Source of the DNA: Candidatus Ventrimonas merdavium
GTDB lineage: Bacteria; Bacillota; Clostridia; Lachnospirales; Lachnospiraceae
Assembly: GCA_018715565.1 (NCBI GenBank)
Contig: DVLJ01000174.1
Span: 1-39,898 of the forward strand
Direction of reading: 5' to 3'
DNA length: 39,898 nt
The notes beneath the pieces were generated by a model. The model saw only the letters and a program-made list of their open reading frames with translations. It was not told where the DNA came from and ran no database searches. Position numbers and translations under genes: made by a program. The stretch's first letter is position 1; each line of letters opens with the position of its first letter. This document shows, piece after piece, positions 1 through 39,898 of the stretch.

Positions 1-195
1 CCGCCTATCTGGCCGCCGCAGCCCCCGCAGCCTCCGCGTCCTCCGCAGCCTCCTCGCCCGCCGAGACCGCCAGTGCGCCCAGTGCCGCCTATCTGGCCGC
101 CGCAGCCCCCGCAGCCGCCCCGTCCGCCGAGACCACCGGTGCGTCCGGTGCCGCCCATCTGGCCGCCCCAGCCGCCCAGGCCGCAGCCCAGATAA
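1..195 (+). CDS. 3' end of a Pro/Trp-rich repeat protein (partial, truncated by window start)
   Basis: Frame 1 reads PPIWPPQPPQPPRPPQPPRPPRPPVRPVPPIWPPQPPQPPRPPRPPVRPVPPIWPPQPPRPQPR* with TAA at 193-195. The PPIWPPQPP block occurs three times. Confidence 0.7.
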   Translation, partial: PPIWPPQPPQPPRPPQPPRPPRPPVRPVPPIWPPQPPQPPRPPRPPVRPVPPIWPPQPPRPQPR

Positions 196-209
196 GCTTC
201 TGATCAGAA

Positions 210-240
210 GGCCCGGCTCCGGCCGGGCCGTAATTTCTGG
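210..240 (+). terminator. Putative intrinsic terminator after the Pro-rich CDS
   Basis: GGCCCGGC-TCCG-GCCGGGCC hairpin (210-229) directly after the stop codon. The T-tract is weak (GTAATTTCTGG). Confidence 0.5.
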
Positions 241-268
241 TTGCGAAAACGAAAAATCGTATTACAAT
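241..268 (+). promoter_or_regulatory. Putative promoter of the flavoprotein gene, with a MarR-like half-site
   Basis: TTGCGA (241-246), 16-nt spacer, TACAAT (263-268). AAATCGTATTA (254-264) overlaps the -10 and is identical to the core of the marR operator arm. Confidence 0.55.
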
Positions 269-305
269 AGAAGACAGGAAACTGTACAAGAGGAGGAAGA
301 TCCAT

Positions 306-932
306 ATGGCAAAAGTGTTACTGATAAACGGCAGCGGCAATGCAGGCGGCTGCACCTTTACGGCCCTGTCCGAGGTGGCGGGAGCGTTAAACCAGGATGG
401 GATCGAGACGGAGATCATCCAGCTGGGCAAGGATCCGATCCGGGACTGCATCGGATGCGGAGCCTGCGCTGATTTAAAGAGATGTGTATTTGACGACGAT
501 CTGGTCAATGAGATCCATGAGAAGGCGAAGACTGCGGACGGCTTTGTCTTTGGTTCTCCGGTCTACTACGCCCATCCCAGCGGCCGGATCCTGTCCTTTT
601 TGGACCGCCTGTTCTACTCCGGCGGCGGAGCCTTTGCCTATAAGCCGGGAGCGGCGGTGGTATCCGCCCGGAGAGCCGGGACCACGGCTTCCATCGACGT
701 GCTGGACAAGTATTTCACGATCGCCCGGATGCCGGTGGTTTCCTCGAATTATTGGAACATGGTGCACGGCAACACCCCGGAGGAGGTAAAGCAGGATCTG
801 GAAGGCCTGCAGATCATGCGCGGCATCGGCCACAGCATGGCCTGGATGATCAAGTGCATCGAGGCCGGCAAGGCGGCGGGCGTCGCTTATCCGGAAGGGG
901 AGAAGAAGATCCGGACGAATTTTATCCGGTAG
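306..932 (+). CDS. Flavodoxin-fold NADPH-dependent FMN reductase / iron-sulfur flavoprotein family
   Basis: KVLLINGSGNAGG FMN-binding start, CIGCGAC cysteine motif, GSPVYYAHPSG; RBS AGAGGAGG upstream of ATG. Confidence 0.85.
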   Translation: MAKVLLINGSGNAGGCTFTALSEVAGALNQDGIETEIIQLGKDPIRDCIGCGACADLKRCVFDDDLVNEIHEKAKTADGFVFGSPVYYAHPSGRILSFLDRLFYSGGGAFAYKPGAAVVSARRAGTTASIDVLDKYFTIARMPVVSSNYWNMVHGNTPEEVKQDLEGLQIMRGIGHSMAWMIKCIEAGKAAGVAYPEGEKKIRTNFIR

Positions 933-1009
933 AACAGCCGCCCCAGGCGGACGGTTTCGGCAGGTCCTTCTCGGACTGCTTAGGATAGGATTTGATCATC
1001 TCATCAGAA

Positions 1010-1042
1010 AAGCTCTTGTCGATAGCGGCAGGAGCTTTTTTT
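1010..1042 (+). terminator. Intrinsic terminator after the flavoprotein gene
   Basis: AAGCTCTTGTCG-ATAG-CGGCAGGAGCTT stem (two G.U pairs) followed by a T-run. Confidence 0.8.
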
Positions 1043-1043
1043 C

Positions 1044-1092
1044 TTGACATTAATCCGAAATCGTATTATAATCCTTAATACGATTTCGGATT
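1044..1092 (+). promoter_or_regulatory. marR promoter with overlapping inverted-repeat operator
   Basis: TTGACA (1044-1049), 17-nt spacer, TATAAT (1067-1072). Perfect 17-bp inverted repeat AATCCGAAATCGTATTA (1052-1068) / TAATACGATTTCGGATT (1076-1092), 7-nt spacer. Confidence 0.85.
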
Positions 1093-1129
1093 GAATGAAA
1101 CATACCACCGAACAAGGAGGTCTCAGGCT

Positions 1130-1639
1130 ATGGACAGGAACTATGAGCTGGTCCGGCGCATCGGGCTGGCGATCAATAAGATCGACGGCGTATATTACCT
1201 GCTGGCGCGGCATTACGGGTGCAACGAGAATACCCTGGCGTTCCTCTACGCCCTGGATGACGGTCAGCCCCATTCCCAGAAGGAGATCAGCGACGAGTGG
1301 CTGATCCCCCGCACCACGGTCAATTCCACGGTGAAGCATATGCTGGCGGACGGTTATATCACCTGCACTACGGAACCCCACAAGAAGGAGAAAGCGATCA
1401 TGCTAACGGAAAAAGGGCGCGCCTACGCGGCGGAGCTGTTCCGCGGCGTCTACCAGGCGGAGGAGCAGGCGATCATCGATACGCTGGAGCAGTTCTCCCC
1501 GGAATTTGTAAGCGCCCTGGAACGGTTCAGCGCCCGCCTGCACCAGGAGTTCCATGAGATCATCCGCAAAGAGGCGCGATGCAGGGAAGCAGGGAGCAGC
1601 GGAACGGAAAACAACAGAGCAGAAACGGAGCGGAGTTAA
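1130..1639 (+). CDS. MarR family winged-helix transcriptional regulator
   Basis: MDRNYELVRRIGLAINKIDGVYYLLARHYG..., wHTH region EISDEWLIPRTTVNSTVKHMLADGYIT. ATG at 1130 preceded by AAGGAGG. The TTG at 1091 in the ORF track lies inside the operator palindrome, so it is unlikely to be the start. Confidence 0.88.
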   Translation: MDRNYELVRRIGLAINKIDGVYYLLARHYGCNENTLAFLYALDDGQPHSQKEISDEWLIPRTTVNSTVKHMLADGYITCTTEPHKKEKAIMLTEKGRAYAAELFRGVYQAEEQAIIDTLEQFSPEFVSALERFSARLHQEFHEIIRKEARCREAGSSGTENNRAETERS

Positions 1640-1642
1640 GTG

Positions 1643-2974
1643 ATGAAGATCCAATTATCCAGCCATTTTACTTATAAGAGTCTGATCGCATATTGCATTT
1701 CTCCCATCATGATGATGGTGTTTACCTCCATCTACGGCGTGGTGGACGGCTTTTTCGTGTCCAATTATGTAGGAAAGATCTCCTTTGCGGCAGTCAATCT
1801 GGTCATGCCGTTCATCATGGTGCTGGGCGGCGTGGGCTTCATGATCGGGACCGGCGGGAGCGCCCTGATCGCCATGACCTTAGGACAGGGGAAGCAGGAG
1901 CGGGCGAACCAGTATTTTACCATGCTGGTGAAGCTGACGGTGCTCCTTGGCATCCTGACGTCGGTGATCGGGATCGTTTTTATGCGGCCCATCTCGATCC
2001 TGCTGGGAGCCACGGAGGCGATGCTGGAGGACTGTGTGGTCTATGGAAGGACCGTGCTGTTCTTCAACACCGCGTTCATGCTGCAGAACGTTTTTCAGAC
2101 CTTTCTGGCGGCGGCGGAGAAACCGAAGCTGGGTCTGGCGGCGACCACTGCCGCCGGACTGGCGAACATGGTGCTGGACGCGCTGTTCATCGCCGTGTTC
2201 CAATGGGGCGTGGCAGGCGCGGCGATCGCCACCGGCATCGGACAGTGCATCGGCGGCCTTCTCCCGTTTTTGTATTTTGCCCGTCCCAATACAAGCCGCC
2301 TGCGGTTTGCCAAGGCCAGGATGGAGGCAGGGGCTCTGCTGAAGGCCTGCGCAAATGGAGCCTCCGAGCTGATGAGCAACATCTCCACGTCCCTGATCAG
2401 CGTCCTTTATAATCTGCAGCTGTTAAAATTCGCCGGGGAGAACGGCGTGGCGGCATACGGGACGCTGATGTACATCCAGTTCATCTTCATCGCGGTGTTC
2501 ATCGGATACACCATCGGGACCGGGCCGGTCATCAGCTATCACTACGGCGCGGGGAACCATAAGGAGTTAAAGAACCTGCTGGTCAGGAGCCTGGTGCTGG
2601 TAAGCGCTGCGGGTGTGGCGATGACGATTTTGGCATGGGCGCTGGCAGGCCCTCTGGCTGGTGTGTTCGTAGGGTATGACGCGGAGCTGGCCGCCATGAC
2701 CAGGCATGCCTTCCAGCTGTTCGCCTTTTCCTTCCTGATGTCGGGGGTAAATATCTTTGCTTCCGCATTTTTCACCGCTCTGAACAACGGCGTGGTGTCC
2801 GCGGCGATCTCATTTCTGCGGACGTTAGGCTTCCAGGTCCTCTGCGTACTGGCGCTCCCGGTCTTTTTCGGCCTGGACGGGATCTGGAGCTCCATCGCCG
2901 TGGCGGAAATGCTGGCCTGCGTGGTATCCGCCCTGTTTTTGACGGGGAACCGGAAACGATATCATTATGGCTGA
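1643..2974 (+). CDS. MATE family efflux transporter
   Basis: About 440-aa polytopic protein; IYGVVDGFFVSNYVG, GTGGSALIAMTLGQG, TFLAAAEKPKLGL; directly downstream of marR (GTG at 1640 is an alternative start). Confidence 0.9.
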   Translation: MKIQLSSHFTYKSLIAYCISPIMMMVFTSIYGVVDGFFVSNYVGKISFAAVNLVMPFIMVLGGVGFMIGTGGSALIAMTLGQGKQERANQYFTMLVKLTVLLGILTSVIGIVFMRPISILLGATEAMLEDCVVYGRTVLFFNTAFMLQNVFQTFLAAAEKPKLGLAATTAAGLANMVLDALFIAVFQWGVAGAAIATGIGQCIGGLLPFLYFARPNTSRLRFAKARMEAGALLKACANGASELMSNISTSLISVLYNLQLLKFAGENGVAAYGTLMYIQFIFIAVFIGYTIGTGPVISYHYGAGNHKELKNLLVRSLVLVSAAGVAMTILAWALAGPLAGVFVGYDAELAAMTRHAFQLFAFSFLMSGVNIFASAFFTALNNGVVSAAISFLRTLGFQVLCVLALPVFFGLDGIWSSIAVAEMLACVVSALFLTGNRKRYHYG

Positions 2975-2990
2975 ATCCGGCGGGGAGCAT

Positions 2991-3019
2991 TTGACAGCTT
3001 CCCAGATTTATGCTACACT
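2991..3019 (+). promoter_or_regulatory. Promoter of the ABC-F leader
   Basis: TTGACA (2991-2996), 17-nt spacer, extended -10 TGC-TACACT (-10 at 3014-3019). Confidence 0.75.
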
Positions 3020-3039
3020 GACTTAAGGAAAAACGGAAA

Positions 3040-3164
3040 GGGGTGGAAGGATGAAGTAATATTCCTGTAGAGGAAGCTGCATAGCAAGACCAGGCGCCCA
3101 GGCCGGGCGGCAGTTTTGTTATGCCTGTTTTGCAGGAATAGGCCTTCATCCCCGCTCCTTTTTT
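3040..3164 (+). promoter_or_regulatory. Candidate uORF-coupled transcription attenuator upstream of the ABC-F gene
   Basis: uORF ATGAAGTAA at 3051-3059 lies within the 5' arm of a long stem: 3040-3046/3152-3158, 3049-3056/3144-3151 and 3060-3067/3133-3140, followed by six T at 3159-3164. Confidence 0.75.
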
Positions 3165-3286
3165 GTGTGTGAAAAATCGTGCAAAGGCACTGGAGCGGCT
3201 TGGAAAAAGACCGATTCTCTGCAAGGATGTGAGCGGGCGCGCCGGAAGGTCCGGGACAGCGTCTGGTATGCAGGGAGGCGATCAGA

Positions 3287-4942
3287 ATGTCATTGATACA
3301 GGTAACCGATCTAACATTTGAGTATGAGGGCAGCTTTGCCCCGGTATTTGAGCACGTCAGCTTTCAGCTGGATACGGACTGGAAGCTGGGCCTGGTAGGA
3401 CGGAACGGAAAAGGCAAGACCACATTTTTGAGGCTGATGATGGGGCAGATGCCTTATCAGGGGCGGATCGAGGCGTCGGTGTCCTTTGATTATTTCCCCT
3501 CTCCGGTGGAGCGGCCGGAGCGGGACACCTGGGAGGTCCTGGACGAGGTGACCAACGGGGAGGCGGAAGTCTGGCGGCTCCAGCGGGAGCTGTCCCGGCT
3601 GCAGGTGCCGGAGGATGCCCTGTACCGGCCATTTTCCACCTTGTCCAACGGGGAACAGACGAAGGTGCTTTTGGCGGCGCTGTTTCTGCAGGAAGGGCAT
3701 TTCCTGCTGATCGACGAGCCGACCAACCATTTAGACCAGGAGGCCCGGGCGCTGGTCAGCGCTTATCTAAAGAGCAAGCGGGGCTTTATCCTGGTGTCCC
3801 ACGACCGGGCGTTTTTAGACGGCTGCGTGGACCACATCCTGGCCATGAACCGGTCGGACATCCAGGTGCAGAAGGGGGATTTTTCCTCCTGGTACGCCAA
3901 TAAGGAGCGGCAGGATCAGTTTGAGCGGACGGAGCAGGAGCGGCTGAAAAAGGATATCCGCCGCCTGCAGTCCGCCGCCAGCCAGTCCAAAGCCTGGGGC
4001 GACCAGGTGGAGGCGCAGAAGATCGGCGGCGTGGCCAACCGCTACCAGACCAACATCGGGGAGCGGTCCTATCTGGGAGAAAAGTCCAGGAAGATGCAGC
4101 AGCGGCGGAAGAACCTGGAACGGCGGCAGGAGCAGGCCATTGAGGAGAAGAAAGGCCTTTTAAAAAATGCGGAGGCCCCGGAAGCCTTAAAGCTGTTCCC
4201 ACTAAAGCACCATGCCGCCAGGCTGGTGGTGTTTGAGGAGGCTGCGGCCTGCTGCCGGGAAAGCGGGGAAGAAGGCGTCATCCTGCGCTCCATCTGCCGT
4301 CCAGTGGATCTGGAGATCCGCCAGGGCGACCGGATCTTCCTCCAGGGCAGGAACGGCTGCGGCAAGACCAGCCTGTTAAAGCTGGTGCTGGCTGCGGGCG
4401 GGATGTCCGGGGCGGCCATGCCTGGGGCGGGAGCTGGAGACGGGGCGGAAGCTGGAAACGCGGCGGAGGCTGGGAGCATGGCAGAGCCGGTCCATGGTGG
4501 AGACCAGAAAGGGCGTCTGGTCTGTCAGGGGGAGATCCGCCTGGCTTCCGGCCTGATCCTTTCCTATGTATCCCAGGACACCTCCGGCCTGCGGGGGAGC
4601 CTGATGGATTATGCGGCGGCCTGCGGGGTGGAGCCCAGCCTGTTCTTTGCCCTTCTCCGAAAGCTGGATCTGTCCAGGGAGCAGCTGGAAAGGCCCATGG
4701 AGTATTACAGCCAGGGACAGAAGAAGAAGGTGCTGCTGGCCAGGAGCCTGTGCCAGCAGGCGCACCTTTATATCTGGGACGAGCCGCTGAACTATATCGA
4801 TCTCTATTCCCGGATCCAGATCGAGGAGCTGATCCTCAGCGCCTGTCCCACCATGCTCCTGGTGGAGCATGACGCGGCCTTCGGGGAGCGGGTAGCCACA
4901 AAGACGGTGCAGATCGAACGGATCTCAGAGCAGGAGCCGTAA
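3287..4942 (+). CDS. ABC-F type ribosomal protection protein, Lsa-like
   Basis: Two ABC NBDs (GLVGRNGKGKTTF ... LSNGEQTKVLLAALFLQEGHFLLIDEPTNHLD ... LQGRNGCGKTSL ... YSQGQKKKVLLARSLCQQAHLYIWDEPLNYID), no TM segments; the N-terminus FEYEGSFAPVFEHVSFQLDTDWKLGLVGRNGKGKTTFL resembles the Lsa family as I recall it. Confidence 0.88.
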   Translation: MSLIQVTDLTFEYEGSFAPVFEHVSFQLDTDWKLGLVGRNGKGKTTFLRLMMGQMPYQGRIEASVSFDYFPSPVERPERDTWEVLDEVTNGEAEVWRLQRELSRLQVPEDALYRPFSTLSNGEQTKVLLAALFLQEGHFLLIDEPTNHLDQEARALVSAYLKSKRGFILVSHDRAFLDGCVDHILAMNRSDIQVQKGDFSSWYANKERQDQFERTEQERLKKDIRRLQSAASQSKAWGDQVEAQKIGGVANRYQTNIGERSYLGEKSRKMQQRRKNLERRQEQAIEEKKGLLKNAEAPEALKLFPLKHHAARLVVFEEAAACCRESGEEGVILRSICRPVDLEIRQGDRIFLQGRNGCGKTSLLKLVLAAGGMSGAAMPGAGAGDGAEAGNAAEAGSMAEPVHGGDQKGRLVCQGEIRLASGLILSYVSQDTSGLRGSLMDYAAACGVEPSLFFALLRKLDLSREQLERPMEYYSQGQKKKVLLARSLCQQAHLYIWDEPLNYIDLYSRIQIEELILSACPTMLLVEHDAAFGERVATKTVQIERISEQEP

Positions 4943-5044
4943 GGAGCCTTGGGGAGCGCAGAAGCGCCCCCGGGCGGCACAGGACGCGGCAGGGATCTGA
5001 AAAAGGGTAGAAAAAGCCTGAAAAAGGTGGAGAGGACTCGAAAA

Positions 5045-5145
5045 AAAGAAACCGATCGGGAAAGAAACAGATCAGGAAAAGAAACGGATCAGGAAGGAAA
5101 CAGATCAGAAAAGAAACAGATCAGAAAAGAAACGGATCAGGAAAG
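5045..5145. repeat. Short tandem repeat, about 15-17 bp x 6
   Basis: Degenerate AAAGAAACRGATCAGG units: AAAGAAACCGATCGGG, AAAGAAACAGATCAGG, AAAAGAAACGGATCAGG, AAGGAAACAGATCAG, AAAAGAAACAGATCAG, AAAAGAAACGGATCAGG. Confidence 0.85.
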
Positions 5146-5158
5146 GAGATGGAGCGAG

Positions 5159-5647
5159 ATGGAGATCAGACGTGCGGTCCAGTCAGAGCTGGAGCAGATC
5201 CTGGAGCTGTACCGTCTGGCCCGGCAGTTCATGCGGGAGAATGGGAACCCGGATCAGTGGGGGGAGCATTATCCGCAGAGGGAGCTGGTCCAGCAGGATC
5301 TGGCAGACAGCTGCCTCTATGTCTGCGAGGAAGACGGGGAGCTTTTGGGGGTGTTTTATTTTTCTATGGAGGAGGACCCGGATTACCGGGAGATCTGCCA
5401 GGGCAGCTGGATCGGGAACGGTCCCTACGGGGTGATGCACCGGGTGGCCTGCCCGGGCAAACGGAAAGGCGCGGCAACCTTCTGCCTGACCTGGTGCTTC
5501 GGACAGAGCGGCGGAGATTTGCGGATCGACACCCATGAAGATAACCGTCCCATGCAGAATCTTCTTTTAAAAAATGGATTTACCCGGTGCGGGATCGTCC
5601 ACCCGAAGGATGGAGGAGAACGGATCGGGTTTGAAAAAGTACGGTAA
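5159..5647 (+). CDS. GNAT family N-acetyltransferase
   Basis: MEIRRAVQSELEQILELYRLARQFM... with GNAT-like ending NRPMQNLLLKNGFTRCGIVH. ATG 5159 preceded by AAAGGAG. The longer ORF start (4949) reads through the tandem repeat and is probably not used. Confidence 0.75.
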   Translation: MEIRRAVQSELEQILELYRLARQFMRENGNPDQWGEHYPQRELVQQDLADSCLYVCEEDGELLGVFYFSMEEDPDYREICQGSWIGNGPYGVMHRVACPGKRKGAATFCLTWCFGQSGGDLRIDTHEDNRPMQNLLLKNGFTRCGIVHPKDGGERIGFEKVR

Positions 5648-5785
5648 GGCGCTGGAGCTTAGGAAGATCCCTCTGGAAAATTTAAGAAATGTTTTGGTTG
5701 TAGTTTCCCGCAAAACCAGATAAAATAGGAAAACAGGGCGCGCTAAGGGGGCCGCCCATGACCGAACAGATAAAGGAACGATTCT

Positions 5786-8281
5786 ATGAAACAGATCATA
5801 AAGCGGATAGGGATCTTATTTGGGATCTTTGCAGCGGCGCTGCTGGTGTATCTGGTAACTGCCCGGCGGGCAGACCAGGGGGGGCAGAGCATCTATGTGG
5901 ATATGGGGGAAGCTACGCTCCCGGTGCTGGAGGTAGAGATGTTCGGACGGCGGATGAACCCGATGGTAGGGTACTGCCAGGAGATGGACAATTCGGCGGC
6001 AGCTGCCAGCCTGACCATCCTGCCGGAGGACCGGGCGCTCACTATTTATGTGGAGGGAATGGAGGACCCGGTCTCGGCCATCCGCTATGAGATCCGCAGC
6101 ATGGACCGGGAACGGCTGGTGGAGCGGACCCAGGTGGGATCCTGGGAGGAGACGGAAGACGGTCTGAAGGCGGTCCTGCCGATCCAGAACCTGCTGACGC
6201 CAGAGCAGGAGTACCTGCTCCGGATCGAACTGGATACAGAGCTCCATGGCCAGGTGTTTTACTATACCCGGATCCTGGAGACTGCGGATACCACGGCTCA
6301 GTCCATGCTGGACCTGGCGGCGGATTTTTCCGCCCGCACGTTTGATTATGATGCGGCCGGAGGGCTGGTCACCTACATCGAGCCTACGTCCACCCAGGAC
6401 AACAGCTCCCTGGGGACCACCACGATCCATTCCAGCTTTTCCCAGCTGACCTGGGGGAACCTGGATATGGAGCCGATCAGCCCGGTCCGTATGACTCTCT
6501 CAGAGCTGGACGGCATCATGTGCAGCGTTCAGCTGGCGTACCTGGCCCAGAGCACGCCCGGCGAGGCGTCCGGCGGCGAGGCGGCGGAGGGAGATGTGTA
6601 CGAGGTGGCGGAAAGCTTTACCATGAAGTGGAACGAGCTCCGCACCTATCTGATGGATTATGAGCGGCGGGTGGATCAGATCGTCCAGGGGCGGCGGGCA
6701 GATTATGCCGGCAAGCGGATCCTGCTGGGCATCACCAATGACGACCGGGTGGGAGTAGAGAGCAGTCCGAACGGGAAGATCCTGGCTTACCGGGCCAACC
6801 GGGACCTATGGAGCTACGATCAGTCCGAGCGGCGGGGGGTGAAGATCTTTTCCTTCCGGGGAAGCGACATGAAGGATCTGCGCAACAGCTATGCCCGCCA
6901 CGACATCCGGATCCTCTCCGTGGAAGACAGCGGAGATGTGGATTTCCTGGTATACGGCTACATGAACCGGGGCAACCACGAGGGGAATGTAGGGATCGCC
7001 GGGTATCATTATGACGCTGGGAGGAATATGCTGGAGGAGCTGTATTTTATCCCCTACTCCGGTTCCTACGAGGCGCTGGAGCACGATCTGGACCAGCTGG
7101 CCTACCAGACGGAGGGCGGCATGCTCTATCTGTATATGGATCACGCGGTATTCGGCGTGGATCTGAAGAGCCGGGAGAACATGGTGGTGGCGGACGCCCT
7201 GGAGGAAGGGAGCTTTGCCGTCAGCGCCGACGGCAGCCGGATCGCCTGGCAGGAGGGCGGCAGCCGGTTCGGCTCTCCTGCCGTGAACCTGCTGGACCTG
7301 GAGACGGGGGATAAGCGGGAGATCCGCGGAGAAGCAGGAGAATTTGTCCGGGTGCTGGGCTTTGTGGACCAGGACCTGGTCTACGGCGTTGCCGGAGAGG
7401 ACGACAGCTGGATCATCAACGGCCGGGTAGAGGACCTGCCGATGCGGTATCTGCGGATCATCAACGAGCAGATGGAAGAGGAGACCCGCTATGAGCGGGA
7501 GGGATATTACATCGCAGGCGTTGAGGTAGAGGACAGCCGGGTGCATTTAAACCGGATGTCCAAGACGGGACCGGGCCGGTATGTGACCGTGATGGCGGAT
7601 ACCATCGTCTGCAATGACGAGATGGGACCAGGGCCCTTAGACGGCATCGGCTGGTATGTGTCGGAGGAAAAGGGCCGGGTGTATTTTGTCCAGCTGGATC
7701 AGGAGATCTCCGGTTCCAAGGGCGTGCACCTGACGGTTCCCCGCCGGGTCCGGTGTGAGAACGCGGACTGGCTGGAGTTAAAGTCCAACTATCAGGTGGA
7801 CGGCATGCGCTTCTACGCATACGGCGATGGGCATCTGCTGGAGGTGAGCTTAGACTTTACCGAAGCCGTGCAGGCGGCCTATGATAGGATGGGATATGTG
7901 ACCGACCAGGACCACCGGATCCTGTGGGACCGGGTCAACCGGGGCAGCCAGAGGAACTTGTCCGACGGGGTCACCGCGGCGGAGCTGATCCTGCGGAACT
8001 TAGAAGGCCTGGAGGAAAGCAGGGTGTTAGACAACGGCACCATCGTGATCGACGGGCGGGGCTGCACCATGGCCCAGATGCTCTATTTCATCGACCAGGG
8101 ACAGCCGGTGATCGCCTATACCGGCGAGGGAAGCTATCTGATCCTGACCGGGTTCGATCCGTATAATGTGACCGTATACGATCCGGCGGCCGGAGCATCC
8201 TATAAGATGGGCCTGAATGACGGCGAGGCGTATTTTGCCCAGCGGGGCAATGACTTTATCTGCGCGGTCCGGCCCCAGTAA
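5786..8281 (+). CDS. Large membrane-anchored/secreted protein of unknown function (possible propeller-like middle region, C39-like C-terminus)
   Basis: N-terminal TM segment IKRIGILFGIFAAALLVYLVTA; repeated WD/propeller-like strands (e.g. FAVSADGSRIAWQEG); C-terminus TMAQMLYFIDQGQPVIAYTGEGSYLILTGFDPYNVTVYDPAAG resembles a peptidase C39-like fold. Confidence 0.65.
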   Translation: MKQIIKRIGILFGIFAAALLVYLVTARRADQGGQSIYVDMGEATLPVLEVEMFGRRMNPMVGYCQEMDNSAAAASLTILPEDRALTIYVEGMEDPVSAIRYEIRSMDRERLVERTQVGSWEETEDGLKAVLPIQNLLTPEQEYLLRIELDTELHGQVFYYTRILETADTTAQSMLDLAADFSARTFDYDAAGGLVTYIEPTSTQDNSSLGTTTIHSSFSQLTWGNLDMEPISPVRMTLSELDGIMCSVQLAYLAQSTPGEASGGEAAEGDVYEVAESFTMKWNELRTYLMDYERRVDQIVQGRRADYAGKRILLGITNDDRVGVESSPNGKILAYRANRDLWSYDQSERRGVKIFSFRGSDMKDLRNSYARHDIRILSVEDSGDVDFLVYGYMNRGNHEGNVGIAGYHYDAGRNMLEELYFIPYSGSYEALEHDLDQLAYQTEGGMLYLYMDHAVFGVDLKSRENMVVADALEEGSFAVSADGSRIAWQEGGSRFGSPAVNLLDLETGDKREIRGEAGEFVRVLGFVDQDLVYGVAGEDDSWIINGRVEDLPMRYLRIINEQMEEETRYEREGYYIAGVEVEDSRVHLNRMSKTGPGRYVTVMADTIVCNDEMGPGPLDGIGWYVSEEKGRVYFVQLDQEISGSKGVHLTVPRRVRCENADWLELKSNYQVDGMRFYAYGDGHLLEVSLDFTEAVQAAYDRMGYVTDQDHRILWDRVNRGSQRNLSDGVTAAELILRNLEGLEESRVLDNGTIVIDGRGCTMAQMLYFIDQGQPVIAYTGEGSYLILTGFDPYNVTVYDPAAGASYKMGLNDGEAYFAQRGNDFICAVRPQ

Positions 8282-8302
8282 TGTGCAGGAACACCCGTTC
8301 CC

Positions 8303-8330
8303 TTTACAAATCCCATTTATGTGGTATAAT
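8303..8330 (+). promoter_or_regulatory. Putative murA promoter
   Basis: TTTACA (8303-8308), 16-nt spacer, TATAAT (8325-8330). Confidence 0.6.
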
Positions 8331-8476
8331 CATTAAGAATCTTATGAAGATAAATCAATAGAAAATTAATGATTTCGTAAATATTATAGACGGTAAGTCC
8401 GATTTTGATAGAGGGATCCCTTCCTGAAAAGGGACGGGAGAGCGTGAAAAGGGAAAGAAGCAGTCAGAGGTGTGGA

Positions 8477-9769
8477 ATGAATCAATTTATTATGAAAGGC
8501 GGCAATCCGCTGGTGGGCGACGTAGTCATCGGCGGAGCGAAGAACGCCGCTCTCGGCATTCTTGCGGCGGCCATCATGACCGATGAAGATGTGGTGATCG
8601 AGAATCTTCCGGACGTGCGGGATATCAACGTCCTGTTAGAGGCCATCCAGGAGATCGGAGCCCGCGTAGACCGCCTGGACCGGCATACGGTCCGGATCAA
8701 TGCGTCCAGCATCCGGGAGGTTTCCGTGGACGATGAGTATATCCGGAAGATCCGGGCGTCCTACTATTTTATCGGAGCCCTTCTGGGCAAGTATAAGAGC
8801 GCGGAGGTGCCGCTCCCCGGAGGATGCAATATCGGGAGCAGGCCGATCGACCAGCATCTGAAGGGATTCCGGGCGTTAGGCGCCAGGATCGACATCGAGC
8901 GGGGAGCTGTCGTGGCCCACGCCATTGACCTGGTAGGGAGCCATATCTACCTGGACGTCGTATCTGTGGGCGCGACCATCAACATCATGATGGCGGCGGC
9001 CCTGGCAGAGGGACAGACGATCATAGAGAATGCGGCCAAGGAGCCCCATGTGGTGGACGTGGCCAACTTCCTGAACAGCATGGGAGCCAATATCAAGGGC
9101 GCCGGCACGGATATCATCCGGATCCGGGGCGTGCGGAGGCTCCATGGGACGGAATATTCCATCATCCCGGATCAGATCGAGGCGGGCACCTTTATGTGCG
9201 CCGCGGCGGTGACCCGGGGAGATATCACGGTGAAGAATGTGATTCCCAAGCATCTGGAGGCGATCTCGGCGAAGCTGGTGGAGATCGGATGTGAGGTCCT
9301 GGAGGGAGACGACGAAGTCCGCGTGGTAGGACGGCCCCGCCAGCATTCTACCAATATCAAGACCCTGCCGTATCCTGGGTTCCCCACGGATATGCAGCCC
9401 CAGATGGCGGTGACCCTGGCTCTGGCCGAGGGCACCAGCATGATCACGGAGAGTATTTTCGAGAACCGGTTCAAATATGTGGATGAGCTGTCCCGGATGG
9501 GCGGCAATATCAAAGTAGAAGGCAATGTGGCGGTGATCGATGGCGTCAAGGGCTTCACCGGAGCCCAGGTAGAGTCTCCGGACCTGCGGGCAGGAGCGGC
9601 CCTGGTGCTGGCCGGACTTTCCGCGGACGGCATCACCGTCGTAGACGAGATCGGTTATATCCAGCGGGGCTATGAGTGCTTTGACGAGAAGCTGCGCCAG
9701 CTGGGAGCCGTGATCCAGGTGATCGACTCCGAGAAGGACGCCCAGAAGTTCCGTTTGAAGGTAGGCTGA
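8477..9769 (+). CDS. murA: UDP-N-acetylglucosamine 1-carboxyvinyltransferase
   Basis: MNQFIMKGGNPLVGDVVIGGAKNAALGILAA, catalytic-loop PLPGGCNIGSRPIDQHLKG, PGFPTDMQPQ; ORF start 8405 is probably too early. Confidence 0.95.
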   Translation: MNQFIMKGGNPLVGDVVIGGAKNAALGILAAAIMTDEDVVIENLPDVRDINVLLEAIQEIGARVDRLDRHTVRINASSIREVSVDDEYIRKIRASYYFIGALLGKYKSAEVPLPGGCNIGSRPIDQHLKGFRALGARIDIERGAVVAHAIDLVGSHIYLDVVSVGATINIMMAAALAEGQTIIENAAKEPHVVDVANFLNSMGANIKGAGTDIIRIRGVRRLHGTEYSIIPDQIEAGTFMCAAAVTRGDITVKNVIPKHLEAISAKLVEIGCEVLEGDDEVRVVGRPRQHSTNIKTLPYPGFPTDMQPQMAVTLALAEGTSMITESIFENRFKYVDELSRMGGNIKVEGNVAVIDGVKGFTGAQVESPDLRAGAALVLAGLSADGITVVDEIGYIQRGYECFDEKLRQLGAVIQVIDSEKDAQKFRLKVG

Positions 9770-9888
9770 TCCGGAGCAGATCCGTATGGCGGCGCAGGCA
9801 GCAGGACCGGAGGACCGGACAAGGACCGGCTGCAGGGCAGCGGGAGCAGGAAGGCCAAAAGCGGCCGCATATATCAAAATGATCCGAA

Positions 9889-9950
9889 GGGAGCGCTGTG
9901 GGATCGCCGGAGCAGGCGGTCCCCGACGGCGCCCCTTTGTTTATTTTGGG
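9889..9950 (+). terminator. Putative murA terminator
   Basis: Imperfect GGGAGCGCTGTGGGATCGCC ... GGCGGTCCCCGACGGCGCCCC hairpin followed by TTTGTTTATTTT. Confidence 0.5.
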
Positions 9951-10110
9951 CCTGGGTTAAAGTTTTTGTTTTGAATCCGTAAGTAAATCGTTATGGACTG
10001 TACATATTCTGGTCATGAATTGCCGGTATCATGGTATTATACAATCAACAGGAGTATGACCAAAGAAGTGTTTTAAGAAAAGAAAACCCGATAAAAGGAG
10101 GAGAAGCAAT

Positions 10111-11118
10111 ATGATGTTATGGAAAAAAGGTTTGGCGATGGCATTAAGTGCCGGCATGCTGGCGGCGATGGCGACGGGGACGGCGTTGGGAGCAGAGACG
10201 CGGACGAAGATCAGCTCCGTGACCCTGACGATCGATTCCAACGTGGAGGTAGGAGATGAAAGCGGCGATGTGAACGTTACCACATCCGATACGACCTACC
10301 GGGTAGATGATATCGAGATCGTGAATGATTACGGCGACTGGTCCGACGGGGACGTGCCTCAGGTGAAGATCACCCTGGAGGCGGACGACGACTATTACTT
10401 TGGGTCCATGAGCTCCAGCAAGGTGAAGCTGCGGGGCGATGACGCCAAGTATGTAAAGTCCAGCAGAAAGGAGAGCAGCTCCATCCTGGAGGTCACCATC
10501 AAGCTGGACGCTCTGATCGGAAGCCTGGACATCGAGGACGTGGCCTGGGAGTATGATGAGTCCACGACTGCGGTATGGGAGAGCGCTGATGGCGCGCAGA
10601 GCTACCAGGTACGCTTGTACCGGGGCAGTAGCTCTGTAGGCGAGACGGTGACGACCAGCGGCACTTCCTGGAATTTCGCAGACCGGATCACCAGAGAAGG
10701 GGAATATTACTTCAAGGTGCGTTCCGTAAGCCGTGAGAACGACAAGGGCGAATGGTTCGAGTCCGATTATATCTATGTCGATGAAGAGATGCTGGCAGAC
10801 ATCCGGGCCGGCCGGTACGGAAGCGGCTCCAACAGCTCCAGCACCTCCGCCACTCCCGGGACCACCAGCGGCAATCAGTGGATCCTGGACAACGTAGGCT
10901 GGTGGTACCGTTTTGCGGATGGTTCCTACCCGACCAACGGATGGCTCCTGATCAACGGCGCCTGGTACTGCTTCGACAGCGTGGGTTATATGCGGACCGG
11001 ATGGATCCAGTCCGGGAACGCCTGGTACTACTGCGATACCAGCAGCGGCGCGATGCTGACCAACACCAGAACGCCGGACGGCTACTATGTGGACGCCAAC
11101 GGCGTGTGGATCCAGTAA
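10111..11118 (+). CDS. Secreted protein with Fn3-like region and cell-wall/choline-binding-type YG repeats
   Basis: Signal peptide MMLWKKGLAMALSAGMLAAMATGTALGA; W-rich repeats GWWYRFADGSYPTNGWLLINGAWYCFDSVGYMRTGWIQSGNAWYY. Confidence 0.82.
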   Translation: MMLWKKGLAMALSAGMLAAMATGTALGAETRTKISSVTLTIDSNVEVGDESGDVNVTTSDTTYRVDDIEIVNDYGDWSDGDVPQVKITLEADDDYYFGSMSSSKVKLRGDDAKYVKSSRKESSSILEVTIKLDALIGSLDIEDVAWEYDESTTAVWESADGAQSYQVRLYRGSSSVGETVTTSGTSWNFADRITREGEYYFKVRSVSRENDKGEWFESDYIYVDEEMLADIRAGRYGSGSNSSSTSATPGTTSGNQWILDNVGWWYRFADGSYPTNGWLLINGAWYCFDSVGYMRTGWIQSGNAWYYCDTSSGAMLTNTRTPDGYYVDANGVWIQ

Positions 11119-11167
11119 GGAGTAAGGAAATTTAGAACAGCGGATGACGGATAGGTCATAACCGTGA

Positions 11168-11217
11168 CGCCCCGGCGTGAGGGCCTGCAGAGGCAGGTCT
11201 CACGCCGGGGCGTTTTT
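11168..11217 (+). terminator. Strong intrinsic terminator
   Basis: CGCCCCGGCGTGAGGGCCTGC-AGAG-GCAGGTCTCACGCCGGGGCG followed by TTTTT. Confidence 0.92.
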
Positions 11218-11282
11218 GCTGTGTGTGAGGGAGGAAAGGACCGGCTGGACCAAGTTCCTAATGGTCTCCTGTCCAGCCTCGC

Positions 11283-11418
11283 CTTGATGGCAGTCCCGTC
11301 TTGACGGCAGTCCCATCTTGACGGCAGTCCAGCCTTGATAGCAATCCCCTCTTGACGGCAGCCCCGTCTTGATAGCAGTCCCCTCTTGACGGCAGCCCAG
11401 TCTTGGCAGCAGTCCCGC
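11283..11418. repeat. 17-bp tandem repeat x 8
   Basis: Exact 17-bp periodicity; unit consensus CTTGAYRGCAGTCCCNT, starts at 11283, 11300, 11317, 11334, 11351, 11368, 11385, 11402. Confidence 0.93.
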
Positions 11419-11420
11419 CC

Positions 11421-12443
11421 TTACAGGTCCAGCTTCAGATCCCCATCGCCGATCCATCCGATCCTGCGGAAGAACTGGCCGAACAGCCAGGTAAGGACGG
11501 CGGGGAGGACAAAGCAGATGAGCAGGATGCCCAGCCACATCCAGGCGCCTCCGCCCATGGCGGTGTAGATGCCGATCGGTCCTACCAGACCGCAGGTGCC
11601 CATGCCGGATCCGGCGGAGATATTCTCCAGGCGGAAGAGGCAGGTAGCCAGGGGGCCGGTGACCATGGAGGCCAGGGTGGGCGGCAGCCAGATGCGGGGA
11701 TTTTTCACGATGTTCCCCATCTGGAGCATGGAGGTCCCCAGCCCCTGGGCCAGGAGCCCGCCGGTGCCGTTTTCCCGGAAGCTTAAGATGGCAAAGCCGA
11801 TCATCTGGGCGCAGCAGCCCGCCGTAGCGGCTCCCCCGGCCAGTCCGTCTAAGTTCAGCATGATGCAGATCGCCGCGCTGCTGATGGGCAGGGTCAGGGC
11901 GATGCCAATCAGGGCGGATACCAGGATGCCCATGAAGAAGGGCTGCAGCTCTGTGCTGGTCTTTACCAGGTCGCCGAAAGCAGTCATAAAGGCGGAAATG
12001 CCAGGGCCCACAAACTGGGCGGCCAATACGCCGCTGATGATGGTGACGCCGGGGGTGACCAGGATGTCCACCCGGGTCTCCTTGGAGATCAGCTTGCCCA
12101 GCTCCGTGCCGATGATGGTGGAGATGAGGGCGCCTACGGGGCCGCCCAGGGCGTTGCCGGCGATGCCTACGGTGGCGGCGGAGAAGAGCACCAGCTGCGG
12201 GGCTTTCAGGGCGTGGGCAATGGAGATGCCCAGGGCGGCTCCCGTGGCGCTCTTGCAGTATTCTGCGATCGTGTTGAACAGGGCGATCTGGGTCTTTTCT
12301 CCCAGGGTGCCGAAGATGGTGCCGATGAGCAGGGACGCAAACAGGCCGAAGGCCATGGCGCCCAGCGCGTCGATGAGATAGGTCTTGGCGGAGATGCGGA
12401 TATCTTTCCGCTCCAAAAATGCTTTTACGTCGGTCCGTTCCAT
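11421..12443 (-). CDS. PTS_EIIC_2 / PfoR-like membrane protein
   Basis: MERTDVKAFLERKDIRISAKTYLIDALGAMAFGLFASLLIGTIFGTLGEK...; polytopic; RBS AGGAGG (minus) upstream of ATG at 12443. Family assigned from memory of the PfoR/PTS_EIIC_2 pattern. Confidence 0.78.
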   Translation of the reverse strand: MERTDVKAFLERKDIRISAKTYLIDALGAMAFGLFASLLIGTIFGTLGEKTQIALFNTIAEYCKSATGAALGISIAHALKAPQLVLFSAATVGIAGNALGGPVGALISTIIGTELGKLISKETRVDILVTPGVTIISGVLAAQFVGPGISAFMTAFGDLVKTSTELQPFFMGILVSALIGIALTLPISSAAICIMLNLDGLAGGAATAGCCAQMIGFAILSFRENGTGGLLAQGLGTSMLQMGNIVKNPRIWLPPTLASMVTGPLATCLFRLENISAGSGMGTCGLVGPIGIYTAMGGGAWMWLGILLICFVLPAVLTWLFGQFFRRIGWIGDGDLKLDL

Positions 12444-12658
12444 GATAGGTCCTCCTGTGGTTTGAGATTGTGGGACAGAAAGGCACACATTTGACTTCCC
12501 AGGTCAAAGCAGTTGAGAGTAATACTACCACATTTTTGGAAAAAAGCAAAGAAAAACCGCTGACTTTGTTAAAGAAATAACGAAAACGCAGAATGGAAAA
12601 AGCAGGAAGGATATGGTATACTGGTCCTTACAGCAGACAGACGAAAGGAGAAGAGACA

Positions 12659-13516
12659 GTGAAGATCAGAGACATTTTAGCGGAGGGAAGACCAACCCTT
12701 TCGTTTGAAGTATTTCCGCCGAAGACGGAGGACCGGTTCGAGGCGGTGGAGGGGGCGGCCCTGGCTATCGCGGAGCTGAAGCCGTCGTTCATGAGCGTGA
12801 CCTACGGAGCCGGCGGGGGGACCAGCCGCTACACCGTGGAGATCGCCAGCGCCATCAAGGACCGGGGGGTGACGCCCCTTGCCCATCTGACCTGCGTTTC
12901 CTCCACCCGGGAGAAGGTCCGGGACGTGCTGGGACAGCTGCGGGAGCGGGGGATCGAGAACGTGCTGGCCCTGCGGGGGGATATCCCCAGGGACGGCCAG
13001 GTGGAGCACGACTACCGCTACGCCTCGGAGCTGATCGGGGAGATCCGCAGGATGGGAGATTTCTGTATCGGCGCGGCCTGCTATCCGGAGGGCCATGTGG
13101 AGTCGGAGAATAAGACGAAGGACATCCAGCATCTGAAGGAAAAGGTAGAGGCGGGCTGTGATTTTGTGACGACCCAGATGTTTTTTGACAATAATATCTT
13201 ATACAATTACCTGTACCGGATCCGGGAACAGGGCATCACGGTGCCGGTGATCGCCGGGATCATGCCGGTGACCAGCGCTTCCCAGATCGCCCGGATCTGT
13301 TCCATGTCCGGGACCTATCTGCCGTCCCGGTTCAAGGCGATCGTGGACCGGTTCGGAGACAACCCGGCAGCCATGAAGCAGGCGGGCATCGCCTACGCCA
13401 CAGAGCAGATCATCGACCTGATCGCCAACCGGGTGAACGGGATCCATGTGTATTCCATGAACAAGCCGGACGTGGCGGCCAAGATCCAGGAGAACCTGTC
13501 GGAGATCATAAGGTAG
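12659..13516 (+). CDS. metF: 5,10-methylenetetrahydrofolate reductase
   Basis: SFEVFPPKTEDRFEAVEG, FMSVTYGAGGGTSRYTVEIA, ALRGDIP, FVTTQMFFDN; GTG start 12659 with AAAGGAG. Confidence 0.93.
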   Translation: MKIRDILAEGRPTLSFEVFPPKTEDRFEAVEGAALAIAELKPSFMSVTYGAGGGTSRYTVEIASAIKDRGVTPLAHLTCVSSTREKVRDVLGQLRERGIENVLALRGDIPRDGQVEHDYRYASELIGEIRRMGDFCIGAACYPEGHVESENKTKDIQHLKEKVEAGCDFVTTQMFFDNNILYNYLYRIREQGITVPVIAGIMPVTSASQIARICSMSGTYLPSRFKAIVDRFGDNPAAMKQAGIAYATEQIIDLIANRVNGIHVYSMNKPDVAAKIQENLSEIIR

Positions 13517-13585
13517 AGGCGGGCATACGGCAGCTGAGGATCCATACGGGAACAATAGGAAAATCAGGGAACATGGAGACAGGAT

Positions 13586-14302
13586 ATGGAGAACGGAGCA
13601 TGGAACTGGAACGACCGGGAGATCCGCCGGTATCTGGGCATGGGAGCAGGCGGGGAGGAAGCGCCGGAGCCGGTAAGGGCTCTGATCGAGGCATGTAAGG
13701 AAGAACTGATGTCGGCGGCGTCGCCCAAGGCGGTCTGGCGGGAGTTTTCTCTGACCTGGCGGGGGGATGGCTGGCTGGACTTTGGGTGCTTCCAGACCCG
13801 CAGCCGGGATCTTAGCCGGAATCTGCGGGACTGTACCCAGGCGGTCTTATTTGCCGCCACCTTAGGCGCTCAGGTGGACCGGCTGCTGGGACGGTACGGG
13901 AAGCTGGACGTCAGCCGGGCGGTGGTCCTCCAGGCGGCGGCAGCCTCCATGCTGGAAACGTTCTGCGACCAGGAGAATGAGCGGCTCAAGGCGGCGTATG
14001 CCCAAAAGGGGCTCTATCTGCGGCCCCGGTTCAGCCCGGGCTACGGAGATTTCCCCCTAACCTGCCAGCGGCCGATCGCGGCGGCCCTGGATCTGAACCG
14101 GCGGCTGGGGGTGACCCTGACGGAAAGCTTTTTGATGGCTCCGTCCAAATCCGTGACCGCAGTGATCGGCGCAAGCCCCATCCCGGGGAATTGCCGCATC
14201 CAGGGCTGCGAGGCCTGCAAAAAGACTGACTGCCTGTACCGGCGGGAGACGATCTCGAGTGGAGATCCATCCAGCGCGGGGATCCATCCAGCGCAGGAAT
14301 AA
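13586..14302 (+). CDS. Stand-alone vitamin B12-dependent methionine synthase activation-domain protein
   Basis: RFSPGYGDFPLTCQRPIAAALDLNRRLGVTLTESFLMAPSKSVTAVIGAS (Met_synt_B12-like) and CQ/Cys-rich end CEACKKTDCLYR; sits between metF and metH. Confidence 0.85.
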   Translation: MENGAWNWNDREIRRYLGMGAGGEEAPEPVRALIEACKEELMSAASPKAVWREFSLTWRGDGWLDFGCFQTRSRDLSRNLRDCTQAVLFAATLGAQVDRLLGRYGKLDVSRAVVLQAAAASMLETFCDQENERLKAAYAQKGLYLRPRFSPGYGDFPLTCQRPIAAALDLNRRLGVTLTESFLMAPSKSVTAVIGASPIPGNCRIQGCEACKKTDCLYRRETISSGDPSSAGIHPAQE

Positions 14303-14326
14303 ATCCAGAGAGGAAATGAGACAGCT

Positions 14327-16951
14327 ATGAAGAGATATACGGAAAAACCAGCCATTTTACAGGAACTGGAGGAGCGGATCCTGATCTGCGACGGCGGGAT
14401 GGGAAGCCTCCTCCAGGCGGCAGGGCTTAAGCCGGGAGAGCTTCCGGGGACCTGGAATGTGACCCACCCGGAGACCTTGGTGGAGATCCACCAGGCGTAC
14501 CTGGAAGCAGGGGCAGACATCGTGACCACCAATACCTTTGGGGTGGACGGTTTAAAATACCGCCGGTCCGGGGCTGGAAGGGGGACGGGATACAAGAGCG
14601 CAGCAGAGGAAGAGAGCGAGGGCGGTCCGTTCTGTCTGGAGCCGGTCATCCAGGCGGCGGTGCGAAACGCCAGGGAGGCGATCCGCCGGAGCGGGAAACG
14701 GGCTTACGTGGCCCTGGATCTGGGCCCCACGGGAAAGCTGTTAAAGCCTCTGGGGGATCTGGGATTTGAGGACGCGGTGTCCCTTTATAAAGAGGTGATC
14801 GCCATCGGCGTCCGGGAGGGCGTGGATCTGGTGCTGATCGAGACCATGAGCGACAGCTATGAGACCAAGGCGGCGGTGCTGGCGGCGAAGGAGACCTGCA
14901 GCCTGCCGGTGTTTGTGACCATGACCTTTGACGAGAGCGGGAAGCTGCTGACCGGCGGCACGCCTGCCTCAGCCGCCGCCATGCTGGAAGGGCTGGGTGT
15001 GGACGTGCTGGGGATAAACTGCGGCCTGGGACCGGCTCAGATGAGAGAGATCCTTACGGATCTGCTGGCTGTTTCCTCTACGCCGGTGATGGTCAATCCC
15101 AATGCCGGGCTGCCCCGGAGCGAGGGCGGACAGACCGTGTACGACATCGACGCGGAGGAATTTGCCCGAATCATGGAGGACATCGTGGACATGGGGGCCC
15201 GGATCGTCGGCGGCTGCTGCGGCACTACACCGGAGCACATCCGGAAGACGGCGGAGCGCTGCGCCGGGAAAACGCCGGTGCCGGTCACGAGGAAGGGACG
15301 GACGGTGATCGCTTCCTTTGCCCAGGCAGTGGAGATCGGGCGGGAGCCGGTGCTGATCGGGGAACGGATCAATCCTACGGGGAAATCCCGGTTCAAGCAG
15401 GCCCTGCGGGACCATGACCTGGAATATATCCTGCGGGAGGGCGTGGCCCAGCAGGAGCACGGAGCCCATGTGCTGGATGTGAACGTGGGCCTGCCGGAGA
15501 TCGACGAGCCGGCGATGCTGGAGGAGGTAGTGCGGGAACTGCAGAGCATCCTGGATCTGCCCCTGCAGCTGGACACCTCGGATCCGGCGGCGATGGAACG
15601 GGCACTTCGGATCTGCAATGGCAAGCCGCTGATCAATTCGGTCAACGGCAAGGAAGAATCCATGAGGACGATCTTCCCGCTGGTGCAGAAATACGGCGGC
15701 GTGGTGGTGGCCTTGTGCCTGGATGAGCAGGGGATCCCGGAGACGGCTGAGGGGCGTGTGGCCATTGCCCGGAAGATCTACGAGCGGGCAGCGGAGTACG
15801 GCATCGGGCCGGAGGATATCCTGATCGACGCCCTGTGCCTGACGGTCAGCTCCGACAGCAAAGGGGCGCTGACTACGCTGGAGACCCTGCGGCAGGTGCG
15901 GGACGAGCTGGGCGGCAAGACGATCCTGGGCGTGTCCAACATTTCCTTTGGACTGCCCCAGCGGGAGATCATCAACGGGGCATTTTTCACCATGGCCCTG
16001 CAGAACGGACTCAATGTGGCTATCATCAACCCCAACTCCGAGGTGATGATGCGGGCTTACCACAGCTTCCGTGCGCTGATGGATCTGGACGCCCAGTGCG
16101 GCGATTATATCCGCCTGTACGGCGGGCAGAAGGCGGCCGGTGCAGGAGCAGGCGCCGGGGGGGCAGCAGGAGCCGGTGGAGCCGCCGTGTCTGGCGGGGG
16201 CGGGATACCGGGATCATCCGGCACCGCGGCTTTCGGCGGAGCATCCGGTGGGGGAGCGGCAGCCGGTGCAGGGACTGGCCCTGCCCTTCCCACAGAGACG
16301 GATCCGGCTTCCCGCCTGAGCGCAGGTGTGGAACGGGGGCTGCGGGAGCAGGCGGCGGAGGCGGCCCGGGAGCTGTTAAAGACCCGGGAGCCCCTGGAGC
16401 TGATCAACGGAGCGATGATCCCGGCCCTGGACCGGGTGGGAAAAGGCTTTGAAAAGGGGACCCTGTTCCTGCCCCAGCTGTTGATGAGTGCGGAAGCGGC
16501 CCGGGCGGCATTTGACGTGATCAAGGAGCACATGGCCGCAGGCGGGCAGCAGCAGGAGAAAAAGGGAACGGTGATCCTGGCCACGGTGAAGGGCGATATC
16601 CATGATATCGGAAAGAACATCGTCAAGGTGCTGATGGAGAATTATGGGTATGAGATCCTGGATCTGGGCAAGGACGTGCCGCCGGAGCAGATCGTGGAAA
16701 CAGCTTTGGAGCGGCAGGTAAAGCTGGTTGGCTTAAGCGCTCTGATGACTACCACGGTCCCCAGTATGGAGGAGACCATCCGCCAGCTGCGCAGGGAAGC
16801 ACCCTGGGCGAAGGTGATGGTAGGCGGCGCAGTGCTGACCCAGGAATATGCCGATTCCATGGGCGCCGACTGCTACTGCCGGGACGCCATGGCCTCCGTC
16901 AATTATGCGGAGCAGGTCTTTGCCGGAGACGGAGGGTTCAGAAAAGCGTAA
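14327..16951 (+). CDS. metH: Cobalamin-dependent methionine synthase lacking the C-terminal activation domain
   Basis: Hcy-binding domain (GGMGSLLQAAG, GGCCGTTPEHI), pterin-binding domain (GERINPTGKSRFKQAL), B12-binding domain (KGDIHDIGKNIVKVLMENYGYEILDLGKDVP); ends after the B12 domain. Confidence 0.92.
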   Translation: MKRYTEKPAILQELEERILICDGGMGSLLQAAGLKPGELPGTWNVTHPETLVEIHQAYLEAGADIVTTNTFGVDGLKYRRSGAGRGTGYKSAAEEESEGGPFCLEPVIQAAVRNAREAIRRSGKRAYVALDLGPTGKLLKPLGDLGFEDAVSLYKEVIAIGVREGVDLVLIETMSDSYETKAAVLAAKETCSLPVFVTMTFDESGKLLTGGTPASAAAMLEGLGVDVLGINCGLGPAQMREILTDLLAVSSTPVMVNPNAGLPRSEGGQTVYDIDAEEFARIMEDIVDMGARIVGGCCGTTPEHIRKTAERCAGKTPVPVTRKGRTVIASFAQAVEIGREPVLIGERINPTGKSRFKQALRDHDLEYILREGVAQQEHGAHVLDVNVGLPEIDEPAMLEEVVRELQSILDLPLQLDTSDPAAMERALRICNGKPLINSVNGKEESMRTIFPLVQKYGGVVVALCLDEQGIPETAEGRVAIARKIYERAAEYGIGPEDILIDALCLTVSSDSKGALTTLETLRQVRDELGGKTILGVSNISFGLPQREIINGAFFTMALQNGLNVAIINPNSEVMMRAYHSFRALMDLDAQCGDYIRLYGGQKAAGAGAGAGGAAGAGGAAVSGGGGIPGSSGTAAFGGASGGGAAAGAGTGPALPTETDPASRLSAGVERGLREQAAEAARELLKTREPLELINGAMIPALDRVGKGFEKGTLFLPQLLMSAEAARAAFDVIKEHMAAGGQQQEKKGTVILATVKGDIHDIGKNIVKVLMENYGYEILDLGKDVPPEQIVETALERQVKLVGLSALMTTTVPSMEETIRQLRREAPWAKVMVGGAVLTQEYADSMGADCYCRDAMASVNYAEQVFAGDGGFRKA

Positions 16952-16973
16952 GAAAACGGTAAAGGGAATGTGG

Positions 16974-17002
16974 TTGTATTTTCCAGAGCCCTGTTTTATA
17001 GT
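16974..17002 (+). promoter_or_regulatory. Putative promoter of the GH25 gene
   Basis: TTGTAT (16974-16979), 17-nt spacer, TATAGT (16997-17002). Confidence 0.6.
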
Positions 17003-17030
17003 AGCCTTAACATGGAAACATAGGCAGAGG

Positions 17031-17083
17031 ACCGGGAGCGCGATCCGTTCCGGACGGACGATGGAATGGATCGCGCTCCCGGT
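17031..17083 (+). promoter_or_regulatory. Long 5'UTR hairpin upstream of the lysozyme CDS
   Basis: ACCGGGAGCGCGATCCGTTCC-GGACGGACGAT-GGAATGGATCGCGCTCCCGGT: 21-bp stem with one G.U pair, 11-nt loop, no following T-tract. Confidence 0.8.
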
Positions 17084-17110
17084 TCAGGCAGGGATAGAAA
17101 GGAAATCAGG

Positions 17111-18193
17111 ATGAGCCGGGAGACAGCAGGGAGAATGGGGAGTGAGCCCCTAAGAAGGATGCAGAGAGATATGCAAAATAATGTGCAAAGGGATGCGCAA
17201 GGTGCTATGCAGGGAGATATGCAGGTGGAGGAGCAAAGAAGGGGACAAAGCCGTTTCAAGGGCGCGGGCAAGAGGATCCTGGCGGCGCTGCTGTGCGGCG
17301 CGCTGGCGTGTCCGGCAGTCAGCATGACGGCATACGCCCGGCTGGAGGAGCAGCTGACCGTAGAGAACGGCCAGTTCATCCGGGCCAATGGCACGGCGAT
17401 CCAGGGGGCGCTGGCGAAGGGCGTGACCGTTTCCAAGTACCAGAACCGGGCGGGGGCGATCGACTGGAGCCAGGCGGCGGCAGACGGGGTGACCTTTGCC
17501 ATGGTGCGTCTGGGGTATCTGAACGATCTGGATCCCTATTTCGGGGAAAATATGCAGGGAGCGGCGGCCCAGGGCATCCGCACAGGCGTATTTTTCTACA
17601 CCCAGGCCCTGGACGAGGAGACGGCCAGACAGGAAGCCCGGTTCGTGCTGGATCAGATCAAGGATTATCCGGTCTCCTATCCGGTGGCCTACGACGTAGA
17701 GTCCCAGTACCTGCTGGACATGGGCAAGACGCCCCAGGAGATCACAAACCAGATCAACGCCTTCTGCCAGGTGATCGCAGAGGCCGGCTACCGGCCGATC
17801 GTGTACGGCAACAATCTGTGGCTGACCACCTATATGGATACCACTCAGATCCCGTATGATATCTGGTATTCCCGGTATGAGACGTCGGTGAACGAATACC
17901 CCAACCGGACGATCTGGCAGTATACAGACGCAGGAAGCGTAGCCGGGATCACGGGAGACGTGTGTATCGAGATCGCATTTACCGACTATGCCCAGGTGAT
18001 CCCTGGAACGGGCTGGCGGAATATCAACGGCGTTTGGTACTATTATCAGGATTACTGGAAGCAGACCGGCTGGCTGCAGCTGGACGGCGTCTGGTATTAT
18101 CTGAAGCCCGACGGAGCCATGGCGGCGGGGGAAAACTGCCAGGTGGACGGGGTGACCTACACCTTTGACGCCAACGGTGCGTGGATCTCTTAG
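17111..18193 (+). CDS. GH25 family lysozyme with C-terminal cell-wall-binding repeats
   Basis: GVTVSKYQNRAGAIDWSQAAADGVTFAMVRLGY, VAYDVES, TIWQYTDAGSVAGITGDVCIEIAF; C-terminal GWRNINGVWYYYQDYWKQTGWLQLDGVWYYLKPDGAM. Confidence 0.9.
   Translation: MSRETAGRMGSEPLRRMQRDMQNNVQRDAQGAMQGDMQVEEQRRGQSRFKGAGKRILAALLCGALACPAVSMTAYARLEEQLTVENGQFIRANGTAIQGALAKGVTVSKYQNRAGAIDWSQAAADGVTFAMVRLGYLNDLDPYFGENMQGAAAQGIRTGVFFYTQALDEETARQEARFVLDQIKDYPVSYPVAYDVESQYLLDMGKTPQEITNQINAFCQVIAEAGYRPIVYGNNLWLTTYMDTTQIPYDIWYSRYETSVNEYPNRTIWQYTDAGSVAGITGDVCIEIAFTDYAQVIPGTGWRNINGVWYYYQDYWKQTGWLQLDGVWYYLKPDGAMAAGENCQVDGVTYTFDANGAWIS
17159..17230 (+). repeat. In-frame 12-bp tandem repeat x 6 in the lysozyme N-terminus
   Basis: ATGCAGAGAGAT ATGCAAAATAAT GTGCAAAGGGAT GCGCAAGGTGCT ATGCAGGGAGAT ATGCAGGTGGAG, encoding MQRD MQNN VQRD AQGA MQGD MQVE. 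Confidence 0.85.
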
Positions 18194-18201
18194 AAGTAAG
18201 C

Positions 18202-18243
18202 CCCGGAGCGGCTGTCTGGAACGACGGCTTCTCCGGGTTTTTT
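18202..18243 (+). terminator. Intrinsic terminator after the lysozyme gene
   Basis: CCCGGAGCGGCTGTC ... GACGGCTTCTCCGGG hairpin followed by TTTTTT. Confidence 0.82.
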
Positions 18244-18418
18244 GATGGGATGAGCTCTTGCTGGGAATGGGGAGGCGGCTGCTTTCCGGCGGCAAGGTGG
18301 AGGATCGTTGAGTAGGATACATCAATGACGTGAACTGGCAGCATACGGAGCGCCATCCGCTGCTTGTAAAACAGGAGCTGCTATGGTATGATACAGGTAC
18401 CAAGAAAGGATATTTGTT

Positions 18419-19399
18419 TTGCGGAAGCATATCATAAAGGTGGTGGATCCTTTGGGCGTAAAAGATACGGTAACAACAAAATATATGAGACAGAATGAGA
18501 TCTTCGCAGACGCATTTAACTATTTTATATATGGCGGAGAGCCGGTTATCCATCCAGAGAGCCTGAAGGAATTGGATACCCGTGAGATTGATGTCCCTTA
18601 TGGCGGGGAAAAGGGCGCCGGTCAGCCGGTGCAGAAAACAAGGGATGTTATAAAATCCGTGATCGCGATGATGGATAAAAGCACTGCATATCTGCTTCTT
18701 GCCATCGAGAACCAGTCCAATATCCATTATGCGATGCCGATAAAAAATATGGTCTATGATGCGCTTCAATATGCGAAGCAGGTGGAAGAAGCAATCGCTT
18801 CCCACAGATCGTCCGGCGATTATAAGGGCGCCAGCAGTGATGAATATCTTTCCGGCTTTATGAAAGAAGATCATTTATTGCCGGTGGTGACCCTGGTCGT
18901 ATATTTTGACTCAAAAGAGTGGGACGGCCCGTTATCAATCCACGAAATGTTTTCCGGGCAGGATGCAAGAGTACTTGCGCTGGTGCCAGATTACAAAGTC
19001 AATTTGATCGCACCGGCCGCGATAGAGGATGAAGATTTTGGGAAATTCCAGAGCTCTCTGAAAGAAGTGTTGTCATTTATCAAGTATGCAAGAGACAAGG
19101 ATGAATTGAAACGGGTATTGGATGCAGACGAGTCTTTCCGTCATTTGGGGAGAGCGGAAGTGGATGTGCTGAATGCCTGCGTAGGTGCAAAGATAGCAGT
19201 CAAACAAGGTGAGGAGGCGATCGATGTGTGTTTGGCCATAGAACAGATGAAAGAGGAAGCAGCCCAGGAAACAAGAATATCAACCTTGCTGAAAGCGGTG
19301 AAAAATCTGATGGATAATTTAGGATGGACTTCAGAACAGGCACTGAATGCGTTGGGTGTTTCTGAAGCAGACCGCAAAAACATATTGCCGCTTATATAA
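18419..19399 (+). CDS. Rpn-family recombination-promoting nuclease / putative transposase-like (PD-(D/E)XK)
   Basis: VKDTVTTKYMRQNEIFADAFNYFIYGG..., LAIENQSNIHYAMPIKNMVYDALQYAKQV, VVTLVVYFDSKEWDGPLSIHEMF; TTG start with AAGAAAGGA upstream. Confidence 0.82.
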   Translation: MRKHIIKVVDPLGVKDTVTTKYMRQNEIFADAFNYFIYGGEPVIHPESLKELDTREIDVPYGGEKGAGQPVQKTRDVIKSVIAMMDKSTAYLLLAIENQSNIHYAMPIKNMVYDALQYAKQVEEAIASHRSSGDYKGASSDEYLSGFMKEDHLLPVVTLVVYFDSKEWDGPLSIHEMFSGQDARVLALVPDYKVNLIAPAAIEDEDFGKFQSSLKEVLSFIKYARDKDELKRVLDADESFRHLGRAEVDVLNACVGAKIAVKQGEEAIDVCLAIEQMKEEAAQETRISTLLKAVKNLMDNLGWTSEQALNALGVSEADRKNILPLI

Positions 19400-19414
19400 G
19401 GCACAGCAAAAGGC

Positions 19415-19452
19415 GAACGGTATTGATCAACTAGGATCAGTACCGTTCTTTT
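19415..19452 (+). terminator. Intrinsic terminator after the Rpn-family gene
   Basis: GAACGGTATTGATC-AACTA-GATCAGTACCGTTC followed by TTTTCTATT. Confidence 0.8.
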
Positions 19453-19911
19453 CTATTATGCTCATGCCGGAGGGGTTTTTGCTCCTGCAGAAATTCTTTA
19501 ATCTTTGATCCCTTTTCCGGCGGGAAGGTACGGAAGCCTTGATGGAACGGGATATCAATGGTATCATGAGTGCAGTATATCTCTGCGGCAATGAGCATCT
19601 GATGGCAGAGAGGTTTGGCGGCTGGACTGGATATTAGATCTATGATCCGAGGATGAGAGCATGTTTATAAAATTTGATGAATATGAATTGATGAGTTAAC
19701 GTAAGGTGGAAAAATGTTATCAAAAATAATCGGTAAGAAACTTACAGATATCTATACTGTGGGATTTGTATATTTAGAAAAGGGGCAAAATGAGTTTACA
19801 CCTGATCTAAGGTGGCTATATTTTGAATTTTTGGCTTGTATTTGAGGGGGGATTTCGGTAGAATAGGAATAGGCTGAATCTGGGATTTTCTCCGGAAAAG
19901 GAGAGAAGAAC

Positions 19912-20859
19912 ATGAAACAGGGACGAGCCGGAAGTGAGCGGTTGGCGAGTGTCGGACGATGGGCGGCGCTGGGAGCGGCGGTCCTGGCGGCAGGCTGGAT
20001 CTACAGCTGCCGGGCAGGGGCCGGGAACGGGGCGGAAGCGGCAGCTTTTGTGGAGGCGGAGGCATCTGCAGAAGGAGACGGCAGTCAGGGAGCTGAGTCA
20101 GAGCTCCTGGCGGGAGCCGTTCAGGAGAATGGTCTGGGGGCTGCGCAGGGAGCCGCGCCGGATCTTGGCGGAGCTGGAAGCACAGATCCTGGCGGAGCCG
20201 GAAGGCCGGAAGCTGGCGGATCAGGGATTTCGGATCCCCAAGGAATCGGAGCATCGGATCCCGGTGGATCCGAAACTCTGGGCGGCGGAGCCGGGACTTT
20301 GGCCGACGGAGGTCCGGGAGCGACAGGCGCCGGAACGGTTCCATCTTCTGCGGCGGAGACGCTCCCGTCGTGCTGGGTCTATGTGTGCGGCGAGGTGAAC
20401 TGCCCGGGCGTTTACGAGATGGAAGCTGGCCAGCGGCTGTTCGAGGCTGTGGAGCTGGCAGGCGGCTTTACGGAGGAGGCGGCTTCGGATTATCTGAACC
20501 TGGCGGAGCCGGTTGGGGACGGGATGAAGATCCAGGTGCCGGACCGGGAGGAGGCCCAGGACCCGGCCTGGATCGGGCACCGGGCAAATGGCAGGACTGC
20601 AGGCACAGGCACCGGAACTGGAGCAGGCGCCGGAGTTGGAACTGGAGCCGGGACAGATCCTGGTCCCAAGAAGGTGAACCTGAACACGGCCACGAAGGAA
20701 GAGCTGATGACCCTGACCGGCATCGGGGAGTCCCGGGCGGAGGACATCCTCCGCTATCGGAGCGAGCAGGGCGCATTTACCTGCATTGAAGACATTATGA
20801 ACGTATCCGGCATCAAAGAAGGGGCCTTTGCGAAGATCAAGGACCAGATCGAGGTTTGA
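19912..20859 (+). CDS. comEA: ComEA-like protein (SLBB-like plus helix-hairpin-helix)
   Basis: CWVYVCGEVNCPGVYEMEAGQRLFEAVELAGGFTEEAA and KKVNLNTATKEELMTLTGIGESRAEDILRYRSEQGAFTCIEDIMNVSGIKEGAFAKIKDQIEV. Confidence 0.9.
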   Translation: MKQGRAGSERLASVGRWAALGAAVLAAGWIYSCRAGAGNGAEAAAFVEAEASAEGDGSQGAESELLAGAVQENGLGAAQGAAPDLGGAGSTDPGGAGRPEAGGSGISDPQGIGASDPGGSETLGGGAGTLADGGPGATGAGTVPSSAAETLPSCWVYVCGEVNCPGVYEMEAGQRLFEAVELAGGFTEEAASDYLNLAEPVGDGMKIQVPDREEAQDPAWIGHRANGRTAGTGTGTGAGAGVGTGAGTDPGPKKVNLNTATKEELMTLTGIGESRAEDILRYRSEQGAFTCIEDIMNVSGIKEGAFAKIKDQIEV

Positions 20860-20934
20860 GCCGGCATTCTCTACATAAGATAGGATAGAAAGACAAAGTA
20901 CCAAGGACAGCGCAGGGTTGGTAGGAGTGAAGAG

Positions 20935-21633
20935 ATGGCGAAGATTTTAGTAGTAGACGATGAAAAATTGATTGTAAAAGGGATCCGTTTCAGCCTGGAG
21001 CAGGATGGGATGGAGGTGGACTGCGCCTATGACGGCGAGGAAGCGGTGGAGCTGGCGAAGCAGACGGAGTACGACGTGGTGCTCTTGGATGTGATGCTCC
21101 CCAAGCTGGACGGCTTTGAGGTGTGCCAGGCGATCCGGGAATTTTCCGAGATGCCGATCATCATGCTGACCGCCAAGGGCGGGGATATGGATAAGATCCT
21201 GGGTCTGGAGTACGGGGCGGACGATTATATCACCAAGCCGTTCAATATCCTGGAGGTAAAGGCGCGGATCAAGGCGATCATGCGCCGCAGCGCCAAGCGG
21301 TCGAAGAAGAGCGGCCAGGCGGAGAACCGGATGGTGAAGGCCGGGGACCTGACTCTGGACCGGGAAGGCCGCCGGGTGCTGATCGGCGAGAGGGAGATCA
21401 ATCTGACGGCGAAGGAGTTCGACCTTCTGGAGCTTTTGGTGTGTAATCCCAACAAAGTCTACAGCCGGGAGAGCCTGCTGACCTTTGTGTGGGGCAATAA
21501 GGCGTCTGAGTCCGGAGATGTGCGGACCGTGGATGTGCACGTGCGGCGGCTTCGGGAGAAGATCGAGCCCAATCCCAGCGACCCCAGATACGTGCATACC
21601 AAGTGGGGCGTTGGCTATTATTTCCGCGTGTAG
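20935..21633 (+). CDS. OmpR/PhoB-family response regulator
   Basis: ILVVDDEKLIVKGIRFSL, VVLLDVMLPKLDGFEVC, GADDYITKPF; C-terminal winged helix ending HTKWGVGYYFRV. Confidence 0.95.
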   Translation: MAKILVVDDEKLIVKGIRFSLEQDGMEVDCAYDGEEAVELAKQTEYDVVLLDVMLPKLDGFEVCQAIREFSEMPIIMLTAKGGDMDKILGLEYGADDYITKPFNILEVKARIKAIMRRSAKRSKKSGQAENRMVKAGDLTLDREGRRVLIGEREINLTAKEFDLLELLVCNPNKVYSRESLLTFVWGNKASESGDVRTVDVHVRRLREKIEPNPSDPRYVHTKWGVGYYFRV

Positions 21634-21697
21634 GAACGCATACGTACGGAATGTGCGCGGGCATGTCTCGGATATAAGAGAGAACAGGAGAGAAAAC

Positions 21698-22186
21698 ATG
21701 GACGTTTATGTCAGGCAGGTAGTGCCGGAGGACTTAGACGCTGTGACCCGGGTGGAGGCGGTCTGCTTTCCGGAAGCAGAGGCCGCGGCCCGGGATTCTT
21801 TTTCACAGCGGATCAGCGTATTTCCGGAAAGTTTTTTTGTAGCGGAGCAGGACGGACGGATCATCGGCTTTATCAACGGCGCGGTGACGGACCGGAGGAC
21901 GATCGCGGACGAGATGTTTGAGGACGCCGGGCTCCATCAGCCAGATGGTGCCTATCAGAGCATCTTTGGACTGGATGTGCTGCCGGAATTCCAGCATCAG
22001 GGCATTGCTTCCCTTTTGATGCGGCATCTGATCGCGGATGCGCGGCAGAAAGGGCGGGCCGGTCTGATCCTGACCTGCAAAGACCGGCTGATCGGATTTT
22101 ACGAGCAGTTCGGATATCGGAACCTGGGCGTTTCCCAGTCGGTGCACGGGGGCGCGGTGTGGTATGATATGATCTTAGAATTCTGA
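21698..22186 (+). CDS. GNAT family N-acetyltransferase
   Basis: MDVYVRQVVPEDLDAVTRVEAVCFPEAEAA..., IFGLDVLPEFQHQGIASLLMRHLIADARQKG; ATG 21698 with AGGAGAGAAAAC upstream. Confidence 0.9.
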   Translation: MDVYVRQVVPEDLDAVTRVEAVCFPEAEAAARDSFSQRISVFPESFFVAEQDGRIIGFINGAVTDRRTIADEMFEDAGLHQPDGAYQSIFGLDVLPEFQHQGIASLLMRHLIADARQKGRAGLILTCKDRLIGFYEQFGYRNLGVSQSVHGGAVWYDMILEF

Positions 22187-22188
22187 TC

Positions 22189-23688
22189 ATGGAAAAGGAG
22201 CGCGGGATGGAACAGGAAAAAGAGACCAGGGCCCCATGGCGGCTGCGGTGGCGGCGTCTGGACAATACGGCGAAGATCTTCCCGGTGATCGCCAACGAGC
22301 AGGCGAGCCAGGTGTTCCGGATCTCCGTAACATTAAAGCACACGGTGGATCCGGACCGTCTGCAGCAGGCGCTGGAGGAGATCCTGCCCAGCATCCGAAA
22401 TTTCCGGGTAAAAATGCGGCGGGGACTGTTCTGGTATTATTTTGAGGAAAATACCCAGATCCCCCAGGTGCAGCGGGAGAATACCTATCCGTGCCGGTAT
22501 CTGGATCCCCACGGGAACCAGCGGTTTTTGTTCCGGGTCTCTTACTATGAGCGCCGGATCAATCTGGAGGTGTTCCATGCCCTGACCGACGGACTGGGAG
22601 CGGTGAACTTCTTAAAGAGCCTGACCCGCCGGTATCTCCAGCTGACGTGGGGAGCCGCGGACAGCGGGGAGGCGGGAGATGAGGTGTGGCCGGAGGAGCC
22701 CCGGTTCGGGACGGAGGACAGCTATCTGGCCCATTATAAGGAGACTGATCATCGATCCTACAGCTCCGCGCCGGCTTACCGGCTGAGCGGTCATTATCTG
22801 CCCCTGGGAGCGGAGCAGGTGCTCCATGGGTACATGAAGGTCAGCCAGGTCAAGGAGGTCTGCCACCGCCATGGGGTGAGCATCACAAAGTATCTGGCAG
22901 CGGTCCTGATCTGGTCCATCTGGCAGGAGTACGGCCAGGGAAAGCCAGGAAAGCTGCCGGTGATGCTGAACCTGCCGGTAAACCTGCGGAGCATCTTCGG
23001 CTCGGAGACTATGGCCAACTTTTTCGCGGTGAGCCTGGTGGGCGGCCGGTTCGGGAGCAGGAAGGTTTCGTTTGAGTCGGTGCTGAAGCTGGTGAGCCGC
23101 CAGCTGGACGAGACGCTGGAGAAGAAGAACCTGGAGGAACACATTTCCTACAATGTCTCCAATGAAAAGAAATGGTATCTGCGGGCGGTCCCCCTGGTGA
23201 TCAAAGCGCCGCTGATGCGGATGATCTTCCGGATGAAGGACCGGGCCTATACTATGACGATGTCCAATATCGGCCCGATCGCCATGGAGCCGGAGTATGC
23301 GGCGGAGATCCAGCGGTTCCACATGATGATCGGCGTTTCCCGGAGCCAGCCGGTGAAGTGCGCGGTCTGCGCCTGGCAGGAGGAGCTGGTGGTGACGTTT
23401 GCCTCCGTCTTTTCCGACAGCCGTCTCCAGCGCCGGTTCTTCAGCCGTCTGAGAGAGGACGGCATCGCGGTGCGGTTCGAGGGCAACGAGCTCTGCGGAG
23501 CCAAACGGCGCGCCATGTACCCGCGGATCCGCCGGGTGCTGATCCTGCAGAAGGGCGGGGAAGAAAAGGCGGCGCGGATGGTGAAGCGGGCCGGGAAGAC
23601 CGGAGGTACGGTATTCAAACGGCTCTGGGAGTATGCGATGGGAAGGCGGAGCCTTCGGGACGAATGCAGCAGACGGCTGCACATGTAA
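22189..23688 (+). CDS. Alcohol acetyltransferase / condensation-domain-like protein
   Basis: VFHALTDGLGAVNFLKSL (HxxxDG acyltransferase motif), roughly 500-aa CoA-dependent acyltransferase-like fold. Confidence 0.68.
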   Translation: MEKERGMEQEKETRAPWRLRWRRLDNTAKIFPVIANEQASQVFRISVTLKHTVDPDRLQQALEEILPSIRNFRVKMRRGLFWYYFEENTQIPQVQRENTYPCRYLDPHGNQRFLFRVSYYERRINLEVFHALTDGLGAVNFLKSLTRRYLQLTWGAADSGEAGDEVWPEEPRFGTEDSYLAHYKETDHRSYSSAPAYRLSGHYLPLGAEQVLHGYMKVSQVKEVCHRHGVSITKYLAAVLIWSIWQEYGQGKPGKLPVMLNLPVNLRSIFGSETMANFFAVSLVGGRFGSRKVSFESVLKLVSRQLDETLEKKNLEEHISYNVSNEKKWYLRAVPLVIKAPLMRMIFRMKDRAYTMTMSNIGPIAMEPEYAAEIQRFHMMIGVSRSQPVKCAVCAWQEELVVTFASVFSDSRLQRRFFSRLREDGIAVRFEGNELCGAKRRAMYPRIRRVLILQKGGEEKAARMVKRAGKTGGTVFKRLWEYAMGRRSLRDECSRRLHM

Positions 23689-23816
23689 GCTGGGTTACCG
23701 AACATGTGAGCGCGGCTGCCGCACAGGCAGGGGTTACGCTGGAAAATATTGGGATCCTGCCTGTGCGACCTGCGAGAGGCGTATGGGATCGGATGAGGCA
23801 GAAGGCAGAAGCGTGA

Positions 23817-23925
23817 GACTGGATGAGATAAAATCATGAGACAGAATCATGAGACACATGAGACAAAATCATGAGATAGAGGCATGAGACAGAAGCGCAA
23901 GACAGGAACATGAGGCAGAAAGGAA
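23817..23925. repeat. Degenerate 13-bp tandem repeat
   Basis: ATGAGACAGAATC / ATGAGACAC / ATGAGACAAAATC / ATGAGATAGAGGC / ATGAGACAGAAGC / GCAAGACAGGAAC / ATGAGGCAGAAAG. Confidence 0.8.
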
Positions 23926-23931
23926 CAGAGG

Positions 23932-24948
23932 ATGGAGCAGCGTACAGGCACTGGCAGAAGGACCGAGCAGGTCAGCCTGCGGGGCAGGCTGGTGCGGGAT
24001 ATGATGAAGAATATGATGGATTCTGCCATGGGACACCGGTTCCAGACCGGAGAGTTCCGGGCGAACCCGGTAGAACCGGCCTGGCATTGTCCGCCGGATC
24101 ATGAATATGAGCTGATTGATATGGGGCTGTTCCAGATGGAATTCCTCCATCCCGCCGGGGTCTTTACCGGACGGGTGATCTTACAGCTCCATGGAGGCGG
24201 CTACATCGGGCCTATGAAGAATACCTACCGGGATTTCGCCCTGGAATATTCCAGGCGGAGCATGGGCGGCGACGTGCTGACCTTGGATTACCGGGTGGCG
24301 CCGGAGCATCCCTATCCGGCGGCGCTGGAGGATGCGGTGATGGCCTACTGGTGGCTGATCGAGGAAAAGAAGTACGCGCCGGAGCATATCGTGGTGGCCG
24401 GGGATTCGGCGGGAGGCGGACTGGCCCTGGCGCTGATGCTTTTTCTGCGGGACCGGGGACTGGCCCTTCCGGCCGGGCTGATCGTGATGTCGCCCTGGGC
24501 GGATGTGACCTGCAGCGGAGCCTCCCATACGTTTAATTTCCACAAGGATCCTCAGTTTGGAGGCACCACGGACAATATGCTCCATCACTGTCCCTATATC
24601 GGGGACGCGGATCCTACGGACCCGTATCTGTCGCCCGTATTTGGAGAATATCACGGATTCCCGCCGGTGCTTTTGCAGGCAGGCGGGGACGAGGTGCTAC
24701 TCTCCGACACCCTGACGGTGGCGGAGAAGCTACGGAAGGCCCATGGGAAAGTGCGCCTTTCCGTCTACGACGGCATGTTCCACGTATTCCAGATGGCCCT
24801 GCGGCTGATCCCGGAAAGCCGGGAAGCCTGGGAGGAGGTCGGCCGGTTCCTGGAGATCATTTACGGGATCCGGAGAAGGCCGGAGGGGAAAAAAGTCCGG
24901 GTGGTCCGGAGCAGGAGAAGGAACAGGGGAAGGAGCGCACGGCATTGA
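23932..24948 (+). CDS. Alpha/beta hydrolase, hormone-sensitive-lipase-like esterase
   Basis: LQLHGGGYIG oxyanion-hole motif, GDSAGGGLALAL nucleophile elbow, LDYRVAPEHPYPAALEDAVMAYWWL, DGMFHVFQ. Confidence 0.9.
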   Translation: MEQRTGTGRRTEQVSLRGRLVRDMMKNMMDSAMGHRFQTGEFRANPVEPAWHCPPDHEYELIDMGLFQMEFLHPAGVFTGRVILQLHGGGYIGPMKNTYRDFALEYSRRSMGGDVLTLDYRVAPEHPYPAALEDAVMAYWWLIEEKKYAPEHIVVAGDSAGGGLALALMLFLRDRGLALPAGLIVMSPWADVTCSGASHTFNFHKDPQFGGTTDNMLHHCPYIGDADPTDPYLSPVFGEYHGFPPVLLQAGGDEVLLSDTLTVAEKLRKAHGKVRLSVYDGMFHVFQMALRLIPESREAWEEVGRFLEIIYGIRRRPEGKKVRVVRSRRRNRGRSARH

Positions 24949-25424
24949 AGATCACGCTGGTAACAGTAGGAAAGATCAAGGAAAAGTTTTATACAGACGC
25001 CATCGCCGAATATACGAAGCGGCTGAGCCGGTACTGTAAGCTGGAGATCGTCCAGGTGGCGGACGAGAAGACGCCGGACAAGGCCAGCGAGACGGAGGAG
25101 CGGCAGATCAAGGAGCGGGAAGGGAAACGGGTCCTTGCCCAGATCAAGGAGGGCGCCTATGTCATTGCCCTGGCGATCCAGGGAGAGATGCTGAGCTCAG
25201 AGCAGCTGGCCGGGAAGCTGGAGCGCCTGGGGATCGAGGGGCAGAGCCAGCTGGTGCTGGTGATCGGCGGCTCCCTGGGGCTGTCGGAGGAGGTGCTGCG
25301 GCGGGCGGACTACCAGCTGAGCTTTTCCAGGATGACCTTCCCCCATCAGCTGATGCGAGTGATCCTGTTAGAGCAGCTGTACCGGAGCTATCGGATCATC
25401 CAGGGGGAGCCGTATCATAAATAA
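24945..25424 (+). CDS. rlmH: 23S rRNA (pseudouridine-1915-N3)-methyltransferase
   Basis: MKITLVTVGKIKEKFYTDAIAEYTKRLSRYCKLEIVQVADEK ... VLVIGGSLGLSEEVLRRADYQLSFSRMTFPHQLMRVILLEQLYRSYRIIQGEPYHK; TTG start. Confidence 0.95.
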   Translation: MKITLVTVGKIKEKFYTDAIAEYTKRLSRYCKLEIVQVADEKTPDKASETEERQIKEREGKRVLAQIKEGAYVIALAIQGEMLSSEQLAGKLERLGIEGQSQLVLVIGGSLGLSEEVLRRADYQLSFSRMTFPHQLMRVILLEQLYRSYRIIQGEPYHK

Positions 25425-25594
25425 TGGCCGGTGTGCCCAAGGCGTTGGAGGAAATATAGAAAAAGATTACAATTTTCTGAAATATCTGCTTGGAGCATAG
25501 ACATTTTCTTACATCTGATTTACAATAGAACCATAAATTTTTAAAAGAAAGCGGTGTGATCGAGGAGGAAACAGACGGCAGAGGAGGGAAGCCT

Positions 25595-26398
25595 ATGAAG
25601 TATGGAAAGCGTTTGTTGGCCTTAGTGCTTGCTGTAGTGATGATGTGTCCGCTGACCGTCTTCGGAGCGGAAGCGGAGGATACGAAAGAGGTTCTGCGGC
25701 AGGCTCTGGCGAGGAACCAGCAGTGGGATGATGTGAATGGATTCTATGATTTTACGTTCACGATTTCAGGAGGAATCCTGGAGACCTTGGGAGCGGAGCC
25801 GATGACCATGCGGGCAGAGATGAATCTGAAAGCGAACCATCTGCAGGACCCAGCTCAGCTGAAGTATATGAGTTATATGCGGACGACGGAGCTGGACGGC
25901 ACAGAGACAGTGGTCACGACTTATGAGACGGATGGCTGCCGGTATTCGGATGAGACCGGAACAAAGCTGAGGACAGAAGCGGTGCCTGGCGGTGTGGAAA
26001 GCCTGCTGCCGGAGGATATGAGCCGGAGCCTGATCATGGGGTATCTGCAGCTGGGAACGCCATATCCGTCTGATACCGGCGTCGTGATCCCTTATTACAT
26101 GGACCCGGAGGACTGCGACTCCTTTATGCGGCAGTTTTATTACATGGGATTTTCTATGGAGGAGCAGCTGGAGGCCCAGGGGATGGCTGTCCGCCTGACG
26201 TCCATCCATGGAGATTATGGGATCAACGATCAAGGCCAGATTGAAAAGTACCGGATGACGGCGGAGCTGGAGCTGTATACGGAGGGACTTTCCGTTCCTG
26301 TGAATGGAGAGATCCGCCTGGAGATCGGCTTTGCGGATCCGGGACAGCCGGTAGAGGTGCCCCTGCCCAATCCGGCAGAGTATGTACAGAACCCGTAA
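25595..26398 (+). CDS. Secreted protein of unknown function (paralog 1)
   Basis: Signal peptide MKYGKRLLALVLAVVMMCPLTVFGAEA; shares MNLKANHLQDPxQLKYM and DPGQPVEVPxPNPAEY with the next CDS. Confidence 0.82.
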   Translation: MKYGKRLLALVLAVVMMCPLTVFGAEAEDTKEVLRQALARNQQWDDVNGFYDFTFTISGGILETLGAEPMTMRAEMNLKANHLQDPAQLKYMSYMRTTELDGTETVVTTYETDGCRYSDETGTKLRTEAVPGGVESLLPEDMSRSLIMGYLQLGTPYPSDTGVVIPYYMDPEDCDSFMRQFYYMGFSMEEQLEAQGMAVRLTSIHGDYGINDQGQIEKYRMTAELELYTEGLSVPVNGEIRLEIGFADPGQPVEVPLPNPAEYVQNP

Positions 26399-26437
26399 CA
26401 GAATGAACGACGATTCCAGGAAAAGGAGGAGAAGAAC

Positions 26438-27241
26438 ATGTTGAAGTTTGGAAAGCGATTGTTGGCATTGGCGGCAGCGGCAGTATTGATGTGCCCGACC
26501 ACAGCTTTTGGCGCTACCCCGGAGGAAGCGCAGGCGTATCTGGAGCAGGTTATGACGCAGACAAATTCGTCCATGGACGATATCAACGCGTTTTACGATC
26601 TGGATATCGGTATTTCCGGAGATATGCTGACGGAGCTGGGGATCGATCCCATTACCATGCGGATGGAGATGAACTTAAAGGCGAACCATCTGCAGGATCC
26701 GTCCCAGTTAAAGTACATGGCGTATTATCGGATCACGGACCAGACCGGCGAGCAGATGACCGGGACCATGTATCTGACGGATGGCTACATGTATTCGGAT
26801 ACCCTCGGGACGAAGACCAAGATGAAGATGGAGGCTGGGACCGACCTAAACGTCGAGCTTCTGCCGACAGATCTCAATGACATGTCTATGGATATGATCA
26901 AAGATGTGTCGATCCGCCAGGAGGGCGAGGATACCGTGGTGTCTTATTCCATGGACGCGGCAAAATTCAATCAGTTCATGATGGATTTCATGGGCCTGAC
27001 TGGAATGGAAGCAGAGTTTGCGGATGCAGGGATCACCATGAGCTTTGGAAATCTGGACGGGGAATATGTGCTCAACTCTCAGGGGCAGCTTATAAAGATC
27101 CGGATGGATATCGCCATGGATATGGGCATTTCCGGAGAGAACCTGCACATTACCATGAAGGGCGACGTGGGCATCGCGGATCCGGGACAGCCGGTAGAGG
27201 TTCCCATGCCCAATCCCGCAGAATACACAGAGATCCAGTAG
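26438..27241 (+). CDS. Secreted protein of unknown function (paralog 2)
   Basis: Signal peptide MLKFGKRLLALAAAAVLMCPTTAFGATPEE; full-length similarity to the upstream CDS by eye. Confidence 0.85.
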   Translation: MLKFGKRLLALAAAAVLMCPTTAFGATPEEAQAYLEQVMTQTNSSMDDINAFYDLDIGISGDMLTELGIDPITMRMEMNLKANHLQDPSQLKYMAYYRITDQTGEQMTGTMYLTDGYMYSDTLGTKTKMKMEAGTDLNVELLPTDLNDMSMDMIKDVSIRQEGEDTVVSYSMDAAKFNQFMMDFMGLTGMEAEFADAGITMSFGNLDGEYVLNSQGQLIKIRMDIAMDMGISGENLHITMKGDVGIADPGQPVEVPMPNPAEYTEIQ

Positions 27242-27302
27242 GGACATCTGAAGAGAGACGGAAGAACAGAACAAGAATCGAGCAAGAAGGAGGCATATTG
27301 GC

Positions 27303-28037
27303 ATGAGACGGACCAAAGGAGCCCGGGCGCTGCTGATCGCAGCGGCCGCGTTCATCCTGGCAGCCGCAGGCACGACCGCTACCTGGGCGGCAGAACGGCT
27401 GGGGACCATTGAGGATAATTACTGGGATGAGGATTCCCGCACGATCGCCCGCTGGGAGGAGATCGAGGACGCATATCAGTATGAAGTGTATCTGTACCGG
27501 GATGAGTCCCATGTGGCGACAGTGAAGACGAAAAAGGAATCCTACAATTTTAAGAATAAGATCACGAAAGCCGGTGATTATACGTTCCGGGTACGGGCCC
27601 TGGCGTCTGGTTCCAGCCGGAAGAATGGCAGCTGGTCGGATTATGCAGAGTCTACGTATTTTAGTGAGGATTACGTTCAGTTCCTGGAGGATGGCGGTGT
27701 GATCGATACGCTGCACACAGGGCCTGGCGCGATCAACGATGGCTCCCAGGAGATGGATACGGTCAGTGTTGTCTATACGCCTCAGTGGATCCAGGAGGAG
27801 GCTGGCTGGCGCTACCGCCAGTCGGACGGAAGCTATCAGGCCAACGGATGGTGGCTGGACAGCGCTGCTGGCGTCTGGTATTACTTTGACGCCAACGGGT
27901 ATATGGTGACCGGCTGGGTTTCCTATAACGACGCCTGGTATTATCTGCTCCCCTCCGGGGCGATGGCGACTGGCACCCAGACCATTGACGGAACGGTCTA
28001 TCAGTTTGACGATACCGGCATCCTGCAGGCATCGTGA
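27303..28037 (+). CDS. Secreted protein with Fn3-like region and cell-wall-binding YG repeats
   Basis: Signal peptide then YQYEVYLYRDESHVATVKTKKESYNFKNKITKAGDYTFRVRAL; C-terminal GWRYRQSDGSYQANGWWLDSAAGVWYYFDANGYMVTGWVSYNDAWYYLLPSGAM. Confidence 0.85.
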   Translation: MRRTKGARALLIAAAAFILAAAGTTATWAAERLGTIEDNYWDEDSRTIARWEEIEDAYQYEVYLYRDESHVATVKTKKESYNFKNKITKAGDYTFRVRALASGSSRKNGSWSDYAESTYFSEDYVQFLEDGGVIDTLHTGPGAINDGSQEMDTVSVVYTPQWIQEEAGWRYRQSDGSYQANGWWLDSAAGVWYYFDANGYMVTGWVSYNDAWYYLLPSGAMATGTQTIDGTVYQFDDTGILQAS

Positions 28038-28081
28038 TCCAATCTTATAAGAAAATCTTCGGAGGAAACTCCGGAACCCAA

Positions 28082-28109
28082 GCATAAATCACCCTTCCCC
28101 TCATATATA
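28082..28109 (+). promoter_or_regulatory. Candidate sigma-E-type promoter of the spoIIIA operon
   Basis: GCATAAA (28082-28088), 13-nt spacer, CATATATA (28102-28109); resembles the mother-cell sigma-E consensus and sits upstream of spoIIIAA. Confidence 0.5.
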
Positions 28110-28126
28110 TTCTTAATAGGGGAGGG

Positions 28127-29125
28127 GTGATCTTGGATAAGTGGGACATCTTCATTCGCATTTTTTCAAAAGATATCAGAACGATTCTAAAGGAGACAGC
28201 GGTGGATTATGACCGGGTCCAGGAGATCCGTCTCCGGGTCCAGGCGCCGCTGCTTCTTATCTACGGTGATCAGGAATTTTACCTTACTTCAGAAGGAACC
28301 TTAACAACGCGGCGGGAGCTGGCTTTCCAGGTGACGGGACAAGCCATCCGGGAAACGCTGGAATACATTGGGAGCCATTCGCTCTATGCCTTTGAGGAGG
28401 AGATCCGGCAGGGATTTCTGACGATCCAGGGCGGGCATCGGATCGGACTGGCGGGAAAGACGATCCTGGATGAGCGGGGCATCCGCACGATGAAGTTCAT
28501 ATCATTTCTTAACGTGCGCCTGGCTCATGAGCTGCGGGGATGCGCCGACGGGGTGATCCCGTATCTGTACGATCAGGCCGGCCTGTGCCATACGCTCCTG
28601 ATCTCGCCGCCCCGGTGCGGGAAGACGACACTGCTGCGGGATCTGGTACGGCAGATCTCTGACGGCTCAGAGAAAGCTGGCGCTGGGACCTCCAGGAGCG
28701 TTTCACGGCCCGGCATGACGGTGGGGGTGGTGGATGAACGCTCGGAGATCGGCGCCTGCTATCAGGGGGTGCCGCAGAATGATCTGGGGATCCGGACAGA
28801 TATCCTGGACTGCTGCCCCAAAGCCCTGGGGATGATGATGCTGATCCGCTCTATGTCCCCTCAGGTAGTGGCCGTGGATGAGATCGGAAGCCGGGAGGAT
28901 TTAGACGCCATGGAGCAGGTGATGAACTGCGGGAGCCGGGTGCTGGCTACGGTCCATGGCAGTTCCCTGGAGGATATCCGGAGAAAGCCGGTGTTAAAGA
29001 CCATGCTGGCAGAGCGGTGGTTCGGCCGGTATGTGGTGCTGGAAAATAAACGGAGCGTGGGTCAGGTAGAGGGGATCTATGACAGCGGCGGCAGGCGGCT
29101 GTTCCCCGGAGAGGCGGGAGTATGA
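28127..29125 (+). CDS. spoIIIAA: Stage III sporulation protein AA
   Basis: ATPase with ISPPRCGKTTLLRDLVRQIS, VVDERSEIGACYQGVPQNDLGIRTDILDCCPKA; first gene of the AA-AH order. Confidence 0.95.
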   Translation: MILDKWDIFIRIFSKDIRTILKETAVDYDRVQEIRLRVQAPLLLIYGDQEFYLTSEGTLTTRRELAFQVTGQAIRETLEYIGSHSLYAFEEEIRQGFLTIQGGHRIGLAGKTILDERGIRTMKFISFLNVRLAHELRGCADGVIPYLYDQAGLCHTLLISPPRCGKTTLLRDLVRQISDGSEKAGAGTSRSVSRPGMTVGVVDERSEIGACYQGVPQNDLGIRTDILDCCPKALGMMMLIRSMSPQVVAVDEIGSREDLDAMEQVMNCGSRVLATVHGSSLEDIRRKPVLKTMLAERWFGRYVVLENKRSVGQVEGIYDSGGRRLFPGEAGV

Positions 29126-29661
29126 TGCAGATATGGATGCGGCTGGCCGGGGCCGCCTGCATGGTGGCGGGGAGCAGCGGACTGGGCTTCTGGCTGTCCG
29201 GGCAGTACCGGGAACGGCTGCGGGAGCTGGAGCAGCTGCGGCAGATGATCTTTCTGCTGAAAGGACAGATCCTGTATGCCAACGCAACCCTGGAGGAGGG
29301 GCTGGAGGCTGTGGGAAGAAGGACCAGGGGAGCCCTGGCCGGCCTGTTCCTGCAGGCGGCTGACCGGATCGCTCAGCAGGAAGGAGAGCCGTTCTGCCAG
29401 ATCTGGAAGGAGGCGGTGGGACAGCTGGAGCAGGCAGGCGCAGGCCATGCGCTGAGCCGGAGCGATCTGGCCGCCCTGGCGGCCCTGGGAGAGCACCTGG
29501 GATTTTTGGACCGGGACATGCAGGAACGGACCCTGCTGTTATATCTGGAACAGCTGGACCTGCAGATCCAGGCGCTGCGGGAGCACCGGCAGGAACGATG
29601 CCGCCTGTATTCCAGCCTGGGGATCATGGGCGGGCTGTTTTTAACAATACTTCTTATTTAG
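29122..29661 (+). CDS. spoIIIAB: Stage III sporulation protein AB
   Basis: SSGLGFWLSGQYRERLRELEQLRQMIFLLKGQILYANATLEEGLEAVGRR; operon position. Confidence 0.93.
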   Translation: MMQIWMRLAGAACMVAGSSGLGFWLSGQYRERLRELEQLRQMIFLLKGQILYANATLEEGLEAVGRRTRGALAGLFLQAADRIAQQEGEPFCQIWKEAVGQLEQAGAGHALSRSDLAALAALGEHLGFLDRDMQERTLLLYLEQLDLQIQALREHRQERCRLYSSLGIMGGLFLTILLI

Positions 29662-29670
29662 GAGACGGAG

Positions 29671-29865
29671 ATGGGCGTAAATCTGATATTTCGCATTGCC
29701 GCCGTAGGGATCCTGGTTTCGGTCATCTGTCAGGTGCTGAAGCACAGCGGGCGGGAGGAGCAGGCATTTCTCACCAGCCTGGCGGGCCTGATACTGGTCC
29801 TGTTCTGGATGGTGCCTTATATTTATGAATTATTTGAAACCATTAAAAATCTTTTTGCATTGTAG
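29671..29865 (+). CDS. spoIIIAC: Stage III sporulation protein AC
   Basis: 64 aa, MGVNLIFRIAAVGILVSVICQVLKHSGREEQAFLTSLAGLILVLFW; operon position. Confidence 0.94.
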   Translation: MGVNLIFRIAAVGILVSVICQVLKHSGREEQAFLTSLAGLILVLFWMVPYIYELFETIKNLFAL

Positions 29866-29873
29866 GTGGCGCC

Positions 29874-30260
29874 ATGACAGTGATCACGATCGGGATCGTA
29901 GGGATGACGGCAGTGCTGCTGGCTGTACAGATGAAGAGTACCAAGGGAGAGTACGGGATCTATCTGGTCATGGCCGCAGGCTGCTTTATTTTTTTCTATG
30001 GTGTTTCCAAGATGGAGACGATCCTGGACGCCATGGACCGCCTGCAGGAAATGCTCCGGCTGAACCGGGTGTATCTGAGCACCCTGATGAAAATGACGGG
30101 GATCACTTATATCGCCGAATTTTGCTCCGGGATCTGCAAAGACGCCGGGTATGGGGCCATCGGCTCCCAGATCGAGATCTTTGGCAAGCTGTCCATCCTG
30201 GCGGTGAGCATGCCCATCGTCCTGGCGCTGATGGAGACGCTGCAGAGGTTCCTGGGATGA
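29874..30260 (+). CDS. spoIIIAD: Stage III sporulation protein AD
   Basis: 128 aa membrane protein, GITYIAEFCSGICKDAGYGAIGSQIEIFGKLSILAVSMPIVLALMETL; operon position. Confidence 0.95.
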   Translation: MTVITIGIVGMTAVLLAVQMKSTKGEYGIYLVMAAGCFIFFYGVSKMETILDAMDRLQEMLRLNRVYLSTLMKMTGITYIAEFCSGICKDAGYGAIGSQIEIFGKLSILAVSMPIVLALMETLQRFLG

Positions 30261-31501
30261 AAGGGGCAGCGGACGGCGGGGGGATGCCAGGGGGGAAGAG
30301 CGGTCAAAGGAACCAGCGGAGGATCGGCGTTTTGGCGGCGGTGCTCTGGGTCCTGGTCTGCTGGATGGGGCTGCGGCCGGTGGGGACATGGGCTGCGGAG
30401 GCTCCGTCAGATGGGCTGTTCGATGCAGTGGAAGCGGGGCTGAGCGGCCAGCAGGTGGAGGATATGCAGGAGATCGACCGGTTCCTTGCCCAGGATACAG
30501 CGCTGGCGGGGACGGAGGTCTCCTTTTCGGAGCTGGTGAAGCTTTTGATGCAGGGCGAGGGAGGGAAGGCCGGGGAGATGATCGTGGATGGGGTGCGGCA
30601 GAGCCTGTTCCAGGAGCTGGAGCAGGGGATCCATGTGACCGGACAGCTTCTGATGCTGGGGGTCATCGGCGCGGTCTTTGCTAATTTTTCCGGGATCTTT
30701 TCCGGAGGACAGATGGCGGAGACCGGATTTTTCCTGACGTATCTGATGGCATTCGCCCTGATGGCGGGAACGTTTTTTGAGAGTGTGGAGGTGGCGGGGG
30801 GCGTCCTGGGACAGCAGGTGCTGTTCATGCGGGTCCTGATGCCCGCTTATGCGGCGGCTGTGGCCTGGGCCGGGGCCGCCGGGGCTTCTGTGGCATGGTA
30901 TGAGCTGGTCCTGTTTCTGATCAGCGGCGTCCAGTGGCTGTATATGACCCTGCTCCTTCCTGGGATCCAGGTCTACCTGATGCTGGTGCTGGCAGGCAAC
31001 CTGGTGCGGGAGGACATGCTGTCTAAGATGACGGATCTGTTAAAGACCGGGATCCAATGGGGGATGCGCTCCCTGCTGGGGGTGGTGCTGGGGTTCCAGC
31101 TGATCCAGGGGATGGTGCTGCCCTATGCGGACGCGGTAAAGACCGGCGGGGTCCAGAAGTTGCTCCAGGTCATCCCCGGGGTGGGGACCGGGGCGGCAGC
31201 CGTAGCCAGGCTGATGCTGGGCTCTGGCGTCCTGATCAAGAATACGGTGGGCGCGGCGGCGGTGGTCATCCTTTTGCTGCTCAGCCTGGTCCCCTTGCTG
31301 AAGCTGGCGGTCCTGCTGTTTTTGTACCGGGGAGCGGCGGCCGTCTTGGAGCCTGTGGCAGATAAACGGCTGGTGGTCTGTATCAGCGGCGTGGCCGACG
31401 GCCAGAAGATGCTCCTGGGCCTGGCGTTTTCGGGCCTTTTCTTGTTTGTGCTGACGATCGCCCTGATCTGTCTGGGCACCAATACGGCGAATCTGATCTA
31501 A
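30257..31501 (+). CDS. spoIIIAE: Stage III sporulation protein AE
   Basis: Start at 30257 (ATGA overlap with spoIIIAD stop); signal then QEIDRFLAQDTALAGTEVSFSELVKLLMQGE and polytopic C-terminus. The ORF-track start at 29825 belongs to an overlapping frame. Confidence 0.93.
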   Translation: MKGAADGGGMPGGKSGQRNQRRIGVLAAVLWVLVCWMGLRPVGTWAAEAPSDGLFDAVEAGLSGQQVEDMQEIDRFLAQDTALAGTEVSFSELVKLLMQGEGGKAGEMIVDGVRQSLFQELEQGIHVTGQLLMLGVIGAVFANFSGIFSGGQMAETGFFLTYLMAFALMAGTFFESVEVAGGVLGQQVLFMRVLMPAYAAAVAWAGAAGASVAWYELVLFLISGVQWLYMTLLLPGIQVYLMLVLAGNLVREDMLSKMTDLLKTGIQWGMRSLLGVVLGFQLIQGMVLPYADAVKTGGVQKLLQVIPGVGTGAAAVARLMLGSGVLIKNTVGAAAVVILLLLSLVPLLKLAVLLFLYRGAAAVLEPVADKRLVVCISGVADGQKMLLGLAFSGLFLFVLTIALICLGTNTANLI

Positions 31502-31558
31502 CCGTCCGGCTATGGAGGAACGTGACTATCGGAAGGAAAGGGAAGGGGACAGCAGCGC

Positions 31559-32371
31559 ATGGAAAGGATCTATGAATGGCTCCGGGATCTGGTGGGATTT
31601 TTCCTGTTTGTGTCGGTGATCGATCATCTGCTGCCGGGAAAGGCTTATCAGAAATATATCCGCCTGTTTTCCGGAATCGTCCTGATCCTGCTGGTAGTCC
31701 AGCCGTTTACTGGGAGCCTGGAGCTGGAGGAAATGATCGCCCGCTGGTATGAGTCTTTTGTATTCCAGTATGAAGCTTCTGAGTTGGACGAGGACCTGCT
31801 GGGGATCGAGGCCCAGCGGCTGGCTGACATCATCTCCCAGTATGAGGAAGCCGTGGCCATGGATGTGGCCCAGATGGCCAGGGAGGAGGGATTGGAGGTG
31901 AAGGGCTGCCAGGCGGCGATCGCCGGGGATACGGAAGGAGCGGATTTTGGCCGGGTGACCGGGATCCGGCTGGAGCTGTGGAAGGAGGGGGAAGGAGAAG
32001 GGACGGAAGGCGGCGCCGGGGGACTGGCTGCGGGGGCAGATGGACAGACGCCTGCGGGCATGGCGGAGAGATCCTCTGCGGGGGGATCCGGGATGTCGGA
32101 AGGGATCGATCCGGTCACGCCGGTCACGCCCGTGGAGCTGGTCCGGATCGGAGCCAGAGCAGATGAGACCGGGGCGGATGGGGTTGTAGGAAACGGAACT
32201 CTGGCGGATGGGACCGGACCAGAGCAGCCGGATCCTGCCGTATCGGATTCCGCCCTGGCCGCGTTGGAGCCCATCCGGGAAGCGCTGGCCCGCCTGCGGC
32301 GGAAGATCGCCGCTTATTATGGATTGGAGGAGCAGTATGTGGAAATTCAAGTGGTGGAAAGGCAGGGATAA
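31559..32371 (+). CDS. spoIIIAF: Stage III sporulation protein AF
   Basis: MERIYEWLRDLVGFFLFVSVIDHLLPGKAYQKYIRLFSGIVLILLVVQPF; operon position; contains a Gly/Ala-rich insert. Confidence 0.92.
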   Translation: MERIYEWLRDLVGFFLFVSVIDHLLPGKAYQKYIRLFSGIVLILLVVQPFTGSLELEEMIARWYESFVFQYEASELDEDLLGIEAQRLADIISQYEEAVAMDVAQMAREEGLEVKGCQAAIAGDTEGADFGRVTGIRLELWKEGEGEGTEGGAGGLAAGADGQTPAGMAERSSAGGSGMSEGIDPVTPVTPVELVRIGARADETGADGVVGNGTLADGTGPEQPDPAVSDSALAALEPIREALARLRRKIAAYYGLEEQYVEIQVVERQG

Positions 32372-33002
32372 ATGGCTGATCCTGCTGGCCGCAGGCATTG
32401 CCCTGTGCCTGCTGGCGTTCCCGGCGGGCAAGGAAGGCGCCTCCCGGCAGAAGGGGCAGGGAGGAGCGGATGGAAGCGTTGGGATTGCCGGGATCGTTGG
32501 GGGGACCGGAGGCGCGGCGCTGGGGACGCCTGCCCCGGGGGAGGCGGGACAGGAACTGGATTCCGGCGTGGAGAGCGGCAGCTTTTTTTCGGCCGCCCAG
32601 GAGGATTCTTACGAGCGGCAGCTGGAACGCCGTCTGGAGGAGCTGCTGAGCCACGTGGAAGGAGTCGGGGCGGTGGAGGTGATGATCGTACTGGAGAGCT
32701 CCGGGGAGCGGATCTGGCGTGTGGATGAGAACCGGTCCGTGTCATCGACTAAGGAGACGGACAGCAGCGGAGGCTCCCGGGATGTGCAGAGCCAGGAACT
32801 GGAGGAAACGACGATCCTGACCGGCCAGGGGCAGGAGGAGGCCCCGCTTCTGGAAAAGGAGCTGAGCCCTGTCATCGGAGGAGTCATTGTCAGCGCACGG
32901 GGAGGCGGAAGCCCGGCCGTCCGCACGGAGATCACAGAGGCGGTGGAGGCGCTGCTGTCCGTGCCGGCGCATAAGATCAAGGTGCTGAAGATGGCGGAGT
33001 AG
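32337..33002 (+). CDS. spoIIIAG: Stage III sporulation protein AG
   Basis: MWKFKWWKGRDKWLILLAAGIALCLLAFP; YERQLERRLEELLSHVEGVGAVEVMIVLESSGE; start overlaps the spoIIIAF end. Confidence 0.92.
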   Translation: MWKFKWWKGRDKWLILLAAGIALCLLAFPAGKEGASRQKGQGGADGSVGIAGIVGGTGGAALGTPAPGEAGQELDSGVESGSFFSAAQEDSYERQLERRLEELLSHVEGVGAVEVMIVLESSGERIWRVDENRSVSSTKETDSSGGSRDVQSQELEETTILTGQGQEEAPLLEKELSPVIGGVIVSARGGGSPAVRTEITEAVEALLSVPAHKIKVLKMAE

Positions 33003-33074
33003 ATCAGGCATATTTCTTAATTGCCCTCATAGAATAAAGTACGAAAGCAGGTGGCAAAAAGGAGTGTGTCAGGA

Positions 33075-33893
33075 ATGAGATTCAAGAGACCGGAGAAGCA
33101 TCTGAAAGATGTGAACATGAAAAAATTGTTCCGCAGGAATCAGATCATCATCACTACGCTGGCGATCATGATCGCGGCTGCGGGATATTTGAATTACGCG
33201 GGGAAGAAAGAGCTGGAGGCCAGCGCGGACGGGGGGATCTACCAGGCGGGGGCGCTGGAGATCTCTGACGAAGATATCTGGGCGGAGAACCAGGCGGCCA
33301 GCTATGATTTTACCGGAGGGATCGAGGAGGCCCAGCCCCAGGTAGAGGGGAGTGAGCTGGAGGCGGAGGCGTCCGGGACCTTGGGGGAGCAGACGGACGG
33401 AGGCGCGGGAGGCCAGGAGCTGGCCGCCGCCGGGGAGACGGGAACGCAGCTGGCGGAGATCGAGAGCTGGGATGAGGGCGAGGAGACCGGCATGGACAAT
33501 CCGGGGGAAGCGGTGCTCACCAGCGGGATGACCGTATCCGACTACATAGCCAATGTCCAGCTGAACCGGGAGCAGATCCGGGCAAAGAACCGGGACACCT
33601 TAAACGACATCATCAACAATGCCAACATCGAGGAGGCCGCCAAGCAGGAGGCGATCCAGTATATGATCGCCATGACTGCGGTTTCAGAAAAGGAGAACGC
33701 GGCGGAGACCCTTCTCCAGGCCAAGGGATTTGCCGATCCGGTGGTCAGCCTGACCGGGGGAAAGGTGGACGTGGTGATCAACGCTGCCAGCATCACCGAT
33801 CAGCAGCGGGCCCAGATCGAAGACATCGTGAAGCGCAAGACCGAGGTGGGGGCGGAGAATATCGTCATCACCCTGCTCAATCTGGACGAATAA
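33075..33893 (+). CDS. spoIIIAH: Stage III sporulation protein AH
   Basis: MKKLFRRNQIIITTLAIMIAAAGYLNYAGK...; C-terminal AKGFADPVVSLTGGKVDVVINAASITDQQRAQIEDIVKRKTEVGAENIVIT; AAAAGGAG before ATG at 33075. Confidence 0.92.
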   Translation: MRFKRPEKHLKDVNMKKLFRRNQIIITTLAIMIAAAGYLNYAGKKELEASADGGIYQAGALEISDEDIWAENQAASYDFTGGIEEAQPQVEGSELEAEASGTLGEQTDGGAGGQELAAAGETGTQLAEIESWDEGEETGMDNPGEAVLTSGMTVSDYIANVQLNREQIRAKNRDTLNDIINNANIEEAAKQEAIQYMIAMTAVSEKENAAETLLQAKGFADPVVSLTGGKVDVVINAASITDQQRAQIEDIVKRKTEVGAENIVITLLNLDE

Positions 33894-33920
33894 GGAACCG
33901 GGCGCCATGGGAAATACCCC

Positions 33921-33949
33921 TTTCCAAATCCGGGGACATTTGCTATACT
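33921..33949 (+). promoter_or_regulatory. Putative asp23 promoter
   Basis: Extended -10 TGC-TATACT (-10 at 33944-33949), weak -35 TTTCCA (33921-33926), 17-nt spacer. Confidence 0.55.
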
Positions 33950-33988
33950 ATAGTTAGCATGGAGACTGAAGACTTAGGAGGGAAGACC

Positions 33989-34375
33989 GTGGCAGAACTG
34001 GAAGAGAGAAATACCCATAAAGTATACGAAAAAGACGCGATCGGCGAGGTCCGGATCGCAGACGAGGTCGTGGCGATCATCGCGGGACTGGCGGCGACCG
34101 AGTGCGACGGCGTGGACTCCATGGCCGGCAATATCACCAACGAGCTGGTAGGGAAGCTGGGCATGAAGAACTTATCCAAGGGCGTCAAGGTAGATGTGAC
34201 GGAAGAGCATGTTTCCGTAGATCTGTCCCTGAACATCAAGTACGGGTTCCATATCCCGGACGTATGCTCCAGGGTGCAGGAGCGGGTGAAGTCCGCCATC
34301 GAGAACATGACCGGTCTGACCGTTCTGGATGTGAACATCCGGATCGCCGGAGTGAGCCTGAGCGAGGATGCGTAA
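33989..34375 (+). CDS. Asp23/Gls24 family envelope stress response protein
   Basis: GEVRIADEVVAIIAGLAATECDGVDSMAGNITNELVGKLG, LNIKYGFHIPDVCSRVQERVKSAIENMTGLTVLDVNIRIAGV; GTG start 33989 with AGGAGGG. The ATG at 33959 would lie about 10 nt after the -10. Confidence 0.92.
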   Translation: MAELEERNTHKVYEKDAIGEVRIADEVVAIIAGLAATECDGVDSMAGNITNELVGKLGMKNLSKGVKVDVTEEHVSVDLSLNIKYGFHIPDVCSRVQERVKSAIENMTGLTVLDVNIRIAGVSLSEDA

Positions 34376-34452
34376 AAAAGAACATCCAAGCCCCATAAAG
34401 AAAACGTACAGAAAATGAAAGAAGCGATCAGCAAAAAGCGGGATCGTCCATA

Positions 34453-34492
34453 GGCGTCTGCAGGCAGGGGAAGGCCTGGCAGGCGCCTTTTT
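34453..34492 (+). terminator. Intrinsic terminator
   Basis: GGCGTCTGCAGGC-AGGGGAAG-GCCTGGCAGGCGCC followed by TTTTT. Confidence 0.82.
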
Positions 34493-34540
34493 CATGATTT
34501 TGGGCCCCTGGGGCGGCTGTTTCCGGGGCGGAAAAAATGC

Positions 34541-34568
34541 TTGCTTTTTTAAAATTTCGTGCTATAAT
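34541..34568 (+). promoter_or_regulatory. Putative promoter of the NhaD-type antiporter gene
   Basis: TTGCTT (34541-34546), 16-nt spacer, extended -10 TGC-TATAAT (-10 at 34563-34568). Confidence 0.65.
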
Positions 34569-34611
34569 CCGAATCTGGACAAAAATTGTATACAAGAAGG
34601 TGGAACATATC

Positions 34612-35958
34612 ATGAATCGAGAATTGCTATTATGTATTCCCTTTGCGGGACTGCTCCTTTGCATCGCGGTGCTGCCTTTGGTAAAAGGCGAGTGGTGGGA
34701 AAAGAACCAGCCGCTGGCAGTGGGATTCTGGTCCCTGCTGTTTATCGTACCCTTTGCCGTCCTGTACGGGAGCGGCATGGCGCTGGAGACGGTGCTGGAG
34801 TGCCTGATCGGCGATTACCTGACCTTCATCGTGCTGCTGTTCGGATTATTCTGCGTATCCGGCAACATCGCCATGGAAGGGGATCTGGCCGGATCGCCCC
34901 GGGTCAACGTAGGGCTGCTGCTGTTAGGCACCCTGCTCTCCAGCTGGATCGGGACCACCGGAGCCAGCATGCTGATGGTGCGTCCGGTGATCAAGATGAA
35001 CTCCTGGAGAAAGCGGAAGAGCCATATCATGGTCTTTTTCATTTTCCTGGTGTCCAACATCGGCGGATGCCTGACGCCTATCGGCGACCCGCCTCTGCTG
35101 ATGGGCTTTATGCGGGGCGTGCCGTTCTTCTGGAGCCTGCATCTGCTCCCGATGCTGCTGTTCAACGCTGCCGTGCTGCTGTTCGTGTTCTACTGGCTGG
35201 ACCGCCGGGCGTACCGGAAGGATATCGCGGAGGGCTGCAAGCCGGATATCAGCAAGCCGGGTACGGAGGTGAAGATCCTGGGCCTGCACAATCTGGTATT
35301 CCTGGTGATGATCGTGGCCGCTGTGATCTTAAGCGGGACCCTGCCAGGGATGGAGGCGTTCCAGACAGCGGAGGGCCATGTGCGGGGGATCCCCGTATAC
35401 GGCGAGGTGACCCTGACCTTCCCTGCGCTGATCGAGATCGTGATCATCCTGCTGGCCGCGTTCCTTTCCTTTAAGACCACCGGCCAGGAGGTGCGCAGAA
35501 AGAACCACTTTACCTGGGGCGCCATCAAGGAGGTGGCGGTGCTGTTCGTGGGGATCTTCATCACCATGCAGCCGGCCCTGATGCTGTTAAAGGCCAACGG
35601 CGCCAGCCTTGGCATCACAGAGCCCTGGCAGATGTTCTGGGCTACGGGCGCGCTGTCCAGCTTTTTGGACAACACTCCCACGTACCTGGTATTCCTGACC
35701 ACGGCAGGGTCTCTGGGCTTTTCCCAGGGGCTGGCCACGACTCTCGGGACCGTTCCGGTGGTCATACTGGAGGCCGTATCCTGCGGCGCCGTGTTCATGG
35801 GGGCCAATACCTACATCGGCAACGCGCCGAACTTTATGGTAAAGGCCATCTCCGACGAGAACGGTATCCGGATGCCGTCCTTTTTCGGCTACATCCTTTG
35901 GTCTCTGGCATTTTTGGTACCGGTCTTTGTGCTGGACATGCTGGTATTCTTTTTATAA
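34612..35958 (+). CDS. NhaD-type sodium:proton antiporter (ion transporter superfamily)
   Basis: LLGTLLSSWIGTTGASMLMVRPVIKMNSWRKRKSHIMVFFIFLVSNIGGCLTPIGDPPLLMGFMRGVPF; SSFLDNTPTYLVF; start at 34612. Confidence 0.88.
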   Translation: MNRELLLCIPFAGLLLCIAVLPLVKGEWWEKNQPLAVGFWSLLFIVPFAVLYGSGMALETVLECLIGDYLTFIVLLFGLFCVSGNIAMEGDLAGSPRVNVGLLLLGTLLSSWIGTTGASMLMVRPVIKMNSWRKRKSHIMVFFIFLVSNIGGCLTPIGDPPLLMGFMRGVPFFWSLHLLPMLLFNAAVLLFVFYWLDRRAYRKDIAEGCKPDISKPGTEVKILGLHNLVFLVMIVAAVILSGTLPGMEAFQTAEGHVRGIPVYGEVTLTFPALIEIVIILLAAFLSFKTTGQEVRRKNHFTWGAIKEVAVLFVGIFITMQPALMLLKANGASLGITEPWQMFWATGALSSFLDNTPTYLVFLTTAGSLGFSQGLATTLGTVPVVILEAVSCGAVFMGANTYIGNAPNFMVKAISDENGIRMPSFFGYILWSLAFLVPVFVLDMLVFFL

Positions 35959-35973
35959 GGAGGGGAACGGACA

Positions 35974-37029
35974 ATGGAATATACACAGGAAATGTTACGG
36001 GAACTGGCGGAGCGCATCTATGACCTGGATGCGGAGGTGTACGCCCAGCTGGGATCCTCTCTGGGCCGGGTCTTTAACCGGGACCGGGAGGGCTGTGTGA
36101 AGGATATGGTGCGTCTGATGACCACCCGCCACCAGGGCCATCAGCTCCGCAGCGAGCTGGCTCTGATCAGCAATATGGCCCGGACCATCCCCAACAAGGA
36201 TGCCCGGAAAATGATCATGAAGGAGTATGACCGGATCCTCCAGGAGGTAATCAGCCTCCCCACCAGCTTCGGCGAGGGCGATATCCTGGACCAGCGGACC
36301 GCAAGCCTGAACGCCTTAAACTTAAAGAACCGGTTTTCCGGGACCGATAAGCTGATCATCTGCATCAGCCGGAGCTTCGGGAGCGGCGGAAATGAGATCG
36401 GCTTCATGCTGGCAGATTCCCTGAAGATGAACTTCTACGATGCGGAGATCTTCTCCGCAGTGCTGAAGCGGCTGGAGGCCGAGCAGGATGCGGTAGAGGA
36501 CAAGGGCCGTTACGGCTACGATCAGGACCAGGCGTATCAGACGCCGGCCTTCGGCGGTCCCAGTGAGCGGGGCTTAAAGGAGCGGATCAAGGAGTTTAAC
36601 CGCTATCACGGCCTGTCTAAGCGGGACGCCGTGTTCTTCAACCAGAGCGACCTGATCTGCGACATGGCCAGACAGGAAAGCTTTATCGTGATGGGGCGCT
36701 GCGCGGACGTGATCCTGACCAACAACCGGATCCCCCACATCAGCATCTATATCACCGCACCGGTGGAGCAGCGGGTGAACCGGATCATGGCCATCCAGAA
36801 GGTGGAAGAAAAGAAGGCCCGGAAGATGATCAAGGAGACCGACCGGCGGCACCGCCATTACTACGAATTCTTTACCGGCCGCAAATGGGGCGCCTCCATC
36901 AATTACGACCTGTGCTTAAACAGCGCGGCGTATGGGATCGAGGGCTCCGCGGAATTCCTGCGCCGCATGATCGAGGCAGGGAGCCGGGAGGCAGGGCTGT
37001 CTAAGAGCTCTGCCAGCGAAAAACAATAA
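35974..37029 (+). CDS. Cytidylate kinase-like family protein
   Basis: ISRSFGSGGNEIGFMLADSL, FIVMGRCADVILTNN, VNRIMAIQKVEEKKARKMIKETDRRHRHYYEFFTGRKWG, with a roughly 120-aa N-terminal helical extension. Confidence 0.87.
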   Translation: MEYTQEMLRELAERIYDLDAEVYAQLGSSLGRVFNRDREGCVKDMVRLMTTRHQGHQLRSELALISNMARTIPNKDARKMIMKEYDRILQEVISLPTSFGEGDILDQRTASLNALNLKNRFSGTDKLIICISRSFGSGGNEIGFMLADSLKMNFYDAEIFSAVLKRLEAEQDAVEDKGRYGYDQDQAYQTPAFGGPSERGLKERIKEFNRYHGLSKRDAVFFNQSDLICDMARQESFIVMGRCADVILTNNRIPHISIYITAPVEQRVNRIMAIQKVEEKKARKMIKETDRRHRHYYEFFTGRKWGASINYDLCLNSAAYGIEGSAEFLRRMIEAGSREAGLSKSSASEKQ

Positions 37030-37438
37030 TCCCGGCGATGGCGATCAGGGCGCCGATGACCTTTTTCCATTCAAAGGCAGCCTTGTCCACGCCGAACAAA
37101 CCGAACAGTTCGATGCAGTAGGCCACGATGATCTGAGTCACCACGATCAGGAGCGTGGCCTTTGCCGGCCCTAAGCTGTCCATGCTGCGGATGACGGTGT
37201 AGGTGATAAAGGCCCCCAGGAGCCCGCCGGCCAGCATATACCAGGGGCGGACCTCCAGGATGCCCCCTACCGGGCTTTTGTCGGCAAAGAACCACAGGAT
37301 CACACAGGTGAGAAAGGCGGTCAGCTGGACCCAGCCTGCGGATACCCAGATGCCGGTCTGTTTGGTAACTTCTGTATTCAGGACTCCCTGGATACTCATC
37401 AAGGCGCCGGAGATCAGCGCCACAAGCAATCCCCACAT
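37001..37438 (-). CDS. YdcZ/DUF606-type DMT family transporter
   Basis: MWGLLVALISGALMSIQGVLNTEVTKQTGIWVSAGWVQLTAFLTCVILW ... AFITYTVIRSMDSLGPAKATLLIVVTQIIVAYCIELFG. Confidence 0.87.
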   Translation of the reverse strand: MWGLLVALISGALMSIQGVLNTEVTKQTGIWVSAGWVQLTAFLTCVILWFFADKSPVGGILEVRPWYMLAGGLLGAFITYTVIRSMDSLGPAKATLLIVVTQIIVAYCIELFGLFGVDKAAFEWKKVIGALIAIAGIIVFRWQSS

Positions 37439-37587
37439 AGAACAAAACCTCCATTTTCATTCATTTTCCTATGGACAATAGTTTTCCTGCTTTGGAAAAA
37501 ACTATGCACGGGAGTGAAACGGGCGTTGTGAAACGGGGAAAAATGTGATATGATAATGCAAAGCAAAGCAAAAGAGAGGAAAGACGG

Positions 37588-38040
37588 ATGACCAGACGAG
37601 ACATGCGGGAGCATTGCTTTAAGATGCTGTTTGCATTAGATTTTTACCCTGCGGAGGAGACCGCGTCTCAGGCAGAGACCTATTTTGATTCTCCGGAGGA
37701 GGACGATACGGCCCAGGACGGCACCGTGGAAGTGATCCACCGGGTGGAGATGGACGGGCAGGACCGGCAGTTTTTGTTAGACCGGGTGGAGCACATGGCG
37801 GCCAAGATCCCGGAGCTGGACGGAGAGCTGGACGAGGCGGCCTACGGCTGGAAGACCCGGCGCATGGGCAGGGTCGAGCTGACGATCCTGCGGCAGGCTC
37901 TCTATGAGATGAAGTATGACAGCGAGGTGCCGGAGAAGGTAGCGGTCAACGAAGCGGTGAACCTGGCCAAGAAGTACGGCGGCAAGGATTCTCCGGCGTT
38001 CATCAACGGCGTGCTGGCCAAGTTTGTGAAAGCAGAGTGA
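37588..38040 (+). CDS. nusB: Transcription antitermination factor NusB
   Basis: MTRRDMREHCFKMLFALDFYP; VELTILRQALYEMKYDSEVPEKVAVNEAVNLAKKYGGKDSPAFINGVLAKF. Confidence 0.95.
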   Translation: MTRRDMREHCFKMLFALDFYPAEETASQAETYFDSPEEDDTAQDGTVEVIHRVEMDGQDRQFLLDRVEHMAAKIPELDGELDEAAYGWKTRRMGRVELTILRQALYEMKYDSEVPEKVAVNEAVNLAKKYGGKDSPAFINGVLAKFVKAE

Positions 38041-38041
38041 T

Positions 38042-39262
38042 ATGGCAGGAATCTATTCGGTTTCCCAGGTAAATTCCTATATCAAGAACATGTTTGCCCA
38101 GGATTTTGCCCTGAGCCGGATCTCGGTGCGGGGGGAGATCTCCAACTGTAAGTACCATACGTCCGGGCATATTTATTTTACATTGAAAGACGGGACCGGG
38201 ACCCTTGCGGCGGTGATGTTTGCCAGCCAGCGGCGGGGTCTCTCTTTTCCGTTAAGGGAAGGCCAGCAGGTGGTGGTCACCGGAGCCGTGGACGTATACG
38301 AGCGGGACGGCAAGTACCAGCTGTATGCCAGGAAGATCGAGCTGGACGGACAGGGCGATCTGTTCGCCCGCTTTTTAAAGCTGCGGGACGAGCTGGAAGA
38401 GATGGGCATGTTCTCGGCGGAGTATAAGCAGCCGATCCCCAAGTACGCCAGGACGGTGGGCGTGGTGACGGCCAGCACCGGGGCGGCGATCCGGGACATC
38501 ATGAACATTACGGCCCGGAGGAACCCCTACGTCCAGCTGGTCCTGTATCCGGCCCTGGTGCAGGGCGCGGGGGCGGCGGCCAGTATCGTAAAGGGCATCC
38601 AGACCCTGGACGCCATGGGCTTAGACGTGCTGATCGTCGGCCGGGGCGGCGGATCCATCGAGGATCTGTGGGCGTTTAACGAGGAACCGGTGGCCCGGGC
38701 GATCTTCGCCTGCCGGACGCCGGTGATCTCGGCTGTGGGCCATGAGACGGATGTGACCATCGCCGACTACGTGGCGGATCTGCGGGCTCCCACCCCGTCG
38801 GCCGCGGCGGAGCTGGCCGTGTTTGATTACCGGCAGTTTGCGGGAGATGTGCAGGCGTACCGGGGGGCGATCACCCGGGCGATGATGCGGCAGGTGGAGC
38901 GCCGCCGGTATCAGACGGAGCAGTTCCGTCTGCGCCTGCAGCTGCACGATCCCCAGCGTCAGATCCGGGAGAAGCGCCAGCGGCTGGCAGATCTCCAGTC
39001 CCAGATGGAGGGGCTGATGGAACGGCGGCTGTTAGACGCCCGTCACCGGCTGGCCCTGCTTGCCGGACGGCTCCACGGCTTATCGCCCCTGGAGCGGATC
39101 AGCCGGGGCTTTGGATTTTTGACCCACGGAGAAGAGCAGCGGATCGAGAGCGTGGCAGATGTGGAGCCGGGAGAGACCATCACCGTGCGGATCCGGGACG
39201 GCCGGATCCGGGCAGAGGTGACGGAGCGGGAGCAGCTGGACGCGCCGGGCGGAGAGACGTGA
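38042..39262 (+). CDS. xseA: Exodeoxyribonuclease VII large subunit
   Basis: YSVSQVNSYIKNMFAQDFALSRISVRGEISNCKYHTSGHIYFTLKD, GRGGGSIEDLWAFNEEPVARAIFA, GHETDVTIADYVADLRAPTPSAAAEL. Confidence 0.96.
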   Translation: MAGIYSVSQVNSYIKNMFAQDFALSRISVRGEISNCKYHTSGHIYFTLKDGTGTLAAVMFASQRRGLSFPLREGQQVVVTGAVDVYERDGKYQLYARKIELDGQGDLFARFLKLRDELEEMGMFSAEYKQPIPKYARTVGVVTASTGAAIRDIMNITARRNPYVQLVLYPALVQGAGAAASIVKGIQTLDAMGLDVLIVGRGGGSIEDLWAFNEEPVARAIFACRTPVISAVGHETDVTIADYVADLRAPTPSAAAELAVFDYRQFAGDVQAYRGAITRAMMRQVERRRYQTEQFRLRLQLHDPQRQIREKRQRLADLQSQMEGLMERRLLDARHRLALLAGRLHGLSPLERISRGFGFLTHGEEQRIESVADVEPGETITVRIRDGRIRAEVTEREQLDAPGGET

Positions 39263-39423
39263 CGCACCGGGAGCAGAGACATGACGCAGGCGCAGCAGCC
39301 GGGAGCAGCTGGCAAAGCGGTGCGCCGTCTGAGGACAAAGCAGTGCGCGGTACGGGAAGTAGGATGAGCCATGCGGCAGGCCCGCTCCGCAGCGGCCACA
39401 GATAGAAAAGGAGAACGGTCATC

Positions 39424-39898
<475 letters not shown>

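Follow-up and report, generated by a model that had tools for sequence, protein, structure and literature searches.

Can a reading frame of only two sense codons act as the sensor that controls an antibiotic resistance gene? The question is raised by the leader of an Lsa-like ABC-F gene in Candidatus Ventrimonas merdavium, in which the frame ATG AAG TAA lies within the 5' arm of a long hairpin followed by a U-run. We analyzed the 39,898-nt stretch of DNA carrying this leader (the window), which makes up one entire contig of a genome of 3.09 Mb. The first-pass annotation had proposed that the ABC-F gene is controlled by attenuation through a translated two-codon upstream open reading frame (uORF). 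This proposal is supported by the identity of the downstream gene, by the co-occurrence of leader and gene, by conservation that goes beyond pairing, and by compensatory changes in the stem. We consider it probable, from sequence comparison and from analogy to known systems, that the leader is a ribosome-mediated transcription attenuator of the ABC-F gene and that its sensor is the minimal two-codon uORF.

Results

Structure of the leader

The leader carries a putative sigma-70-type promoter with an extended -10 element on the forward strand (2991–3019), consisting of TTGACA (2991–2996), a 17-nt spacer ending in TGC, and TACACT (3014–3019), as had been proposed. It matches the consensus at 10 of 12 positions and contains the TG. 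Promoter-like matches with the same 17-nt spacing, the TG extension and 9–10 of 12 consensus matches also lie upstream of the uORF in five relatives (G221, G202, G217, G215 and G214); a comparable promoter upstream of the uORF was not found in G210 or G218.

The candidate attenuator hairpin follows on the same strand (3036–3158), and its 5' arm contains a Shine-Dalgarno (SD) sequence GGGGTGG (3040–3046), the uORF ATG AAG TAA (Met-Lys-stop, 3051–3059), and the sequence TAT TCC TGT AGA (Y-S-C-R, 3060–3071), a remnant of a longer uORF. The U-run TTTTTT (3159–3164) comes directly after the hairpin, and runs of this length or longer are also present in G221 and G215. The hairpin of 123 nt has a predicted folding energy of -71.5 kcal/mol (z = -7.6), and none of 200 shuffled sequences was equally stable. 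The segment 3010–3170, covering the region whose folding had been suggested as a check, gave -72.8 kcal/mol (z = -6.4), again with 0 of 200 shuffles equally stable. Of the features described by the first-pass annotation, the 7-bp helix, one 8-bp helix, the 3 × 3 internal loop and the 2-nt bulge all recur in the minimum free energy (MFE) structure; the third helix, given there as 8 bp, is about 13 bp. In this structure the basal helix contains the SD of the uORF, the second helix (3049–3056) contains ATG AAG, and the TAA stop forms exactly the 5' side of the internal loop. A few A/G–U pairs extend from the hairpin into the U-run. At 123 nt the hairpin is long for a terminator, which counts against reading it as an attenuator.

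The leader element is present as a single copy in its genome. We rejected a repeat element as its explanation, since across the genus there is also one per genome, except for antisense matches of the near-palindrome. The frame 3' of the uORF stop is open for 78 codons (3060–3296) and runs over the start of the ABC-F gene; we treat it as probably due to chance, because in G221 it is closed, as judged by eye.

The downstream gene and its neighbors

The gene proposed to be regulated (3287–4942, forward strand) encodes an ABC-F protein of 551 aa. It scores 409 bits against the general ribosome-protection model NF000355, over the cut-off of 380, and 628 bits against the Lsa model NF000167, under the curated cut-off of 750; we therefore call it Lsa-like and not a formal Lsa. 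Its best solved relative is Lsa(A) (PDB: 7nhk). The second half of the protein carries an insertion of low complexity, rich in Ala, Gly and Glu (encoded at about 4397–4520), which lies outside the region aligned with Lsa(A) and contributes to the sub-cut-off NF000167 score. Proteins of the LsaA group protect against pleuromutilins, lincosamides and streptogramin A (PMC10201436). The relatives found by sequence are from Lachnospiraceae and other Bacillota.

Upstream neighbors of the gene, named by eye from their translations, vary among the orthologues and include a GGDEF protein, FolD, a flavodoxin-like gene and others, with a MATE efflux gene in the window. The leader stays the same while these neighbors change, which indicates that it belongs with the ABC-F gene and not with the MATE gene. 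G210, G202 and G217 have a flavodoxin-like gene immediately beside the ABC-F leader; in the window (306–2974), a MarR-like gene and the MATE gene come between the two. On the other side of the ABC-F gene, a repetitive charged stretch (4949–5158, KETDRERNRSGKETDQEGNRSEKKQIRKETDQE) lies 5' of a putative acetyltransferase gene that may actually begin near 5159.

Co-occurrence of the leader and the gene

A covariance model was built from eight leaders and used to search related genomes. The ABC-F gene occurs in 13 of 24 genomes of the genus, and exactly these 13 gave a match to the element, the 11 others giving none (Fisher p = 4e-7); as eight of the 13 matches are the model's own sequences, the independent part of this result consists of the five further ABC-F species and the 11 blank genomes. 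Across 397 genomes of the family, the model matches 21 including the window, and 20 of the 21 matches lie at an Lsa-like gene.

The exception (L182, G048:C9:1661-1789) is a strong match to the model, with a three-codon MRK* uORF and a hairpin, that precedes a phosphoesterase-like gene. No ABC-F gene was found in the sequence stretch around it, and it may be either an orphan leader or one whose target has changed. In G021, a match (L132) covering 43 bases of the 3' arm was set aside, the part examined there being without the leader.

Conservation of the two-codon uORF

The two-codon uORF, M[K/R]*, is present in seven of seven orthologues within the genus. It reads ATG AAG TAA in the window, G221, G210, G202 and G217, and ATG AGA TAA in G215 and G214. 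Two-codon frames of this form also occur in G218, G331 and G567. The coding DNA of the seven orthologues is 65–80% identical, and the GGGGTG of the SD, the ATG and the TAA are invariant among them. Their pairing partners vary. From -12 to +9, only 3 of 21 positions of the 5' arm vary (-5 and two in the K/R codon), compared with 12–14 of the 21 partners that vary or become unpaired (Fisher p = 0.001–0.009, with neighboring positions not fully independent). The TAA of the window is unpaired in the fold and is still TAA. The invariance of SD, ATG and TAA despite variable partners argues that translation is constrained, and not only folding. From these sequences, pairing alone evidently fails to explain the conservation, and initiation together with a stop would explain it.

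The hairpin itself is conserved and covarying in eight species. The change in the K/R codon is matched by its partner (G–C to A–U at +6), C–G/U–A and G–C/U–A exchanges occur further into the stem, and RNAalifold found 8 of 37 pairs to be changed on both sides. The attenuator proposal had been held open to refutation by a lack of conservation of the uORF or the stem in homologues, and to a check for covariation among their leaders; both uORF and stem proved to be conserved, and the stem covaries. Within the hairpin, conservation is highest over the SD and uORF and poor in the central loop region. In G215 and G214 the Y-S-C-R remnant is out of frame and its pairing is kept, and this segment is now apparently retained for pairing. 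That related species keep the two-codon design indicates that the element is real.

Origin by shortening of longer uORFs

About 90 leaders were extracted for comparison of their uORFs, which are of three types, with three codons (M[KR][KRI]*), six or seven codons (MxxxSC(R/K)*), or two codons (M[KR]*). Read through its stop, the window gives M K * Y S C R, which aligns codon for codon with the longer SC type and has a stop at codon 3. By this alignment, the two-codon uORF is derived from a longer uORF via an early stop.

In a tree of the ABC-F genes, the seven two-codon genes form one clade (support 100/99) inside the SC half, and G218 (MK*) lies inside the three-codon half. G331 (MR*) pairs, with modest support, with the genus g370 (MKL*) beside the main clade. 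In G567, from another family of the order, the leader reads ATG AAG TAA TTT TCT TGC TAA (MK*FSC*), and its nearest neighbor, L036, reads ATG AAG AAA TTT TCT TGC TAA (MKKFSC*; support 97/87); the six-codon and the two-codon uORF thus differ by a single base. The tree and leaders point to shortening to two codons at least three times, G567 being one genome that is 66% complete.

Another leader (L003, G065) has a two-codon MI* uORF (ATG ATT TGA) with an SD in the 5' arm of a hairpin. We left it uncounted, its hairpin and flanking sequence being different, and it is a possible further independent case. The SC type also occurs on plasmids: lsa(E), a plasmid gene known from the clinic (L212, CP006623.1), has the uORF MYNFSC*, which is identical in three Lachnospiraceae genomes (L159–L161), and a Clostridium tagluense plasmid has MNNFSC*. 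Comparison of these leaders suggests that mobile and chromosomal Lsa genes share the attenuator type.

Arrangement of terminators and constrained folds

Many of the leaders whose uORF is long have no U-run at the uORF hairpin, and a second hairpin adjoining the gene resembles a terminator, as in the logic of vmlR. Both are present in G210, G202 and G217, where the first U-run is weak. The window, G221 and G215 have a strong first U-run and a weak or degenerate second hairpin, the second terminator near the gene being degenerate in the window. The window thus seems, from its sequence, to have merged sensor and terminator in one hairpin.

A ribosome stalled on the uORF had been proposed to block the stem physically. 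Positioned at 3051, it would cover about 3036–3068, including the basal helices, and when 3036–3067 was barred from pairing, the terminator was lost in the predicted fold. In this constrained fold of the window, the freed 3' arm (the anti-uORF segment) pairs downstream, where the sequence of the uORF segment recurs, a pairing that might serve as an antiterminator; the second terminators of the relatives stay folded under the same constraint. The predicted accessibility of the SD of the ABC-F gene in the window was 0.35 with the uORF free and 0.51 with the uORF occupied. Across the eight species, constrained folds gave no consistent direction in the accessibility of the gene's SD, unlike vmlR and cplR, and translation attenuation is therefore not claimed here.

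Discussion

Proposed mechanism and alternatives

In the attenuator that we favor, ribosomes would make Met-Lys and depart when drug is absent, followed by pairing of the arms and stopping of RNA polymerase at 3159–3164. If formation of the first peptide bond were blocked by a drug (a pleuromutilin, a lincosamide or streptogramin A), the ribosome would halt at 3051. The leading edge of start-stalled ribosomes has been reported to lie at +16 to +18 (PMC9226507, PMC12121999); a ribosome halted in this way would occupy both basal helices and keep the basal stem open, and transcription would enter the ABC-F gene. In a frame this short, sensing would be limited to the start step, or at most to the step of codon 2 and the stop. 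Retapamulin and lincomycin are known to halt initiating ribosomes, and induction of vmlR requires the start codon and SD of its uORF, with several tripeptides being functional (PMC9226507); cplR behaves like vmlR (PMC10201436). We infer the drug response, its drug class, the direct blocking of the stem and the lack of a role for the peptide; the inducer class named by the first-pass annotation likewise comes from the gene family. In Bacillus subtilis, an MRK variant was a weaker inducer than MIN (PMC9226507), so that codon identity can matter, which counts against this reading, as do the lack of an Rfam match and of any consistent unmasking of the gene's own SD.

The most serious rival keeps the same attenuator and places the informative stall at the stop codon, where the P site holds fMet-Lys-tRNA and the A site UAA, so that drugs or stress hindering release or early elongation would give the signal. 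Every M[K/R]* leader has TAA as its third codon, two-codon minigenes with UAA are described as showing slow termination and frequent peptidyl-tRNA drop-off (PMC8708949), and shortening of the uORF arose more than once. However, uORFs of three and of six or seven codons serve the same gene family, and a stop at codon 3 is thus not generally needed; moreover, start-codon arrest already accounts for vmlR, with its several functional tripeptides. We regard the stop-codon stall as unlikely. To the same limited degree, the repeatedly shortened M[K/R]-stop uORFs might be minimal sensors in which the stop codon participates, the ribosome being trapped after the first peptide bond and before release and reporting a failure of early elongation or release instead of a peptide-specific stall.

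It is much less probable that the two-codon uORF is a decaying sensor, in which an early stop broke a longer leader peptide and regulation is fading. The uORF is visibly shortened from a longer form, and the degenerate second terminator of the window would fit such a history, but ATG, K/R and TAA are kept in all seven species of the 100/99 clade together with compensatory changes in the stem, and shortening occurred independently elsewhere. For the single case of G567, decay is possible.

We give hardly any weight to the hairpin being a constitutive terminator, for instance of the upstream MATE gene, with an incidental ATG AAG TAA: it lies 62 nt 3' of the stop codon of MATE and its U-run is a proper one, but a separate promoter lies between the two, the leader is constant where upstream genes differ, and SD, start and stop are invariant though their partners vary. 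Equally improbable is a ligand-binding RNA or a protein-binding antiterminator that works with no ribosome, which the long and very stable structure might suggest; a search of the window against Rfam 15 gave no match at the gathering score, the central loop is not where conservation is highest, and ABC-F genes of this kind are known with uORFs (PMC10201436). The conservation pattern in the aligned leaders contradicts each of these last three readings, the decaying sensor included.

Relation to known systems

The attenuator proposed here resembles the vmlR leader of Bacillus subtilis (uORF MIN; PMC9226507), which also precedes an ABC-F gene with the same resistance spectrum, and which has a very short translated uORF in a hairpin, with its start and SD needed, and an intrinsic terminator between uORF and gene. 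In vmlR the uORF has three codons, its hairpin (an anti-antiterminator) is separate from the terminator, and a further hairpin hides the vmlR SD; in the window there are two codons, and a single hairpin would act as both sensor and terminator. The cplR leader of Clostridioides difficile (uORF MRI, consensus MR[I/M]; PMC10201436) likewise combines an ABC-F gene in Clostridia with a uORF hairpin and premature termination, and its R at codon 2 can be counted as a likeness to the M[K/R]* leaders. Its uORF differs in having three codons, its terminator is separate and additionally masks the cplR SD, and CplR belongs to ARE1, whereas the gene of the window is Lsa-like (ARE3-like). The closest characterized protein family is that of LsaA, for whose leader uORF4u predicted a uORF of four codons and other sequence (MAGN; PMC10201436). 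The Lsa-like leaders of other Lachnospiraceae and of plasmid lsa(E) share the gene family, homologous leader sequence and a uORF in a hairpin; their uORFs are of the M[KR][KRI]* or MxxxSC(R/K)* type with three or six to seven codons, and most have a second terminator adjoining the gene. In axe-txe and in the EHEC LEE1 leader, too, a translated two-codon leader ORF affects a downstream gene, but these minigenes are reported to act on the translation of the next gene or on mRNA stability, and not through drug stalling and a terminator (PMC8708949).

The window thus has the downstream ABC-F gene, the conserved short uORF with an SD, and the hairpin-sequestered uORF and terminator before the gene that characterize leaders of the VmlR/CplR type. 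Its uORF has two codons in place of three to four, a difference within the kind and not in what the mechanism requires. In the open literature, with subscription papers largely outside the search, no two-codon ABC-F uORF was found, the stated lengths being three or four codons. By default, uORF4u accepts ORFs of nine nucleotides or more, a minimum given as three codons (PMC10219788). What is new here, on the evidence of the sequences, is a conserved two-codon form, shorter than those described, of a known type of attenuator that is drug-inducible and that presumably responds to drugs here as well.

If it works as proposed, this would be the smallest natural antibiotic-sensing reading frame of its kind found, and it would separate start-codon arrest from peptide-dependent arrest, which are confounded in longer leaders. 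The series of two, three and six to seven codons within one gene family amounts to a natural experiment on the role of the uORF peptide in sensing. Searches for uORFs that demand three sense codons could miss such leaders. The finding also suggests that, under the same condition, ABC-F genes are expressed inducibly in Lachnospiraceae and related Clostridia.
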